A DNA stretch of 64,000 nucleotides, from contig JAKQEQ010000038.1 of assembly GCA_029556545.1 (NCBI GenBank), positions 1 through 64,000 on the forward strand, in the 5' to 3' direction. The notes under the pieces are model-generated. The model made no database searches. It saw only the letters and a list, made by a program, of their open reading frames with translations, and was not told where the DNA came from. The stretch is from Candidatus Hydrogenedentota bacterium (lineage in GTDB: Bacteria; Hydrogenedentota; Hydrogenedentia; Hydrogenedentales; JAGMZX01). The position numbers and the translations under genes were made by a program. Shown one piece after another: positions 1-64,000 of this stretch (position 1 is the first letter of the stretch; each line of letters starts with the position of its first letter).

Positions 1-1231
1 TGCCTGAGAATGTTCTCGACCACGACGATCGAGTTGTCCACGAGCATGCCGATGGCGATGATCATCGAGACCATCGAGACAATATTCAACGACATACCGA
101 TGAAGAACATGACGACCATCGCCACGACAAGCGAGGTCGGAATGGACAGAGCGACGAGCAGGGTGGGCCGGACCCGGAAAAGAAAGAGGTAAAGGACGAT
201 GATGGCCATGATGCCGCCGTAGATTCCGGAGTCCCGCAGGCGCTTCAGCGCGGTCATGATCAACTCGGACTGGTCGAAGAAGACCTTGGTCTCGACGTCT
301 TCGAACTGCGGGTCCTCCGGCAGGGCGTTAAGCACCTCGCGCACCGCCCGGCACGTGGCCACCGTGTTGGCCTCGGACTCCTTGATCGCGAGCACGAAAG
401 CGCCTCCCTTACGATCGATAGTGGCCTGGCGATTCGGCTCGCGGGTCATGTAGCGGACCCGGGCGACGTCGCCGAGCCGGACGCCGTTCGGCGTGACGAC
501 GATATTGCGGATGTCCTCGAGGTTGCGGTACTCGCCGACCGTGCGCACAAAGTACTTTCGGTCGGCGTCCAGCAATTCCCCGATCGAGAGGTTGAAGCTC
601 GATACGCGCAACGCGGCCACCAACTCATAAAGCCCGAGATTCATGCTGCGCAGCGTGTGCTGGTCGAACTCGATGATCACCTCCGATTCGGGTCGGGTCG
701 TGTAGATGACCACGTTCGCGACCCCGTCGATGCGCCGTAGGCGCGGCTCGAGGATGGTGCGCACGCGATGAATCAGCTCTTCTTCATCGCCTTTCGAGAG
801 CACGGCGAGGGCCACGATGGGAATCGAGCGCGAACTGAATCGCTCGATGAGCACCTGGTCCACGTCCTTGGGCATCCGCAGTTTCAACCGCTCGATCCGG
901 TCCCGGACCTCCGCCGTGGCCTGCGTCATGTTCGTATCGAGGTTGAACCGCAAGTGAATGAATACGCCGTTCGCGTTCGAGATGGTGCGGATGCTGCGCA
1001 GGCCGGGGATAGTGCGGAATTCCCCCTCGGCGGGAATCGTGACCTCCTCCTCGACCTGCTCGGGCGAGGCCCCGATGTAGGGAATGCGGCAGTTGATAAA
1101 AGGCGGGCTGACCTCGGGCAAGAACTGAAGCGGGATGCGCGTCCACGCGATGACGCCCAACGCCAGCATGCACAGACTAAGCATGACGGTGGTAATCGGG
1201 CGCCGTAACGAGAGTTCTACAATCGAGAGTC

Positions 1232-1235
<4 letters not shown>
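1..1235 (-). CDS. RND efflux inner-membrane permease (HAE1/AcrB family), 5' part, cut by window edge
   Basis: The first ~411 residues of a proton-driven drug/solute exporter of the RND superfamily are present; the rest lies left of base 1. The start is GTG at 1235, inside a GTGA overlap with the stop of the upstream permease, which indicates translational coupling. Visible features are the first membrane helix after a short cationic N-terminus (ELSLRRPITTVMLSLCML), the porter-domain stretch with EQVEEEVTIPAEGEFRTIPG, and at the window edge the TM4 motif GMLVDNSIVVVENI with its conserved Asp of the proton relay. Together with the preceding permease it may form a heteromeric pump of the MdtBC type; that is inference. 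Confidence 0.95.
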
Positions 1236-4846
<3,611 letters not shown>

Positions 4847-4927
4847 GGGGAGGCTATCTTACCCTGTATTCGCCGCGGAATACACGGCGCCGGAATGATT
4901 TGGCGCAATGGCGCGCGCGCCGCGCGA

Positions 4928-6205
4928 TCACGTGGCCCCGGCGGCGCGTGCCGCGCGGGCGTTGCGCCGTTCGCCACGGGCCAGCGCCAGCGCTTCGTCC
5001 GCCGTCAGGGAGGCTAGCGCCCCAATCTCCTCCTCCGCCGTCGTGATCTTCACCTGCGAACCCGGTTTCAAGGTGTGTTGCCCGAGGGTCACCACAAGCG
5101 TTTCTTCGTCAAGGCCTTCCATTACCTCGATATGATTGCTGTCTTCGAGGCCGATCTTTATCTCGATGCGATCCGCAACCAGGATCGGATTCTTCTCGGC
5201 GGTCCGATCAGGTGCGGATGCGGCCGGCGCCGACGCCTCGGACTCCGCCGCTTCGGTCGCCGCGGCATCGAGCGCGGCGGAATCCGTCGCCTCACGCACG
5301 ACCATAACGTACTTGCGCGTATTTTCCTCGATCACAGCGTCCTTGGGCAGCATCAGCACATTCGCGTGGGTCTCCATGACCAGTTTGACCCGTGCAAACG
5401 AGCCTTCCCTCAGGAAGGGTCGCGCCTCTTCCTCGAAATCGAGCACCACCTTGACCGTCCCGCTCAGCGGTTCCACGCTCGGGTTAATCCGCCGTACGTG
5501 GGCCGCAAACTCGCGCCCGTCCACCGAATCGATGCTTACCTTGGCAATCTGGTCAAGCCGCAGGCGCGGCAGTTCCTTTTCCGGCGGCATGATGGGCAGG
5601 ATGTAACTGGCGGGGTCCACGATTCGAAACACGGGCACGCCCGTGGCCACCATCTGGCCCTTCTGAATATTGCGGAGGGTGACGACACCGCTAATCGGCG
5701 CCGTTATGGTCTGGTTCTCGAGTTGCAGTTCCTGCAACGCGAGCATCGCCGACGCCTGTTCGTGGGCAAATCGCGTGTTTTCCAGTTCGAAGGGGCTCAG
5801 GATGCCCTCCTTCTGCTGCTCCGCCGCCTTCTCCATGTGAAATTTCGCTTGCTGCACGTTCACCCGCGTCTGGCGAATCTGGGCCTCGAGTTGCTTCGTA
5901 TCCAGCCGCGCCAAGACCTCGCCTTCCCGCACCGCCTGGCCCTCCTCCACAAAGACTTCAAGACACTCGCCGACCCCCTCAGACACCACCTGGACATGCC
6001 GCTCCGCTTCCACGCGGGTCGTCGTCTCAAAATAGGATGAAATATCGCCGCGCGACGGGCGCGCCGCCTCGACCGGCACCAGCACCATCTCATCGAGGCC
6101 GCTGATCCCCGTCTGGTTCGGGCGCATCCCCTGGACCGTGTTGCCGCACCCGGCCGCAAAGACCAGGACGACACACACGCCAAAGCACATCACGATATGT
6201 CGCAT
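4928..6205 (-). CDS. periplasmic adaptor (membrane-fusion) lipoprotein of RND pump
   Basis: A 425-residue HlyD/AcrA-type adaptor that bridges an RND permease to an outer-membrane channel. The start is ATG at 6205 because GGAGG lies 4 nt upstream and a lipoprotein signal follows at once (hydrophobic run ending VFAAGC). The reading frame stays open further upstream, but that part covers the structured leader. The lipoyl/barrel-sandwich half GEGEVLARLDTK-type region, a short helical hairpin (about 100-150), the second lipoyl strand set TITAPISGVVTLRNI and the beta-barrel region LREGSFARVKLVMET follow in the usual order. An Ala/Glu/Ser-rich linker at about 305-340 is unusual. It is the first gene of the efflux operon; no TolC-type gene is visible. 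Confidence 0.92.
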   Translation of the reverse strand: MRHIVMCFGVCVVLVFAAGCGNTVQGMRPNQTGISGLDEMVLVPVEAARPSRGDISSYFETTTRVEAERHVQVVSEGVGECLEVFVEEGQAVREGEVLARLDTKQLEAQIRQTRVNVQQAKFHMEKAAEQQKEGILSPFELENTRFAHEQASAMLALQELQLENQTITAPISGVVTLRNIQKGQMVATGVPVFRIVDPASYILPIMPPEKELPRLRLDQIAKVSIDSVDGREFAAHVRRINPSVEPLSGTVKVVLDFEEEARPFLREGSFARVKLVMETHANVLMLPKDAVIEENTRKYVMVVREATDSAALDAAATEAAESEASAPAASAPDRTAEKNPILVADRIEIKIGLEDSNHIEVMEGLDEETLVVTLGQHTLKPGSQVKITTAEEEIGALASLTADEALALARGERRNARAARAAGAT

Positions 6206-6437
6206 GGAACCTCCGTGCTCATGCCATATTCCCGCGCGCGCCGCCACCACCGACCGCCGAAAGCACAGACTACCCAGCATGAGCCGCCAATAACTACCAT
6301 TTGGACCCCTGATCATTACGTGGGGTTTTGCTTTTCCTGTGTCCGGCAGCCGTCCCTTGGCCCCTCCGGACCTTGTCCGGTTGCAGACTTTGAGGCGCTG
6401 CCGCCACCCACCATTAGCGATTCCTCCCACTAGACTG
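6206..6437 (-). promoter_or_regulatory. long structured 5' leader of the efflux operon
   Basis: About 230 nt separate the predicted transcription start from the adaptor ATG. In the RNA sense this segment can form nested helices: GUGGG (6426-6430) with CCCAC (6320-6324); CGGCAGC (6397-6403) with GCUGCCG (6344-6350); and inside it the hairpin CCGGAC-AAG-GUCCGG (6366-6380). I compared it by eye with SRP RNA, RNase P RNA and guanidine-I riboswitches and it matches none. It could be a cis-regulatory RNA; pairing is seen, function is inference. Confidence 0.45.
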
Positions 6438-6443
6438 CTGTGA

Positions 6444-6472
6444 ATTATACCAGATATTGCGCAAATACACAA
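6444..6472 (-). promoter_or_regulatory. sigma70-type promoter for the efflux operon
   Basis: On the minus strand TTGTGT (6467-6472) is followed after 17 nt by a perfect TATAAT (6444-6449), preceded by TGG, giving an extended -10. It points to the adaptor gene at 6205. The remaining 118 nt up to the alaS stop hold nothing recognisable. Confidence 0.75.
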
Positions 6473-6590
6473 CATTTTGTTGCATGTCAGCTCGATAAGT
6501 ACAAGATATAGCGTCTAACCGAGCGGCATGGCCACCATGGGTGCCATAGGTTGTATCCCATGACATGGGATTCCGGACAAATCTCAGCCG

Positions 6591-9221
6591 CTACGGAAGA
6601 AGCCCGCGCACGACTTCGGCCGCTTGGGCGATGCATTCGGGCAGCCTGGACACGTCCTTTCCGCCAGCCTGGGCCATGTCGGGCCGACCGCCGCCGCCGC
6701 CGCCCACGATGGGCGCGAGTTCCTTGACGATGTCGCCCGCCTTGATGCGCCCGGTCAGGTCCTTGCTCACGCCGACACACAGCGAGACCTTGTCATCCTG
6801 CGCGGCGGTGAGCACGATCACGCCGCTGCCCAGGCGATCGCGCAAGTTGTCAAGCACCGCGCGCAGCCCCTTCGCGTCTTGTCCCGGCGCCTCCGCCGCA
6901 AGCACCTTCACGCCGTTGATCTCGCGGATCTGGCTCATGTAATCGACTGCGGCGCCGGTGGCCGCGGCCTGTTTCCACTTCTCGACCTCGCGCTGGAGGC
7001 GGCGATTCTCGTCGAGAACGGCACGGACGCGCTCTTCGACCTCGTCCGCGTTGGCGCTGAGCAGCCGGGCGAGGTGGATCAGTTGCCGGTCCCGCGCCTG
7101 GAGCGCATCGACGCAGGGCTCGCCGCACACGGCTTCGATGCGCCGCACGCCGGCGGAGATCGCCGATTCCGCGAGAATCTTGAAGTAGCCGATCACCCCG
7201 GTGCGCGGCACGTGCGTCCCGCCGCAGAGCTCGAGGCTGACATCGCCCACCTCGACAACGCGGACCACGTCCTCGTATTTCTCGCCGAAAAGGGCCATCG
7301 CGCCCGCGGCGCGCGCCTCCTCGAGCCGCCGCTGCGCGGTCTGCACCGGTTCGTCTCTGCGGATGTATTCGTTCACGAGCCGCTCGATATCGAGCAGGCG
7401 GTCCAGGTCGATGCCCTCGAAGTGGGTGAAGTCGAATCGGAGCCGGTCCGGCGCGACAAGCGAGCCCGCCTGGTGGACGTGGTCGCCGAGCACGTTTCGG
7501 AGCGCGGCCTGGAGCAGGTGCGTGGCGGTGTGGTGGTTCATGACGGCGGCGCGGCGCGGCGCATCGACAAAGGCGTCCACCTTGTCGCCCACGCACAGAA
7601 CGCCCCGCAACATGCGGCCTTTGTGCACGGTCATTTTGCCGACAGGCCGCCGGGTCTCGGTAATTTGCGCGTTACCGTTCACCGCGTCGAATACGCCCAC
7701 GTCGCCCACCTGACCGCCGGCCTCGGCATAGAACGGCGTCGCATCGAGGACAAACTCCGCCTCCTGGCCTTCCGAGGCGTGATCGACCCACTCGCCGCCG
7801 ATGATAATCGCCTGGATGGTGGCCTGTCCGCTCACGGCCTCGTAGCCGATGAAACGGGTCTCGCCGACCTCGTCATGCACGTGCCGGTAGACCGGCGCGA
7901 TGGCGTCCTGCCCGCTGCCGGCCCAGGCACTGCGCGCTTTCTCGCGCTGGCGTTCCATGGCGGCCTCGAACCCGGCGCGGTCCAGGGTGTACCCGCGGTC
8001 ATCGGCGATATCCTGCGTCAGATCGAGCGGGAACCCATACGTATCGTAGAGACGGAACAACTCCTCGCCCGGTACGACCTTCGCCCCGTTCCTGTCCATC
8101 TTCTCGAAGACGTCGTCGAGGAGGTCCATGCCGCGAGCGAGCGCGCCCGCGAAGCGATCCTCCTCGATATGGATGATCTTCTCGATTTGGACGCGCCCCT
8201 CGACCAGTTCGGGATACTGCTGCCCCATACGGTCGATGACCGTGTGGCAGACCTGGTGCAGGAACGGCTTCTCGAGCCCGAGTTCGCGCCCGAAGCGCGC
8301 GGCCCGCCGCAACAGTCGCCGCTCGACGTAGCCGCGCCCTTCGTTTGAGGGCAGGATGCCGTCGGCGATCATGAACGAGAGGGCGCGCACGTGGTCCGCA
8401 ATCACGCGAAACGGCACGGGCCGCTCGTCATAGCGCACCTTCGTAAGTGCCTGGGTCGCCTCGATAATCGGGAAGATGCCGTCTGTGTCGAAGACGGTAT
8501 CCTTCTGCTGGAGCAGGGCTGCGAGGCGTTCGAGACCCATGCCCGTGTCGATGCCGCGGTTCTTGAGCGGGGGCCGCGATCCGTCGAGTTGTTGGTCGAA
8601 TTGGGGGAATACGAGGTTCCAGAACTCGAGAAAACGCTCGTTCGGGTCATTTTCGAGGGTGGCGTTCGGGTCGATGGCCGCGCCCCGATCGTAGAGCAGT
8701 TCCGAGCACGGCCCGCACGCGCCGGTGTCGCCCGCGGGGCCCCAGAAATTGTCCTTGGCGCCCAAGCGTGCGATGCGCGATACCGGCACGCCGATTTCCC
8801 GCTCCCAGATGGCGTAGGCCTCGTCGTCTTGCTCGAATACGGACACCCAGATGGCGTCGGCGGGCAATTTCAGGACCTGCGTGCTGTACTCCCACGCCCA
8901 CTGGATGGCCTCGCGCTTGAAGTAGTCGCCGAACGAAAAATTGCCCAGCATCTCGAAAAAGGTGAGGTGACGCGAGGTCTTGCCGACTTCATCCAGGTCG
9001 TTCGCCTTGCCGCCCGCGCGCAGGCACTTCTGCGACGTGGCCGCGCGGCGATACGGGACGGGAACCTCGCCCGAGTAATAGGGCTTGAACTGGACCATGC
9101 CCGCGCTCGTGAACAGTAGCGTCGGATCGTTGCGCGGCACGAGCGTGTCGCTGCGCTCGACCACGTGGCCGCGCTGCCGAAAGAAATCGAGGAAACCTGC
9201 CCTTATGTCGTCGCTTTTCAC
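6591..9221 (-). CDS. alaS: alanine--tRNA ligase
   Basis: Class II synthetase charging tRNA-Ala in the cytoplasm, 876 residues from the chosen GTG start, the typical length of the family. The protein begins VKSDDIRAGFLDFFRQRGH, the usual AlaRS start; a GGGAG ribosome site lies about 9 nt upstream. The frame stays open upstream, but that stretch has no family similarity. Visible are the class II motif region NDPTLLFTSAGMVQFKPYY, the editing-domain zinc site HHTATHLLQAALRNVLGDH with CGGTH further on, and a Gly-rich C-terminal DHHA1-type tail (GGGGGGRPDMAQAGG). It is divergent from the peptidase gene at 9384. Confidence 0.97.
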   Translation of the reverse strand: MKSDDIRAGFLDFFRQRGHVVERSDTLVPRNDPTLLFTSAGMVQFKPYYSGEVPVPYRRAATSQKCLRAGGKANDLDEVGKTSRHLTFFEMLGNFSFGDYFKREAIQWAWEYSTQVLKLPADAIWVSVFEQDDEAYAIWEREIGVPVSRIARLGAKDNFWGPAGDTGACGPCSELLYDRGAAIDPNATLENDPNERFLEFWNLVFPQFDQQLDGSRPPLKNRGIDTGMGLERLAALLQQKDTVFDTDGIFPIIEATQALTKVRYDERPVPFRVIADHVRALSFMIADGILPSNEGRGYVERRLLRRAARFGRELGLEKPFLHQVCHTVIDRMGQQYPELVEGRVQIEKIIHIEEDRFAGALARGMDLLDDVFEKMDRNGAKVVPGEELFRLYDTYGFPLDLTQDIADDRGYTLDRAGFEAAMERQREKARSAWAGSGQDAIAPVYRHVHDEVGETRFIGYEAVSGQATIQAIIIGGEWVDHASEGQEAEFVLDATPFYAEAGGQVGDVGVFDAVNGNAQITETRRPVGKMTVHKGRMLRGVLCVGDKVDAFVDAPRRAAVMNHHTATHLLQAALRNVLGDHVHQAGSLVAPDRLRFDFTHFEGIDLDRLLDIERLVNEYIRRDEPVQTAQRRLEEARAAGAMALFGEKYEDVVRVVEVGDVSLELCGGTHVPRTGVIGYFKILAESAISAGVRRIEAVCGEPCVDALQARDRQLIHLARLLSANADEVEERVRAVLDENRRLQREVEKWKQAAATGAAVDYMSQIREINGVKVLAAEAPGQDAKGLRAVLDNLRDRLGSGVIVLTAAQDDKVSLCVGVSKDLTGRIKAGDIVKELAPIVGGGGGGRPDMAQAGGKDVSRLPECIAQAAEVVRGLLP

Positions 9222-9383
9222 CGTAATCTGCTCCCGCTTCGACTCGAAGAAATGGGGAATACGCCAGTTTATCAAATCTATGCGCATCCGCGCACTTCGC
9301 GAACACTCACGGACGATGGGGGCGTGCATAAGCGGCGCGCGTTCGCTACAATCCTTCGACAACAACGGAAGGACACGCGCTGC

Positions 9384-11189
9384 ATGGCCAAGACGAAACG
9401 CATCCCGGATCGCGGCGAACTGCGCCTGGCGGATACCTGGGACCTCAAGAAGTTGTTCCGCTCGGACGCGGCTTGGGAGAATGGGTATGCCAAACTAGCG
9501 GACATGATCCCCCTGTTCGCGAGGTTTAAGGGGAGGCTCGGGCAGTCGGCGAAGATGTTGCGCGACTGCTGCGATTTTGATGTCGCGTTCAACCGGCTCG
9601 GGGAGAATCTCGGCGTTTACGCCTACCTGAAGTCCACGGAAGACGTGACGGACGACCGCTACCAGGGCATGCTCGCGCGATTCACCTATCTGGCCACGCA
9701 GGCGAGCGAGGCGGCGAGTTTCATCGCGCCCGAGATTCGCGCCATCCCGAGGAAGAAGATGGACGCTTTCCTGAAGCATCCGTTGATCAAGCCCCACCGT
9801 TTTCAATTAGAGAAATTGCTCCGCTACCGCCCGCACATCCTGTCTGAGAAAGAAGAGCGGGTACTGGCGATGCAGGGCGAGGTCGCGGGCACGGCGGGCA
9901 AGGTCTTCGGGCAGTTGAACGACGCGGACCTGAGGTTCGGGTTCGTGACCAACGAGAGGGGCGAGCGGATCGAACTGACACAGGGCACGTTCCGCAGCCT
10001 GCTCGAATCGCCGAAGCGCTCCGTGCGCAAGAAGGCCTTCGGCCTGTTCTACGCCCAGTATGACACACACAAGAACACGCTCGCGGCGACCTTAAGCGGC
10101 GCCGTCCTGCAGGACGTCTATCACGCCCGCGTGCGGAACCATCCTTCCGCGATCGAAGCGGCGCTCTTCGGCGACAAAGTCCCCGCGGCGGTCTATGAGA
10201 GCCTGATCCAGGCGGTGCGCGCGAACCTCGAGACCGTGTACCGGTACCTGGAACTGCGCCGCCGCGTATTGCGCCTCCCCGATATCCACATGTACGACAC
10301 CTATGTACCCCTCGTGCGCGCGGGGAGAACGCGCATGCCCTACGCCAAGGCCGTGGAGCATATCTGCGCCGCGCTGGCGCCGCTCGGCGAGAACTACGTG
10401 AAGACGCTGCGGCAGGGACTCTTGACCGGGCGCTGGGTGGACCGTTACGAGAATCGCAACAAGCGCAGCGGCGCGTTTTCCTACGGGACCTACGATTCGC
10501 CCCCCTACATCATGATGAATTACAAGGATGACGTGCTCGACAGCATGTTCACACTCGCGCACGAGGCCGGCCACTCGATGCACTCGTATTACAGCCGGAA
10601 ACACCAACCCTACCAGGATTCGCATTACAGCATCTTCGTGGCGGAGGTCGCCTCGACGTTCAATGAGCAGTTGCTGAGCGGCCACCTGCTTGAACGCGCG
10701 CGGGAACGGCGCGCCCGGGCGCGCCTGATCAGCCGCGAGATTGACGAGATTCGGGGCACCATCGTGCGCCAGACCATGTTCGCGGAGTACGAGAAGATAC
10801 TCCACGCCGCAGCGGAGGCCGGCGAACCGCTTACGGTCGAGCGCCTGCGCCAGGAGTACGGCAAGTTGCTGCGCGACTACTTCGGGCCGGATTTTGCGCT
10901 CGACCCGGCGCTTGAACTCGAGGGGCTGCGTATCCCCCATTTCTACAGCGCTTTTTATGTCTACAAGTACGCGACGGGCCTCTCCGCCGCAATTGCCCTG
11001 TCCCGGGCCGTGCTCGAAGAGGGAGTGCGGGCGCGCGACCGTTACCTCACGTTTCTCTCGAGCGGCGGCTCAGCCTATCCCCTCGACCAATTGCGGGCGG
11101 CGGGCGTCGACCTGGAGAAGCCGGACGCCGTCGCCGCGGCTATGACGCGTTTCCGCGAACTGGTCGAGGAACTGGAGACCTTGCTATAA
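9384..11189 (+). CDS. pepF: oligoendopeptidase F (M3 family zinc peptidase)
   Basis: A 601-residue cytoplasmic metallopeptidase that cleaves oligopeptides. The start at 9384 follows a GGAAGGA site; the open frame continues upstream into alaS DNA but has no family similarity there. The zinc site is TLAHEAGHSMHSYYS (HEAGH) at about residues 390-404, followed by the downstream glutamate region SIFVAEVASTFNEQLL, and FYVYKYATGLSAAIALS near the C-terminus, all typical of PepF/M3B. No signal peptide is present. Confidence 0.95.
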   Translation: MAKTKRIPDRGELRLADTWDLKKLFRSDAAWENGYAKLADMIPLFARFKGRLGQSAKMLRDCCDFDVAFNRLGENLGVYAYLKSTEDVTDDRYQGMLARFTYLATQASEAASFIAPEIRAIPRKKMDAFLKHPLIKPHRFQLEKLLRYRPHILSEKEERVLAMQGEVAGTAGKVFGQLNDADLRFGFVTNERGERIELTQGTFRSLLESPKRSVRKKAFGLFYAQYDTHKNTLAATLSGAVLQDVYHARVRNHPSAIEAALFGDKVPAAVYESLIQAVRANLETVYRYLELRRRVLRLPDIHMYDTYVPLVRAGRTRMPYAKAVEHICAALAPLGENYVKTLRQGLLTGRWVDRYENRNKRSGAFSYGTYDSPPYIMMNYKDDVLDSMFTLAHEAGHSMHSYYSRKHQPYQDSHYSIFVAEVASTFNEQLLSGHLLERARERRARARLISREIDEIRGTIVRQTMFAEYEKILHAAAEAGEPLTVERLRQEYGKLLRDYFGPDFALDPALELEGLRIPHFYSAFYVYKYATGLSAAIALSRAVLEEGVRARDRYLTFLSSGGSAYPLDQLRAAGVDLEKPDAVAAAMTRFRELVEELETLL

Positions 11190-11254
11190 CGTGGACCGGG
11201 GGAACGGCGCATACGCGGAGCGCGCGTTCCATTTTTCCAGGAAGGAGACCAGAA

Positions 11255-12787
11255 ATGCGCATGATTTGTCTTACCCTGACCCCGCTGGCCTTCACCGCGT
11301 TGGCGGTGAACGCGCAACCGCTTGCGGCGGACTCCTTGGACGCGCTGACGCGCCAACAGGACTACGAGGCGCGGCGCGCCAGCAGTTCGCACGAGGACAT
11401 CACGCGCAACGGCGACGCGCGCGGCATCGACAAGGGCGAGACGCTGGTCCTCATGGAGGAAGAAGGGCCGGGCGTCGTCACGCACATCTGGCACACCATC
11501 GGCTCGTATGACCTGTTTCATGGCCGCTCGCTGGTGTTGCGCGTCTATTACGATGGCAACGAACTCCCGAGCGTCCAGTCGCCCCTCGGCGATTTTTTCG
11601 GGATCGGACATGCCGCGTGGCGCAACCTGACCTCGCTCCCCGTCACGGTAACCTCCCACGGGCGCAGCCGTTCCTGTTACTGGCGCATGCCGTTCCGCGA
11701 TTCCATCAAAATTACCGTGACGAACGACTCCGAGATGCACGACGTGGACTCCTTCTACTATTACGTGGACTGGCAGAAACATGAACGCCTGCCGGAGGAC
11801 ACGGCGTACTTCCACGCCCGCTACCGCCAGGAGTTTCCGGCAAGACCCGGCAATTACACGATCCTCGATACCCGGGGCCGCGGCCACTACGTCGGAACGG
11901 TCTATTCGGCGCATCAGATGGAGTCGGGCTGGTTCGGCGAAGGCGACGATTTCTTCTATATTGACGGGGCGGAAGCACCGCAACTGCGCGGCACGGGCAC
12001 GGAAGACTATTTCAACGACGCCTGGGGCTTCCGCGAGTTCTGCGCGCCCTATTTCGGCGTGCCGATTTACGAGGGCGTCTTGACCGGCGACCGCGTCACG
12101 GCCTATCGCTGGCACATCCCGGACCCGGTACCGTTCAGGGAGTCCCTGCGCGTGGTCATCGAACACCGGGGCAGCGTCTTCAACGATCGCGCCAGCCTCG
12201 CCAATTTCGAACTCGGCAACTTCGAGGAACGCTCGGATTGGCTTAGCTCGGTTGCGTTCTGGTACCAGTACCCCCCGGCGCACGTTGACGAGCCGCTGCC
12301 GCCCGCGGCGGAACGTGTCGCCCCCTATCGCATGATCAAGGGCTCCGACCTGACCTACCGCGCCGACCCGCCGTTCCTGGTCATGGCCATGGACCCGTTC
12401 CTGGCTTACATTCCGGGCGTGGCCGACGCGAAGATCGAATTCGACCTCGAAATCCCGGAGGATGGGCGCTACCAGATCAGCGGCGTATTCCTGTATGGCA
12501 TTCCGTGCGGCGTGTATCAGCCGTACCTCGATGACAAACCCGTCGGCGGCCCGCGCGATTTCGTCATGGGGCAATACGACCCTTATTGGACCTCCCTCGA
12601 TACGCATGATCTCAAGGCTGGCACGCACACGCTCCGTTTCGAGGGAACCGGCAAGCCGTCGCCGAACGCCCGCGTGCTCCTGCCGAACATGAACGGACTG
12701 GGCGTCGCGGCGCTGGTGCTGCTGCGCTTGGACGACATGGAAGGCTATGTGGCGGTTCGCGACCGACTGCTGGAAGAGAAGAAGTAG
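11255..12787 (+). CDS. secreted DUF2961 / GH172-type protein
   Basis: A 510-residue exported protein of the DUF2961 family, now counted as glycoside hydrolase family 172 (members act on alpha-D-fructofuranoside or arabinofuranoside linkages). The start follows AAGGAGACC. Residues 1-25 are a signal peptide ending near NAQPLAA. Typical stretches are GPGVVTHIWHTIGSYDLF, LPFRDSIKITVTND-like MPFRDSIKITVTNDS, and GTGTEDYFNDAWGF, which holds the acidic active-site residues of the family. A beta-sandwich C-terminal part ends in RLDDMEGYVAVRDRL. The substrate cannot be told from sequence. It heads a set of plus-strand sugar genes. Confidence 0.88.
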   Translation: MRMICLTLTPLAFTALAVNAQPLAADSLDALTRQQDYEARRASSSHEDITRNGDARGIDKGETLVLMEEEGPGVVTHIWHTIGSYDLFHGRSLVLRVYYDGNELPSVQSPLGDFFGIGHAAWRNLTSLPVTVTSHGRSRSCYWRMPFRDSIKITVTNDSEMHDVDSFYYYVDWQKHERLPEDTAYFHARYRQEFPARPGNYTILDTRGRGHYVGTVYSAHQMESGWFGEGDDFFYIDGAEAPQLRGTGTEDYFNDAWGFREFCAPYFGVPIYEGVLTGDRVTAYRWHIPDPVPFRESLRVVIEHRGSVFNDRASLANFELGNFEERSDWLSSVAFWYQYPPAHVDEPLPPAAERVAPYRMIKGSDLTYRADPPFLVMAMDPFLAYIPGVADAKIEFDLEIPEDGRYQISGVFLYGIPCGVYQPYLDDKPVGGPRDFVMGQYDPYWTSLDTHDLKAGTHTLRFEGTGKPSPNARVLLPNMNGLGVAALVLLRLDDMEGYVAVRDRLLEEKK

Positions 12788-12880
12788 GCGGCCAGTGGTG
12801 AGCGGTGATGGATCGAGTACGAGTGCGAGTGCGAGGACGAGTACGAAACGGGGCGCCGTGCAACGGTTCGTGTGGTCCAC

Positions 12881-12886
12881 TATAAT
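12881..12886 (+). promoter_or_regulatory. possible -10 element before the sugar isomerase operon
   Basis: A perfect TATAAT stands 38 nt before the ATG of the TIM-barrel gene. No convincing -35 is seen at the right distance. Upstream (12808-12845) is a short GAGTACGAG/GAGTGCGAG direct repeat tract. Confidence 0.35.
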
Positions 12887-12924
12887 AATCGCCGGTTGAA
12901 CCGGGGAGCGGGTGAGGAGAGGCC

Positions 12925-13740
12925 ATGCTGAAGAGCATCAACCAGTGGGTGTTTCCGGCGGGCATGCCGCCGGAGAAGGCGCTGAGCCTGGCGGCGGAGG
13001 CGGGATTCCAGGCTTTCGAGGTGTGCCTGGGCGAGGACGGCCCGACATCGATTACGGCCTCCGAGGAAGACCTCGACGGCCTGCGGCGGCACGCGGACCG
13101 GTTCGGGCTCGAACTGAGCAGCGTCGCCACGGGCCTTGGCTGGCAGTACCCGTTGACCTCCCCGGACCCGCGGGTGCGCGACAAGGGCAAGGAATGCATC
13201 GAGCGCACGGCCCGGGCCGCGCATGTGCTCGGGGCGGACGCGGCGCTCGTCGTGCCGGGCGTGGTCGACGCCGGGACCTCGTATGACGAGGCCATCGAGC
13301 GGGCGATCGACGCCATTCAGGACCTGCTTCCCCTGGCGGAACAACTGCAGGTGTGCCTCGCCATCGAGAACGTCTGGAACAAGTTCCTGCTGAGTCCCGT
13401 CGATATGCGCGATTTCATCGATCAGTTCGAGAGCCCTTGTATCGGGGCCTACGCGGACGTCGGCAACCTGCTGGTCCAGGGCTACCCCGAGCAATGGCTG
13501 CGCATCCTGGGCCGGCGCGTGCGAAAGGTCCACATGAAGGACTTCAAGCTGTCGATCGGCAATATCAACGGCTTTGTCATGCTGCTCGAAGGCGATGTAG
13601 ACTGGCCGGCGGTCATGGCGGCGCTGCGGGCCATCGGGTATCAGGGACCGCTGACCGCCGAGTATGGGCCGTATGCCCACGGAGTCGAGACGACCTTGCG
13701 GCATCTTAGCGCCGCCTTGGACGCGATCCTGGCGCTGTAG
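12925..13740 (+). CDS. sugar phosphate isomerase/epimerase family protein (AP endonuclease 2 fold)
   Basis: A 271-residue TIM-barrel protein of the xylose-isomerase-like superfamily, which includes hydroxypyruvate isomerases, tagatose epimerases and inosose dehydratases. The start follows GTGAGGAGAGGCC. Metal-ligand positions of the superfamily can be read as Glu in LAIENVWN, Asp in AYADVGN, His in KVHMKDFK and Glu in TAEYGPY. It is followed by two Gfo/Idh oxidoreductases, a common pairing in sugar and inositol degradation. The exact substrate is unknown. Confidence 0.88.
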   Translation: MLKSINQWVFPAGMPPEKALSLAAEAGFQAFEVCLGEDGPTSITASEEDLDGLRRHADRFGLELSSVATGLGWQYPLTSPDPRVRDKGKECIERTARAAHVLGADAALVVPGVVDAGTSYDEAIERAIDAIQDLLPLAEQLQVCLAIENVWNKFLLSPVDMRDFIDQFESPCIGAYADVGNLLVQGYPEQWLRILGRRVRKVHMKDFKLSIGNINGFVMLLEGDVDWPAVMAALRAIGYQGPLTAEYGPYAHGVETTLRHLSAALDAILAL

Positions 13741-13771
13741 TGCGCGTGGGCCTCTGGCCGCGCTTGACCGA

Positions 13772-13822
13772 GGAGACCTTCGGTCCGTGCGGGTGGCTCG
13801 GTCGGGAGACCGGCCACAGCAC
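13772..13822 (+). repeat. dispersed intergenic repeat, copy A
   Basis: Begins GGAGACCTTCGGTC and ends GGGAGACCGGCCACAGCA. The same element occurs at 22688-22766 (minus), 42592-42642 (minus) and 42669-42717 (plus). Here it fills the gap between the isomerase and the first oxidoreductase, ending about 30 nt before that gene's start. Confidence 0.8.
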
Positions 13823-13852
13823 AGGCTGTTTGCGACTGGAAGGGAGGACGTA

Positions 13853-14830
13853 ATGAATCTGGCAATCATCGGCTGCGGCGGCATCGGCCGAATGCACGCG
13901 GAAATGGCCGCGCGCTGCGGTCTCAAGATCGTCGCCTGTGCGGACAAGGACCCCGACGCCGCGAAGGCGCTCGCCCGGCGGTACAACGCCTTGGCTACGA
14001 CGGACGCCGACGGGGCGATTCGCCGGCCCGACGTCGATATCGTGCTCGTGACGACGCCCACGCCGCGCCACGCGGGCGTGGTAATAGACGCGGCAAAGGC
14101 GGGCAAGCACATCTTCTGCGAAAAGCCGTTCGCGAGCACGGTCCAGCAGGGGCGCACGGCCATCGCGGCGGTGAAGAAGGCGCGCGTCAAGCTTTTCGTC
14201 GGCCACGTGGTCCGCTATTTCCACGAGTTCGAGACCCTCCGCGCCCAGATACAGGCGGGCAAGATTGGCGAGCCCGGCTACGTGAAGATGTACCGGGGCG
14301 GCATTTACCCGGGCGGCCCCTCGAGTTGGTTCCGCGACTACGCCCAGAGCGGCGGCGTAACCTTCGACTGCATGATCCACGATCTGGACTGGCTGCGCTA
14401 CATGTTCGGCGAGCCCGATCGCATCTTCTGCCAAGCGCTGCGCCGGTCCGAGCCGGAAAAACTCGACTACTCGCAGGTCACGCTGAAAATGAGGAACGGT
14501 ATGCTCGCGCTGGTCATCGGCACGTGGGCGCATCCCGCGGGATTCCAGGTGAAGGTCGAGGTCTGCGGCAGCGCGGGCATGCTGCAATTCGACAGCAACA
14601 TCTCATCGCTGAGCGCCATGAAACGCGAGGTCAAAGGCGCCGGTCCGACCATGATCGTGCCTTCGAGCGCGGAAGACGTCAGCCCTTACGAACTCGAGTG
14701 GCGCGACTTCATCGGGTGGATCGAGGGCAAACACGAACCGCGCGTAACCCCCGAGGACGCGCTGCGGGCGGTTGAAATAGCCTTGGCGGCCTTGAAGTCC
14801 GCCGACACCGGAAGGCCGGTCGAGTTGTGA
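13853..14830 (+). CDS. Gfo/Idh/MocA family NAD(P)-dependent oxidoreductase
   Basis: A 325-residue cytoplasmic sugar dehydrogenase of the glucose-fructose oxidoreductase / inositol dehydrogenase family. The start at 13853 is supported by GGGAGGA just upstream and by the nucleotide-binding motif AIIGCGGIGRMHAEMA directly at the N-terminus. The family motif CEKPFA follows at about residue 90 and a catalytic-domain His region FDCMIHDLDWLRYMFG at about 175. It lies behind a dispersed repeat and before a second family member, probably in one operon. Confidence 0.93.
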   Translation: MNLAIIGCGGIGRMHAEMAARCGLKIVACADKDPDAAKALARRYNALATTDADGAIRRPDVDIVLVTTPTPRHAGVVIDAAKAGKHIFCEKPFASTVQQGRTAIAAVKKARVKLFVGHVVRYFHEFETLRAQIQAGKIGEPGYVKMYRGGIYPGGPSSWFRDYAQSGGVTFDCMIHDLDWLRYMFGEPDRIFCQALRRSEPEKLDYSQVTLKMRNGMLALVIGTWAHPAGFQVKVEVCGSAGMLQFDSNISSLSAMKREVKGAGPTMIVPSSAEDVSPYELEWRDFIGWIEGKHEPRVTPEDALRAVEIALAALKSADTGRPVEL

Positions 14831-14935
14831 GGATAAATGGGTCTCATATGACCTATATGACAGGCACGCCGGGGCGTTGGCCTTCGCGGCGCCGAGTTTT
14901 GCGCGTTGCCGGCGCACGTTGAGGAGACTACGTTC

Positions 14936-15925
14936 ATGCCGAAAATCGGAATCATGAGTTTCGCCCACATGCACGCCTACAGCTACGGCGCGTGCCTGAA
15001 TGCGTTGCCCGAGGCGGAATTCGTCGCCGTTTGGGACGACAAGCCCCGGCGCGGCAGAGCCGCGGCGCGGCAATTCGGGGCGACCTTCGTCTCGAAACTC
15101 GAGAAATTCCTCGATTTGGACCTCGACGGCGTGATCATCTGTTCGGAAAACGTCAAGCACCGCGAAATGACCACGTTGGCGGCGCAGGCGGGCAAGTGGG
15201 TCCTTTGCGAGAAACCGCTGGCCACCAACGTGGCTGACGCGCACGCCATGATCAAGGCGTGCGAAAAGGCCAAGGTCGGCCTGGGCACGGCGTTCCCCTG
15301 CCGCTTCGCCGCTCCCCTGCGCGTCGCGCGGGATCGCATCGTTTCGGGCGAGTTCGGCGCGGTCTATGCCGCCGCCTGCACCAACAACGGTTCGAACCCC
15401 GGCGGCTGGTTCGCCGAGGACATGTTGTCGGGCGGCGGCGCCACCATGGATCACACGGTCCACGTGGTGGACGTGCTGCGCTGGATCACCGGCAAGGAGT
15501 TCCGCAAGGTGTACTGCGAGGCCGGGAACGTGCTCCACCGGGACACCCTCGAGACGGACGACGTGGGGCTGCTTCAGCTCGAGATGGAGGGCGGCGCGCA
15601 GGTTTCGCACGTGGCGAGTTGGAGCCGGCCCAAGAGTTTCCCGACCTGGGGCGACGTGACCATCGAGTTCATCTGCGAGAAGGGCGTGCTGAACGTGGAC
15701 GCCTTCAATCAGCGGGTGGACGTATACAGCGACGCCGCCATGAAGGCGGAATGGGTATCCTGGGGCGGAAACCCGGACTTGGGCCTCGTGCGGGACTTCG
15801 TCCGGGCCATCATGGAGAAACGGCCACCCTGCGCCACGGGACTGGATGGACTCCGCGCGACGGAAGTCACCGTTGCCGCCTACGAATCGCTGAAATCGGG
15901 CAACGTGGTCAAGATTCGGGCGTGA
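14936..15925 (+). CDS. Gfo/Idh/MocA family oxidoreductase (second copy)
   Basis: A 329-residue paralogue-type member of the same family, clearly divergent from its neighbour. ATG at 14936 follows GAGGAGACT; an in-frame TTG 30 nt upstream is less likely. The nucleotide-binding start is atypical: KIGIMSFAHMHAYSYG replaces the usual GxGxxG loop, a feature of a subset of the family. The CEKPLATN motif and GGGATMDHTVHVVDVLRWITG in the substrate domain are intact. It probably acts on a sugar or cyclitol intermediate together with 13853-14830. Confidence 0.9.
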   Translation: MPKIGIMSFAHMHAYSYGACLNALPEAEFVAVWDDKPRRGRAAARQFGATFVSKLEKFLDLDLDGVIICSENVKHREMTTLAAQAGKWVLCEKPLATNVADAHAMIKACEKAKVGLGTAFPCRFAAPLRVARDRIVSGEFGAVYAAACTNNGSNPGGWFAEDMLSGGGATMDHTVHVVDVLRWITGKEFRKVYCEAGNVLHRDTLETDDVGLLQLEMEGGAQVSHVASWSRPKSFPTWGDVTIEFICEKGVLNVDAFNQRVDVYSDAAMKAEWVSWGGNPDLGLVRDFVRAIMEKRPPCATGLDGLRATEVTVAAYESLKSGNVVKIRA

Positions 15926-16058
15926 TTAACGCCCGATCAGGCGCGTGCGTCTCGATACCCTCAAGCCCAACCGGAGCTTTAGATACACTCCAGGCCGCTT
16001 GGCGCACGTCACGCGCGGGCTCTACGGCCAAGTCCCACGGAATGAGGAACAACGAGTG

Positions 16059-17852
16059 ATGGTTTCTCCGCCATTGGCCAAGGACGACGATGCCGTGCCT
16101 TCACGTTGGGCACATTGGGTACAGGGCCGACGGGGCTACGCGCTGGTAGTCGCATTGGGGACGCTATTGGCGCTGCCAACACTCGCCACCGGATTCTTCC
16201 TCGACGACTACGCGCACTTGATGGCGATAGACGGGCGCAATCCCGTTGCCGGACCATGGAACCTGTACGTGTTCGCGCCGGGCGACGCCGCGGAAACAAC
16301 GCGCCTCATAGACGAAGGCCCGTTTCCCTGGTTCACCGACCCGAACCTCCGGGTCGAGTTCTTTCGTCCGTTGGCATCGGCGACGATGCGTCTGGACCGC
16401 GCGCTTTTCGGCGACGCGGCATGGGCCTATCACCTGCATTGTGTGCTGTGGCGTGTGGCGCTGCTCTTGGCGGTGGGCGGCGTTGTTCGTCGGGTGCTGC
16501 CGGGCGGTCTGGGTCTGCTGACGTTCCTGCTCTTCACGGTGGACGAAGCGCATTGGTTTACGGCGTTGTGGTGGTCGCACAGACACACGTATGTCGCGGC
16601 CACGTTCGGGTTCGCGGGACTGCTGGCGCATCTGCACTGGCGTGACACCGGCTGGCGGCCCGGTCGGGCGCTCGCCCTGCTCGGCATAACCCTTGGCCTG
16701 CTCAGCGGCGAAATCGCCCTGACCATTCTTGGCTACTTCTGCGCCTATGAACTGTGCGCCGGGACGGGTCGCCCCCGGGATCGGATGCGCGCAATCGCGC
16801 CATTGCTCCTCTTGGGCGCAGTGTACGTGGTCGGCTACACGGGAAGCGGTTTTGGCGCGCGCGCCGGGGACTGCTACGTCAGCCCTATCGCGACCCCGCT
16901 GGCGTTCTTGGCGAAGGTTCCCGAGCGTTTCCTTATTCTGGCGGCCACGCAGTTCTTCTCGTGGCCCGCGGAACTCGCGGCGTTCGCGCGCGCCGCCGTG
17001 CTGCCCTCGGCCGCGGTGGGCGCGATTGCGCTGGGACTGGTCGCGCGCGCGTTACGGCGCATCTGGCCACACATCGAGCCAGCCGAGCGCAAAGGGGTCG
17101 CGTGGCTGGCGCTCGGAGGCTTGCTCGCCCTGCCGCCGTTTCTGTCGCCGTTCACCTCCGGGCGTCTACTGCTGGTGTCGTCGCTGGGCGGCGCGGCGGT
17201 CATCGCGGTCATCGCGCGCGCGGCGTGGCGTCAACGACGCTTCCGCTCGCTCGGCGGAGCCTTTATCGCGCTGCATGTGATGGGCGCGGCCCTGGCGTGG
17301 CTGGCGCTTTCGCCGGGCTTTGCGCTTGTAAACCGACACTTCGAGCAGGCCGCCGAAAACGCTCCTTTGGACGATACGCTGATCGCGGACCAGCAGGTCA
17401 TGGTGATCAATCCGCAGGACCCCGTGCTTGCGATCTATACCCTGGCCATGCGCATTCACAAAGGCCACCCGGAACCAGCCGCATGGCGGCCCCTGTCGCT
17501 GGCCCCGCACGACCACGCGATCACACGCACGGCGGCCAACACGTTCAACCTCGAGGTGCTGGACGGTGAAATGCTCGCGACCTTGGCCGAGTCCATCGCA
17601 CGCGGCGCGGACAATCCCCTCACGGTCGGCGAAACCCTGCGCTTCGAGGACTTCGAGGTTGCCATTCTCGAGAAAGGCGCGCGCGGCCCAAAGAAGGTGG
17701 CATTCCGCTTCCGCGCGCCCCTCGAAGACCCGCGCTATGTCTGGCTCGCGTGGGAAAACGGCCTGTTGCGGCGATTTGAACTCCCCGCCGTCGGCGAGAC
17801 GCGGATACTACGCCGCACCCTGCACGTCGCCGCGTTGCTCGGCGGGGCGTGA
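16059..17852 (+). CDS. polytopic membrane protein, GT-C glycosyltransferase-like
   Basis: About 597 residues with roughly ten to twelve hydrophobic segments. After the first helix (YALVVALGTLLALPTLATG) comes FFLDDYAHL, an acidic pair in the first outer loop as in GT-C enzymes of the PMT/ArnT kind that use polyprenyl-phosphate sugars. No close family is recognised; the acceptor is unknown. The ATG at 16059 is preferred over one 114 nt upstream because GAGGAACAACGA precedes it and the upstream part looks unlike coding sequence. It is the last gene of the plus-strand sugar block. Confidence 0.65.
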   Translation: MVSPPLAKDDDAVPSRWAHWVQGRRGYALVVALGTLLALPTLATGFFLDDYAHLMAIDGRNPVAGPWNLYVFAPGDAAETTRLIDEGPFPWFTDPNLRVEFFRPLASATMRLDRALFGDAAWAYHLHCVLWRVALLLAVGGVVRRVLPGGLGLLTFLLFTVDEAHWFTALWWSHRHTYVAATFGFAGLLAHLHWRDTGWRPGRALALLGITLGLLSGEIALTILGYFCAYELCAGTGRPRDRMRAIAPLLLLGAVYVVGYTGSGFGARAGDCYVSPIATPLAFLAKVPERFLILAATQFFSWPAELAAFARAAVLPSAAVGAIALGLVARALRRIWPHIEPAERKGVAWLALGGLLALPPFLSPFTSGRLLLVSSLGGAAVIAVIARAAWRQRRFRSLGGAFIALHVMGAALAWLALSPGFALVNRHFEQAAENAPLDDTLIADQQVMVINPQDPVLAIYTLAMRIHKGHPEPAAWRPLSLAPHDHAITRTAANTFNLEVLDGEMLATLAESIARGADNPLTVGETLRFEDFEVAILEKGARGPKKVAFRFRAPLEDPRYVWLAWENGLLRRFELPAVGETRILRRTLHVAALLGGA

Positions 17853-17915
17853 TTCCGCCGCGAAATCGACGGATAACTTGTCGAAATCACAGGAGCAAGT
17901 GGTTTGACGCCGGTC

Positions 17916-17966
17916 TTGGCGGAAGTGTTTGGAAGACAGCCGCAAGAAACTTGCGTTATCCGCCAA
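17916..17966. other. nested hairpin in an otherwise empty gap
   Basis: TTGGCGGA (17916-17923) is complementary to TCCGCCAA (17959-17966) and encloses the tight hairpin CGCAAG-AAA-CTTGCG (17941-17955). It lies about 60 nt past the GT-C-like gene and could end its transcript, although no T-run follows. The rest of 17853-18062 holds nothing recognised. Confidence 0.4.
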
Positions 17967-18062
17967 ACCTTCAGCGAAGCTTCGGCACCCTCCGGATTGC
18001 GAATAGGAGAGTGTTGACCCTTGGCACGGGGCCACCTAATGGGTGTCCCCGACAGTCGCAGG

Positions 18063-18332
18063 TCAGAGCGAGTTTAGAAGCCTCTCATATTCCCCATGCT
18101 TGCCTATCCAGAACCACACTATCATATCACCTTCGAGAATCCCTACGGCCCGGTAGTTCAGGGACACACGTATTGAATAGGCGGCGCTCTTCGCGCTGAC
18201 CTGTTTGAACCGCAGGCCGGGATGACTCGGGTCTTTCGTGAAGCGCTTGAACGCGTTCACGGCCTGCTTCTTCACCCCCGGCGGAAGGGCGGCGCACAGT
18301 TCTCGAAAGCGCCGCGTGGTATGCGAATTCAT
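18063..18332 (-). CDS. RelE/ParE-type toxin
   Basis: An 89-residue basic protein with the RelE/ParE fold pattern: helical N-terminus with basic residues (MNSHTTRRFRELCAAL), then RFKQVSAKSAAYSIRVSLNYRAVG and a hydrophobic strand MIVWFWIGKHGEYERLL. Related toxins are mRNA interferases or gyrase poisons; which one cannot be told. Its ATG overlaps the stop of the upstream small gene by ATGA, the classic antitoxin-toxin coupling. Confidence 0.8.
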   Translation of the reverse strand: MNSHTTRRFRELCAALPPGVKKQAVNAFKRFTKDPSHPGLRFKQVSAKSAAYSIRVSLNYRAVGILEGDMIVWFWIGKHGEYERLLNSL

Positions 18333-18547
18333 AGGGCGTCCGGGTTCAGCGGCAACGTATCTCCATCCCGGTATTCCGCGCGGGCTTCGCGCGCCATCTC
18401 AGCCAGAAGTCCCTCCGATTCCTCAAAGAGTTGCCGCCACCGTTCCTCCGAGGCCACATCCTCGAGAAGCCATCGTCCCAGCGCGTCCTGTTCCGCCTCC
18501 GGCAGAGATTCCGCTTTCTCGAATGCTTGTCGCAAAAGATGCGTCAT
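18329..18547 (-). CDS. antitoxin of the RelE/ParE-type pair
   Basis: A 72-residue acidic helical protein (core LPEAEQDALGRWLLEDVASEERW, C-terminus LPLNPDAL) of a type common beside RelE/ParE toxins. No DNA-binding fold is obvious, so the assignment rests mainly on the four-base overlap with the toxin and the typical C-terminal pattern. The start at 18547 follows AAGGAAACGGCG; two in-frame ATGs lie up to 18 nt upstream. Confidence 0.75.
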   Translation of the reverse strand: MTHLLRQAFEKAESLPEAEQDALGRWLLEDVASEERWRQLFEESEGLLAEMAREARAEYRDGDTLPLNPDAL

Positions 18548-18673
18548 CGCCGTTTCCTTCATCATGCAGCATATCCGCGCTCACTTTAACATGGGGTATC
18601 CAACTGGGACAAGCCGCGTCCCGAGACAACTTTGTGCAAAGCGCGATTATCACGATTCCTTGTTGTCCTCTGA

Positions 18674-19093
18674 TCAGCGCTGATTCCAGTTACGGAAGTC
18701 GGCGTCCATTCTCCGTCGCTCGGCTTCCGTTGTCGCAGCGTAATGGCAGGTATGACAGTGAAACAAATCGCCGTTTCCGGCCATTCGCATCAGCTTTCGG
18801 TGATTGTCCCAACAAGGAACGCAGTAAGGTCCCTCGCCAGAGCTTCGCCAGTACATATTGTCCCGAAACGCCAAGTCCTCCTGGATCTCCCATTTCTTTT
18901 CCAGATTGGCCACCTGTTCTCGCAGGCGCAAGTTCTCCTGCTCAAGATTCACCGCGTCAGCTTGAAGATCAACAATTCTCTTATAGAGATCGATGTTACC
19001 GATCTGCTGAACAAGCGTTACAATTTCTCTGATGTTGTCGACTAGAGGCACGGTCAACTCTCCCAAAGTGCCGGTCATTGCTACGAAAGGCAT
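18674..19093 (-). CDS. coiled-coil zinc-ribbon protein of unknown function
   Basis: A 139-residue protein with three parts. The N-terminus is a predicted helix (LGELTVPLVDNIREIVTLV). The middle is a leucine-rich coiled coil (about 45-75, LQADAVNLEQENLRLREQVA). The C-terminus is a zinc ribbon with CVPC and CHTC pairs (about 94-121). The segment DNMYWRSSGEGPYCVPCWD resembles a widely scattered hypothetical family seen in prophages and islands; its role is not known. A ribosome site is weak for this ATG; a second in-frame ATG lies 15 nt on. It belongs to the minus-strand cassette started at 19732-19760. Confidence 0.75.
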   Translation of the reverse strand: MPFVAMTGTLGELTVPLVDNIREIVTLVQQIGNIDLYKRIVDLQADAVNLEQENLRLREQVANLEKKWEIQEDLAFRDNMYWRSSGEGPYCVPCWDNHRKLMRMAGNGDLFHCHTCHYAATTEAERRRMDADFRNWNQR

Positions 19094-19198
19094 GCTCTGA
19101 AGTCGGCCTGATGGCTTGTAACAAGGTGTCGCATTTCGCGACCAATCGTGACCTTGCTTTCTCTGGAATCACGCACATCCCCTGGGTACTTATCAGCG

Positions 19199-19336
19199 CT
19201 ACCCCTCAGGACCAACAAAAAGCCCCATGATTATGTAAATTGGTGCTATAAGCCAAGTGAACAGGCTTAATATGAGATATAGTATTGGGTTTTGGGCTAT
19301 TGTGTAAGCCATCCAACTATATTTTGTGTCACTCAT
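19199..19336 (-). CDS. small membrane protein, 45 residues
   Basis: A gene below usual length cut-offs. ATG at 19336 is preceded by GGGGAAAAGGCG. The product begins MSDTKYSWMAYTIAQNP and continues into one hydrophobic helix of about 22 residues (ILYLILSLFTWLIAPIYIIM), ending FVGPEG. No family is recognised. It is the same length as the small protein at 19450-19587 and follows it in the same direction. Confidence 0.6.
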   Translation of the reverse strand: MSDTKYSWMAYTIAQNPILYLILSLFTWLIAPIYIIMGLFVGPEG

Positions 19337-19367
19337 CGCCTTTTCCCCTGGATACACAAATCACTCC

Positions 19368-19484
19368 CTACCACACCATGATAAACTGCCATATCACGAT
19401 CACCACGAACAACGCGCACGCAACGAGTTTACAACCAGATAGGCCTTTTTCAGTTGAAATCGAAGGTAATTCCCAGAGCCGCAA
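19368..19484 (-). CDS. possible overlapping small membrane protein, 38 residues
   Basis: A reading frame from TTG at 19484 overlaps the end of the preceding small gene in another frame and ends at TAG 19370. Its C-terminal half is strongly hydrophobic (CKLVACALFVVIVIWQFIMVW). The ribosome site is poor, so it may be chance; its place between two small membrane-protein genes is the reason to list it. Confidence 0.3.
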   Translation of the reverse strand: MRLWELPSISTEKGLSGCKLVACALFVVIVIWQFIMVW

Positions 19485-19587
19485 GCAAGATCCATAGAGG
19501 GGTCAACAAAGCACTGAGAACCATCTTGACAGCCCATAGGAAGAAACTGTCATCGTATACTACAAATACATGCTGTTGCTTATCCAT
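19450..19587 (-). CDS. small membrane protein, 45 residues
   Basis: ATG at 19587 is preceded by AAAGGAGG, a near-perfect ribosome site, 11 nt upstream. The product begins MDKQQHVFVVYDDSFFLWAV and has a hydrophobic helix (MVLSALLTPLWILLAALGI) ending TFDFN. One transmembrane segment, no recognised family. It is the first clear gene behind the promoter at 19732-19760. Between promoter and gene a 24-codon frame from TTG (MSLFILWARYCG...) could be a leader peptide, but its spacing to GGAGG is short. Confidence 0.65.
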   Translation of the reverse strand: MDKQQHVFVVYDDSFFLWAVKMVLSALLTPLWILLAALGITFDFN

Positions 19588-19731
19588 TGCCTCTAAATCC
19601 TCCTTTTACCGCTTCGCGCGATCAAACACCCCGAGGATCAACTGGAGCTCTCCAGCCACTTCGCCGGACGAGGAAGCCCGCAGTAACGCGCCCACAGGAT
19701 GAACAGGCTCAACTTCCTCCGCTGTAAAATT

Positions 19732-19760
19732 CTTATAGCATGTCCGCTCGGAGAAGTCAA
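19732..19760 (-). promoter_or_regulatory. strong sigma70-type promoter for the small-protein cassette
   Basis: On the minus strand TTGACT (19755-19760), 17 nt spacer, TATAAG (19732-19737) with an upstream TGC, i.e. extended -10. It starts just beyond the stop of the PqaA-like gene and reads toward the small membrane-protein genes. Confidence 0.75.
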
Positions 19761-19777
19761 GCTTTTTCCATTAGGCG

Positions 19778-21253
19778 CTACGCGGCGGAAGCGTCTGCTC
19801 TGTCCCCATTTTTTAGAAATCCTTTCGGCGGATTCTCCGGCGTCACGTAGGTGTATGGCGTGGTTTCGGGTACGACGCGCACGGGCGTCGTGAACACGTG
19901 GGAGAAGCCGTCCGCCGCGCTGAACGTCAGCTCGACCATGTAGGCGGTCCAGCCTTTCTCCGGCGTCTCGACGTGACCGACGTACACACCCGGTTCGGCG
20001 GGCGCAAGTTCCGCGCCGCTCCAGACGGCGCCGACCTTGTAGGTGCGATATTCGCGCGCTTCGGGATTGGTCGCCCACCAGAGCTTGACCGACACGGGCT
20101 TGTCGCGGGTCTCGGCGCGAACCGTATTGGCGTCGGGAAAACTCCAGGCGTACTCGGGCAACCGCGCGCCGGAGATGACGGCCTGATGGAAGGCCAGCAG
20201 GCCGAGGGGCGCGTCGCTCGGCATCAGGGCATGGCCCACGTTCGGTACGTACCGCAAATACGTGGGACCCTTCAGGTCGTCGATATAGAACAACGACGAA
20301 TCAGGCAGAAAGAACTCATCCTGCGTGCCGTTCATGATCAACTTCGGCATGGTCAGGCGGTCGCGGTACTCGTAAGGCTCGACGAGTCTCATGAGGGCCG
20401 CGAATTCCGGCGTATCGAGCCACTCCATGATTCGCATCTCGACATAGTCGTCGATGGCGGGCGCCCACTCGCCGTAAGCGGCCCAATGATGCCGGAACGA
20501 CGGCACGAGGTTGAGCAGATCGATTACGGCGGGCGCGATGGCCACGACGCGCTTGTCCACAACGGCGGTGGTCCAAGTCGTCCAGCCGCGCTTCGATCCG
20601 CCCGCGACGACAAAACCCGCGATGTTGATGCTGCCGCGCTCGGGATCCGCGCAGAACGCCTGGATAACGTCCATTGCGCGCACGGCGCTCTTGGTCATGG
20701 GCAGACGCAGCGGCCACGTCTCATCGCCGGTAAGCATGTACTTTTCCCATGTATAGGCGATGGTGGCATCCTCCGAGCGGGAGCGCGTTTCGTCGGCGAA
20801 TCGGAGCGGCTGACTCGGCACCTGGTTCAGCGCGGCGGCCACCGACCGGGTCTGGCGCGCAATCTGCACGACCATCGGGTCCGGCGCCTTCGGCGGGTCC
20901 GCGCCGTTTCTGCCGCCGCTGATATACAGCAGCGCGGAGTTATGGGCGACCTCGCGCGGCATGATAATGGTCAGCCAGTGTTTCCAGACCGGGCGGTCCA
21001 CCTCCTCGGGAGTGCGCCACGCCTGCGAGGTCAACTCGATGATGTAAGCGGTCCATTCCGTCGTCTCCCGGGTGTCGACGAGGCGATACGCGAAATGTGG
21101 GTCGGGCGCATACACGTAGCGGTCCAGGGCCGTCGGCGCTAGCGTTTCCCGGGCCGTCGAGGCGGCGGGCGGCTGTGCGACCACGACGGACGGCAGGACG
21201 AAGAAGGCAAGAACAAGTAACGTGGTACACAGAAGACGCGAGCGCAAGTGCAT
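19778..21253 (-). CDS. PhoPQ-activated pathogenicity-related (PqaA-like) exported protein
   Basis: A 491-residue alpha/beta-hydrolase-like protein of the PhoPQ-regulated PqaA family, function poorly known in any organism. The start at 21253 follows GAGGAGTTCGTC and begins a signal peptide (LLCTTLLVLAFFVLPSVVVAQ). The family core includes NIAGFVVAGGSKRGWTTW (nucleophile-elbow-like GGSKRG), KLIMNGTQDEFFLPD and VPNVGHALM, i.e. a Ser-Asp-His arrangement. Homologues occur in several copies in Planctomycetes-like genomes. Confidence 0.88.
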   Translation of the reverse strand: MHLRSRLLCTTLLVLAFFVLPSVVVAQPPAASTARETLAPTALDRYVYAPDPHFAYRLVDTRETTEWTAYIIELTSQAWRTPEEVDRPVWKHWLTIIMPREVAHNSALLYISGGRNGADPPKAPDPMVVQIARQTRSVAAALNQVPSQPLRFADETRSRSEDATIAYTWEKYMLTGDETWPLRLPMTKSAVRAMDVIQAFCADPERGSINIAGFVVAGGSKRGWTTWTTAVVDKRVVAIAPAVIDLLNLVPSFRHHWAAYGEWAPAIDDYVEMRIMEWLDTPEFAALMRLVEPYEYRDRLTMPKLIMNGTQDEFFLPDSSLFYIDDLKGPTYLRYVPNVGHALMPSDAPLGLLAFHQAVISGARLPEYAWSFPDANTVRAETRDKPVSVKLWWATNPEAREYRTYKVGAVWSGAELAPAEPGVYVGHVETPEKGWTAYMVELTFSAADGFSHVFTTPVRVVPETTPYTYVTPENPPKGFLKNGDRADASAA

Positions 21254-21319
21254 GACGAACTCCTCGAACCTGACGCGATTGCGGTTTCCGACTTTGACCA
21301 TGCGGCGCCGCGCGCCGTT

Positions 21320-22588
21320 TCAGGCAAGAATTCCCGCGACGCAGGCGGTGGCGAAGCAGGCGAGGGTCCCGGCGACGAATGCGCGCAGGCTGAGCGCGGC
21401 GATCTCGGCGTGCCGTTCGGGCACGAGGGCGGCCAGCGCCCCAATCATGATCCCCAGGCTGCCGGGGTTCGCGAAGCCGCACAGGGCGTATGTCGCAATC
21501 GTGATCGAGCGCGGACTGATGGCCTCCTCCCGGATCAGCGGCTGCAACTGCTGGTACGCGAGAAACTCGTTGAATACGGACTTCACGGCGAGCAGTTCGC
21601 TGACGGCGGGCACGTCGCGCGGCACGACGCCCATGAGCAGCGCGAAGGGCCGGAAAACCCAGCCGAGCAGTTGCGTCGTGGTCCGGCCCGTAACGCCCGT
21701 GACCGCGTAATCGAGCAGGTAGATCATGCCCACGAACACAATGAGCATCGCGCCCACGTTCAGCGCCATATTCAGCCCGAGCGCGCCGCCGCGGGACGCC
21801 GCATCGAATACGCTGTGGCTCTCGACGGGTATCCGTATGCGCACGCGCCCCGCAGTCTCGGGGTTGCCCGTCTCGGGCACGAGCAGTTTCGCCATGACGA
21901 GGGCGGCGGGCGCGCTCATGATCGACGCCGCCAGCAGGTGCCCCGGCGACGCGCCGAAGCCCGCGTACGCCACCATGACACTCGCGGCGATGGTCGCCAG
22001 GAACGCCGTCATGAGAGTGAATATCTCCGAGCGCGTCATCGTCTTCAGGTAGCCGCCGAGGGCGCTCACGGACTCGATGCCCAGGAACACCAGCAGCGCC
22101 GCGCCGAAGGTCTCCGCGCCGGAGGTCTTGAGCGTGCGCCGCATCAGCCACGCCATGCCGCGCACCACCGCCTGGATAATGCCGAAGTGCTGGAGAATCG
22201 CCGCAAGCGCCGAAACGAAGATGATCACCGGGAGCACGTGGAACGCCAGGACCGCCGCCACGGGGAAATTATCCGCCGCCTCGGGCCCCTCCGCGCCGAT
22301 GACCGTGACGCGCTCGATGATGAATACGCGGTACAGGTTCCCGAAGACGAACTGCGCGCCGGCGTCGCTGGCCTCGGTGATCACGTCGAACGCCCGTTTC
22401 ACGCCCGCGAAAAAGACCAGCCCGAACCGCGTGCGCAGGATCAGCAGCGCAAACAGGACCTGCAAGCCCACGCCCCACGCCGCGATCCGCCAGGAAACGC
22501 GCGACCGATGCTCGGACAGCAGCCACGCCAGGCCCACCATCGCCGCCAACCCGCCCAGACTCACCAAACGCGGCAACAACTCTGCCAT
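21320..22588 (-). CDS. concentrative nucleoside transporter (CNT/NupC family)
   Basis: A 422-residue inner-membrane symporter importing nucleosides with H+ or Na+. The ATG follows AAGGAGGTTCT. Family landmarks are LGIESVSALGGYLKTMTRSEIFTLMTAFLATIAASVM in the first half (re-entrant loop region), SAPAALVMAKLLVPET, the AVKSVFNEFLAYQQL motif and CGFANPGSLGIMIGAL in the second, all as in CNT proteins. It lies 66 bp upstream of the PqaA-like gene in the same direction. Confidence 0.93.
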   Translation of the reverse strand: MAELLPRLVSLGGLAAMVGLAWLLSEHRSRVSWRIAAWGVGLQVLFALLILRTRFGLVFFAGVKRAFDVITEASDAGAQFVFGNLYRVFIIERVTVIGAEGPEAADNFPVAAVLAFHVLPVIIFVSALAAILQHFGIIQAVVRGMAWLMRRTLKTSGAETFGAALLVFLGIESVSALGGYLKTMTRSEIFTLMTAFLATIAASVMVAYAGFGASPGHLLAASIMSAPAALVMAKLLVPETGNPETAGRVRIRIPVESHSVFDAASRGGALGLNMALNVGAMLIVFVGMIYLLDYAVTGVTGRTTTQLLGWVFRPFALLMGVVPRDVPAVSELLAVKSVFNEFLAYQQLQPLIREEAISPRSITIATYALCGFANPGSLGIMIGALAALVPERHAEIAALSLRAFVAGTLACFATACVAGILA

Positions 22589-22628
22589 AGAACCTCCTTC
22601 ACCTCGTTACGGCCGGTCTCCCGGTCTC

Positions 22629-22684
22629 CGTGGCACGGGCGTCCCGCCCGTGACTCCGGACATGGGCAAGATGCCCATGCCACG
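22629..22684. repeat. palindromic element with two hairpins inside a closing stem
   Basis: CACGGGCG-TCC-CGCCCGTG (22634-22652) and CATGGGCA-AGA-TGCCCATG (22661-22679) are perfect hairpins set between CGTGG (22629) and CCACG (22680-22684). The layout suggests a mobile or REP-like intergenic element. No second copy is found in this window. Confidence 0.6.
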
Positions 22685-22687
22685 CTT

Positions 22688-22766
22688 GCTGTGGCCGGTC
22701 TCCTGCGTGCCCACCGTAGCTTCAGCGAAGGCGGGACCGAGCCACCGGCCCGACCGAAGGTCTCCG
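22688..22766 (-). repeat. dispersed intergenic repeat, copy B (with internal insertion)
   Basis: On the minus strand it starts GGAGACCTTCGGTC and ends GGAGACCGGCCACAGCA as in copy A, but about 30 nt (CCCGCCTTCGCTGAAGCTAC...) are inserted between GGCTCGGTC and the final block. Confidence 0.75.
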
Positions 22767-22782
22767 ATAAACCAACCCTCAC

Positions 22783-22803
22783 CCTCTCCCTCGGGAAGAG
22801 GGA
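22783..22803 (-). terminator. hairpin after the phospholipase-D-like gene, possible terminator
   Basis: Five nucleotides past that gene's stop the minus strand can form a stem of CCCTCTTCCC with GGGAGAGGG around GA. No clear U-run follows, so it may be a repeat of the common CCCTCTCCC kind rather than a terminator. Confidence 0.4.
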
Positions 22804-22807
22804 ATGA

Positions 22808-23908
22808 TTACGGCGCGATGAGTGCTTCAAACTCGTCGGTGTAGCGTCGGGCAATGTCGGGACAATGCAAAATCAATACGTTCTCGTCGTTCTGGTTCTC
22901 GGCGTTCCTGCTGAAATTGTAGCTGCCCGTGACGACCGTGGCCACATCAATGATGATGACTTTGTGGTGCATGTTGTACGAATTGCGGTCCAGGTGGATT
23001 TCCGCGCCGCGCGCGGCCAGGAAATCGTCGCGACTGTAACGGTCCGCCGCGTTACGCGTCTCGAAGAGGCCGCGCACGCGCACCCCGGCCCCGATCCGCG
23101 CCGCCATCGCCTTCGCAATCGGTTCGCTCGTGAATGAGAACGCCATGAAATCAATGGTGGAACGCGCCACCGCAATCTCCGCGAGGATTTCCTTCTCGAC
23201 GCCGTCCTCCGGCGCGAAATAGCACTCGACGACGACGGGCCCGAGCGTGAACATGGGTGTCGGGGTATTCCGGGGCGACCGCGCGCCGAAACGCCGGTCG
23301 CGGTGCATCTCGAGGAATTCCGCCGTGTAGTTCTCCGCCAACGGCTTCGCGGCTATCAACACCGCGTTGTTGTTGTTGCGGTACATGCAGTTGTACGTCG
23401 CGTTTGTTGAACCCGTCCACACCCAGAGATTATCCACGACGCAGAATTTGTTGTGCATGAACGCGCTGCGTTTATCGAAGACGACCGGAATGCCCGCGCG
23501 CACGCACGCCTGCACCGCGTCGCGGTTCTCGTAATGACTGTCCGAGACGATCCCCACCTTGACGCCCATCCGATGGCGATCAATCAGCGCAGCCGCGATG
23601 CTTTCGAGTTCCAGGTCGTAGAACGCGGCGTGGATCGATTCTCGCGCGCCACGAATCAGCGCGATCAGGTGATCGTCGATGCCGCTCGGATTTGCGGGTG
23701 ATGTCGGCGCGAAGAATACCCGGATTTCGCCGTCCGTCGGCGGGCCGTCGACAAAGGCGTGCCGCGAGGCGTCTTGCGCACCGACCACCAACCACGACCA
23801 TGACCCGCCTTGGGCCGCATACAGCCCGGCAAACGCGACGCATAACAGCGCCACGAGGGCGAATACAAGCCGCGCGCGACCCCGTTTCTTCTTCGACCGC
23901 CGTTTCAT
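22808..23908 (-). CDS. phospholipase-D-fold protein with N-terminal membrane helix
   Basis: A 366-residue protein with a basic N-terminus (MKRRSKKKRGRAR), one membrane helix (about 14-32) and two HKD motifs: HNKFCVVDNLWVWTGSTN from His152 and HHKVIIIDVATVVTGSYN from His315. Two HKDs in one chain form a single PLD active site, so the enzyme should be a nuclease or phospholipase acting outside or at the membrane. The compact size resembles Nuc-type endonucleases rather than cardiolipin synthases, which have more membrane helices. Substrate unknown. Confidence 0.85.
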   Translation of the reverse strand: MKRRSKKKRGRARLVFALVALLCVAFAGLYAAQGGSWSWLVVGAQDASRHAFVDGPPTDGEIRVFFAPTSPANPSGIDDHLIALIRGARESIHAAFYDLELESIAAALIDRHRMGVKVGIVSDSHYENRDAVQACVRAGIPVVFDKRSAFMHNKFCVVDNLWVWTGSTNATYNCMYRNNNNAVLIAAKPLAENYTAEFLEMHRDRRFGARSPRNTPTPMFTLGPVVVECYFAPEDGVEKEILAEIAVARSTIDFMAFSFTSEPIAKAMAARIGAGVRVRGLFETRNAADRYSRDDFLAARGAEIHLDRNSYNMHHKVIIIDVATVVTGSYNFSRNAENQNDENVLILHCPDIARRYTDEFEALIAP

Positions 23909-24014
23909 GGACGCGAATGTATCACACCACCGCGCGGAGGGGAAGCGCGGCGAACCGTTGCGGTTCCGGCATTAGGTCTAGGGACGAAGTGGATGGGATG
24001 GACGGATGACGGCG

Positions 24015-25112
24015 CTAACGATGCGCCGCCGCGTCCAGTTCCTCGAACGCGGCCTTCATCAGCAGCGGCCAGACAAGCGTCGCGTCCGCGTGGATTTCCG
24101 CGTAGCGGCCGCCGTCTTCCGGCGCGACGAACTTGCCCCAACTCACCCCCTCCGAGTACGTGCAGCCGGACAGGCCGCCCCAGTGTACCGGCTCCGGGCA
24201 AATGCGGACGCCGTACTGAAAACGCGGCTCTTTGATTGCGATGCCGAGGCGCGCCGCCGTGATGTCGTAGTACGGGGCCACTTGCTGCGCCCAGTTCCGC
24301 GGCACGCCGCCGCCCACGGTGACGATGCCCAGCCGCGCGGCGCGCCCGATCAGCCGGGCGAACTCCTGCAAGTCCAGGAACGGGTTAAACGACGGAACCG
24401 CCTCGAACACCTCATCCGGCTCCAGGGTCTGGCCCGCGTCCGTCTTCCCGCGCGCGCGGAGGGCGGCGTGCATGGCGTGGGTCGAGAAATCGAGCCCCAT
24501 CTCGCTGTCCGTGAACGCGGGGATAAAGACCGGCACGCCTTTGCGCCACGCGCTACGCAGTATGCCCGGTCCCTGGTCCATCGCATCGAGCCGCTTGCCT
24601 ACGGCGCGGCAGAACCGCGCCGACGACCACACGCCGCCCTCGGGCGCGTCGCGGTCGAGCACGTCGGCCACGAGCCGCGCCACGTCGTTGAGGTTGGCTT
24701 CCATCTCGAGGGTGTCGTAGATGCGGTTGTAGCCCTTCTCGAAGAGTTCCGCGTCGTCCGCGAGCGGATCCACGGCGTAGTGCGTCAGACCGATGGACTC
24801 GGTGAGGCCGTGCGCCATGAGCGCGCCCGTGGCGACGACCGCCTGCACCATGCCGCGGTCGATCATCTCGCACATGATGCGGCCCTGCTTCGCCACGGTC
24901 ATCGCGCCCGAAACCGTGAGCACGACGGCGCACTCGGGGTCGCGAGCCATCGCGAGCAGGATGTCGAGCGCGTCGCCAAGCTGCCGCCCGCCGAAGGCGG
25001 TCCTGCCCATGGCGCGCAACAGCCCGGCGAAAGAATCGACGGCGTCGAGGTCGAGGCTTTCGAGCGGGCGCAACCCATCCTCGCGCCCGTCATGCAACCG
25101 GCGTGTGATCAT
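24015..25112 (-). CDS. deoxyhypusine-synthase-like protein (probable homospermidine synthase)
   Basis: A 365-residue member of the deoxyhypusine synthase family. The C-terminal GCTYSEGVSWGKF holds the lysine (residue 327) that forms the enzyme-imine intermediate in this family, followed by HADATLVWPLLM. The NAD-binding region includes VSGAMTVAKQGRIMCEMIDR. Bacteria lack eIF5A, and bacterial members are thought to move the aminobutyl group of spermidine to another amine, e.g. putrescine giving homospermidine (the 'SpeY' type). It lies 26 bp downstream of speD, which supports a polyamine role. The start at 25112 is the first ATG beyond non-family sequence; its ribosome site is weak. Confidence 0.85.
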   Translation of the reverse strand: MITRRLHDGREDGLRPLESLDLDAVDSFAGLLRAMGRTAFGGRQLGDALDILLAMARDPECAVVLTVSGAMTVAKQGRIMCEMIDRGMVQAVVATGALMAHGLTESIGLTHYAVDPLADDAELFEKGYNRIYDTLEMEANLNDVARLVADVLDRDAPEGGVWSSARFCRAVGKRLDAMDQGPGILRSAWRKGVPVFIPAFTDSEMGLDFSTHAMHAALRARGKTDAGQTLEPDEVFEAVPSFNPFLDLQEFARLIGRAARLGIVTVGGGVPRNWAQQVAPYYDITAARLGIAIKEPRFQYGVRICPEPVHWGGLSGCTYSEGVSWGKFVAPEDGGRYAEIHADATLVWPLLMKAAFEELDAAAHR

Positions 25113-25138
25113 GCGAAGGACACCCCGCGGAAATTGTC

Positions 25139-25540
25139 TTAACAGGCGGCGAGGGCCGCGTCTCGCTCCGGCGCTTCCTCCGCGCGTGCCGGCAGATGGA
25201 ACCGGGACATCTCGGTGATCGTGACGTCGCCGAGGTCCAATTCCTCCCGGATGTAGCGGAGCACATCCCGGGGCTCCGTATTGCCGCACGTGAACACGTC
25301 CATGGCAATCAGGCCCAGATCCGCGTAGGTATGCGCCGAACAATGGCTCTCATCGAGCATAATGACGGCTGCAAAACCAGGGGGGGAGTCGCTACCGAAT
25401 TTGTAGCGAATTTGCGACACGACCGTGGAACCGGCGCGTTCCGCCGCTCGTGCCATCACGGAGAGCACGAGCTTATCGTTCAGACAAAGTTCCCGCGAGA
25501 CGTTGCGACAATCGATGAGAAGATGCTTACCCTTGTGCAA
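25139..25540 (-). CDS. speD: S-adenosylmethionine decarboxylase proenzyme
   Basis: A pyruvoyl enzyme making decarboxylated AdoMet for aminopropyl transfer. From TTG at 25540 it has 133 residues, normal for short bacterial SpeD. This start is chosen because AAGAGGAGG lies 9 nt upstream; the open frame reaches 25705 but that extension has no family similarity. The self-cleavage site is LDESHCSAHT (Glu-Ser bond, Ser becoming pyruvoyl), with the processing His and catalytic Cys in DVFTCG. The usual HISIHTWPE after the site is here HCSAHTYAD, an unusual variant. No spermidine synthase gene is visible nearby. Confidence 0.9.
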   Translation of the reverse strand: MHKGKHLLIDCRNVSRELCLNDKLVLSVMARAAERAGSTVVSQIRYKFGSDSPPGFAAVIMLDESHCSAHTYADLGLIAMDVFTCGNTEPRDVLRYIREELDLGDVTITEMSRFHLPARAEEAPERDAALAAC

Positions 25541-25970
25541 CTCATAAACCCTCCTCTTGAGTTTCCGGACTCCTGGCGCCGCCTTACGCTTGGGTCTCCT
25601 TACTGAAGGAAGGCTTGGGGTCGGCTCGAATGTCTGTTGTCCTAACAACAACCGACTGTTAAGAGCGACATATAGTAAACATGCAGGCAGCAAGAAATCA
25701 AGCATTTTTTTCGCGCCGATTCTTGCCGTCTCGTTCGCGCCTTCGACGACGGTCCCGCGCGGTTCGCCGCGCCACGCCCGCCATCCTCATCCTTTCCACC
25801 CCTATACACCGCCCGGCGCCGTTTTATTCGCCTCGAAGCCAATCCCGGCCGCTACTGCCTTCCTGTTCGTTCTCGTTCTCGCGCCTCGCGCCTCGCGCCT
25901 CGAATTTCCCGTCCCGACGCGCTATCCTAGCGCCGCTGCCACAAAAATCACCGCCGGAGGGAACGATACG
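25541..25970. other. 430-nt intergenic region between speD and the CocE-type gene
   Basis: Holds the speD leader and possible promoter on the minus strand. Near 25865-25910 there is a short direct-repeat tract (GTTCTCGTTCTC, then GCGCCTC three times). It ends in the ribosome site of the plus-strand gene. No gene is seen. Confidence 0.6.
25672..25701 (-). promoter_or_regulatory. possible promoter of the speD operon
   Basis: Minus strand TTGATT (25696-25701), 18 nt, TACTAT (25672-25677), giving a leader of about 125 nt. In that leader GTTGT-TAGG-ACAAC forms a small hairpin near 25636-25650. Match quality is moderate. Confidence 0.4.
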
Positions 25971-27635
25971 ATGCGCCTGAAGAGTCGCCTTATCCAAGTC
26001 GCCTATGCTTTATTGCCGTACCTTCTCCTGAGCGTGTCGCTCAACGCCTGCGCGCAGCCGAAACCCGATCTCGTCATGCTGCCCATGTCGGACGGCGTGC
26101 GCCTCGCCACCGATGTCTATCGCCCGGCGGGCGAGGACCCGTCGCCGGTGATCCTCATGCGCAGCACCTACGGCCGCGGAGGCGGGGGTGTCGAGGACCT
26201 TCTCGCCCGCGGCTACGCCCTCGTCGTTCAGGACGTGCGCGGCAGGGGCGACAGCGAGGGCGAGGCCTATGTCTTCAACGCGGACGGCTGGCGGCCCGGC
26301 CTCACGGACGGCGCGGACACGGTCGCCTGGATCAAGGCGCAACCGTGGTGCAACGGGAAGATCGGCACCCAGGGCGGCTCGGCCCTCGCGATTACGCAGA
26401 TGCTGCTGGCCCCCGCGACGACGGACCTGCTGGCCCAATGCCTCGAAGTCGGCCCCGCGAGCCTGTATCACGACGTCGTGTACACCGGGGCCGTGTTCCG
26501 CAAATGCCTCATCGAGGGCTGGCTCAAGGCCATCCAGGAGCCGCATCTCATCGATGTTTACAAGGCCCATCCGACATATGACGACTTCTGGGCGTTCTAC
26601 AACGTCGTGCCCAAGGCCGGGCAGGTCACCGCGCCGGGGTTGTTCATCGGCGGCTGGTACGACATTTTCGACCAGGGCACCATCGACGCCTTCCTCGCCC
26701 GCGAGCGCGATGGCGGCGAAGGCGCGCGCGGCCGAAATTACCTAGTCATGAAGTGGTCCGGTCACGGGCCCGACAACAAGGAATCGGAATACCGCTACAA
26801 CGAGAACCGGTTCGATCTGAAGATCGGCGACCTGCGCCGCGCCTTCTTCGATTATCACCTGAAAGGGGACGAACTCTCGTTAGACGGCTGGCGTAAGGTC
26901 CACTACTACACGATGGGCGATGACACGACCCCCAACGCGCCCGGCAACGAGTGGCGCACCGCAGACGCCTGGCCCCCGTTCGAGACTGTGCCGACTTCGT
27001 TCTATCTACACCGTGACGGCGGCCTCGAAACCGCGCCGCCCGCGAGCGACGACGCGTTGAGCTTCACGTTCGACCCGGCAAATCCGTTTCCGACCCTCGG
27101 CGGACCGAACCTGCTCATCCCCTTCGGCCCCTTCGACCAGCGCAAAATCCGCGCGGGCCGCGACGACCTGCTGATATTCGCGACCGCGCCGTTCGAAGCG
27201 CCCATCGAGGCCACCGGGCGCGTCTCGATTATGCTTTACGTTTCCTCGGACGCGCCCGACACGGACTTCACAGCCAAGCTGCTCGATATCTACCCCGAAG
27301 GCGACGCCCGCGAAATCAACATCCTCGACGGCGTAATCCGGGTCAAGCACCGCGACAGCCTCGAATCCGCCGCGCCGCTCCTGACCGGCCCCGAGGAGGT
27401 CGTGCGCGTGACCATCGACCTCTGGAGCACAAGCTGGGTCTTCAACACGGGTCACCGCATCGGCCTCCACGTGTCGAGCAGCAACTACCCGCGCTTCGAG
27501 GTCAACCCCAACACCGGCGACGACTTCCCCCGCGACGGCGTCCCCATGCGCCCCGCCCGCAACACCGTCCACATGGCCCCCGGATACCCCAGCGCGCTCG
27601 TGCTGCCCGTCCGGCCGCAGACAAGTTCCGGATAA
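25971..27635 (+). CDS. CocE/NonD family hydrolase, lipoprotein
   Basis: A 554-residue alpha/beta-hydrolase of the CocE / X-Pro dipeptidyl-peptidase (S15) family with the usual C-terminal jelly-roll domain. The start follows GGAGGGAACGATACG. The signal sequence ends LSLNAC, a lipobox, so it is probably membrane anchored outside the cytoplasm. Seen are RSTYGRGG, VQDVRGRGDSEG, the nucleophile region IGTQGGSALAITQ (Ser between two small residues), the acid region FIGGWYDIFDQG and the His in KWSGHGP. Family members cleave esters or amide bonds; the substrate is unknown. Confidence 0.9.
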   Translation: MRLKSRLIQVAYALLPYLLLSVSLNACAQPKPDLVMLPMSDGVRLATDVYRPAGEDPSPVILMRSTYGRGGGGVEDLLARGYALVVQDVRGRGDSEGEAYVFNADGWRPGLTDGADTVAWIKAQPWCNGKIGTQGGSALAITQMLLAPATTDLLAQCLEVGPASLYHDVVYTGAVFRKCLIEGWLKAIQEPHLIDVYKAHPTYDDFWAFYNVVPKAGQVTAPGLFIGGWYDIFDQGTIDAFLARERDGGEGARGRNYLVMKWSGHGPDNKESEYRYNENRFDLKIGDLRRAFFDYHLKGDELSLDGWRKVHYYTMGDDTTPNAPGNEWRTADAWPPFETVPTSFYLHRDGGLETAPPASDDALSFTFDPANPFPTLGGPNLLIPFGPFDQRKIRAGRDDLLIFATAPFEAPIEATGRVSIMLYVSSDAPDTDFTAKLLDIYPEGDAREINILDGVIRVKHRDSLESAAPLLTGPEEVVRVTIDLWSTSWVFNTGHRIGLHVSSSNYPRFEVNPNTGDDFPRDGVPMRPARNTVHMAPGYPSALVLPVRPQTSSG

Positions 27636-27708
27636 CAAATGCTCGGCCGAATCCCCCCGTACTCATTGCCTCGCTGCCGCACTTGCCGTGGCCTCGCGAC
27701 CGCCCCGC

Positions 27709-30081
27709 CTACTCCCGCTCTTTGAGGACCTCGACGAGGTCGAGGCGGCGGACTTTGACGTTGACGGCGAGGTTGGCGATGAGGATGAAGGCGATGGTGA
27801 GGATGGTGGTGACGATGAGCGTGCGTGGTTCGATGTGGAAAGGCAGGCGGTAGAGGTCGGAGTCGTACGCGCGGATCAGGAGCCTGCACAAAGCGAAGCC
27901 GCAGGGGAACCCCGCGATCAGGCCGAGGCCGCCGAGGACGAAGTTTTCGACGTACAAGATGCGGCCCACCTCGGAGATGGTCAAGCCCATGACGCGCAGC
28001 GACGCCAGTTCGCGCTGCCGTTCGGCGAGCGAGACCGAGGTAACGTTGTAGATTACGGCGAAGGCAATGACGCCGGCAAACAACACGAGCATGACGTTCA
28101 TCACCTTCATGCTCTGCGCGATGGTGTCGAGCACGGCCTGGTAGGCCCGATCGCGCGAGACGATGGAGGCGATGGCGGCCACGTCGCGCAGGACGACGTC
28201 CGCGTCCGCGTTCCGGCCCTTTTCGGTGCGCAGGAGCGCGGCGTTCATGGCGAACGGTTCGTCGAGCAGCCGACTCAGCGCGTCGATGTTCATGTAGGCG
28301 CCAATCCCAAGATACTGCCGGTAGACGCGGCGCACGACGACCTCGCGCTCCTTCTTGATACGGCCCATGAGCGGCTTGAGCGTTACGCGGTCGCCGACGG
28401 CGACGCCGAGGGTCCGCGCGACGTGTTCGTCGAGGCTCAGGCCGTCCTCACCAACGTCAACGTGCGCGCCCTCCGCGTCGAGCAGGCGTTGCAGCCGCGC
28501 GTCGCGGGGCAGGCCGGTCACGATGATGTCCTTCTTGCGCCAGCCGTTGCGCATCTCGAAGGGGTATTCGAGGACCGGCTCGGCTTCGCGCACGTGGGCG
28601 AAGCGCAACACGTCGTAGTAGGTGGGCTTGCCCTGTTCGAGTTGGAAGCTGACCTTCAGGTCGTGGCGCTGCATTTCGTAGAACTGCATGTGCAGCCCGT
28701 AGCGAAAGGCGTCCACGGTGAAGAAGCCCACGATGAGGATGGCGGCGGAGACCATGACGCCGAAGGCGCTGATGCCGGCGCGAAAAGCGTTGCGCGAGAT
28801 GTTGCGGCAGATCATCTTGCCCGCGAAGCCGAGCCGCCGCCAGACGCGCGTAAAGCGTTCGAGCCAGACCCGGTGCGCGTGACGGGGCGCCGCGGGGCGC
28901 ATGGATTCGGCGGGGTGGATGCGGGCGGCGCGCAAGGCCGCGCTGAGCGCGCCGAGCACGGCGAACCCGAGCGCGATGCCGACTGAGCGCGTGAGCACGT
29001 CCGGGTAGACGCGCGCTTCGAGTAGCGGGAACTGATAGAACTGGACGTATATCTGGACCATCTCGTACGCGAGCCACTGGCCGACGCCGAACGCGCCGAC
29101 CGTGCCGAGCGCGGCGAGGATCAGGGCGAATTGCAGGTAGTGTACGGCCACCTGGAGATTGGTGTAGCCGTAGGCCTTGAGCAGGCCGATCTGGGTGCGC
29201 TCGGTGCGGACCATGCGGTTGAGGAGCACGAGCAGGATCAGCGCGGCGATGCCCTGGAAGATGGCCGGCACAATCCGCGCGGACACGCCAAGCCCCTTGA
29301 TCTCGTCGGAAAGGAACCGGTTGGAAATCTGGTCTTCGCGTTTCGTCTTCGCGAATACGCCGTAAGACTCGAGCGTCTGCTCCGCCCGATCGAGGACGCC
29401 GTCCAGCACGGCGATCTCATCCACGACGCCGATGATGTTGTTGCAGGCCTCGCGCATGTCGAGGGCCGTCTCGGCGAACGGCTCGGGCACCCACAGAATG
29501 CCGAAACGCTCGAAGCTGGGCACGAGTTCCTGGACGTTGCGGATCATGTACACGTACTCGGGCGAAAGCGCAAGACCGACGATCCGCAGCGGATAGCGCC
29601 GGCTCTCGATCGAGACATCGATCCGGTCGCCGAGGGCGAGGCCGTTGTGCAGGGCAAACCGCTCGTTGACAATCACCTCGTTCTGCGCGCCCTCCGAGAA
29701 GTAACGACCCCGACGCAGGCAAATATCGTTGAGCACGGGCTCGGGCGTCTCCGGCATCGAGATGAGGCGTCCGATACGCGACTCGCGCTCGCCGGGAACG
29801 TCGACCTTCACGTCCTTCACAATGCGGCCACGCACACGGCGCGCGCCCGGAATCGCGGACAACCGCGCGGCGACCGTACGCGGCGCGCGCTCGAGATATA
29901 TCTCGAAATCGGCGAAGCGGTACTGCGCGTAGTAGGTGTCGCGCGTCAGCACGAGGTTCCGATAGGCGGAGGCGATGCAGATGTAGCAGGCCGTGCCGCA
30001 CAGCACGACCATGATGACGGCCAACGACTGCCCCGGCGTCTTCAGCAGTGCGCGGAGCAGTTTCTTGTGCAGGACGCGCAT
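27709..30081 (-). CDS. ABC transporter permease, FtsX/MacB family
   Basis: A 790-residue permease with a large periplasmic domain after the first helix and two FtsX-type membrane units: about 260-380 (ALILLVLLNRMVRTERTQIGLLKAYGYTN) and the C-terminal 660-780 (LVLFAGVIAFAVIYNVTSVSLAERQRELASLRVMG). This duplicated layout is that of lipoprotein-release or mechanotransmission exporters. The ATG at 30081 shares its A with the stop of the ATPase gene (TGATG), so translation is coupled. Cargo unknown. Confidence 0.92.
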   Translation of the reverse strand: MRVLHKKLLRALLKTPGQSLAVIMVVLCGTACYICIASAYRNLVLTRDTYYAQYRFADFEIYLERAPRTVAARLSAIPGARRVRGRIVKDVKVDVPGERESRIGRLISMPETPEPVLNDICLRRGRYFSEGAQNEVIVNERFALHNGLALGDRIDVSIESRRYPLRIVGLALSPEYVYMIRNVQELVPSFERFGILWVPEPFAETALDMREACNNIIGVVDEIAVLDGVLDRAEQTLESYGVFAKTKREDQISNRFLSDEIKGLGVSARIVPAIFQGIAALILLVLLNRMVRTERTQIGLLKAYGYTNLQVAVHYLQFALILAALGTVGAFGVGQWLAYEMVQIYVQFYQFPLLEARVYPDVLTRSVGIALGFAVLGALSAALRAARIHPAESMRPAAPRHAHRVWLERFTRVWRRLGFAGKMICRNISRNAFRAGISAFGVMVSAAILIVGFFTVDAFRYGLHMQFYEMQRHDLKVSFQLEQGKPTYYDVLRFAHVREAEPVLEYPFEMRNGWRKKDIIVTGLPRDARLQRLLDAEGAHVDVGEDGLSLDEHVARTLGVAVGDRVTLKPLMGRIKKEREVVVRRVYRQYLGIGAYMNIDALSRLLDEPFAMNAALLRTEKGRNADADVVLRDVAAIASIVSRDRAYQAVLDTIAQSMKVMNVMLVLFAGVIAFAVIYNVTSVSLAERQRELASLRVMGLTISEVGRILYVENFVLGGLGLIAGFPCGFALCRLLIRAYDSDLYRLPFHIEPRTLIVTTILTIAFILIANLAVNVKVRRLDLVEVLKERE

Positions 30082-30809
30082 CACCACTCCAGTTCGTCGG
30101 TCGTCAAGCGCCGCGCGTTCACGACGATATCGCGCGCGTGGCCGTCCGACATGCGCACGACCCGGTCCCCCATGCCGCCGATGGCCGCGTTGTGCGTGAT
30201 GACGACCAGCGTCGTGCCGAGGCGGACGTTGATGTCGCTGAGCACTTCGAGCACCACCTTGCCCGTCGAGAAGTCCAACGCACCCGTCGGCTCGTCGCAG
30301 AGCAGGATTTCAGGCCGCTTCGCCACAGCCCGCGCGATGGCGACGCGCTGCTGCTCGCCGCCCGACATCTGCGACGGGAAATGCGCGCGGCGCGCCTCGA
30401 GGCCGACCAGACGCAATGCCTCGATGGGCGCTATCGGGTCGTCGGCAATCTCCGTGGCCAGCGCGACGTTCTCCTCCGCCGTGAGGTTCGGCATGAGGTT
30501 GTAGAACTGGAACACGAAACCGATGCGCGAACGGCGATAGCGCGTGCGCTGTGCGTCCGTGTAATTCGTCAGCACTTCGTCGCGGAAGTACACCTCGCCG
30601 GCGGTCGGCGCATCAAGCCCGCCGATGATGTTGAGGAGCGTGCTCTTGCCCGATCCGCTCGGGCCGAGGATCACGAGGAACTCCCCCGCCGCCACGTCGA
30701 GCGTCACCCCGCGCAGCGCCGAAACCGTGACCTCGCCCATGCGATAGTCCTTGCAGAGGTCGCGCACGCGAAACACGATGTCCCGGCCGTTTCCCGCGTC
30801 CTCCGACAT
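30081..30809 (-). CDS. ABC transporter ATP-binding protein, MacB/LolD family
   Basis: A 242-residue ATPase partner of the following permease. Walker A is [19 protein letters not shown], the signature is [14 protein letters not shown], Walker B is [12 protein letters not shown], and the H-loop is in VVITHNAAI. The ATG at 30809 follows AAGGGAGCC; a further in-frame ATG 24 nt upstream is less well placed. It lies 57 bp after the FAD/Fe-S oxidase gene. Confidence 0.95.
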
Positions 30810-30866
30810 GATTTCATGGCTCCCTTCCGGCATCCGCCGCTATTGTACGGGCAAACGGCGGCTGCT

Positions 30867-33698
30867 TCACGCGCGGGGCGCTTCGGGATCGATCGCCGCC
30901 GCCAGCAGTTCCGCCATGTGGATCGGGGTGCGCGGCGTCAAGTGCGCGATCTGGTGGCGGCAACTCGTGCCCGAGGCCACGACGCGCGCCGTCTCCGGAA
31001 GCGCGTTTAACATCGCCACCAGCGGCTCGGCAACCTTGACCGATACGTCGTACTTGCCGACTTGCGCACCGAACGCGCCGGCCATGCCGCAACAGCCCGT
31101 ATCCAGGAGCGTCACGTCGTTGCCGGGGATGCGCCTCGCGACCCGCGCCTGCACGGCGGCATCCGTAAGCGCCTTCGCGTGGCAGTGCGCGTGGATGGCC
31201 GTCACGCGCGGCGCCTCGCCAAACCGGAGCGCGTCCGGCGTTTCCACGAGCAGATTCTCGACGAATTGCTCGAAAAGGAAGCAGCGTTGCGCGACGGACT
31301 CCGCACCATCGAGGCGCAGTTCCCGGTAGTCCTCGATGAACATGCTGAAACACGACGCTTCGAGGAACACGATGGGGTCGCCCGATTCCCGCAGGCGCGT
31401 GAGATTCTCCCGCCCGAAGGACGCGGCAAGATCGACGCGGCCCATGCTGAACGCCGGGCGGCCGCAGCAGGCGTGCCCGAGCGGCACGACGACCTCGAAG
31501 CCCGCCGCCTCGAGCACGCGCACCGCCGCGATGCCGATGTTCGGCTCGTGGTAGTTGCAGAAGCAGTCGTTCCACAGGATCACCCGGCCCCGCCGACCCG
31601 CCGAGGGGATGGGCCGCGCGACGAACCAGCGGTCGAACGATTCGTCCGCATACGGCGGCAGGGGACGTCGCGCGTCAATGCCGATTGTCGTTTCCATGAG
31701 CCAGCGCAGCCAGCGCCACTCGAGCGAGGCGTTCGCCAGACGCGGCAGCGTCGCGCCGACGCGGCCCAATCGGTCCACGCGGCTGAACAGCCGCTCGGCG
31801 ATGCTCAGGCCATTCTTCCGCTGACGCGCGTGCAGCAGTTCCGCTTTGAGCAGCGGCAAGTTCACGTTCGACGGGCATTCCGCGGTACAGGCCCTGCACG
31901 ACAGGCAGTAGGCCAGCGCCTGTTCGAGTCCTTCGGAATCGAGCGGGTGCGCGTGCGCGTCGAGCCGGCGTTCGAGCACGGCGCGAATCGCATTCGCGCG
32001 CCCGCGCGTGGACATGATCTCCTCCCCCGTGGCGGCGAAGGTCGGGCACATGGTCGGCGTGTCTTTCCGGCAGCCGCCGCAGCCGTTGCATTGTTCGAGG
32101 TTTCCGACGAAGCTCTTGTCCTTCGCCGCAAACGCGAGCGCGGGCGCGAAGGGCAGGTCGATGCGCGCGCCCGCGCCCTGGCGCAGGTCGCCGTCGATCC
32201 GCGCGCCGTCCGGGAAGATTTTCCCCGGGTTCATGATCCCCGTCGGGTCGAATATTGCCTTGATCCGCCGCATCAGGTCGATCAGTCCCGGTCCGATCTG
32301 TTCTTCCAGGAACTCCGCGCGCGCGATGCCGACGCCGTGCTCCGCCGCAAGCGAACCGTTGAACTCGCGCGTCAGTCGCGATATGCCCTCCGCCACGCGC
32401 CGGAACTTCGCGATATCTTCCGCCTTGTGCAGGTCCACCACGGGCCGGACGTGCAGCAGCCCCGAGGCCGCGTGGCCGTAGTAGGACGCCTCGAGGTCCA
32501 ACGGCACGAGCAAATCGCGCACGCTCGCCACAAACTCCGGGAGTCGCTCCGGCGGCACAGCCACGTCCTCGACGCCCGCCGCCGGCTTCGCGGGACCCGC
32601 GCACCCCGACAAGAGAGACAGCCCCGCCTTGCGCAGGTTCCACACGTGCGCCATCTCCGCCGCGTTCTTGCAGACATACGACCGCAGCCCGAGGTTCATG
32701 CGCGTGAGCGCTTCGAGCTTGTCCCGGTCGTCCTCGTAGAACTCGACCAGCAGGATCGCCTTGCACGGTTTGCTGTCGAGTCCGAGCAGGTCGCGCGCCG
32801 CCTTGAACGGAAGCTGGCCGCGCGTCTGGTCGAAGAGCACGTCGTCGATGTGCTCGATGCCGACCGGATCGAGTTCAAGCAGGCGCACCGTGGCCTGCAT
32901 GGCCTCCTCGACCGACGCGAAAAAGAGAATGCCGAGGCCCTTTTGCTTCGGGATCGGCACAAGACTCAGTTCCGCGGAGCAAATGGTCGCCAGCGTGCCT
33001 TCGCTGCCGCCGAGCAACTTGCTCACATCGCGCGGATGGCGCAGATACCGGTCCACCGCGTAGCCCGGCCAGCGTTTCACGATCCGCTCGTGAAACCGCG
33101 CGCGAATCTCGTCCGAGAACGGCGCGATCAGGCGATCGATCTCGTCGACCCGTTCGGCAAGACCATTCTTCTCGACACCCACCTCGACGACACACCCGTC
33201 CGCCAACGCCACCTCGAGGCTGCGCACGTGGTCGATGGTCACCCCATAGATTGGCGCGCGCGCGCCGCTCGAGTTGTTCGCGATCATGCCGCCGACCGTC
33301 GCGCGCGAACTCGTGGCCACGTCCGGGCCGAAGCACAACCCATGCGGCTGGAGGTAGGCGTTCAACTGGTCAAGCACGACGCCTGCGTCCACGCGAACCG
33401 TGCGCGCCTCCTTGTTGAAGTCAAGGATGCGCCGGTTGTGACGGCTCAAGTCAATCACCAGCCCCGGACCAATGGCCGCACCGGCCAGGCCCGTGCCCGC
33501 GCCGCGCGGCGTCGCCGTAAGACCCGCGTCCGCCGCCGCCCGCACCACTGCAGCCGTCTCGCGTGCCGACTTCGGGAACGCTACAGCTTCCGGCACAATC
33601 TGGTAAAGTGACGCGTCCGTGGCGTATAACTGCCGCGTCAAATCGTCCGTGCGGACCTCGCACACCGCCGCGAGGGCTCTTTCTTGCGTTGAATGCAT
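30867..33698 (-). CDS. FAD-linked oxidase fused to Fe-S/CCG domains (GlcD-GlcF type, Dld/YdiJ-like)
   Basis: A 943-residue fused dehydrogenase. N-terminal PCMH-type FAD domain (RGAGTGLAGAAIGPGLVIDLSRH and FGPDVATSSRATVGGMIANNSSGAR), then the FAD-oxidase C domain (HAASGLLHVRPVVDLH), two 4Fe-4S sites (CNGCGGCRKDTPTMCP at about 545 and CLSCRACTAECPSN at about 615), and two cysteine-rich CCG modules (HACCGRP, DTGCCGMAG). Relatives oxidise D-lactate, glycolate or D-2-hydroxyglutarate and pass electrons to quinone. AAAGGAGTCCC precedes the ATG. The substrate cannot be fixed. Confidence 0.94.
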   Translation of the reverse strand: MHSTQERALAAVCEVRTDDLTRQLYATDASLYQIVPEAVAFPKSARETAAVVRAAADAGLTATPRGAGTGLAGAAIGPGLVIDLSRHNRRILDFNKEARTVRVDAGVVLDQLNAYLQPHGLCFGPDVATSSRATVGGMIANNSSGARAPIYGVTIDHVRSLEVALADGCVVEVGVEKNGLAERVDEIDRLIAPFSDEIRARFHERIVKRWPGYAVDRYLRHPRDVSKLLGGSEGTLATICSAELSLVPIPKQKGLGILFFASVEEAMQATVRLLELDPVGIEHIDDVLFDQTRGQLPFKAARDLLGLDSKPCKAILLVEFYEDDRDKLEALTRMNLGLRSYVCKNAAEMAHVWNLRKAGLSLLSGCAGPAKPAAGVEDVAVPPERLPEFVASVRDLLVPLDLEASYYGHAASGLLHVRPVVDLHKAEDIAKFRRVAEGISRLTREFNGSLAAEHGVGIARAEFLEEQIGPGLIDLMRRIKAIFDPTGIMNPGKIFPDGARIDGDLRQGAGARIDLPFAPALAFAAKDKSFVGNLEQCNGCGGCRKDTPTMCPTFAATGEEIMSTRGRANAIRAVLERRLDAHAHPLDSEGLEQALAYCLSCRACTAECPSNVNLPLLKAELLHARQRKNGLSIAERLFSRVDRLGRVGATLPRLANASLEWRWLRWLMETTIGIDARRPLPPYADESFDRWFVARPIPSAGRRGRVILWNDCFCNYHEPNIGIAAVRVLEAAGFEVVVPLGHACCGRPAFSMGRVDLAASFGRENLTRLRESGDPIVFLEASCFSMFIEDYRELRLDGAESVAQRCFLFEQFVENLLVETPDALRFGEAPRVTAIHAHCHAKALTDAAVQARVARRIPGNDVTLLDTGCCGMAGAFGAQVGKYDVSVKVAEPLVAMLNALPETARVVASGTSCRHQIAHLTPRTPIHMAELLAAAIDPEAPRA

Positions 33699-33836
33699 GG
33701 GACTCCTTTGGAACGGGAATATCGCCTCACGCGTGCCGGGATTCTACCCGAATCGCGCGGAGACTCCCAACAGGCGGACGGGGCGGACGGCACACGACCC
33801 GCCCGCCTGGTCCAACGCGGCGCCGTTGGGCGCCTA

Positions 33837-33865
33837 TTGCAGTTTTCGGGACCGGTGGGTAGAAT
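33837..33865 (+). promoter_or_regulatory. promoter of the small membrane protein / response regulator unit
   Basis: TTGCAG (33837-33842), 17 nt, TAGAAT (33860-33865) upstream of the gene at 33948, giving a leader of about 75 nt. Confidence 0.6.
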
Positions 33866-33947
33866 AGACATAGCGCGGAGAAAGGACTCTAGACGCGTCC
33901 CGGACCGCGCGTGTCGTGAAGCATGTCAGATATAAGGAGACGCGCTT

Positions 33948-34199
33948 ATGGACAGGAACACCGTGCTGGCCTTGTGCGCGTTGTGCGTCGCCGTTGCGTT
34001 TTGCCTGATTCTCCTGGACGAGACCGCTTACGCGGCGCGGGAGGACGGATTAACCGGCGACAAGGCGCTTGCCACGAAGAAAGGGCTGGATGCCCTCGAG
34101 ACGAAGGAATTCGACAAGAACAAGTTGCCCGGCAAGCTGGAAATCGGCATTGCCGTCGGGTCGCTGTTCGCGATGATCGCCGTCGTCAAGTGGCTATAA
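33948..34199 (+). CDS. small two-helix membrane protein, unknown function
   Basis: An 83-residue protein with AAGGAGACGCGCTT before its ATG and a promoter 80 nt upstream. Residues 6-22 are hydrophobic (LALCALCVAVAFCLILL), about 27-62 are charged (lysine and aspartate rich), and 65-82 form a second hydrophobic helix (LEIGIAVGSLFAMIAVVKWL). The N-terminal segment ends TAYAAR and could instead be a signal peptide. No family is recognised. It is followed after 63 bp by the diguanylate-cyclase gene and may be co-transcribed. Confidence 0.7.
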   Translation: MDRNTVLALCALCVAVAFCLILLDETAYAAREDGLTGDKALATKKGLDALETKEFDKNKLPGKLEIGIAVGSLFAMIAVVKWL

Positions 34200-34213
34200 C
34201 CACACAGTGAGAC

Positions 34214-34230
34214 GGGGGCCAGTTGCCCCC
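34214..34230 (+). other. GC hairpin between the small gene and the regulator gene
   Basis: GGGGGC-CAGTT-GCCCCC, a six-pair stem, lies in the 63-bp spacer. No T-run follows, so it is not a standard terminator; it could modulate read-through. Confidence 0.4.
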
Positions 34231-34262
34231 TGGCGCAGGACGCTCTTCACGAGGAACGTGCC

Positions 34263-35600
34263 GTGACCGAACGCATTCTGGTGCTGGACGATGAGGTCAG
34301 TATCACCGAAATGATCGGCCAGCACCTCACCGACGAAGGGTACGTCTGCGAAACCTTCACCTCGCCGCGCAAAGCCCTGAAACGCCTCGCCGAAGGCGAG
34401 TTCGCACTCCTGATCACCGACCTGAAGATGCCGGAAATCAACGGTATGGAGGTGGTCGCGCGCGCGCGAAAGCTCGATGACACCCTCGCGATCATCGTCG
34501 TGACCGCCCTGCTCGAGGTGACGAACGCCATCGACGCGATGCGCGCGGGCGCCGACGACTATCTCCTGAAACCCTTCAATCTCGGCGAGATTTCGATGGC
34601 GGTCCAGAAGGCGCTCGAGAAGCGGCGGCTCGTCCTCGATAACCGCCGCTACCAGCACGAACTCGAAGAGCGCGTGCGCGCGGCCACCGCCGATCTCGCC
34701 CGCACCAACGAGGAACTGCGACATACCAAGGAATACCTCGAGGACCTGCTCGACAGCACGGTGGACGCCATCCTCACGGTGGACCCGAAAACACGCGTTT
34801 CTTACGTGAGCGCGGGCGCGCGGGCCATGCTCGGGTATCGCGACGCGGACCTGGTCGGCGAGCCCATCGTGCGCCTGCTCGCGGGTGGGACACAGGAACT
34901 GCGCTACATCCGCCGCATGTTGCGCGACGAACAACGCCTGCAAAACTACGAGTCCGAGTTGCGCCACGCCGACGGGCATATCGTGCCCGTGAGCATGTCC
35001 ATATCCCAGGTGCGCGACGAAACAGGTCGGCCATTCTCGACCCTCGCCATCTGCAAAGACATCACCGAGCAGAAGCGGCTCGAATCCGAGCTGAAGGAAA
35101 TGTCCATCCGCGACGGGCTCACGGGGCTGTTCAACCAGCGGTACTTCTATGACCGGCTCGAGGCGGAAATCGAGCGCGCACGCCGCCAAGGCCACCCGTT
35201 GTCGCTGCTGCTGTTCGACATCGACCAGTTCAAGCATTACAACGATTGTCACGGCCACCTCGAGGGCGACCGGGTCCTGAAGGCCATCGGCGAGGTCGTG
35301 TTGGAATGCACCCGTGAACACGTCGATATCGCGTGCCGCTACGGCGGCGACGAATTCACGGTCATCCTGCCCGAGGCCGACAAGGAGCAGGCGCTTAGCA
35401 TCGCCGAACGTATCCGCGCCACGTTCGAGGCCCGCCACTTCGACAAGCTGACCCTCAGCATCGGCCTCATGTCCTACCGCGGCGGTTCGCTCCGTTCCTT
35501 CATCCGCTCCACGGACGCCATGATGTACGACGCGAAACGTTCCGGCGGCAACCGCGTGTACGTCTACGACTACAACGCCGACGAAACCGCCGACGCATAA
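34263..35600 (+). CDS. response regulator-PAS-GGDEF diguanylate cyclase
   Basis: A 445-residue cytoplasmic signalling protein. Receiver domain 1-120 with Asp9/Asp10, phospho-acceptor Asp53 (LLITDLKMPE) and KPF Lys; a coiled linker; a PAS domain about 155-275; and a GGDEF domain with intact RYGGDEF at 361-365, so it should make cyclic di-GMP under two-component control. The inhibitory I-site is not canonical: EHVD stands where RxxD is expected, with an Arg one place earlier. Start GTG with GAGGAACGTGCC before it. No partner kinase is adjacent. Confidence 0.95.
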   Translation: MTERILVLDDEVSITEMIGQHLTDEGYVCETFTSPRKALKRLAEGEFALLITDLKMPEINGMEVVARARKLDDTLAIIVVTALLEVTNAIDAMRAGADDYLLKPFNLGEISMAVQKALEKRRLVLDNRRYQHELEERVRAATADLARTNEELRHTKEYLEDLLDSTVDAILTVDPKTRVSYVSAGARAMLGYRDADLVGEPIVRLLAGGTQELRYIRRMLRDEQRLQNYESELRHADGHIVPVSMSISQVRDETGRPFSTLAICKDITEQKRLESELKEMSIRDGLTGLFNQRYFYDRLEAEIERARRQGHPLSLLLFDIDQFKHYNDCHGHLEGDRVLKAIGEVVLECTREHVDIACRYGGDEFTVILPEADKEQALSIAERIRATFEARHFDKLTLSIGLMSYRGGSLRSFIRSTDAMMYDAKRSGGNRVYVYDYNADETADA

Positions 35601-35711
35601 GCCGGGCCCCAAAGCTCCCTTCCCGCGCAATCCCGCGAAGAAGCCTTGCTCCTCCGTCGCGAAAGAATCGAAATTGATTGCGGTTGCCGCTTGCGCGAGA
35701 ATGGGGACGCC

Positions 35712-36644
35712 ATGTCGGCGATCGAGATACTCTTATTCGTGAACTACCTCAAGACCGAGCGCGGGTTCTCGAGGCACACGCTGCGCGCGTACATGAACGA
35801 CCTCGATCAGTTCTGTGATTTCGTGCAGCGAGGCGCGGCCGCGTTCGCGCACCCCGTCGGCGAGCCGAGGCCCAAGGCGTCGATCGAGGCCTTGCGCCAG
35901 GCAACCCGCACGGAGGTACGCGCGTTCCTCGCCCACGTGCAGACGACCGGCGGCACGGCGCGCACGGCGGCGCGGAAGCTGGCCTCCCTGCGCGCCGCCT
36001 ACAAATTCCTGGTCCGGCGCGGCTTGCTCGAAGACAACCCGGCCCAGAGCGTCAAGTCGCCCAAGCTCAGCCGCGAACTGCCCGAGGTGCTGTCAATCCC
36101 CGAGGTCACGGCACTCCTCGAAGCGCCGGACACGGCCACGCCGCTGGGCGCACGCGACCGGGCGCTGCTCGAAACCCTTTACAGCGGCGGCATCCGCGCG
36201 GCGGAATGCGCGGGGCTCCGTATCGGCGATCTCGACCTGGGCCGGGGCGTGATGCGCGTGCTGGGCAAGCGGAACAAAGAGCGCATCGCACAATTAGGCT
36301 CGTTTGCGGCGAAGGCCATCGAAACGTATCTCGCCGCGCGGGGCCAACTCGGGAACCCCGATCACGACCTCCTTTTCGTAAACCACCGAGGCGGGCCGCT
36401 CACGACGCGGAGCATCCAGCGCGTGGTCGAGCGGTACGCGCGCGCGACACTGCCCGGGCGGCGGGAGGTGTCGCCCCACACGCTGCGCCACACGTTTGCG
36501 ACGCACATGCTGAACGGGGGCGCGGACCTGCGCGTGGTGCAGGAACTGCTAGGCCACGAGAGCCTCTCGAGCACGCAAATCTACACGCACGTGAGCATTG
36601 ACCGGCTCAAGCAGGTTTACCACGACGCGCACCCCCACGCATAA
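35712..36644 (+). CDS. xerC: tyrosine recombinase XerC-type
   Basis: A 310-residue integrase-family recombinase, the length of Xer proteins that resolve chromosome dimers at dif. N-terminal SAM-like domain (FVNYLKTERGFSRHTLRAYMNDLDQF) and catalytic domain with Arg in SGGIRAAE, Lys in LGKRNKER, HTLRHTFATHMLNGGADLR, LGHESLSSTQIYTH with the nucleophilic Tyr. ATG at 35712 is chosen because homology begins there. No phage genes or attachment site lie beside it, so a housekeeping Xer is likelier than a phage integrase; C versus D is not certain. Confidence 0.9.
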   Translation: MSAIEILLFVNYLKTERGFSRHTLRAYMNDLDQFCDFVQRGAAAFAHPVGEPRPKASIEALRQATRTEVRAFLAHVQTTGGTARTAARKLASLRAAYKFLVRRGLLEDNPAQSVKSPKLSRELPEVLSIPEVTALLEAPDTATPLGARDRALLETLYSGGIRAAECAGLRIGDLDLGRGVMRVLGKRNKERIAQLGSFAAKAIETYLAARGQLGNPDHDLLFVNHRGGPLTTRSIQRVVERYARATLPGRREVSPHTLRHTFATHMLNGGADLRVVQELLGHESLSSTQIYTHVSIDRLKQVYHDAHPHA

Positions 36645-36651
36645 CACCCGG

Positions 36652-37269
36652 TCAGCCGACTGCGCTTTCCTCGACGGGTTCGTGGGCCCAGTAGGTAGTG
36701 TCGACAAAGCGCTGCCAACTCATGAGTTCGTGGCGGGGGATGCGCGTGCCGAGCCGGGGCAGCCACTGCGGCCGCGCCGGACGCCGGATCAGCGGCATGT
36801 TCGCTTCCTCGGGCGTGCGGCTGCCCTTCTTCAGGTTGCAGCGCACGCACGCCAGCACCAGGTTGTCCCACGAGTCGCCGCCGCCGCGCGAACGGGGGAT
36901 CACGTGGTCCACCGTCAGGTCCTGCTTCGCGAAACGCCGCCCGCAGTACTGGCACTGGTGATTGTCCCGGGTAAAGATATTGCGCCGCGTGAACGGGACC
37001 TCGCGATGAACGAAGCTGTTGAACGCGCTGAGGATGATCACTTCCGGCAACCGAACGCGAATCCGAGGCGTGTGGAGGAATCTCCCATCCTCGTCGCTGT
37101 CTTCGTCGGCCGAGAGGTCGCACCAGGCCTCGAAGCTGTACAGCGAGTAGTCGGCGGGATGGACGGCGCGCGCATGGCCTTGATAGAGCAGCGTGATCGC
37201 GCGCCGGGCGGAAGCCACATTGACCGCCACCCAGGACTTGTTAAGCACGAGCACATGTCCGTCTACCAT
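36652..37269 (-). CDS. HNH endonuclease family protein
   Basis: A 205-residue protein with an N-terminal domain (VLVLNKSWVAVNVASARRAITLLYQGHA) often found in front of HNH in Planctomycetes-like and other bacteria, then the HNH core with CQYC, LTVDHVIPRSRGG, NLVLACVRCN. The Cys pairs bind zinc and the His/Asn form the metal-dependent nuclease site. Physiological role unknown; such genes are usually single and housekeeping-like. Start ATG at 37269 follows GAGGTGCGGC; other in-frame starts lie up to 48 nt upstream. Convergent with xerC, 7 bp apart. Confidence 0.85.
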   Translation of the reverse strand: MVDGHVLVLNKSWVAVNVASARRAITLLYQGHARAVHPADYSLYSFEAWCDLSADEDSDEDGRFLHTPRIRVRLPEVIILSAFNSFVHREVPFTRRNIFTRDNHQCQYCGRRFAKQDLTVDHVIPRSRGGGDSWDNLVLACVRCNLKKGSRTPEEANMPLIRRPARPQWLPRLGTRIPRHELMSWQRFVDTTYWAHEPVEESAVG

Positions 37270-37428
37270 GCCGCACCTCATGCTTCCCCAAGGGAACCGG
37301 GTGAATTTGATGCCCAAGTATAGTGACCCTCCGCCCTCAAGTCAACGCAAACGCCCCACGCAAGCGCCCCACGGCCCCACGGAACCGATACGGAGCGCCG
37401 GAGGGGCCGACGCCGGAGAAGAAAACCA

Positions 37429-37457
37429 TTGCGGAAAAACACCAAATGGCGTATGCT
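37429..37457 (+). promoter_or_regulatory. promoter of the Glu-Gly-linked secreted protein
   Basis: TTGCGG (37429-37434), 17 nt, TATGCT (37452-37457), 53 nt before the ATG. Confidence 0.5.
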
Positions 37458-37509
37458 GGATACGGAACGAAGAGCAACTAACGTGCGCTCAAGAAAGGGG
37501 TATGCGACC

Positions 37510-40500
37510 ATGAAAGCCATCGGTGCATCCAAAGGGGAAGTGTCAACCAAGCGTTTCCACAACATCCTGCTTGCCAACCCCATTGCCGTCTCCCTCCTAT
37601 GGGGACTGGCGGGGGCCGTCGCCGTCATGCCGGGTATCGCATACGCCGACAGCCCGCCGGCCGCGCCGTGCGAGAACAACATCGTGCTCGACGGGGGTTT
37701 TGAACTCGGCCATCCGAACCCCCACTGGGCGGAATTCTTTGATCCCGGCTTTACGGAACAATTGATCACAAATGACTCGCTGCTGGCACATTCGGGGGAC
37801 TGGTTCGCGAACCTCGGCGGATCGGCCGAGGGTGACGACCTGATGTTGCAGCAGGAGGGCTTGATCCTACCCTACGGCGCGTCCGCGACGCTGCGGTTCC
37901 AGTTGCGGGTATTCCCGGACTGGTTCTCGGCGCCGCTGGTCGTGAAATTGGACGATTCCGTCGTGTACACATTGAATCCGGCGGACTCGGAGCCGTACTG
38001 GGCGGGTTATGCGCCGGTTGTTGTAGACCTGTCGTACCTTGCGGACGGCGTGTCTCGGGCCTTGTCCTTCTCGACGTGGGCGGCTGGCGGGTATACGCCG
38101 GCCGTGTACATTGACGACGTGTGCCTCGACGTGATCGGGCCGGAGACCTGCCCGCTGAACAGCCTGTGGTCGCAACCCCCGATGGGCGCGCTTCCGTGGA
38201 CGAGTGACGCCCAGTCGGACCGGGCGCTCGCGGACAACTTCTTCAGCCTGAACGGCCCGATCTATGACGTGCACTGGTGGGGCTACTACACGGGCGACGC
38301 GCCGGCGCCGTGTGTGCGGAACCCGAACGAGTATCGGATCGTATTCTACGAAAACAACGCAGGGGAGCCGGGTGCGCAGGTGGCGGAATACACGGTGACG
38401 CCGACGGTGACGGACACCGGCATGGTCTTGCCGGAACTGGGCTTGTCCCTGATGCGCCATGACACGGTGCTCGATCCGCCCCTGGCGCTTGAAAACGGCT
38501 GGGTGTCGATCAGCGGCATCGGCGATGCCTCGGGCTGTGAGTTCCTTCCCGCATCGTCGAACATGGACGGCGTCCTGCGCTATATCACATCGGAAGGCGT
38601 GGAGATGGAGCCGGATATTGACGCGGCATGGTGCCTGACGTGGGACGCCGCGGAGGGCGAAGGCGAGGGAGAAGGAGAAGGAGAAGGAGAAGGAGAAGGG
38701 GAAGGCGAAGGCGAAGGGGAGAGCATGTGCGCAGACTTCGACGACCTTGTCCTGATGACCGAGTACCACGTCGGCGACACCTTCACTACGCAGGGCTATA
38801 CCTTTGAATGCAAGGAGTTCTTCTGGCTCCCGAGCGGCAGCACGACCACCGGCTTCGCTATCGTCGAGGCGACTAACCTTGCCGGCGGGTCCGGTTATGA
38901 GATGATGATCAATAACATCAACGTGGAGATTGCGTTTTTCGGTCCCGCCCCCGCGCCGTGCGTCCGCTTCCGGTATGGCGAGTATGGCGGCAACCTCAAC
39001 CTCGAGGTCAACGGCGATTTCAGAAACTTCGACAACTTCGCCGACATCCACGGGACCATCGTCGGCGACGTGGCCGTCGTGGTTATCCCCACGGGTGACA
39101 GCACCGGCATCGTCGAACTCCGCGGCTGGGTGTCTACACTCAAGCTCGGCGGCCAGGAATTTTACATCGACGACCTGTGCCCCTTCTGCGAGGGCGGCGA
39201 AGGCGAGGGCGAAGGCGAGTGCGCCACCTTCGACGACCTCGTGCTGATGACCGAGTACCACGTAAGCGACATGTTCGCAACGCAAGGGTACACCTTCGTG
39301 TGCAAGGAGTTCTTCTGGCTCCCGACCGGCAGCACGACCAGCGGAACCGCCATCGTCGAGGCGGCGGGGCTTTCGGGTGGCTCGGGCTACGAAATGATGC
39401 TCGGCAACATCAACGTGGAAATCAGCTTTGTCGGCGCGCCCACGCCGGAGTGCCTCAGCTTCCGATATGGCGAGTACGGCGGCAACATCAACCTCGAAGT
39501 TAACGGCGATTTCAAGAACTTCGAGGACTTTGCCGACATCCACGGAACCGACATCGGCGGCGTGCCCGTCGTGGTCATCTCGACAGGCGAGAACACCGGC
39601 ATCGTCGAACTCCGCGGGCCGGTCTGGCAAATGAAAGTCGGCGGCCAGGAGTTCTATATCGACGATGTCTGCCCCTTCTGCGAGGGCGGCGAGGGCGAAG
39701 GTGAAGGGGAGGGAGAAGGCGAAGGGGAAGGCGAGGGCGAGGGGGAAGGCGAGGGTGAGGGCGAGATCCCGAACTGCGCGGGGAACCTCGTCCGTGACCC
39801 AGGGTTCGAGTTAGGAACTCCCAATCCCTATTGGGTCGAGGAAATCAGCCCCGATTTCGGCGAACCCATCATTCGTTCCTCGTGCGGGAACAGCGGCAAC
39901 TACTGCGCCTGGCTGGGGCTGTCGGGCGCAATCGAGAGCATTCCCGCCGGCATCTATCAGCAGATCACGATTCCCGCCTCGTCCGCGGCCACGCTGCGTT
40001 TCCTGCTCAAGATAAGCGGCGGGAATCCGGGTTCGGAAGGGGAGGTTCCGCCGGACCTCATCAATTTCAAGGTGCGCATCGACAGCACCATCGTGTTCGC
40101 CCTGGACGAGGTGATGGAGCCGTATGCGTCCGGCTACGCGCCGGTCACGGTCGACATCTCCGCGTTTGCGGACGGCGGGTCGCACGTGCTGCGGTTCTCA
40201 ACAGTACAACTCGCGGACTACGACGCCGACCCGAGCATTGACGAGGTCTGCGTGCAGGTCCTGGGGGCCGGCGGATTCAACGCGGACCAGAACAAAGACT
40301 GGAAGATCAATCTGGTCGAGTTGCTGCGGGTGATCCAGTTCTATAACTCGGACGGCTTCCATTGCCTCCCCGGCACGGAAGACGACTACGCCCCCGGCCC
40401 AGGTGACCGCACCTGCGGGTTCCACGCCAGCGACTACAATCCCCCGGACTGGCGCATCGGCCTCACCGAGTTGCTGCGCTTGATCCAGTTCTACAACTCC

Positions 40501-40563
40501 GGCGGGTTCCGTTGGTGCCCCGATCAGGGCACGGAAGACGGCTTCTGCCCCGGCCCGGCGTAA
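37510..40563 (+). CDS. large secreted multidomain protein with Glu-Gly linkers and dockerin-like tail
   Basis: A 1017-residue exported protein. The signal peptide (about 17-46, ends IAYADSPP) is followed by a beta-sandwich (about 50-215, NIVLDGGFELGHPNPHW), a second one (about 218-375, NSLWSQPPMGALPWTSD), a Glu-Gly linker, two near-identical ~135-residue domains (FDDLVLMTEYHV...FYIDDLCPFCEGG) separated by a short linker, a long Glu-Gly linker, and a third sandwich similar to the first (LVRDPGFELGTPNPYW). The tail has two EF-hand-like repeats (FNADQNKDWKINLVELLRVI and DYNPPDWRIGLTELLRLI). The tail resembles dockerin type I modules. Binding or cell-surface attachment is likely; no catalytic domain is recognised. 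Confidence 0.85.
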   Translation: MKAIGASKGEVSTKRFHNILLANPIAVSLLWGLAGAVAVMPGIAYADSPPAAPCENNIVLDGGFELGHPNPHWAEFFDPGFTEQLITNDSLLAHSGDWFANLGGSAEGDDLMLQQEGLILPYGASATLRFQLRVFPDWFSAPLVVKLDDSVVYTLNPADSEPYWAGYAPVVVDLSYLADGVSRALSFSTWAAGGYTPAVYIDDVCLDVIGPETCPLNSLWSQPPMGALPWTSDAQSDRALADNFFSLNGPIYDVHWWGYYTGDAPAPCVRNPNEYRIVFYENNAGEPGAQVAEYTVTPTVTDTGMVLPELGLSLMRHDTVLDPPLALENGWVSISGIGDASGCEFLPASSNMDGVLRYITSEGVEMEPDIDAAWCLTWDAAEGEGEGEGEGEGEGEGEGEGEGESMCADFDDLVLMTEYHVGDTFTTQGYTFECKEFFWLPSGSTTTGFAIVEATNLAGGSGYEMMINNINVEIAFFGPAPAPCVRFRYGEYGGNLNLEVNGDFRNFDNFADIHGTIVGDVAVVVIPTGDSTGIVELRGWVSTLKLGGQEFYIDDLCPFCEGGEGEGEGECATFDDLVLMTEYHVSDMFATQGYTFVCKEFFWLPTGSTTSGTAIVEAAGLSGGSGYEMMLGNINVEISFVGAPTPECLSFRYGEYGGNINLEVNGDFKNFEDFADIHGTDIGGVPVVVISTGENTGIVELRGPVWQMKVGGQEFYIDDVCPFCEGGEGEGEGEGEGEGEGEGEGEGEGEGEIPNCAGNLVRDPGFELGTPNPYWVEEISPDFGEPIIRSSCGNSGNYCAWLGLSGAIESIPAGIYQQITIPASSAATLRFLLKISGGNPGSEGEVPPDLINFKVRIDSTIVFALDEVMEPYASGYAPVTVDISAFADGGSHVLRFSTVQLADYDADPSIDEVCVQVLGAGGFNADQNKDWKINLVELLRVIQFYNSDGFHCLPGTEDDYAPGPGDRTCGFHASDYNPPDWRIGLTELLRLIQFYNSGGFRWCPDQGTEDGFCPGPA
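38652..38723 (+). repeat. GGNGAR hexamer tract coding Glu-Gly linker 1
   Basis: Near-perfect GAAGGN/GAGGGN repeats encode alternating Glu and Gly between domain 2 and the first ~135-residue repeat domain of the secreted protein. Confidence 0.9.
39682..39765 (+). repeat. GGNGAR hexamer tract coding Glu-Gly linker 2
   Basis: Longer tract of the same kind after the second repeat domain; a shorter one lies at 39187-39216. Unit number is probably variable between strains. Confidence 0.9.
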
Positions 40564-40582
40564 GGAAAGCCGGAGAATTGGC

Positions 40583-40747
40583 CTACTCGCCGTTTCTCCG
40601 CTGGCGGCGCTTGTGGTAGAGGCGCTCGGTGAAGCCGCCTTCCCGTTCGAAGGCGGCGGCGAGCGACTGTATCTGGCGGTCCAGCAAGGCGGCCGCGACG
40701 CCGATCAGGACCAGCGCGGCGTTCGCGGTGATCTCGGGGTAGGTGAC
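40583..40747 (-). pseudogene. detached 'suffix' domain of the four-helix-bundle gene
   Basis: In a different minus-strand frame from the gene upstream, this stretch encodes VTYPEITANAALVLIGVAAA followed by LLDRQIQSLAAAFEREGGFT and a basic end, stop at 40583. This matches what I recall of the suffix region that follows the four-helix core in intact relatives (TYPEIAANAALTLI...). The frame is lost within the GTCCAT repeat tract at about 40750-40790, so the full gene looks frameshifted. Confidence 0.65.
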
Positions 40748-41307
40748 TTGATGGACGGTATGGACGACATGGACCTTATGGACGGTCCGCCTTGCCTGCT
40801 CTGTCCGTCTCGTCCATAGCGATCATGCGCTTCCTTCACCCAGGCCGCCACTTCGTCGGCTGTGGCGCAGCGCCAGGCCACCAGCGCCTTCCGCCGCGGG
40901 TCCTCCGCGTCCCATAGCGGCAATCCGCGCTGCCGCAGGAAATCCTCATAGTCCCTCCGCAGTTCCTCGAGACTGGCTCGCGCCACGTCCGTCAACTTCA
41001 ATTCCGTCTTCTTCGACGTACCCGAAACCTGGCTCCCCTCCGCGATATTCTGCACCCCCGAGCGCGCCGCCTGCACCATCTGGTCCCGCGTGCGGCTCCA
41101 TCGGTCGATGTAGCGGTCACAGAACCGCACCGTGACGTCATAGACCAGTTCCGCCAACTGAAAACTCTTCAACTTGCGGTAGCCCCCGTGCTTCCGTATC
41201 AGCGGTTCCTCGTCTCTTCCTTCTCTCCCGTCCATCTTCTCCCTCCTGTTCATCTTCTCCCTGCCGTCTCTCCCGTCCCTCCCGTCCATATCGTCCATCC
41301 CGTCCAT
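40705..41307 (-). CDS. four-helix-bundle protein (S23/IVS-like), probably frameshifted
   Basis: About 200 residues from ATG at 41307, which follows AGGGGGTAGG. The core (about 40-145) starts RKHGGYRKLKSFQLAELVYD and contains RDQMVQAARSGVQNIAEGSQ, typical of the four-helix-bundle family first found in rRNA intervening sequences; its function is unknown. The first ~35 residues are microsatellite-coded (MDGMDDMDGRDGRDGREK) and the last ~35 run through a second GTCCAT tract in the wrong frame, separating the core from its suffix domain at 40583-40747. The true start could be further in. Confidence 0.75.
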   Translation of the reverse strand: MDGMDDMDGRDGRDGREKMNRREKMDGREGRDEEPLIRKHGGYRKLKSFQLAELVYDVTVRFCDRYIDRWSRTRDQMVQAARSGVQNIAEGSQVSGTSKKTELKLTDVARASLEELRRDYEDFLRQRGLPLWDAEDPRRKALVAWRCATADEVAAWVKEAHDRYGRDGQSRQGGPSIRSMSSIPSIKSPTPRSPRTPRWS

Positions 41308-41310
41308 CCT
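41213..41310. repeat. GTCCAT/CTCCCG microsatellite at the 5' end of the four-helix gene
   Basis: Degenerate hexamer repeats (CCGTCCAT, CTTCTCC, CTCCCGTCC) form the first ~100 nt of the reading frame; a shorter GGACGGTATGGACGACATGG tract lies at 40750-40788 at the other end. Confidence 0.8.
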
Positions 41311-41347
41311 ACCCCCTGCCCACTCCACGCGCCAATCCGCACCGCAC

Positions 41348-41376
41348 TTGGCAATCCGCCCCGGAATCGGTATTAT
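41348..41376 (+). promoter_or_regulatory. promoter of the amidohydrolase gene
   Basis: TTGGCA (41348-41353), 17 nt, TATTAT (41371-41376): both hexamers are one base from consensus. The gene starts 41 nt downstream. Confidence 0.7.
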
Positions 41377-41417
41377 CGACCCTCACGCGGACGACACAAC
41401 CCAGGGAGCCCACAATC

Positions 41418-42581
41418 ATGACGAATCACGACGAACAGACCGGGCAAAAGAAACGGGACCTGTCCCGCCCCATACTTCTCGCCGTCTTGGTGTTTCTGCT
41501 GGCGGCGAACGTAGCCGGCTACGTGGTGTACAAGGCCCGCCTCGACGAGGCGATGGCGGCCGTCGCCCAAGTGTCCGACGAGGCGCAACCCGCGGTCGCC
41601 GCACCGCCCGCCGCGGCCACGGAAGCGGACCCCGCGCTCGCGTCCTACCGCATCGTGAACGCGCACGACCACCTCTACATGCAGAAACACCTCGATAAAT
41701 ACTTCGCGGCGGCGGACCGCCTCGGGATCGTGCGCACCGTGTTCGTGGCGAGTTCCGACTTCACGATGAAGGGCGCCGGGAACGACCCGCGCAAAGGCAA
41801 CGCCTGGAACACCCGGGAAATCCTCACCTGCGAGCGCGCGCACCCCGACAAGATCGTCACCTACTGCACGCTGCACCCCGACGACGAGAACAAGGTGGAA
41901 CTCCTGCGACAGTACATGGCCGAAGGCGCGCATGGACTGAAACTCTACACTGGCCACAGCAACTTCTACGACCGCCCCCTCGACGATGAATCCATGATCC
42001 CGGCGTACCAGTTCTGCGAAGAAAACAACTACCCCATCTGCTGGCACGTCAACCTGAGCCAGCCGAACTACATGAACCAATTCATCCAGGTCATGGCGAA
42101 ATTCCCCAAGCTCAAGATGATCATCCCCCACTTCGGCGTCACCTTCTACCGGCCCGGCGGCGAAGCCTGGAAGAAGTTCTGGCAACTCGTCGATCAATAC
42201 CCCGGCATCTACACCGATTGCAGTTGGGGCACCCGCAACATCCTTGTCCACGGCCTCGAAGTCGTCACCGCGAACGTGCCGACGTTCCGCGAAGCGTTCA
42301 TCAAATACCAGGACCGCATCCTCTGGGGCACCGACATGGTCGTCACCGGAAACGCCGAGAAAACCGAGGCGTGGATCGAGTCCGTCCTGCGCGCCTGCCG
42401 CGAAATGCTCGAAAAAGACGTCTACTACTTCTGGATGGCCGCCGACGGCTGCGCCCACGCCTACGCCGGCAACAAGAACCCCTATGGCCGACTCCGCGGC
42501 CTCGCACTCGACCCCGAAGTCCTCCGCAAAATCTACGAGACCAATTACGATGCCTTCGCCGCGCTCAAGGTCGGGTCATAG
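41418..42581 (+). CDS. membrane-anchored amidohydrolase-family protein
   Basis: A 387-residue protein with an N-terminal membrane helix (about 17-40, ILLAVLVFLLAANVAGYVVY), an Ala/Pro linker and an amidohydrolase-2 TIM barrel. Metal and catalytic positions are visible: NAHDH (HxH-type) at about 80, ICWHVN, IPHFG and LWGTDMV. Relatives are metal-dependent decarboxylases or lactone hydrolases; specificity unknown. CAGGGAGCC precedes the ATG. It sits behind its own near-consensus promoter and before an inverted pair of dispersed repeats. Confidence 0.87.
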   Translation: MTNHDEQTGQKKRDLSRPILLAVLVFLLAANVAGYVVYKARLDEAMAAVAQVSDEAQPAVAAPPAAATEADPALASYRIVNAHDHLYMQKHLDKYFAAADRLGIVRTVFVASSDFTMKGAGNDPRKGNAWNTREILTCERAHPDKIVTYCTLHPDDENKVELLRQYMAEGAHGLKLYTGHSNFYDRPLDDESMIPAYQFCEENNYPICWHVNLSQPNYMNQFIQVMAKFPKLKMIIPHFGVTFYRPGGEAWKKFWQLVDQYPGIYTDCSWGTRNILVHGLEVVTANVPTFREAFIKYQDRILWGTDMVVTGNAEKTEAWIESVLRACREMLEKDVYYFWMAADGCAHAYAGNKNPYGRLRGLALDPEVLRKIYETNYDAFAALKVGS

Positions 42582-42591
42582 CGCGGCGTCT

Positions 42592-42642
42592 TGTTGTGGC
42601 CGGTCTCCTGACCGCGCCACCGGTCCGACCACGAAGGTCTCC
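42592..42642 (-). repeat. dispersed intergenic repeat, copy C1
   Basis: On the minus strand GGAGACCTTCG...GCGCGGTCAGGAGACCGGCCACAACA. It faces copy C2 head to head with 26 nt between them, so the pair can form a long hairpin. Confidence 0.8.
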
Positions 42643-42668
42643 AATGCGAACGGGCGTCGCGGGGTGAT

Positions 42669-42717
42669 GGAGACCTTACGGTCGCGGGACTGGCTCGGTC
42701 AGGAGACCGGCCAGAAC
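42669..42717 (+). repeat. dispersed intergenic repeat, copy C2
   Basis: GGAGACCTTACGGTC...GGCTCGGTCAGGAGACCGGCCAGAACA. On the opposite strand it provides the last codons and stop of the HicB-like gene. Confidence 0.8.
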
Positions 42718-42921
42718 AGAGACCGTGCCCGCCTCGATGGTCGGCTTCGGGACCGCATCGCCGCGCAGGCGCAAGCCCTCGATATGACACTCGATGGCTT
42801 CCCGAATCCGCTGCTCGACCTGCTCGCGCGTCTTGCCGGTGGCGATACAGCCGGGAAGATCAGGCACGTAAGCCGACCAGTTCCGCGCGCCGCATTCGTA
42901 GATCACCGTGTATTCAGTCAT
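42676..42921 (-). CDS. HicB-like antitoxin (no HicA partner seen)
   Basis: An 81-residue protein of the HicB/UPF0150 family: TEYTVIYECGARNWSAYVPDLPGCIATGKTREQVEQRIREAIECHIEGL is the standard partial RNase-H-fold core. The C-terminus (SVLAGLLTEPVPRP) is encoded by the dispersed repeat at 42669-42717, so the original end has probably been replaced. No HicA (double-stranded-RNA-binding-like toxin) is visible on either side; stand-alone HicB-like proteins are common. Confidence 0.85.
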   Translation of the reverse strand: MTEYTVIYECGARNWSAYVPDLPGCIATGKTREQVEQRIREAIECHIEGLRLRGDAVPKPTIEAGTVSVLAGLLTEPVPRP

Positions 42922-42942
42922 GGTTGATCATCCAATCGGCTG

Positions 42943-43785
42943 TCATGCCTCGGCGCGCAGCGCCGCGCCCACTTTCTCCGCCATTCTGTCCATTTCCTCG
43001 CGCCAGTCGGCGCAGAGTTCGAGGGCGGCTTCGAGGTGTTTGCGCGCGGCGGCCGCGTCGCATTCGAGGTGGCGGGCGAGCAGCGGCGCGCCGAGGCGGA
43101 GCATGTACTCGCGGTCCTGCATCAGTTGGACGGCGAACGCCTGCATGAGCGCCTTGTGCGCGCGGAAGGCCCAGCGCAGCGCGCTCTCGGCGTCTTCCGC
43201 GGAGAGTTCGGGGACCCGTTCCGCGAGGGGCGCGGCGAAGGCGTCCACGATGGCCTGTTCCTCTTTCGGGCCGACGCTGCGCGCGGCGTCGCGGATCAAT
43301 CGTCCCAATTCCGGCCCGCATTCGAGCCCGACCCGCATGTCCATCGCCGCTTCGAACACGTCTTCGGCCAGGTTCAGGGAGAGCCCCGTCCGCGCGCTCA
43401 GCGCCTTGATCTTCCGCGTCGCGTAGTATGTCGCATCGACGTCGTTGGGGTAATGATGGGCGTAATGGTCCGCGCCCCAGACGCCGTTATGGGTCGCGAA
43501 ACCGGTCGCGAACGACGACGGGGCCAGGCGCTCGAATTCGTAGTGGGTCAGGCGCTTGATGGCCGCGTCGACGGTCGGGCGGAGGCGCGCCGCGCCGTTG
43601 AAGTCCGGCAAGGTAGCCCCGAAGACGGCTTCGAGCGCCTCGGGCCCCAGGACGCGCGCGACGACGTAGGCGTGCATGGCGGGTCCCCAGGCGACGGCCG
43701 GCGCCGCCGCGATCAGCAGCACCACCGTGAGCGCCGCGATACCCGCGCGCGCCGGGTATGTCCCGGCTACGCCACGTGCCGCCAC
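42943..43785 (-). CDS. zinc-dependent phospholipase-C-like exported protein
   Basis: About 280 residues. A GTG at 43785 is chosen because GAGGAGACCCA precedes it and a signal peptide follows (IAALTVVLLIAAAPAVA); the frame is open to 43974 but that part overlaps the ORF6N fragment in another frame. Cleavage after AVA would leave Trp at the mature N-terminus (WGPAMHAYVVARVLG); N-terminal Trp plus a following His are zinc ligands in bacterial phospholipase C and S1/P1 nucleases. Further His/Asp candidates are LPDFNG, LTHYEFE and DHYAHHYPND. Activity is inferred from family pattern only. Confidence 0.75.
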   Translation of the reverse strand: MAARGVAGTYPARAGIAALTVVLLIAAAPAVAWGPAMHAYVVARVLGPEALEAVFGATLPDFNGAARLRPTVDAAIKRLTHYEFERLAPSSFATGFATHNGVWGADHYAHHYPNDVDATYYATRKIKALSARTGLSLNLAEDVFEAAMDMRVGLECGPELGRLIRDAARSVGPKEEQAIVDAFAAPLAERVPELSAEDAESALRWAFRAHKALMQAFAVQLMQDREYMLRLGAPLLARHLECDAAAARKHLEAALELCADWREEMDRMAEKVGAALRAEA

Positions 43786-43964
43786 TGGGTCTCCTCGACG
43801 ACGGCACGCCTGCTGCGCAAGACGCTCGACAGCATGGCCACACCCTGTTCCGTGAAGGCGTAGGGCAGGTGCTTCCGATGCTGTCCGCGACCTGTCTTTA
43901 AGGTCACAATTTGTGACCTTAAAGCCTCGGCCTCCTCTTCCGTCAGTCGGAACGTGAAATCCAC
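43767..43964 (-). pseudogene. truncated duplicate of the ORF6N gene
   Basis: A 65-codon frame starting GTG encodes FRLTEEEAEALRSQIVTLK then [20 protein letters not shown] and ends soon after. It matches the middle of the intact ORF6N protein only 7 bp upstream, including DNA-level similarity, but lacks the N-terminal domain and the C-terminal coiled coil. It overlaps the start of the PLC-like gene and may now serve only to supply its ribosome site. Confidence 0.8.
43896..43924. other. 29-bp palindrome in the ORF6N fragment
   Basis: Perfect 14-base arms CTTTAAGGTCACAA / TTGTGACCTTAAAG around one T. Confidence 0.85.
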
Positions 43965-43970
43965 ACATCT

Positions 43971-44504
43971 TCACCGTTCCTTGCTTGCGGCGAAGCCGAT
44001 GGCGCTTCGGCTCTTGGGCGCGGGCGGGCTCATGAGTTGCCGGATGGCGTCGAAGACGGCTTTGAACTGGGCGTCGTACTTCTTTTCGAGATTGGCGAGT
44101 TTTTCGGCCAGGTCGGCGTGAGATGTGAGTAATTGGCGCAGTCGGACAAAGGCGCGCATGATTTCGACGTTGACCAGCACGGCGCGCTTGCTGCGTAGAA
44201 CGCTCGACAGCATGGCCACACCCTGTTCCGTGAAGGCGTAGGGCAGATAGCGCCGACCGCCGCGCCGCGCCGCGTTTGAGGTCACAATTTGTGACCTCAA
44301 AGACTCGGCCTCCTCTTCCGTCAGTTGGAACATGAAGTCTTCCGGAAACCGCTCGATATTCCGTTTGACCGCCTGGTTAAGCGTCTTCACCGCAACCTGA
44401 TACAGCGCCGCCAAGTCCGAGTCCAGCATCACCTTCTGGCCTCGGATGAAGACTATCCGCGACTCGATCCGCTCCAGGGGAACAGGGGACTTGTCATTCG
44501 CCAT
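43971..44504 (-). CDS. ORF6N-domain protein
   Basis: A 177-residue protein with the phage-associated ORF6N domain ([20 protein letters not shown]...[20 protein letters not shown]) and a C-terminal coiled coil ([20 protein letters not shown]). The domain is thought to bind DNA and is found in phage and in many bacterial chromosomes; function is not established. AAGGAATTCGGCT precedes the ATG. The coding sequence carries a 27-bp palindrome and a related palindrome lies just upstream. Confidence 0.88.
44275..44301. other. 27-bp palindrome in the ORF6N gene
   Basis: Perfect 13-base arms TTTGAGGTCACAA / TTGTGACCTCAAA around one T; compared with the duplicate copy both arms changed together (A-T to G-C). 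Confidence 0.85.
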
Positions 44505-44534
44505 AGCCGAATTCCTTCAGATTCGCCCAACTTA

Positions 44535-44553
44535 AAATCACAATCTGTGATTT
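44535..44553 (-). promoter_or_regulatory. possible operator upstream of the ORF6N gene
   Basis: AAATCACA-ATC-TGTGATTT, a perfect palindrome 31 bp before the ATG, sharing the TCACAAT-TGTGA core with the two palindromes inside the ORF6N copies. Confidence 0.45.
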
Positions 44554-44607
44554 CATCATCCAGGCCATCCTGCAAGACAGTCGCCATCAGCAACCCCGCG
44601 CGGTCGT

Positions 44608-45345
44608 TCATGGCGCGGCCTCGATGCGCCGCTGGCGTTCGAGGAAGCTCTCGACGAACGGGGTCGCGGGCCGGCGGAGCACCTCGTCCGGCGTTCCGAC
44701 TTGATGGACCTCGCCGACTTTCATGACGGCGATGCGGTCCGCGAGCGCCAGGGCCTCTTCCTGGTCGTGGGTGACGTAGACCGCGGTGATCTTGAGGCGG
44801 TGCTGGAGGTCGGCGAGTTGCGCGCGCGTGGCGTGGCGCAATTCCGCGTCGAGGTTGCTCAGCGGCTCGTCGAGCAGCAGGATGGCCGGGCGCACCGCGA
44901 GCGCGCGCGCGAGGGCGACGCGCTGCTGCTGCCCGCCGCTCAACTCGGTGACGCGCCGCTTCTCCATGCCGTCGAGTTGCACGTAGCCGAGGGCCTCGGC
45001 GACGCGCTTGGGAATCTCGCGCTTCGGCATGCGGCGCGCGCGCAGGCCGAACGCCACGTTCTCGAAGACGTTCATGTGGGGAAACAGCGCGTAGCTCTGG
45101 AAGACCATCGCCGCGTTGCGCGTCTCGGGCGGCGTATGGGTCACGTCGCGGTCATCGAAGAAAACCGCGCCGCTGTCGGGCGTTTCGAGGCCCGCAATCA
45201 GCCGGAGCGTCGTCGTCTTGCCGCAGCCGCTCGGCCCGAGCAGCGCGAAGAACTCGCCCTGCGCGATGGCGCAGCTCAACCCGCGCACGCCGCCCTGATT
45301 GCCGGGGTACAGTTTCGTGATCGCTTCGCATCGGACGCTGCTCAT
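44608..45345 (-). CDS. ABC transporter ATP-binding protein (iron(III)/polyamine-importer type)
   Basis: A 245-residue importer ATPase. Walker A LGPSGCGKTTTLRLIAGLE, signature LSGGQQQRVALARAL, Walker B ILLLDEPLSNLD, H-loop VYVTHDQEEAL. The sequence is closest in style to FbpC/PotA enzymes but is short (those have a further ~100-residue regulatory domain). The start ATG overlaps the stop of the binding-protein gene by ATGA, so both serve one transporter. No permease gene follows. Confidence 0.93.
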   Translation of the reverse strand: MSSVRCEAITKLYPGNQGGVRGLSCAIAQGEFFALLGPSGCGKTTTLRLIAGLETPDSGAVFFDDRDVTHTPPETRNAAMVFQSYALFPHMNVFENVAFGLRARRMPKREIPKRVAEALGYVQLDGMEKRRVTELSGGQQQRVALARALAVRPAILLLDEPLSNLDAELRHATRAQLADLQHRLKITAVYVTHDQEEALALADRIAVMKVGEVHQVGTPDEVLRRPATPFVESFLERQRRIEAAP

Positions 45346-46340
45346 GGCGCGCGGAACACCTCGCGCTCCCAGCGGTCGCACCACGCGGCCTCCTTCGCCG
45401 CAAAGACGCTCCAGTCGATGGGCATCGGCTCGATGACGTCCGTCGTCATCCACGCGGGGAGTTGCGCGGGGTCGATATCCGTCCGCGCGGGCAACTTCGC
45501 GTAGGCGTGCGCCTGGTGCGCCAGCGCCTCGCGCGTCGTCACGAACTCGTAGAACGTGCGCGCGCCCTCGGGGTGCGGCGCGTTGTTCACGATCGCGATG
45601 CCGTCCAGCAGCACGGGCGTCTCCCGCGGCACGACGCAGTCGAAGGGAAACCCATTGCGCTCGCGCTGCATCACCACGTCGGGCTGGAGCCACACGCTGA
45701 TCGCGCGCGGGTTGCGCTTCACGTGGTCGTAGAGCAGGTTCGGGCTCTCAGCGAAATGGGCGACCGCCTCCTGGAACCGTTTCAGCCACGCGATGCCCGC
45801 GTCCTCGTCCGCCGCGCGGGCGATCATGGCGCAAAGGAACGTGCGCATCGTGCCCGAGGCGAGCGGCTTGCGCAGCACGATTCGCCCGCGCCATTCCGGG
45901 TCGAGCAAGTCGTCCCAGGCGCGCGGGGCCGCGTCGCGGCTGAGACCGTTCGTGTTGAACAGGATGGCCAGCGGCGAGCGGTACGTGGCGTACCAGCGGT
46001 CCGCCGGGTCGTGCGCGTCCGCCGGGACCGCGTCCGCCCACGTCGGCCGGTACGCCGCAAGCAGCCCCGCCTCGGCGGCTTGCATGAACAGCGTCGACGG
46101 CGCGCCCCACCACACGTCGCACGCGGGCCGGTTCCGCTCATTCGCGATGCGCCCGTGGACCTCTTTCGCGCCCGCCGCAATCCACTGCAGGTCGATGCCG
46201 GGATTCGCCTCCTCAAACAGCCTCTCGTAGTCCCGCAGCACGTCCGCGCCGTGGGGGCTGTACACCACCACAACCTCGCGCGACGAACACGCCGCGGCCA
46301 GCGCCGCCGCGCAGAGAAGAAGTATGCTTTGCCGGATCAT
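45342..46340 (-). CDS. extracellular solute-binding lipoprotein (iron/ABC type)
   Basis: A 332-residue binding protein of the FbpA/spermidine-binding (type II) fold. The signal ends ALAAAC, a lipobox. Pattern VVVVYSPHGADVLRDYERLFEEANPGI at the N-terminus and ACDVWWGAPSTLFMQAAEAGLL are usual for iron(III) or phosphonate-like binders. ATG at 46340 is supported by the signal; the frame is open much further upstream, but only as an alternative frame through dsbD. It is the substrate receptor for the ATPase at 44608-45345. Confidence 0.9.
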   Translation of the reverse strand: MIRQSILLLCAAALAAACSSREVVVVYSPHGADVLRDYERLFEEANPGIDLQWIAAGAKEVHGRIANERNRPACDVWWGAPSTLFMQAAEAGLLAAYRPTWADAVPADAHDPADRWYATYRSPLAILFNTNGLSRDAAPRAWDDLLDPEWRGRIVLRKPLASGTMRTFLCAMIARAADEDAGIAWLKRFQEAVAHFAESPNLLYDHVKRNPRAISVWLQPDVVMQRERNGFPFDCVVPRETPVLLDGIAIVNNAPHPEGARTFYEFVTTREALAHQAHAYAKLPARTDIDPAQLPAWMTTDVIEPMPIDWSVFAAKEAAWCDRWEREVFRAP

Positions 46341-46429
46341 GGGCGCAAGCATAGCCGATGCGGCAGCGGCCCGCCAAGCATAAGGCGGCGGGGTGAATGC
46401 GACACGGCCTTCGGAGCAGCGCCCTGCGA

Positions 46430-48145
46430 CTACGAGCGGGGATCGGCGGGGCGCAGCACGACGTAGGTCGGCAATCCCATCGCGCCGAAATACTCCATGA
46501 CTTCCGCAGCGGGCATGGCGGAGGGGTTCTCCGCCTGATACTTGATCTTCACGTACCCTTCGAGGCGCTCGAGGACCCGCGCGTCTTTCAAGGTCGAGGT
46601 GTTCATGGCGAGGCAGTTCTTGCACCACGTGGCCCAGAAATCGATCAACACCGGCTTGTTCTCGGCGCGCGCCTCGGCCAACCCTGCTTCCAGCGACGAT
46701 AGCCAGCCGTCTTCGTCCGCCGCACGGACGCTCGCGGCCACGGCGTCGCGGTCCACGAAGTACCGGTCGTTGAAGCCCAGTGCCGCGTGGTAGCCGTAGT
46801 ACGCGGCGAACGCGAGAATGAAGACCCCGAAGGCCTGCTTCACCCGCTCCATCCATGCGCCGGGCTTGGGCAGAAACGACAGCCCCGCGCCCGCGAAGGG
46901 CCACGGCAGCGCCATGCCCACGCCGAGCAGGAACGGCAGCAGCAGCGCCGCCGTCATGCCGGTGTTGTAGAGGTCCTGCGCGTAAACGATGGTGTAGATC
47001 ACGACCGGCGCGACACACGCCCCCGCCAGCAGCGCCGAGACACCGCCCATGAAGAAGGCGATGCCAAAACTGCGTTTCTCGTTGCGCCGCACACCGACGT
47101 GCGCCTGATACTTCGAGAAATCGATGTAAATAACATCGAACATGGCCAGCCCGAGCACGACGAAGAGGACCGCAATGCCGCCATTGAACCACGGGCTCGC
47201 GTTGATCGCGCCGAACACGGCGGACAACCCGAGCACCACGGCCAGCCCGAGCAACCCGTAGACGAAGGCGATGGCGAGGCCGTATGTGCCGCCGAGCGCG
47301 AAGCCGCGCAGCTTCGACCCGGCCCGCGCGCCCGCGCCGATGATCGCGAGGTTGATCGGGATCAAGGGCAGCACGCACGGCGTGAGGTTGAGCATCAGCC
47401 CGCCGCCGAGAACGAGCAACACGATCATCAACCCGCTTCTGCCGGCGAATCCGCCTGCGGCGGGCTTGCCCGCCGCCGCGCGGTCCAGAAACGCGAGAAA
47501 CGAGTCCACCGCATGGTAGCCGATCTCGCTGCCGCTGATGACGAACGCGTCGGCCAGGGGCCGCCACGCCGCCGCGGACGGCGCGACGGGCGACGCTTCC
47601 GCCGCATCGGGCGCGGGCGCGTCCGGGGGCATTGCAACGGCGCTTTCGCCGCCCGCGCCGACCTGTACGGGGATGCGCACCGCGAGTTCGGCGGGAAACG
47701 CGCAGACCTTGTCCGTGCACGCTTGGTACTTCAACGCGCCCGTGACCGCATACGCGCCCTCGGGCAGCGAGTCCGCGAGTTCGAGCACCGCCTCGATAAC
47801 GAATTCCTCGCCGTAGACCTCGAGCGGCGTCGGTTGAAACTGCGGCTGAAACATCTCCGATTTCGGGTAGACCACCTCCGCGATGCTTATGCCCTCCGGC
47901 GCTTCGAGGGAAATATCGGTCGGGTAGGCGTCCGGGTCCTTCGGCGCGTGCGCGTTCACGTGCCAGCCTTTCTCGAGCCGGAACGTGATCAGCGCGCGCG
48001 CCTGGCCGCCCGGTGCGACGGCTGCGGGCTCGATCTTCACCGAGTATTCGATCTTCGGGCCGCGCTGCGCCGATGCCGCGCCCGCGCACAGCGCCATCGC
48101 CAAGCCAAATAGAAGAGCGTATTTCGCGCGCTCGATGTTGAACAT
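46430..48145 (-). CDS. dsbD: thiol:disulfide interchange protein DsbD
   Basis: A 571-residue protein passing electrons from cytoplasmic thioredoxin to periplasmic proteins. Signal peptide (1-26, ends GAASAQ); DsbC-like N-domain with KYQACTDKVCAFP carrying its Cys pair; eight-helix membrane core with LNLTPCVLPLIPINL and GGACVAPVV-type GACVAPVVIYTIVYAQDL (the two membrane Cys); and thioredoxin-like C-domain with WCKNC at 507-511. All three Cys pairs are intact. GAGGAG precedes the ATG. Confidence 0.94.
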   Translation of the reverse strand: MFNIERAKYALLFGLAMALCAGAASAQRGPKIEYSVKIEPAAVAPGGQARALITFRLEKGWHVNAHAPKDPDAYPTDISLEAPEGISIAEVVYPKSEMFQPQFQPTPLEVYGEEFVIEAVLELADSLPEGAYAVTGALKYQACTDKVCAFPAELAVRIPVQVGAGGESAVAMPPDAPAPDAAEASPVAPSAAAWRPLADAFVISGSEIGYHAVDSFLAFLDRAAAGKPAAGGFAGRSGLMIVLLVLGGGLMLNLTPCVLPLIPINLAIIGAGARAGSKLRGFALGGTYGLAIAFVYGLLGLAVVLGLSAVFGAINASPWFNGGIAVLFVVLGLAMFDVIYIDFSKYQAHVGVRRNEKRSFGIAFFMGGVSALLAGACVAPVVIYTIVYAQDLYNTGMTAALLLPFLLGVGMALPWPFAGAGLSFLPKPGAWMERVKQAFGVFILAFAAYYGYHAALGFNDRYFVDRDAVAASVRAADEDGWLSSLEAGLAEARAENKPVLIDFWATWCKNCLAMNTSTLKDARVLERLEGYVKIKYQAENPSAMPAAEVMEYFGAMGLPTYVVLRPADPRS

Positions 48146-48293
48146 GGGACCACTCCTCGGCGGTTCGAGAAATACACTGCCTCGGGATTATGACGCACCG
48201 GAAACGGAAACGCCACAGCGCCGCGCGCGGGTGACAGGCGGCGCGCGGCTTATCCGAATAGAACAGACGCACCGGCCCGCTTCATTCCGGGGA

Positions 48294-49298
48294 TCACGCG
48301 GCGCCGTCGGGGGCGGCATCGCGACGCCGCCAGTACGTCGTGAGCAGGCTCGCGGTGATAATACACAGGAACACGAAGAAGACCGCGGGCAGCGTGGCCT
48401 TCTTGTCGAAGTGCTCCTTCGCAATCACCACGCCGAGTCCGGCGTTCTGCATCCCGATCTCGATGGCCAGCGTGCGACGCCGCGCGACCGCCATCCGGAA
48501 CAGCGCGCCGACGCCGTAGCCCGCCGCCATGCCATACAGGTTCAGCAGCACGTCCGCGCAGAGCAGCGTAAGCACGATGATCGGAAACACGACCGCCGCC
48601 TCGATCACCCCCTCGCCGTTGACATCGCCGATTGCGGCGGTGATCGACGGCAGCGAGTCGCGGTTTATGGCGATGACCACGCTGCAAATGAACACGATGA
48701 ACGTGGCCGAGATGGCGGGGAACACGTCGATGACGGCCTCGATGCGCGCGCGGGCGACGTAGCGCAGGCCGAACCCCGCCAGCAGCGGGACCACCACCGT
48801 GAGCATGAGATCGACGAACATGCCCGTGAACGGCACGTCCATCGCCGCGCCGGCCAGCAGGTACGTGACGCCCGGCGTCATGATCGGGCACAGCAGCGTG
48901 GACGCCGTGGTCAGCGACACCGAATACGCGGCGTCCGCCTTCGCGAGGTAACTCATGACGTTGCTCGTCATCGCGCCCGGCGCGGCCCCCGTCAGGATCA
49001 GCCCGACGGCGTATTCCGGCGGGAGTCGGAACGCCTTGCCCAGCAGAAACGCGCCCAGCGGCATGATCGTGTATTGCGCGCAACAGCCCACCACGACCAG
49101 CCAGGGTTTCCGCCCGAAAACGCGGAAATCCTGCGGCTTCAACACCACGCCGATGCCGAACATCGTCAAGGCGAAGAACCACTTCATCCCCTTGCCGATA
49201 TACTGGAACGCCTCCGGCCAGCAATACGCCGCCACGCCCCCCAGCACCACCCAAATCACCAGATTCCGCGTATAGTATTGCAGCGCCCGATTGAACAT
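48294..49298 (-). CDS. bile acid:sodium symporter (BASS) family protein
   Basis: A 334-residue inner-membrane protein with about nine helices. Family features include LTGAAPGAMTSNVMSYLAKADAAYSVSLT (the crossover helix region with Asn/Pro) and, near the C-terminus, IEIGMQNAGLGVVIA. Bacterial members take up organic anions such as pantoate, oxo-acids or bile acids with sodium; the substrate here is not known. The ATG at 49298 follows GGAAGGGCGGCC and begins the first helix; upstream in-frame sequence is not family-like. Confidence 0.92.
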   Translation of the reverse strand: MFNRALQYYTRNLVIWVVLGGVAAYCWPEAFQYIGKGMKWFFALTMFGIGVVLKPQDFRVFGRKPWLVVVGCCAQYTIMPLGAFLLGKAFRLPPEYAVGLILTGAAPGAMTSNVMSYLAKADAAYSVSLTTASTLLCPIMTPGVTYLLAGAAMDVPFTGMFVDLMLTVVVPLLAGFGLRYVARARIEAVIDVFPAISATFIVFICSVVIAINRDSLPSITAAIGDVNGEGVIEAAVVFPIIVLTLLCADVLLNLYGMAAGYGVGALFRMAVARRRTLAIEIGMQNAGLGVVIAKEHFDKKATLPAVFFVFLCIITASLLTTYWRRRDAAPDGAA

Positions 49299-49474
49299 GG
49301 CCGCCCTTCCGCCTCCAAGACCTCGCGTGTACCGACCGCAACGCATCGTATCACATCGCCGCTGATTTGCAATCCGCGACGCCGGAAGGGCATCATGAGG
49401 CTCTCCCCGCGCGCATGTTCCACAAGGTCTGCGCGGCATCCGTGCAAGTAAATAATGGTCGAGGACGGCTTTTC

Positions 49475-52400
49475 ATGAGCAAACAGGTATTCGATCCGGC
49501 GCCGACGCCGTTCAACTTCTCGAAGGCGGAGGAGAACGTGATCCGGTTCTGGAAAGAGCGCGGCATCTATCATAAGAGTCTCGAACAACGAAAAGACACG
49601 CCGAAATTCGTATTTTACGAAGGCCCGCCCACGGCGAACGGCCTGCCCCATCCCGGCCATTGCCTCACGCGCACGATCAAGGACATCTTCCCGCGCTACA
49701 AAACGATGACCGGCCATTATTGCGAGCGCAAGGCCGGTTGGGACACCCACGGCCTGCCGGTCGAGATCGAGGTCTGCAAGGAACTCGGGATTCTCGAGGG
49801 CGGCAAGGCCGCCATCGAGGAATACGGCGTCGAGCGCTTCAACCGCGCGTGCGTCGAGTCCGTCTTTCGCTACCAGCGGGAATGGGAGGAACTCACGGAC
49901 CGGATCGGTTTCTGGGTGGACCTCGAAGAAGCCTATGTCACGTATCATCAGAGTTACGTCGAGAGCGTCTGGTGGGCGCTGAAACAACTTTTCGATCGCG
50001 GCCTGCTTTACCAGGGCCACAAGGTGGTCTGGTGGTGGGCCCAGGGCGGCACCGCCCTGTCCGCGGGCGAGGTCGGCGAAGGCTACCGCGACACGGACGA
50101 CCCGGCGATCACCGTCGCGCTCACGCTCACGCCGGAAAGCACGGAGCGCCTCGGCCTGAGTCCCGCGAAGGCCCACCTGCTCATCTGGACCACGACGCCG
50201 TGGACGCTGATCAGCAATTGCGCGGCCTGCGTCGGCGCGGACATCGAGTACGCCATTGCAAAGATCGAACAGAAGGACGGTTCCCACGAATTCGTGCTGC
50301 TCGCGGCCCCGCTGGTCGAGAAGTATTTCGCAAAAGGCGCGGAAGTGGTGCGCGGCGTGCGCGGCGCGGACCTCGTCGGGCTGCACTATGAGCCACTCTT
50401 CAATTACGGCCCCCCCGAGCGCATCGCGGGCGAGGACGCGCCCCATGACATCTGGTGCGTCATCGCGGGCGATTTCGTGGACCTCGAAACCGGCACGGGC
50501 ATCGTGCACATCGCGCCGGCCTTCGGCGAGGACGACTACCGCGTCTGCAAGGACCGGGGCATCGGCTTCCTCTGCTACGTGAAACCGGACGGCACGTTTG
50601 ACGAGCGTGTGACGGACGTGGACCCCACGGATCAGCAGCCGTTGGCGGGCAAGTTCTGCAAGGACGCGGACAAGGGCGTCATCCGCCTCCTGAAAAACCG
50701 CCACCTGGTCCTCAAGCAGGAAACGTACCGCCACCCGTACCCGTTCTGTCCCCGCGCCGAGGACGAACCGCTCATCCAGTACGCGCGGAAAAGCTGGTTC
50801 ATCCGCACATCACAGTTCGTCGCGGACTTCCTCGCGAACAACAAGGCGATCAACTGGCTGCCCGAGCATATCCGCGACGGCCGCTTCGGAAATTTCCTCG
50901 AAAGCAACGTGGACTGGTCCCTCTCGCGGGAGCGCTACTGGGGCACGCCGCTCCCCGTCTGGGTCTGCGAAAAAACGGGCCATATGGAGGCCGTGGGCTC
51001 GTATGCCGAGTTGCTCGCGAAGCCGGACGTGCAAGGCACCGAGGTCTGGGAGCAGGCCAAGGCCGCGCATCCCGAGTTCAGCGACCACCTGAAGGTCCAC
51101 AAGCCGTACATCGACGCGGTGACGTACCGAAGCCCGAAGGACCCGACGGCCCGCATGCGGCGCGTGCCCGAGGTCATCGACTGCTGGTTCGACGCGGGCT
51201 GCATGCCCTTCGCGCAATGGGGCTACCCCCACGCGCCCGGCTCGGACCGGCGGTTCAAGGAATCGTTCCCCGCCGACTTCATCAGCGAGGCCATTGACCA
51301 GACGCGCGGGTGGTTCTACGCACTGCTCGCCATCAGCACGGTCGTCCACGGCAAGGACGCGCCGTGGCCGCACCCGTTCAGGACGTGCATCTGCCTCGGC
51401 CACATCATGGGCGAAGACGGCACGAAACTGTCGAAGCGGCTGAAGAATTACGCCGAGCCGAAGGTGCTCTTCGAAAAATTCAGCGCGGACGCGCTGCGGT
51501 GGAGCTTCATCGCGAAGAACCCGCCCACGAGCACGGGCCGCCTCTCCGAGCACAACGTCGAAGAATCTCAGCGCGAAGTGCTCATCCGCTGGTTCAACGT
51601 CTTCAGCTTCTTCACCATCTACGCGAACCTCGACGGCTTCGACCCGGCGGACGCGCCCCCCGACGTGCTCGCGCGCGTGCTCGCGGGATCACCCGATCGG
51701 TCCGATCGGTCCGATCCGTCCGATCCGTCCGATCCGTCCGATCCGTCCGATCAGTCCGGCGTCGCGCCCTACGCGCCCGTCGCGCAACGCGCCGAACTCG
51801 ACCGCTGGATTCTCCACGAACTCGCCCGCACGACCCTCGAAGTGCGTCGCGCCATGGACGCCTACGAGTGCCATCCCGCCGCGCGCCTGATCTCCGAGTT
51901 CATCGACAGCCTCTCGAACTGGTACGTGCGCCGCAGCCGCGCCCGGTTCTGGGCCTCCGAATGGACCCAGGACAAGGCGGACGCCTACTGGACCCTCTAC
52001 GAGTGCCTGCTCACGCTGTCGCGCCTGGCCGCGCCGTTCCTGCCCTTCTTCAGCGAGACCGCGTGGCGCACGCTCGTCAAGCCCGTCGAAGGCGCGGTCG
52101 AGAGCGTCCACCTGGCCCCCTATCCCGACGCGGACCCCGCCGCCATCGACCACGCGCTCCTCGACGACATGGCCGTGACCCGCGAAGCGGTCAGCCTCGG
52201 CCTCAGCGCGCGGCGATCGCGCAACATCAAAGTGCGCCAGCCCCTCGGCCTGTGCGAACTCGTCCTGGCCGATGAAAGCCGGAAAGAGGGCCTGACAAAG
52301 CACCTCGACCTCATCATGGAGGAATTGAACGTCAAACAGGTCGAATTCACCGACGCCCCGGAACAGTACGTCGCCTACGAGGTCAAGCCGAACTTCAAGG

Positions 52401-52894
52401 CGCTCGGCCCGAAATTCGGCAAGAAGATGAAGGCCGTCGCGACGGCCTTGGCCGAAGGCGACAGCGCGTCCTTCTACGCGCAACTCCAGTCCGGGCCGGT
52501 CCGCCTCGACGTGGACGGCGATCGCCTCGAACTCACCGGCGACGACCTCGAAGTCCGGCTCACCGCGAAGGAAGGCTTCGCCGCGGCCCAGGGCAGGGGC
52601 CTTGTCGTCGTCCTCGCCACCGAAATCACCGAGGAACTCCGCCGCGAAGGCTGGACCCGCGAATTCATCCACACCATCCAGAACATCCGCAAAGACCAGG
52701 GCCTCCCCTACGACGCCCGCATCGACGTCGCCGTCCAGACCGCGGACCCGGACCTCGCCGGGCTCATCGAGCAATTCCGCAGCACCATCAGCCATGAAGT
52801 GCTCGCATCGAGCCTCGTCATCGCCCCCGGCGACGACGCCCCCCGCGTCCAAGTCGAGGACGACGAGATCGGCCTGCGCGTGACAGCGAAGTGA
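49475..52894 (+). CDS. ileS: isoleucine--tRNA ligase
   Basis: A 1139-residue class I synthetase charging tRNA-Ile. The HIGH-type motif is PTANGLPHPGH and the KMSKS-type motif GTKLSKRLKN. The form of the N-terminal part (TMTGHYCERKAGWDTHGLPVEIEVCKELG) suggests the eukaryote-like type 2 IleRS, the type with natural mupirocin resistance. The ATG at 49475 follows GAGGACGGC. It is about 90 residues longer than usual; part of this is a microsatellite insertion (RSDRSDPSDPSDPSDPSD) at about residues 740-760, before the tRNA-binding domain. Confidence 0.96.
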   Translation: MSKQVFDPAPTPFNFSKAEENVIRFWKERGIYHKSLEQRKDTPKFVFYEGPPTANGLPHPGHCLTRTIKDIFPRYKTMTGHYCERKAGWDTHGLPVEIEVCKELGILEGGKAAIEEYGVERFNRACVESVFRYQREWEELTDRIGFWVDLEEAYVTYHQSYVESVWWALKQLFDRGLLYQGHKVVWWWAQGGTALSAGEVGEGYRDTDDPAITVALTLTPESTERLGLSPAKAHLLIWTTTPWTLISNCAACVGADIEYAIAKIEQKDGSHEFVLLAAPLVEKYFAKGAEVVRGVRGADLVGLHYEPLFNYGPPERIAGEDAPHDIWCVIAGDFVDLETGTGIVHIAPAFGEDDYRVCKDRGIGFLCYVKPDGTFDERVTDVDPTDQQPLAGKFCKDADKGVIRLLKNRHLVLKQETYRHPYPFCPRAEDEPLIQYARKSWFIRTSQFVADFLANNKAINWLPEHIRDGRFGNFLESNVDWSLSRERYWGTPLPVWVCEKTGHMEAVGSYAELLAKPDVQGTEVWEQAKAAHPEFSDHLKVHKPYIDAVTYRSPKDPTARMRRVPEVIDCWFDAGCMPFAQWGYPHAPGSDRRFKESFPADFISEAIDQTRGWFYALLAISTVVHGKDAPWPHPFRTCICLGHIMGEDGTKLSKRLKNYAEPKVLFEKFSADALRWSFIAKNPPTSTGRLSEHNVEESQREVLIRWFNVFSFFTIYANLDGFDPADAPPDVLARVLAGSPDRSDRSDPSDPSDPSDPSDQSGVAPYAPVAQRAELDRWILHELARTTLEVRRAMDAYECHPAARLISEFIDSLSNWYVRRSRARFWASEWTQDKADAYWTLYECLLTLSRLAAPFLPFFSETAWRTLVKPVEGAVESVHLAPYPDADPAAIDHALLDDMAVTREAVSLGLSARRSRNIKVRQPLGLCELVLADESRKEGLTKHLDLIMEELNVKQVEFTDAPEQYVAYEVKPNFKALGPKFGKKMKAVATALAEGDSASFYAQLQSGPVRLDVDGDRLELTGDDLEVRLTAKEGFAAAQGRGLVVVLATEITEELRREGWTREFIHTIQNIRKDQGLPYDARIDVAVQTADPDLAGLIEQFRSTISHEVLASSLVIAPGDDAPRVQVEDDEIGLRVTAK
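51692..51757 (+). repeat. 9-bp microsatellite inside ileS
   Basis: TCCGATCSG units repeated about seven times encode Ser-Asp-Arg/Pro triplets. Unit length is a multiple of three, so copy-number change does not shift the frame. Confidence 0.9.
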
Positions 52895-52994
52895 TCGCAA
52901 CCTGCGGGCCGCGAATCGGGGAAGGAAGTAAAGAACTGCTCGCGCACCCACCCTCGAACGCTTGCCCAGAACGGTGTGCGGCGTCGCCGGCTCG

Positions 52995-53092
52995 GGCCAG
53001 GCGCTCCTACAGCACACGAACCAATCCGACTACGGCTGCTTCCGTCAGGACCTGACCGGGTTTGCCGGCGGCCCGTTGAGTAGGACCCAGCC
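52995..53092 (-). ncRNA. ffs: signal recognition particle RNA, small (4.5S) type
   Basis: The minus strand has the SRP core GGUCAGGUCC...GGAAGCAGCC (53035-53059 region) with the apical loop, symmetric loop and the AGCAG side. The ends pair as GGCUGGGUCCUAC with GUAGGAGCGCCUGGCC around a three-base bulge, giving the expected ~98-nt hairpin without Alu domain. The apical part reads CUGAC instead of CCGGAA, a small variant. It targets nascent membrane proteins with Ffh. A reading frame across it is spurious. Confidence 0.9.
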
Positions 53093-53354
53093 GTCAACGC
53101 CACGTGCGCCGCGCCTATAAAGAGCAAGACGCCCTCAAGTGGGAATTCAACCTCGCTGAAGCGGATTGCGAGTTACAGGACACCGCTAGTTTCCCGTCTA
53201 GCGCGAGCAAAATCGGCGTCGAATTCACACTATTCGGCAACGAGCGACTCTAACAGACGCCCCCGCGGACTGTCAAACGCAACCCGCCCGCGCCATGCCG
53301 TCCCTCTTGCGCCGTGATGCGCACGCCGCGTGTTCGGCGCGCGTCCTGAAACGG
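53093..53354. other. intergenic region between SRP RNA and the acyl-CoA-binding protein gene
   Basis: No gene, repeat or tRNA recognised. A TTTATAGG stretch at 53113-53121 (minus strand) might be the -10 of the SRP RNA promoter. Confidence 0.5.
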
Positions 53355-53630
53355 TCAGGCCTGCTGGTCCGCCGCCTTGAGTTCCTCGACGAATTCGATG
53401 TACTGCGTCATCGCGTCGTCCTGCGACGTGCCCTCGAGAGCCTTCCAGGCGTCGTACTTGAACCGGCCCGCCGGGTTCAGCATGCCGGGGCGTTCCCCCG
53501 TGCAATCGCCGGCGCTCGCCTGCTTGTACAGCGCGTACAGGCGCAGCTTCGCCATGTTGTCCGGCGCCTGGGACAACTGCGTGACTTCCTGGCTGGCTTG
53601 CTCGAAGCGGGCTTTCAAATCGTCGGACAT
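53355..53630 (-). CDS. acyl-CoA-binding protein
   Basis: A 91-residue cytoplasmic ACBP, the usual length. The family pattern is clear: MSDDLKARFEQASQEVTQL, LRLYALYKQASAGDC, and FKYDAWKALEGTSQDDAMTQYI with the Lys/Tyr ligands of the CoA head group. It buffers and carries long-chain acyl-CoA. AAGGGGAAC precedes the ATG at 53630. ACBP is mainly eukaryotic and patchy in bacteria. The gene stands alone. Confidence 0.92.
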   Translation of the reverse strand: MSDDLKARFEQASQEVTQLSQAPDNMAKLRLYALYKQASAGDCTGERPGMLNPAGRFKYDAWKALEGTSQDDAMTQYIEFVEELKAADQQA

Positions 53631-53812
53631 GGCGGCGTTCCCCTTCTCAGTTGGGTCAATGAAAACACTAAAGACACGAATTTCAAGAGACTTATACCCG
53701 ATTTCATGCCCGGAATGCAAGCGCCGACCGACACCCGCCAAGTATTGCATGCGGCCCGGCTGGACGCCTAGAATGGAAACGCCAGTTGTATTGGACGAGT
53801 TGGAACGTCGAA

Positions 53813-55171
53813 ATGACCCTGCGACTCTCGGCATACGGGCGGGCGTCCGCGGTACCGTCGCCGGTGAACCGGATGATGGCGGAGTTCGCCACGGATTTTC
53901 GGGACGGGGTGGACATCAACCTCGGCGTCGGTTACGTCAACGAGAAGACGATCCCGGACCGGCGGCTGGTCGAGGCGCTTGCCGAGGTGGCGGCCCACCC
54001 CGAGCGCTACCGCCAAGCCTTCAACTACGGCGGGCCGCACGGCTCGCCGAATCTGGTCCGCGCGTTGCGGCGGTACTACCTGGAACACCGCATCGGCGGG
54101 ATCGACGAGGCGCTCTTGGCCCGCAAGGAAATCGTCATCGGCCCGAGCGGCGCCACGAGCATCCTCGACGCGCTGGCGGACGCGTTCGAGCCGGGGCTGG
54201 TCGTCACCGCCGACCCGATGTATTACATCTACTGCAATTACCTGGAGCGCAAGGGCTTCCGCGTGGTCACCGTGCCGGAGGACCACGAAGGCATCGACCC
54301 GGACGCCGTCGATGCCCGCCTCACGGCGCTGGGCGACGCGGTCCGCGACCTCGCGTTCTTCTACATCGTCACCATCAACAACCCGAGCTGCGCCATCCTC
54401 TCGAACGCGCGCCGCCGGCGTCTCGTGGAACTCGCCGCCGACTGGTCGCGCAGGCTGGGCCGCACCGTGCCGCTTTTCTTTGATCAAGCCTACGAGTGGC
54501 TCCTGCACGACCCGGAAGCGGAACGGCCCGTCTCCGGCCTGTGTTTCGACGATGCGGACGTGGTCCACGAGATCGGCACGCTCTCGAAGGTGCTCGCGCC
54601 GGCCCTGCGCATCGGCTTCATGATCGGCCCGCCGGGGCCGCTGATGGACGCCGTGGTGCAGAAGACGAGCGACGTCGGCTTCAGCGCGCCCTTGGCCAAC
54701 CAGGAAGTCGCCGCGTACATGCTCGAACACCACATTGCCGAGCAGCTTGCGCACGTGAACGCGGGCTATCGCGCGAAGGCGCGGGCGGTCCGCGAGGGCA
54801 TCGACGAAATGCTCGGGCCGTTCCTCGAAGACCGCGGCGGCGGCAGCGCGGGTTTCTACTTCTATCTCACCTTCCGCGACGTGGCCACGGACACGGGCTC
54901 CCCCTTCTTCCGCTACCTGACCCGCACCACCGGCGACCCCGAAATCGACGGTCCCGCCGCGCAACGCAACCCGCGCGTCATCTACATCCCCGGCGAGTAC
55001 TGCGTACACCCGGCGGGCGCATCGGTCGCGAAGGGCCGCCGCCAACTGCGCCTGTCCTACGGATTCGAGGAAGTCCCGGCAATACTGCGGGCCGTCGCCA
55101 TCATGCGCGAGGCCGCGGACTACGCCCGCGCGCGCCGGGACTCCGAACGCCCCGCTTGCCCGGCATCCTGA
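53813..55171 (+). CDS. PLP-dependent aminotransferase, class I/II
   Basis: A 452-residue fold-type I enzyme. Seen are FNYGGPHGSPNLVRALRRYY near the N-terminal substrate region, VIGPSGATSILDALADAF for phosphate binding, Asn/Asp in TINNPSC and FFDQAYEWLL, and the PLP lysine in EIGTLSKVLAPALRIGFMIG. The pattern is that of MocR-like or 2-aminoadipate-type aminotransferases without a DNA-binding domain. ATG at 53813 is used; a TTG 27 nt upstream is possible. Amino donor and acceptor unknown. Confidence 0.9.
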   Translation: MTLRLSAYGRASAVPSPVNRMMAEFATDFRDGVDINLGVGYVNEKTIPDRRLVEALAEVAAHPERYRQAFNYGGPHGSPNLVRALRRYYLEHRIGGIDEALLARKEIVIGPSGATSILDALADAFEPGLVVTADPMYYIYCNYLERKGFRVVTVPEDHEGIDPDAVDARLTALGDAVRDLAFFYIVTINNPSCAILSNARRRRLVELAADWSRRLGRTVPLFFDQAYEWLLHDPEAERPVSGLCFDDADVVHEIGTLSKVLAPALRIGFMIGPPGPLMDAVVQKTSDVGFSAPLANQEVAAYMLEHHIAEQLAHVNAGYRAKARAVREGIDEMLGPFLEDRGGGSAGFYFYLTFRDVATDTGSPFFRYLTRTTGDPEIDGPAAQRNPRVIYIPGEYCVHPAGASVAKGRRQLRLSYGFEEVPAILRAVAIMREAADYARARRDSERPACPAS

Positions 55172-55196
55172 TCTTGCGGGCGCCCCGGCGCGACGG

Positions 55197-56147
55197 TCAC
55201 CGCTTTGCGTTGCCAAGCGCGATCCGCGCGTTGCGCAGCATGCCGCCGTGCTTCGCGCGCCGGACGGGCGTCCCAGCGAACCGCGCGTTGAAGGCGTCCT
55301 CATCCTGTTCCGCGAGTTCGGCAAGCGCGGGGTGGGCGACGCCGGGGCGCGGATGAAACGCCGCCTCGTCCGTCGTCTTCGCGAATCGGTTCCAGGGGCA
55401 GACCTCCTGGCAGATGTCGCACCCGAAGACCCAATCGCGGAAGGCCGCGTGCAGCGCTTCCGGGATTTCGCCCCGGTTTTCGATCGTGTGATACGAGATG
55501 CACAGCCGCGAATCGACAACGCCCGGCGCGACAATGGCCCGGGTCGGGCAGGCGTCGATGCACGCGCGGCACGATCCGCAGCAGTCCTCGACGGGACGGT
55601 CCGGCGCGAGTTCCACCGTCGTCAGAATGACGCCGAGAAAGAACCACGAACCGAGATCGCGCCGTAATACCAGGCTGTTCCTGCCGATCCAGCCCACCCC
55701 CGCGCGCGCCGCCCAGGCCCGTTCGAGGACCGGCCCGCTGTCGATGCGACAATACGTCCGCGCGCCCGGCTCGAATCCCTCGACTGTCGCCGCCAGCGCC
55801 CGCAGCGGACGCCGCAGCACCTTGTGGTAGTCGCGGCCCCACGCATACGCCGCCACCTTCCCGGAGCCCGGCGGCTGCTCGGGCCGCGGATGATGATAGT
55901 TGCGCGCCACGACGATCACGGACTTCGCGCCTGGCAAGAGCAGTTGCGGGTCCTGCCGCGCGGCGCGTGTCCGCGCCATCCACGCCATGTCCGCGTGATA
56001 CCCCCGTTCGAGCCACGCGCCAAGCCGGTCCTCCGGGTCCGGCGCCTCGGCCCGCGCGATGCCGCAGGCATCGAAACCGAGTTCGCGCGCCGCCCGCTTC
56101 ATTTGATCAGCGCGCGCGGCAACAGAATCGACCGCATGATCGCTCAT
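55197..56147 (-). CDS. queG: epoxyqueuosine reductase
   Basis: A 316-residue cobalamin and Fe-S enzyme for the last step of queuosine synthesis in tRNA. Two 4Fe-4S motifs are present: CCGSCRACIDACPTRAI at about 195-210 and CDICQEVCPWN at about 250, together with RNYHHPRP, KDYHKVL-like GRDYHKVLRRPL and GRNSLVL. The ATG overlaps the stop of the upstream sensor gene by ATGA. The C-terminus is short compared with forms that carry HEAT repeats. Confidence 0.94.
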   Translation of the reverse strand: MSDHAVDSVAARADQMKRAARELGFDACGIARAEAPDPEDRLGAWLERGYHADMAWMARTRAARQDPQLLLPGAKSVIVVARNYHHPRPEQPPGSGKVAAYAWGRDYHKVLRRPLRALAATVEGFEPGARTYCRIDSGPVLERAWAARAGVGWIGRNSLVLRRDLGSWFFLGVILTTVELAPDRPVEDCCGSCRACIDACPTRAIVAPGVVDSRLCISYHTIENRGEIPEALHAAFRDWVFGCDICQEVCPWNRFAKTTDEAAFHPRPGVAHPALAELAEQDEDAFNARFAGTPVRRAKHGGMLRNARIALGNAKR

Positions 56148-57463
56148 GCCTCGGGCGGGTCCGGGCGCACGTCGGCGGGAGCGGGCGTCTCGACCGGGGT
56201 CGGCGCGCTTGCCGCCGCACGACGTCCATTATCGCCGGACTGTTCGATGCTGAACAGTTCGTCCACAAGCCCGAAAATGCGCGAGACGGCGCGGCGGCTG
56301 CTCTGCAGCGCCTGGCGTTGTTCGAGGGTGACCGGCCCGAGTTCCTCGTTCAGCAGGAGTTCGATAAACCCGAGCACGGCGGACAGGGGCGAGCGCAGCC
56401 GCCGCGACACATTCGCGAGGAACATGGACTTGAGCGCGTTGACCCGCTGCAGTTCCTCGTTGATCCGTTCGAGTTGCAGTTGCGCGAGCCGCGTCGCCTC
56501 CTGCATCTCCTTCTGCTCCGTAATGTCCCGCCACATCGACACGAAAAACCGCTTGTCGCCATGGATAAACGCGCGGATGCGCATGTCGATGACGCGCTCG
56601 TCGCCCGAGGGCTTTAACACCACCGCTTCGCCGTGATATTCGCCGCGCGCGCGCAACGTCGCCAGTTTGTTCGGCAGGGTCCCGTCATCAAAGAGATAGG
56701 CGCGGATGCGCTGCCCGATAAGCTGCTCGCGCCCGACGCCGAGGAACGCGCAGGCTGTGTCATTCGCGTCCGTGATGAATTCGTTCTCGTTGTGCGTCAG
56801 GATGGGCTCGCCGGCGCTGTCGAGGATCATCCGCAGCGTCGCCTCGGACGAGGCCAGCGCCTGCGCGCGGCCTTCGGCGGCGATCTCGGTCTCCATGAGA
56901 AACTCGCTAAGCGAACCCATGACCCAGCCGCCCATCACGATGGCGAGGAACTTCGCGGCCACGATGGACGCGGGCGTCTCGACGGCGAGGAAGTACTGCT
57001 CAAACAAAATGAGGCCGCCGTAACACACACAGCATAGGAACGTGACCAGCAGGCCGCCGCGGGCCAGCCGCGAGTACGTGTTGAAACCAATGATGAACAA
57101 CAGGTACAGCACGAACAGGGGGCTGTCCCCCGCGCCGACCAACCCCACGATCATCGTAATCTCGGCCAGGTGCAACAGGAAGTTGAGCGGCGAGATAAAC
57201 CACTCGTGGCGAGCCGTGGCCAGCACCCAGTGCACAAACAGATTGTGCAGCAGGACGTACACGCCCAAGCCGAGGTGAAAACTCAGGCGATCGGGCCGAT
57301 ACCCGAGCAACAGCAGGCCAATGAGCGTCAGATACGCGAGATACCGCGCCGCAAGCACGGTCCGCTCGATGTTCAACACGAGCGTCATGCGCGGGTCGGC
57401 CGATCCCGGCCCTTCCCCGCGCTTTGCCGCCGCGATAAACGCTCGGATGCCGTCCGTGTTCAC
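56144..57463 (-). CDS. degenerate membrane sensor protein (PAS + HisKA-like, no kinase domain)
   Basis: A 439-residue protein with about six N-terminal membrane helices (about 35-185), a PAS domain (about 205-325, [21 protein letters not shown]) and a HisKA-like helical pair. The H-box, usually SHELRTPL, reads [14 protein letters not shown], so the phosphorylated His is Arg. The protein ends about 75 residues later with an Ala/Pro tail and no HATPase domain. It cannot work as a normal kinase; it may be a sensor or adaptor. Start GTG. It is translationally coupled to queG. Confidence 0.85.
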
Positions 57464-57695
57464 GTTAAGATTCCGCCATTCCCAGGCCGACGCGCCCCCG
57501 CGTCCCCAGGCAGTTCATCATAGCACAGCCGCGCCTATTCTTCTCTTTCCCTGTTTCCCTCTTTCCCTCTTTCCATATTCAATCATCCTCATCCCCCCGC
57601 GCCGATTCTTCACGTGCGCAAGCCCGCGCCCGTGTGCTATTCTCTGGATTCTTTCCCGAAAAAACGCTATCACGGAACACACGCCGGGAGGTCTC

Positions 57696-59123
57696 ATGGC
57701 GAAGGGAATTACAAAACGAGCGGACGACTACGCGCAGTGGTATATCGACATTGTACTGAAGGCGGATATGGCCGACTACTCGCCGGTCAAAGGCTGCATG
57801 GTCATCAAGCCGAACGGCTACGGCATCTGGGAACGCATCCAGCAGCATCTTGACCGCATGTTCAAGGAGACAGGGCACGTCAACGCCTACTTCCCGGTGT
57901 TCATCCCCGAGAGCTTCCTGAAGAAAGAGGCCGAACACGTGAAGGGCTTCGCGCCGGAATGCGCCGTGGTCACCCACGGCGGCGGCAAGCTCCTCGAGGA
58001 ACCGCTGGTCATCCGCCCCACCTCCGAAACGATCATCTGGTCCACCTACAAGAACTGGATCAGTTCGTACCGGGACCTGCCCATCCTCATCAATCAATGG
58101 GCCAACGTGTGCCGCTGGGAAATGCGGACGCGCCTCTTCCTGCGCACGACCGAGTTCCTCTGGCAAGAGGGCCATACGGCCCACGCCACCCACGAGGAAG
58201 CCGAAGAAGAAACCGTTCGCATGGTACACGTCTATCGCAGGTTCGCCGAGGAATACATGGCCATGCCGGTTGTGGTCGGGCGCAAGACGGAGCAGGAAAA
58301 GTTCGCGGGCGCGGAGCACACCTACTGCATCGAGGCGCTGATGCAGGACGGCAAGGCGCTCCAGGCCGGCACCTCGCACCACCTCGGCCAGAACTTCGCC
58401 AAGGCCTTCGACGTAAAGTTTCAGGACCGCGACAAAGAATTGAAATACGTGTATGCCACGAGTTGGGGCGTGTCGACGCGGCTCATTGGCGGCATCGTCA
58501 TGACGCACAGCGACGACAACGGCCTCGTCATTCCGCCGCGTCTCGCGCCGCTGCCCGTCGTCTTCGTGCCCATTTGGAAGAGCGACGCCGAGCGCGACGT
58601 GGTCTGTGAAAAGGCCCGCGAGATCACCCGGGACTGGGACCCGCTCTTCTACCGCATCGACGATCGCGACCAGTACAAGCCCGGCTACAAGTTCAACGAT
58701 TGGGAGTTGAAGGGCGTGCCGATCCGCGTCGAGATCGGCCCCCGCGACGTCCAGAACAACACCGTAGTCGCCGTGCGCCGCGACACCGGCGAGAAGCAAG
58801 CCCTGTCCATGGACGGCCTCCGCGAGCACCTCACGCGTCTGCTCGACGATATTCAGAACAACCTTTTCGCGCGGGCCGAGCAGCGCACGCGCGACAACAC
58901 GCACACCGTCGATGATTACGAGGAATACAAGGCGCGCATCGATCAGGGCGGCTTCTTCCGCGTGTTCCTGGACCACGCCAACCCGGAAGTCGAGGCGAAA
59001 CTTCAGGAGGACACGCGCTCGACCGTGCGCTGCATCCCCTTCGACGCGCCGGACGAGGAAGGGCCGTGCATGATCACCGGCAAGCTGTGCAAGGGCCGCG
59101 TCATCGCCGCGCAGGCCTACTGA
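57696..59123 (+). CDS. proS: proline--tRNA ligase, archaeal/eukaryotic type
   Basis: A 475-residue class II synthetase of the short form without the INS editing domain. Class II motifs are seen as [34 protein letters not shown] and [17 protein letters not shown]. The C-terminus ends QAY with the Tyr typical of this type. GGGAGG precedes the ATG by 4 nt. This type is common in several bacterial phyla. Confidence 0.95.
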
Positions 59124-59170
59124 AGTCGCCGCGGAACCCTCGCCAATTCGCGCAATCCGCTCCGCGTCTC

Positions 59171-59200
59171 TTGTGGGCAATCGGGCATTGTTGCTATAAA
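59171..59200 (+). promoter_or_regulatory. promoter of the secreted beta-sandwich protein
   Basis: TTGTGG (59171-59176), 18 nt, TATAAA (59195-59200), about 90 nt before the start codon. Confidence 0.55.
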
Positions 59201-59295
59201 TGCTGGCAAGGTCCGTATCGTGTTTCGGGGCGGGGCGCGCCTCTCCCCGCGGCCTGAGACGGCGCGACACGCCGTGCAACAGGAAGGGAACAACC

Positions 59296-59991
59296 ATGAA
59301 GCACCTATCGGCGATACTGGCAACGGCTCTTATGCTCACGTCGGGCGCGTGGGCGGCCCCCGAGGAGGCCGCCTCGGCCGCACCGGAGGGCTATGCCCTG
59401 GTCTTCGAGGATGATTTCGGCAAAGGACTCGACCGCTGGGAATTCACCGATCCGAAGGCATGGAAAATCGTCGAGGAAGAAGGAAATTCCGTCCTGGCCC
59501 TCGTGCGGCCCAGCAGGTACGAGCCATCCGTCCGCTCGCCGAAAAGCATCGCATGGATCAAGGGGCTGGACGTCGGCGACTTCGTCCTCGAAGTCGACGC
59601 GAAACAGACGGGCCGTGAATACGGCCACCGCGACCTCTGCTTCTTCTTCTGCAAGCAGGACGAGTCCCACTTCTACTATGTCCATCTCGCCACCGCCGCC
59701 GACGACTACGCCAACTCGGTCTTCCTCGTCAACGGCGCGCCCCGCGTCTCCATCGCGAAGGAACGCACCTCGGGCACCGACTGGGGCTCCAACGTCTGGC
59801 GAAAAATCCGCATCCGCCGCACCGTCGCCGACGGACACATCGAGGTCTTCTTCGACGATATGGACACGCCCGTCATGATCGCCGAAGACACCACCTTCAC
59901 CTCCGGTCCCATCGGCCTCGGCTCCTTCGACGACATCGGCCGCTTCGACAACCTCCGCATCTGGGCACGACCGGCGAAGCCGCAACAATAG
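59296..59991 (+). CDS. secreted beta-sandwich (concanavalin-like, DUF1080-like) protein
   Basis: A 231-residue exported protein: signal peptide about 1-20 (LSAILATALMLTSGAWA), then a jelly-roll like those of 3-keto-disaccharide hydrolases / laminin-G-like domains (LVFEDDFGKGLDRWEFTDP, FVLEVDAKQTGREYGHRDLC, FDDIGRFDNLRIWARP). Such domains bind or cleave glycans; catalytic residues cannot be assigned. AAGGGAACAACC precedes the ATG. Confidence 0.8.
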   Translation: MKHLSAILATALMLTSGAWAAPEEAASAAPEGYALVFEDDFGKGLDRWEFTDPKAWKIVEEEGNSVLALVRPSRYEPSVRSPKSIAWIKGLDVGDFVLEVDAKQTGREYGHRDLCFFFCKQDESHFYYVHLATAADDYANSVFLVNGAPRVSIAKERTSGTDWGSNVWRKIRIRRTVADGHIEVFFDDMDTPVMIAEDTTFTSGPIGLGSFDDIGRFDNLRIWARPAKPQQ

Positions 59992-60023
59992 TTCCCTCTC
60001 CCCGAAGAAGAGAGTTGGAGTTT

Positions 60024-60090
60024 GTAGTTCACGCTTTAGCGTGTCTTCGCCAGACCCGCCGCTTCAGGAGCAAGCTGAAGCTTGAACTAC
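60024..60090. repeat. inverted repeat element before a gene remnant
   Basis: GTAGTTCA (60024-60031) is complementary to TGAACTAC (60083-60090). Inside are CACGCTTTAGCGTG and AAGCTGAAGCTT, smaller palindromes. It looks like a REP/MITE-type intergenic element. Confidence 0.6.
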
Positions 60091-60125
60091 GAACCCATGC
60101 GCCGCCCGCAACCAAGAACTGGTAG

Positions 60126-60269
60126 GAAGCGGACGTCCTCTACATCAACTTCCGCAAACCCGCTTGCGCCACCGACAGCGAACTCACCGATGACGACATC
60201 ATCATCCGTTACGACGGCGAAGAAGTCACCGGCCTGACAGTGTTGCACGCCAGCCGCCGCGCGCGCTAG
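60126..60269 (+). pseudogene. DUF2283 protein remnant without start
   Basis: Forty-seven codons following an in-frame TAG encode EADVLYINFRKPACATDSEL and TDDDIIIRYDGEEVTGLTVL, ending HASRRAR. This is the C-terminal three quarters of a DUF2283 protein, small proteins often found beside toxin-antitoxin genes. The N-terminal strand and start codon are missing; the sequence begins just after the inverted repeat at 60024-60090. Confidence 0.75.
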
Positions 60270-60376
60270 GCTGACGCGCCTGGGCGCTTGGCATTCGTGG
60301 ACACGTTCGCGGGACGGCTGTACGATGGGTATCAAGAGTCCGCGATTTGTGTCACTGCCGCGGAGGGAACGCACCA

Positions 60377-62734
60377 ATGGACCGTACACCGCCGACGTGG
60401 GGCGAAATCTCGCCCGAGCGCCCGCTGATCATTCTGCAGACGAACAATCGCTTCGGGGATTCGGACGAAGACTTCGGCGACCGGAACGATCCGCTGGCCG
60501 AGGCGACGAGGCATGGCCGCGAGGCCGTGCGCGCGTTCCGGGAAGCCGTGCCGGACGAACTCAAACCCTTCTGCCAGCTTCAGCTCGAGGTGCGCGTGCG
60601 CGATCATCAGGCGCGGTACGATCGCTTCCGCCGCGTGTTCGACGAATTGCAGGCGGCGCACGTCCCCGCGAACCTGCAATTCGCCGACCCACACGACATG
60701 TACGTGTTCGACCCGGAATACGTGGACCGACTCGCGCGCGAGTACCCGTGTATTCAGAGTTACACGATCACGGAGATCAACTTCGAGCATTACCGCGCAT
60801 TCAACGTGCCGCGCTACGCGCTGTCGCCCGAGGCGCGGTACGCGATGGACATCATCGACCTCGCGGCGGCGCGCGGCAAACACTTGAGCATCTCGTTGCA
60901 GGGGCTCAAGTGGATGCACATCGGCGCGGACGTGCTGAATCAGCCGCTACTCGACAAGATCGCCGCCCACCCGGAGTACGTGCTGGCCGTAAACGAGCAC
61001 ATCGGCCCGCAGCACCTCCCGCGCCAGACTTCCGTGCTGGGCATGTGGATCGCCGGATGCGTCAACCATTGGGGCGTCGAGCCGCAGTCGTGGTGGTTCG
61101 AGAACGGGCGCATGATCGCGCCGGGCGTCTTCGGCCAGTTTCAGCCGGACAACACCCGCATCATGCCGCCGCCCCTGTACCGCGCCATGATCCTGCAAGG
61201 AGCGCTCCTCGGGGCGACGGTCTACCAGTTCGAGCCGTTCTGGGACCTCTTCGATTACGACAACGCGCGCTGCTGGCGCGACGTCATCGCGCCGACCCTC
61301 GCCGAAGTCATTCGCGAACGATTGATCCCGACGCGCGACCAGGTCGTAGAGCGAATGCAGGTCGCCTACCAATACAAGCTCGCGCGCGATATCAACGAGT
61401 TTCACGAGAACCTGCGCGACGTGGACTTCACACATGACGAGGGTTTCCTCGCGCGCGCGGCCTACGGTGTCTGGGAACGATTTCTCGAACACGAACTCAT
61501 CCCGAACAAGCGCCGCTATTTCTTCATCCCGCTGCTCCCGCCACGCGCGCCGCGGGCCGTGCTCGACCGCTTCGCCCACGTGATCCAACCCGGCGAATGC
61601 GATTCCGAGGCCGAGTACACGACGTTATTGAATCGGTATTACCCGAAGCCCACGCACGACGGCGCGGCGTGGACCGCGAGCATGAACGGCCACTTCTACG
61701 TCATGCAAACGCACGAGAACCTGTATGAGCGCCAGACGTGGGCGGCGGACTTGCCGAAGCCCGTGCGCGGCGCTGCCGCGACCCGGACCGACGCGGGCCT
61801 CGAACTGCGCTGGGACCCGGACCCCGGCGCGGCGCGCTATTTCGTCTGCCGCGCCGACGCACCGGGAACGTGGGCGCGGATCGGGGAGACGCGGGAGACG
61901 GTGTTCGTGGTGCCGGAAGAGGCCGCCGGAACTCGGGAGCGCGGCGCACTCTATGCAGTCCTCGCGGAAACGACAAGCAAGGAGCGCGCCGAGGGCGCGG
62001 TCAACTACCTCGACTTTCCACGGTTCAGCGAAACCGTCAGCCGCGTCGTCGAGGAGGTGCGCGTCGTGGCGGACGGCGCCATCGAGACGCGCCCGGTAAT
62101 CGATCCGGAAGACACACGGCCCGCGTCGCAGGTGTGGTATCCGACCTTCGACGGCGCGGAGCGCGCGCATATCGAGACCGCGCGGCAGATAGTCACGCGC
62201 ATCGACCAGTTCAAACAACATTACGACAAAGGCGACTGGCGCGCGCTGTCCGAACTGTATTCCGCGCGGTATCAGGACGCGAACGGCTACCATCGCGAGT
62301 ACGCGGCGCGCGCTTGGAAGTGGTGGTGCTTCCGCATGAACACGCTCGTGTTCCTGCGCCAGATTCGCTGGTGGGATTTCAGCGAGTATGACGCCGGCGG
62401 CGTGGTGCGCGTGCGCCTGTTCGCGCTGTGCCGCGGCCTGCGCCGCGACGACATGCCCTTCGGCGCGGGCTACGACGGCACGTGCCGCATCCCCCGCACC
62501 CGCGACGAGGAGGTCACGTTCACTTGGCTCCGCGAGGAGGATGATGCCTGGCGCGTCATCGCCACCGACCCCGCCCTGCCCAACTTCGAGGAAATCCTCT
62601 GGAACAGCCGCGGCGCGGACAAGTGGAACGTGAAACTCGTCCCCGGCAAGGACGGCAACCCCGAATACTACACCCGCCCCGGTCAGACCAATCTGATTCC
62701 CATCGAGACCGACTGGTTGAATCCGCTGCAATAG
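60377..62734 (+). CDS. large GH98-like protein
   Basis: A 785-residue protein without a signal peptide. The N-terminal ~400 residues resemble a TIM-barrel hydrolase: YPCIQSYTITEINFEHYRAF, GKHLSISLQGLKWMHIG, YVLAVNEHIGPQH and VYQFEPFWDLFDYDN give acidic positions at the right intervals for glycoside hydrolase family 98, which cuts blood-group-type glycans. I rate that assignment as moderate. A fibronectin-like stretch (about 475-545) and a C-terminal region rich in Trp/Tyr (WRALSELYSARYQDANGYHREY, SnoaL/NTF2-like) follow. The ATG follows GGAGGGAACGCACC. Confidence 0.6.
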   Translation: MDRTPPTWGEISPERPLIILQTNNRFGDSDEDFGDRNDPLAEATRHGREAVRAFREAVPDELKPFCQLQLEVRVRDHQARYDRFRRVFDELQAAHVPANLQFADPHDMYVFDPEYVDRLAREYPCIQSYTITEINFEHYRAFNVPRYALSPEARYAMDIIDLAAARGKHLSISLQGLKWMHIGADVLNQPLLDKIAAHPEYVLAVNEHIGPQHLPRQTSVLGMWIAGCVNHWGVEPQSWWFENGRMIAPGVFGQFQPDNTRIMPPPLYRAMILQGALLGATVYQFEPFWDLFDYDNARCWRDVIAPTLAEVIRERLIPTRDQVVERMQVAYQYKLARDINEFHENLRDVDFTHDEGFLARAAYGVWERFLEHELIPNKRRYFFIPLLPPRAPRAVLDRFAHVIQPGECDSEAEYTTLLNRYYPKPTHDGAAWTASMNGHFYVMQTHENLYERQTWAADLPKPVRGAAATRTDAGLELRWDPDPGAARYFVCRADAPGTWARIGETRETVFVVPEEAAGTRERGALYAVLAETTSKERAEGAVNYLDFPRFSETVSRVVEEVRVVADGAIETRPVIDPEDTRPASQVWYPTFDGAERAHIETARQIVTRIDQFKQHYDKGDWRALSELYSARYQDANGYHREYAARAWKWWCFRMNTLVFLRQIRWWDFSEYDAGGVVRVRLFALCRGLRRDDMPFGAGYDGTCRIPRTRDEEVTFTWLREEDDAWRVIATDPALPNFEEILWNSRGADKWNVKLVPGKDGNPEYYTRPGQTNLIPIETDWLNPLQ

Positions 62735-62771
62735 CCTCGCACAGCCGACACACGGACGGGGGCGCGGCCGC

Positions 62772-63542
62772 TTATCCCTCGTGGGCCGGCGTAAGCAACT
62801 CGCTGCCGGATTGCAGCAGGAACTGGACGAACGACGCCACGCTCGCGCGCGCGCGCTCGGTGAGGCGTTGGGCCAGCAGGGCCGCGAGTTCCTCATCCTG
62901 CTGTTCGATGGCCGCGACGAGATGGGCGAGTTCCTCCTGGGTGATGATCGGGCTGAATCGCGCGAGCGGAACTGCCGCCCGCAGCCGCGCCATGACGCGC
63001 CCCGCGTTGTTGAAAATGAGCTGGTAGACCGTGTTGTGCGCGGCCTGGGCGACCGTGCGCAACATCCGCAAATGCACCTGCGTCAAGCACGGCAAGTCCT
63101 CGAGCGCGGCCGCCCGTTCCCGCAACGCCTCGCGCAGGTCCTGTACCTGTTCCCGGGTGCGGTGCCGGGCCGCCAAACGCAACACGTCCGGCACAAACAG
63201 CGCCCAGAACGCAAGAAACTCATCGAGAATCCGCTGGTTCACGTCGTTACGTTCGCCGAACAGCAGGTATTCAAAAAGTTCCAGACCACCCGTCAGCAGC
63301 ACGTCCTGCGCGTAAACGCCCGACCCTTGCACGATGCGCACCAATCCCAAGGCTTCGAGTCGCTTGAGCGCCTCGCGCACCACGTGGCGCGACACGTTGA
63401 ACTGTTCCGCAAGTTCCCGCTCCGTCGGGAGCCGTGACCCCGCGCCGTAGACCCCCTCGAGAATATTGCGCACAAGCCGAGCGGTAACCGCGCGTGACGC
63501 AGTCGGCGTGCTGTGGCTGTCTTTCGGCGCTTGGCGTGACAT
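62772..63542 (-). CDS. GntR-family regulator, FadR/FCD subfamily
   Basis: A 256-residue repressor-type protein. The N-terminal winged helix (about 18-80) reads RLPTERELAEQFNVSRHVVREALKRLEALGLVRIVQGSG. A helical FCD effector domain follows, with candidates for the metal or ligand site in QVHLRMLRTVAQAAHNTVYQ. Divergent from an efflux adaptor gene, with palindromes in the shared promoter region; autoregulation and control of the efflux operon are likely by context. Confidence 0.92.
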   Translation of the reverse strand: MSRQAPKDSHSTPTASRAVTARLVRNILEGVYGAGSRLPTERELAEQFNVSRHVVREALKRLEALGLVRIVQGSGVYAQDVLLTGGLELFEYLLFGERNDVNQRILDEFLAFWALFVPDVLRLAARHRTREQVQDLREALRERAAALEDLPCLTQVHLRMLRTVAQAAHNTVYQLIFNNAGRVMARLRAAVPLARFSPIITQEELAHLVAAIEQQDEELAALLAQRLTERARASVASFVQFLLQSGSELLTPAHEG

Positions 63543-63581
63543 ACGGCCCCCGTGCCCACGTTATTGAACCAATGCGACATT

Positions 63582-63610
63582 ATTATGGCATCTCGTTGAC
63601 ATTTCGTCAA
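63582..63610 (-). promoter_or_regulatory. promoter of the GntR-family gene
   Basis: Minus strand TTGACG (63605-63610), 17 nt, CATAAT (63582-63587), about 40 nt upstream of the ATG. Confidence 0.6.
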
Positions 63611-63624
63611 GTCAACGGTATATT
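63596..63624 (+). promoter_or_regulatory. near-consensus promoter of the efflux adaptor gene
   Basis: Consensus TTGACA (63596-63601), 17 nt, TATATT (63619-63624). It overlaps the divergent promoter; the two -35 boxes form the palindrome TTGAC-ATTTC-GTCAA (63596-63610). Confidence 0.8.
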
Positions 63625-63634
63625 GGTACAACCA
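63624..63634. promoter_or_regulatory. possible GntR/FCD operator
   Basis: TGGT-ACA-ACCA, directly at the end of the plus-strand -10 box. TGGT...ACCA half-sites are typical of FCD-type GntR regulators. GTTGAC (63595-63600) and GTCAAC (63611-63616) form another inverted pair. Confidence 0.5.
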
Positions 63635-63768
63635 TCGCGCGGCCCGGCCCGTGTGAACAAGGTGATTGTACCGCAAAATATCGGGTACACTAGCGCCTTC
63701 TCCGCCCGGTGGTGGGGGAGAGCGCCACACAAGCCAGGGCGTGGTCGCCCTGATGAGAAAGACATTAC

Positions 63769-64000
63769 ATGACCAAAGGCGACATTAGGCGCCGTCGCAG
63801 GCTGGTCCTGCGCGTCCTGCTGTGTTCCTTTTTCCTGCTCATGGGCGTGAGCATCAAGTTCGCCCTGGGCGCGCTGCGCGAGCCGCCGCGCCCGGCGGAA
63901 ATCCGCGAGCCGCACTTGCGCGTCGAGGTGGCGCGCATTCAGCCCGAGGACGTGCAGGTTGAGATCGCCGGATACGGTGAGGCACGCGCACTGGACGTGG
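63769..64000 (+). CDS. efflux adaptor (HlyD/AcrA type), N-terminal part, cut by window edge
   Basis: The first 77 codons are present. A basic N-terminus (MTKGDIRRRRRLVLR) and one membrane helix (VLLCSFFLLMGVSIKFAL) are followed by RVEVARIQPEDVQVEIAGYGEARALDV, the usual entry into the beta-barrel and lipoyl part of RND/ABC adaptor proteins. It differs from the lipoprotein adaptor at 4928-6205. The leader is about 140 nt and includes a GC hairpin near 63692-63728. The ribosome site (GAGAAAG) is weak. Confidence 0.75.
   Translation, partial: MTKGDIRRRRRLVLRVLLCSFFLLMGVSIKFALGALREPPRPAEIREPHLRVEVARIQPEDVQVEIAGYGEARALDV

What the first reader, a model, noticed from the sequence alone, without database searches (positions are those of the whole stretch)
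18063..19760. Accessory cassette: two 45-residue membrane proteins, coiled-coil zinc ribbon and toxin-antitoxin pair behind one strong promoter
A TTGACT-17-TATAAG promoter leads into two single-helix proteins of exactly equal length, each with its own ribosome site, then a coiled-coil protein with a CxxC...CxxC ribbon, then a RelE/ParE-type pair, all on one strand. Local base composition is visibly more AT-rich than the neighbours. Small membrane proteins plus a sensor-like zinc protein and a toxin pair are the ingredients of many phage-defence or stress modules. This is the best candidate in the window for an undescribed system; co-function is inference.
Basis: partly seen in the sequence, partly recalled or inferred. 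Interest (0 to 1): 0.6.

Follow-up and report, generated by a model that had tools for sequence, protein, structure and literature searches.

The report
Mosaic island with small membrane proteins
A short AT-rich insert in the genome of a bacterium of the phylum Hydrogenedentota carries five genes, but relatives of those genes turn up separately elsewhere, so it looks like an accessory patchwork bounded by repeats rather than one new defence system.

Summary
On the minus strand, TTGACT-17-TATAAG (19760-19732) precedes two 45-residue single-helix proteins (19450-19587, 19199-19336), a coiled-coil/zinc-ribbon protein (18674 to about 19051) and an antitoxin/ParE_like toxin pair (18329-18547, 18063-18332). 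The two small frames are not chance: 0 of 1000 shuffles give two. About 18.5-19.85 kb is the only stretch of the window with 500-base windows below 52% GC.

The reading as one defence or stress module is not supported. In 68 genomes of the phylum the parts are distributed separately. The first small protein belongs to a new family, with stand-alone tandem pairs in two other genomes. The zinc-ribbon protein is a rare orphan, seen behind a type ISP restriction enzyme and on proteobacterial plasmids. The toxin pair is common, without these neighbours. No part matches PADLOC. The second small protein has no detectable relative.

Two short repeats bound the cassette. They recur together at one other place in the 6.1 Mb genome, 32 bp apart and without the cassette; synteny with the genus mate stops at one of them. 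Best reading: an accessory mosaic of independent modules. The new part is a small lineage-specific family of membrane microproteins, possibly toxin-like.

The parts
19732..19760 (-). Promoter-like site TTGACT-17-TATAAG
   Evidence: 10/12 match, 0.01 expected per window for the core pattern; no expression data
19450..19587 (-). smP1, 45-aa single-helix membrane protein (P0001), AGGAGG upstream
   Evidence: relatives in G005 (tandem pair), G004, G002
19199..19336 (-). smP2, 45-aa single-helix membrane protein (P0002)
   Evidence: no significant relative; reading frame unlikely by chance
18674..19051 (-). Coiled-coil plus C-terminal CxxC/CxxC zinc-ribbon protein (P0003; GTG start at 19051 more likely than ATG at 19093)
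   Evidence: relatives in Hydrogenedentota and on plasmids; phrog_1244 E 6e-5
18329..18547 (-). Antitoxin-like gene (P0004; upstream ATG at 18565 also in frame)
   Evidence: relatives sit directly upstream of ParE_like relatives in other genomes of the phylum
18063..18332 (-). ParE_like toxin gene (P0005), overlaps the antitoxin stop
   Evidence: PF24732 36.3 bits
18015..18052 (+). Left boundary repeat with hairpin GGGGCCACCTAATGGGTGTCCCC (18028-18050)
   Evidence: the only other copy found is G000:C24:68235-68272
19798..19810 (+). Right boundary repeat CTCTGTCCCCATT
   Evidence: the only other exact copy is G000:C24:68305-68317; synteny with G001 ends at 19821

Best explanation
The segment 18015-19810 is an accessory insert: a mosaic of three independently travelling modules between two short repeats, one of them a REP-like hairpin. 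Module 1 is the two 45-residue single-span membrane proteins; the first belongs to a lineage-specific family that also occurs as stand-alone tandem pairs, and such proteins most likely act in the inner membrane as toxin-like peptides or small regulators. Module 2 is an orphan coiled-coil/zinc-ribbon protein of a family found on mobile elements; most likely it self-associates through the coiled coil and binds nucleic acid or protein through the ribbon. Module 3 is a ParE_like toxin with its antitoxin, acting as an ordinary stabilising (addiction) pair. Shown: the genes, their relatives, their separate distribution, the paired boundary repeats. Inferred: insertion as a unit, all biochemical roles, a common transcript.
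For: Separate distribution in 68 genomes of the phylum: P0003 in 3, toxin in 14, an smP1 tandem pair in G005 (E 1.5e-6 and 3e-4) and, by profile, tandem frames in G004 and one frame in G002; none of the fetched relatives carries another part of the cassette. Boundary repeats: the 13-mer occurs exactly twice in the 6.1 Mb genome and its second copy lies 32 bp from the second copy of the left repeat. Synteny with genus mate G001 ends at window 19821, and the PhoPQ-related gene gets a different C-terminus there. The composition minimum of the window lies inside the cassette, and the toxin pair differs in composition from the small genes.
Against: A joined empty site was not found: in G001 the left flank (to 15925) and the right flank (from 19821) lie on different contigs, so insertion of the cassette as one unit is not demonstrated. 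No transposase or integrase gene lies in the insert. Spacing and orientation would allow one transcript, so co-regulation inside this genome is not excluded.
Confidence: 0.7

Rival explanations
1. One functional module: P0003 senses a stress or phage signal and controls the toxin pair or the membrane proteins, all from one promoter.
For: Same strand, one good promoter at the head. A P0003 relative in G013 sits 36 bp behind a type ISP restriction enzyme, another in L111 follows two membrane protein genes, and some plasmid relatives lie near VapC, MazF or abortive-infection genes.
Against: No co-occurrence of the parts in any other genome searched; no PADLOC match; the toxin pair differs in composition and has a gap of about 126 bp before it; plasmid neighbours of P0003 relatives vary.
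Confidence: 0.12
2. The tandem small membrane proteins are type I toxin-like peptides silenced by an antisense RNA, as in DinQ, TisB or the duplicated Zor loci of E. coli. (Compatible with the mosaic reading; concerns module 1 only.)
For: Length 44-46 aa, single helix, tandem copies in G005 and G004; a sigma-70-like site on the opposite strand inside smP1, TTGACA-16-TGTCAT at 19526. DinQ and ZorO show that such peptides can be type I toxins, in Zor as a duplicated locus (PMC3567139, PMC3919570).
Against: The antisense site is not seen at the G005 pair and not at the same place in the G004 pair. The 139-nt leader folds no better than shuffles, z 0.26. No Rfam match in the cassette. Toxicity untested.
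Confidence: 0.25
3. smP2 is not a gene: an AT-rich spacer frame that happens to look like a membrane protein.
For: No relative in 68 genomes; profile scores not clearly above shuffles (12/500 and 171/500 shuffles score as well).
Against: 0 of 1000 shuffles of the region give two such frames; same length and position as the second member of the tandem pairs in G005 and G004.
Confidence: 0.15

Closest known systems
ParE/RelE-superfamily type II toxin-antitoxin pairs (PF24732 ParE_like)
   Same: Toxin domain above the curated cut-off; small antitoxin gene directly upstream, overlapping by ATGA; recurring gene pair in the phylum
   Different: Antitoxin matches no Pfam or NCBIfam family above cut-off; no activity data
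PHROG 1244 and related plasmid orphan proteins (unknown function)
   Same: Coiled coil followed by the ribbon P[YF]CxxC[WY]...CxxC; all four Cys invariant
   Different: Only 19-40% identity to the relatives compared; no fixed neighbours; weak match to the PHROG profile (E 6e-5)
Type I toxin peptides DinQ, TisB and the duplicated ZorO/ZorP (E. coli)
   Same: Single-helix membrane peptides under 60 aa, tandem copies
   Different: No sequence relation shown; no conserved antisense RNA signal; leader not unusually structured
REP/BIME sequences linked to RAYT transposases
   Same: Short hairpin repeats; a RAYT-like gene in this genome (L107) is flanked by GGGGACTGGCACAAGCG repeats that also lie beside the second copy of the boundary repeats
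   Different: The boundary repeats themselves were found in two places only and lack the GT(A/G)G head described for REPs (PMC2817692)

Membership tests
Type II toxin-antitoxin, ParE_like | Toxin domain of the ParE/RelE superfamily | tested here: met
   36.3 bits against cut-off 24.4; helix-helix-strands order in a low-confidence model
Type II toxin-antitoxin, ParE_like | Cognate antitoxin gene directly adjacent, conserved as a pair | tested here: met
   antitoxin relatives just upstream of the toxin relatives in L013, L015, L016, L020, L030
Type II toxin-antitoxin, ParE_like | Recognisable antitoxin DNA-binding domain | tested here: inconclusive
   no Pfam or NCBIfam match above cut-off for P0004
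Type II toxin-antitoxin, ParE_like | Toxicity neutralised by the antitoxin | not testable with these tools
   needs expression assays
Known anti-phage defence system | Match to PADLOC models | tested here: not met
   none of five proteins at E up to 1
Type I toxin-antitoxin | Small hydrophobic peptide under 60 aa | tested here: met
Type I toxin-antitoxin | Antisense or base-pairing RNA | tested here: inconclusive
   one antisense promoter-like site, not conserved at related pairs; no Rfam match
Type I toxin-antitoxin | Toxicity on overexpression, relieved by the RNA | not testable with these tools
   needs expression assays
PHROG 1244 | Profile match including the zinc-ribbon cysteines | tested here: met
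   (E 6e-5, residues 24-123); invariant C91 C94 C113 C116
REP-bounded unit of RAYT type | REPs with GT(A/G)G head at both ends | tested here: not met
   paired repeats and a hairpin found, classical head sequence absent

The most novel reading that the evidence does not exclude
The tandem 44-46-residue membrane proteins found in Hydrogenedentota are a new family of membrane-active effectors, in this genome placed under the control of a coiled-coil zinc-ribbon sensor and stabilised by a toxin pair, forming a compact mobile defence or stress cassette.
Probability: 0.07. Interest if true: 0.6.

Novelty: new member of a known kind. Interest (0 to 1): 0.25.

Why it matters
It shows that a tidy row of small genes behind one promoter can be a patchwork. 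It also points to a small-protein family without a match in Pfam, NCBIfam or PHROGs, whose tandem arrangement in related genomes makes simple tests of translation and toxicity worthwhile.

Tried and rejected
Whole-cassette conservation: not found in 68 genomes of the phylum. PADLOC, NCBIfam, Pfam and PDB sequence searches gave nothing convincing for P0001-P0003. Phage records gave no match for P0003 or two of its plasmid relatives; viral contig scans with P0003 or the P0001 family gave no relative. P0001 gave no plasmid match. A common origin of smP1 and smP2 looked plausible by eye but shuffle tests do not support it. A structured leader, as in some type I toxins, was not supported. Models of P0003 (pLDDT 60.6) and P0005 (pLDDT 50.5) were too weak for fold searches. 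The nine-row P0003 alignment was too diverse for a collection scan.

Full report
What is there. The window lies in a 6.1 Mb draft genome of 195 contigs. Its phylum is the one that contains G013, whose contig is titled Candidatus Hydrogenedentota bacterium. TTGAC-17-TATAA is unique in 64 kb, with 0.01 expected. Two frames of exactly 45 codons each encode one strongly hydrophobic helix and carry a Shine-Dalgarno-like motif; 0 of 1000 dinucleotide shuffles of the region give two such frames. The third gene encodes a coiled coil and a CxxC...CxxC ribbon. Its nearest relative begins at the residue equivalent to V15, where GTG 19051 is preceded by GGAGAG, so the protein is probably 125 residues long. 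The last two genes overlap by ATGA and form a ParE_like (PF24732) toxin-antitoxin pair.

Composition. About 18.5 to 19.85 kb is the only part of the window with 500-base windows below 52% GC. The small-protein genes are the most AT-rich (39-44% GC), P0003 is intermediate (51%) and the toxin pair is closest to host values (57-61%). This already suggests different origins.

Relatives of the small proteins. One search of 68 genomes with P0001 found two relatives in G005, 296 bp apart start to start on one strand, both 44 codons long. A profile of these three gave a weak hit in G004 (E 0.05), which turned out to be the first of two adjacent frames of 46 and 44 codons, each with a purine-rich stretch upstream. 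The first G004 frame and a 51-codon frame in G002 beat all 500 layout-preserving shuffles; the second G004 frame is borderline, 3/500. A wider profile reached six further genomes of family f3 (E 8e-6 to 3e-4); in four of them (G008, G010, G014, G015) the frame reads as a closely similar 51-residue protein with the signature E[ED]KG..GFL.YPW, while G009 and G011 were not resolved. That group scores P0001 above all 500 shuffles, but only just (11.3 against at most 10.1 bits), so its kinship with P0001 is likely rather than proven. None of the fetched loci carries P0003 or the toxin pair. P0002 has no significant relative.

Relatives of P0003. A 39% identical relative in G013 lies 36 bp behind a type ISP restriction-modification enzyme (Type_ISP_C E 3e-70, N6_Mtase E 1e-5). 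There is a weaker one in G041 and one in an unclassified MAG behind two membrane protein genes. Thirty-one plasmid records of Klebsiella, Enterobacter, Burkholderia, Vibrio and others match at an E limit of 1, best 3e-4, with changing neighbours. All four cysteines are invariant, and the family matches phrog_1244, function unknown.

Relatives of the toxin pair. The toxin has relatives in 14 of 68 genomes, in several with the antitoxin upstream, never with the other parts.

Boundaries. The 38 bases at 18015-18052 have one other copy in the genome, on contig C24. The 13-mer CTCTGTCCCCATT at 19798-19810 also has exactly one other copy, on C24, 32 bp from the first. The two repeats thus sit together on C24 without the cassette, and 1745 bp apart here with it. 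The left repeat forms a hairpin (z -2.4). Next to the C24 copy lie GGGGACTGGCACAAGCG repeats of the kind that flank a RAYT-like transposase gene elsewhere in this genome. Nucleotide homology with the genus mate G001 ends at 19821, and the last residues of the PhoPQ-related gene are encoded by the repeat and the sequence beyond it. I take these facts to mean that the cassette entered between, or together with, these repeats; a joined empty site could not be shown because in G001 the two flanks lie on different contigs.

Function. The most economical account is an accessory mosaic: a stabilising toxin pair, an orphan zinc-ribbon protein and a pair of membrane microproteins. For the microproteins, type I toxin-like action is the best single guess, since single-helix peptides below 60 residues, sometimes in duplicated loci, are typical of that class (PMC3567139, PMC3919570). 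But an antisense promoter-like site at 19526 is not shared by the related pairs and the leader is not unusually structured. The idea of one defence module keeps a low probability because some P0003 relatives lie near restriction, abortive-infection and toxin genes, which is also simply what mobile DNA carries.

Verdict. Real genes of ordinary kinds, one small new protein family, no evidence for a joint system. Interest 0.25.

Noticed in passing
window 52940-53206: Bacterial large SRP RNA on the minus strand (183.7 bits).
   Followed up: no
L098 (G001:C48), last 400 bases: A tRNA-like sequence follows the PhoPQ-related gene in the genus mate, where the window has the cassette; a possible insertion hotspot (read by eye, not scanned).
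   Followed up: no
L070 (G002:C282) 7708-13275: A 51-residue smP1-like frame lies next to an apparent integrative element with a primase-like gene and a tyrosine-recombinase-like gene (identified by eye).
   Followed up: partly
L074, L076, L077, L079 (G015, G014, G008, G010): Closely similar 51-residue single-helix proteins with signature E[ED]KG..GFL.YPW...LMP[VI]NWFCY...PV.IETPF; in G014 and G015 they share the same neighbours.
   Followed up: partly
L107 (G000:C101): RAYT-like transposase gene flanked by GGGGACTGGCACAAGCG...GTGCCTGTCCCC repeats.
   Followed up: partly
window 15945-17852: Multi-span membrane protein without any Pfam match; the DNA match to genus mate G001 stops just before it, at 15925.
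   Followed up: no

Follow-up and report, generated by a model that had tools for sequence, protein, structure and literature searches.

A kinase-dead membrane PAS sensor family of the Hydrogenedentota that lacks both the phospho-accepting histidine and the ATPase domain

A 64,000-nucleotide stretch of DNA from a Candidatus Hydrogenedentota bacterium (hereafter called the window) encodes a membrane-bound PAS sensor that carries the HisKA/DHp hairpin of a histidine kinase but neither its phospho-accepting His nor its ATPase domain. Judged from the sequence, ordinary histidine-kinase activity is excluded for this protein because there is no His at the site and no ATP-binding domain. We consider it probable that the protein represents a lineage-specific, kinase-dead receptor of the Hydrogenedentota that acts in trans through its DHp dimer. 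According to this explanation, input to the membrane and PAS domains would alter the DHp dimer, and the dimer would in turn act on two-component proteins by direct contact without phosphotransfer. An initial sequence-only reading had reported, at positions 55197-57463, a sensor kinase without these parts that is coupled to queG. The sensor is real, and the span holds two genes, the sensor and queG, with the following features:

55197..56147, minus strand: queG, epoxyqueuosine reductase, 316 amino acids (TIGR00276, 355.7 bits)
56144..57463, minus strand: kinase-dead membrane PAS sensor, 439 amino acids, GTG start
56894..57394, minus strand: sensor membrane domain, six predicted helices, residues about 24-190 (AlphaFold2 models and structural resemblance to ImcA and Rv1625c)
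56504..56851, minus strand: sensor PAS domain, residues about 205-320, with a conserved FDDGTL motif (PF00989, TIGR00229)
56234..56491, minus strand: sensor coiled coil and HisKA/DHp hairpin, residues about 325-410 (PF00512, AlphaFold2 model)
56384..56407, minus strand: degenerate H-box SRRLRSPL of the sensor, residues 353-360; Arg354 is at the His position and Ser358 at the +4 phosphatase position
56147..56233, minus strand: sensor tail, residues 411-439, short and fast-changing, at the site of the ATPase domain in a kinase (alignment of orthologs)

Architecture of the sensor

The H-box had been read as SRRLRSPL in a protein that ends before any HATPase domain, and the present analysis confirms this: Arg354 occupies the position of the His, and a domain scan of the window sensor matched PAS and HisKA domains and no HATPase domain. 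HisKA is still recognized (PF00512, 43.9 bits over residues 345-408, with a cut-off of 26.9), and the C-terminus lies about 30 amino acids past it. When the sensor is aligned with the intact kinase that scores best in this genome (NVSHELRTPLSTIQGY), the His and the acidic residue of that kinase fall on Arg354 and Arg355, respectively. The overlap of the sensor stop with the queG start was likewise borne out and amounts to 4 bases (56144-56147). A concealed ATPase domain directly downstream of the sensor was considered and rejected, because queG begins inside the sensor stop codon and leaves no space for it. The Met at residue 26 is a possible alternative start of the protein.

The membrane, PAS and dimerization parts, which had been regarded as intact, are indeed recovered as a six-helix model and as PAS and HisKA matches. 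The AlphaFold2 model of the full sensor (mean pLDDT 81.8, pTM 0.52) combines six helices of membrane length with a PAS fold and a hairpin of two helices, the DHp being modeled with moderate confidence (pLDDT about 74-79 at residues 351-400, and 64 beyond). When modeled alone, the membrane domain reached a pLDDT of 88.2 and a pTM of 0.78. A fold search with the whole model returned predominantly PAS domains, with a NifL-NifA structure among the matches. When solved structures were searched by sequence, all matches were to PAS or HisKA domains in sensor proteins. For the membrane domain alone, Foldseek found no match at E 0.001 or better. VIA-align paired it with ImcA (8wcn; Z 11.3 over 184 residues, rmsd 3.5) and Rv1625c (7yzk; Z 10.3 over 150 residues, rmsd 5.4), the next row having a Z of 6.2; the identity in these comparisons is 11%, and helical bundles can match by chance. 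Both ImcA and Rv1625c have cyclase output domains. The modeled resemblance suggests, as a lead and not as proof, that the membrane part of the sensor is a receptor-type six-helix domain common to several output types.

The genome to which the window belongs has 45 HisKA matches (PF00512), 43 of which keep the His as read from their motifs. The window sensor is the sole one of the 45 without both the His and a recognizable ATPase G1 motif; this motif was sought by pattern, and three other, His-keeping HisKA proteins also gave no G1 match. On contig C87 of this genome (G000), a HisKA match at C87:25103-25276 lies in a 678-amino-acid frame in which Gln replaces the phospho-His (VAQEIKNP) and the ATPase motifs are kept. 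An intact kinase is located nearby, at C87:23100, and the frame possibly represents a second kind of kinase-dead sensor in the window genome. On contig C134, a 380-amino-acid frame with a HisKA match at C134:105803-106009 keeps the His (VSHDLQAP) and stops 56 residues after HisKA, no ATPase motif being found in it; by its sequence it may belong with the HATPase-less sensors that have been described from archaea.

Conservation, selection and ancestry

A search of 119 genomes and a profile search of 68 Hydrogenedentota genomes together identified orthologs of the sensor in 52 of these 68. No full-length match was obtained in the other 16 genomes, which include the only other genome of the same genus that was searched (G001, 96% complete in about 290 contigs, where a missed sensor gene is possible). 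Three of the 52 copies are cut by contig ends (G040, G045 and G059) and are left out of the complete count. The 49 complete copies are 404-451 amino acids long and every one of them ends soon after HisKA, which means that the truncation is conserved in the relatives. No more than 42 residues lie beyond position 409 in 47 rows, and one further complete row has 3 residues there; the copy in G012, which has a short C-terminus under the length filter, was measured separately. A domain scan of 47 members matched PAS in all 47 and HisKA in 42, and no HATPase family was among the matches (E 0.01). The sequence-only reading had named intact kinases at this locus in relatives as the mark of a pseudogene, and no intact kinase ortholog was found in the relatives.

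The phospho-accepting His is absent from all 50 family rows that could be aligned at this position in a 51-row alignment, where it is replaced by Gln (21 rows), Arg (11), Asn (8), Ala (4), Lys (3), Pro (1), Ser (1) or Cys (1). The Arg substitution that had been singled out is thus not the general rule; since the replacing residue varies among the orthologs, it is the lack of the His, and not the Arg itself, that constitutes the conserved trait. The +1 position is acidic in just one of 49 rows. The +4 position was read in 48 rows and is usually Ser (43 rows), with Thr in 4 and Asn in 1. A Ser or Thr before Pro at this position may only cap the helix; four rows from one genus have no Pro at +5, and their +4 residues are Thr, Thr, Ser and Asn. 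The genome G049 counts here among the carriers with complete copies and is absent from the alignments used for the residue tallies and for dN/dS. A second copy in G010 (contig C60, 3.4 kb) encodes a protein identical to that of G016, and G010 has its own, different copy. Because protein and score are the same as for the G016 copy, cross-bin contamination is the probable source of the C60 copy, which was excluded from the residue tallies, the queG contig counts and the tree.

Purifying selection was assessed in 22 close pairs of orthologs, several of which share a member and are therefore not independent; one near-identical pair was skipped, and dS is saturated in several pairs. In most pairs dN is far below dS for both PAS and DHp, and the tail is unconstrained. 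For example, G053 and G057 gave a dN of 0.004 and a dS of 0.168 for PAS and of 0.005 and 0.188 for DHp, and G047 and G055 gave 0.051 and 0.587 for PAS and 0.068 and 1.030 for DHp. DHp evolved faster than PAS between G013 and G019 (dN 0.336 and dS 2.427 against dN 0.163 and dS 2.270). The membrane domain is under weaker constraint than PAS and DHp in many pairs; between G048 and G052 its dN of 0.283 indicates much more divergence than in PAS (0.008) or DHp (0.005). These data bear on the possibility of a pseudogene or an assembly truncation. Decay would be expected to lose the His and the ATPase domain, but the occurrence of one architecture in 49 complete orthologs from separate genomes, together with purifying selection on PAS and DHp, refutes this explanation, to which we give practically no weight. 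The view that the gene is not in random decay was therefore correct.

In a DHp tree of 48 sensor rows and 22 intact kinases, all sensor rows lie on one side of a single branch with 97/98 support, a split found in 98% of 200 bootstrap trees; the tree is built on 95 columns and contains some long branches, two weaknesses that the program flagged. The 22 intact kinases, taken from the phylum as a control (21 belong to the two nearest types, the other is more distant), retain H-E-L-R and a G1-like ATPase motif without exception. Since the sensor rows form one group, the losses of the His and of the ATPase domain probably happened once, as far as these short sequences tell.

Within the limits of the searches, the family looks specific to the phylum. 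Among the matches listed from 386 genomes, 318 of them outside the Hydrogenedentota, no full-length relative was found beyond the phylum; this search was not exhaustive, with up to about four candidates scored per genome. The outside matches listed (best E 7.2e-30) cover PAS and HisKA and start at model position 159 or later, so that the greater part of the membrane domain is missing from them. Nine of them were examined: all nine have SHELRTP, eight have an ATPase G1 motif downstream, and the ninth has only 22 residues remaining in frame near a contig end. On these motifs, the nine are ordinary kinases. Two peptide patterns of the family were also run against 84,980 species genomes and returned 23 relatives, comprising 21 members, 20 of which are named Candidatus Hydrogenedentota or Hydrogenedentes, and two matches that are weak and partial, one from Pseudanabaena and one from a Pseudophaeobacter bin. 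Such a scan finds only relatives that keep the patterns, and it recovered fewer than half of the 52 carrier loci, most of which were expected there.

Gene neighborhood

The overlap of the sensor with queG had led to the proposal of a membrane sensor linked to tRNA queuosine modification, but the linkage is not conserved. queG adjoins the sensor in 1 of 51 loci from distinct genomes, namely in the window (44 loci have at least 1 kb downstream), and both genes are present in 42 genomes (one of the 42 queG matches, in G049, is weak), where they share a contig only in the window genome. Furthermore, the same-genus genome G001 has queG and gave no sensor match. As read from the sequence, a similar aminotransferase gene lies near queG in G001 with another gene between them, and a glycosyl-hydrolase-like gene lies on the other side. 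Apart from the 4-base overlap in the window, which would favor it, a sensor dedicated to queuosine modification is thus largely refuted, and we regard it as highly improbable.

Other genes recur next to the sensor on the same strand. A gene that we take to be rsmI, from its PF00590 match, precedes the sensor in 15 loci, all from a single family; in nine of them, each in a different genome (L067, L062, L090, L092, L097, L094, L033, L029 and L087), its stop overlaps the sensor start by 4 bases, the same spacing as between the sensor and queG in the window. A gene presumably encoding RNase D (PF01612 with HRDC) precedes the sensor in 22 loci from 21 genomes and three families, and pfk follows it in 13 loci from five families, in 11 of them within about 250 bases. 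None of pfk, RNase D, rsmI and queG was found beside the sensor in G007, G009, G021, G030 and G054. RsmI, RNase D and QueG all function in RNA maturation; this common theme may be a coincidence. These neighbors are relevant to the idea that the sensor directly controls a protein outside two-component signaling, perhaps phosphofructokinase, RNase D, RsmI or QueG, in the way that NifL controls NifA, an analogy suggested by the NifL-NifA structure that the fold search returned. The recurrent same-strand neighbors speak for such control, but no neighbor is constant, the conserved order is mostly inherited within families, and the sequence gives no pointer to an interaction. We consider this idea improbable.

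No two-component gene recurs beside the sensor in an open reading frame scan of the flanks of 52 loci. Genes in the flanks were called by a simple scan of open reading frames with BLAST clustering, so that some were likely missed, and many flanks are cut by contig ends. A cluster of kinase-like frames is present at three loci (G002, G038 and G061) and a cluster of NtrC-type response regulators at three (G002, G036 and G061), which makes four loci with two-component frames in all. Roughly 1 to 1.5 kb separate the NtrC-type frames (L083:2446-5339, L077:6374-7930 and L100:3144-4010) from the sensor; the one at L083 has a kinase-like frame beside it, and all three are weak candidates for partners of the sensor.

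Possible modes of action and relation to known systems

If the DHp dimer acts in trans, one specific form of this activity would be that of a signal-controlled phosphatase or a decoy for a phosphorylated response regulator. We put this forward tentatively, because the +4 Ser, Thr or Asn is always kept while the residues related to kinase activity, the His and the acidic residue at +1, have been lost. In HisKA proteins, a Thr or Asn at +4 is required for phosphatase activity and the acidic residue at +1 only for kinase activity (PMC3510030). The combination found in the family is the one expected of a sensor that acts solely as a phosphatase. Archaeal proteins with HisKA and without HATPase, in which the His is kept, have been suggested to possess response-regulator phosphatase activity (PMC5847659). 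On the other side, the +4 residue of the family is usually Ser rather than Thr or Asn, and two-component frames flank the sensor at only 4 of 52 loci. The isolated DHp of EnvZ is also described, in one study done in cells, as having no apparent phosphatase activity, which contrasts with the original report (PMC8971529). Still less likely, and in our view rather doubtful, is that the receptors have this one activity throughout the phylum, with a stand-alone DHp dimer that would only dephosphorylate or hold response regulators activated by other kinases. If this were true, the family would be the natural counterpart of the laboratory-made, DHp-only construct of EnvZ.

A second form of DHp contact deserves similar weight, as it fits the data about as well as the phosphatase or decoy activity. 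The non-catalytic sensor may pair with an intact kinase via the membrane domain, the coiled coil or the DHp and tune its activity, as RocA of group A Streptococcus does; we hold this role to be possible but short of probable. RocA is a pseudokinase with six putative membrane helices that contacts CovS and for which the His is dispensable (PMC7028121). Candidate partners in the window genome are the kinases that score highest with the family DHp profile, a 930-amino-acid hybrid kinase (C42, 66.9 bits) and a kinase of about 1245 amino acids (65.4 bits), others reaching 53.4 and 52.5 bits. Relatives of both occur in many genomes of the phylum, those of the hybrid kinase with or without the sensor. 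Much of the coiled coil is common to the hybrid kinase and the sensor, as is a pair of Arg residues in the second helix, but unlike the sensor the hybrid kinase keeps the His, the acidic residue and an ATPase motif. Against such pairing, identity to the window-genome kinases over the DHp stretch is just 17-40%, both candidates lie off the contig of the sensor in the window genome (C42 and C24 versus C172), and both are also present in G001, where no sensor was found. This role also leaves the conserved Ser, Thr or Asn at +4 unexplained.

The kinase-dead receptor that we favor can be set beside several known systems. DivL has a Tyr at the phospho-His position. The chloroplast sensor kinase CSK resembles the family in that its phospho-His is replaced, by Tyr, Gln or Glu; unlike the family, CSK keeps the ATP-binding CA domain, and DivL binds an ATP analogue poorly (PMC5054060). 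RocA is set apart by a His (H246) and a putative CA domain, neither of which the family has (PMC7028121). The archaeal 'HisKA, no HATPase' proteins, termed 'possible incomplete histidine kinase' in P2CS, consist like the family of sensor domains ending in a HisKA-like domain, but the His is described as conserved in them (PMC5847659), as opposed to 0 of 50 rows in the Hydrogenedentota. The family further differs from the archaeal class in being bacterial, orthologous across one phylum and equipped with a membrane domain of six helices. Sensors that are kinase-dead and sensors that have no HATPase are known separately, and an orthologous bacterial family that lacks both features appears to be new; in the openly accessible literature we found no account of this family or of another orthologous bacterial family lacking both the His and the HATPase domain.

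The family provides a clean natural case in which the kinase function has been removed twice over, with no His and no ATPase domain, and in which the sensor and the DHp are still under selection. It turns the question of whether a DHp alone can serve as a regulated phosphatase or binding module into one that is directly testable. The family also calls for caution in annotation, as genes that match HisKA, and that are possibly labeled as histidine kinases, cannot all be kinases. Lastly, it offers a handle on signaling in the poorly known phylum Hydrogenedentota.
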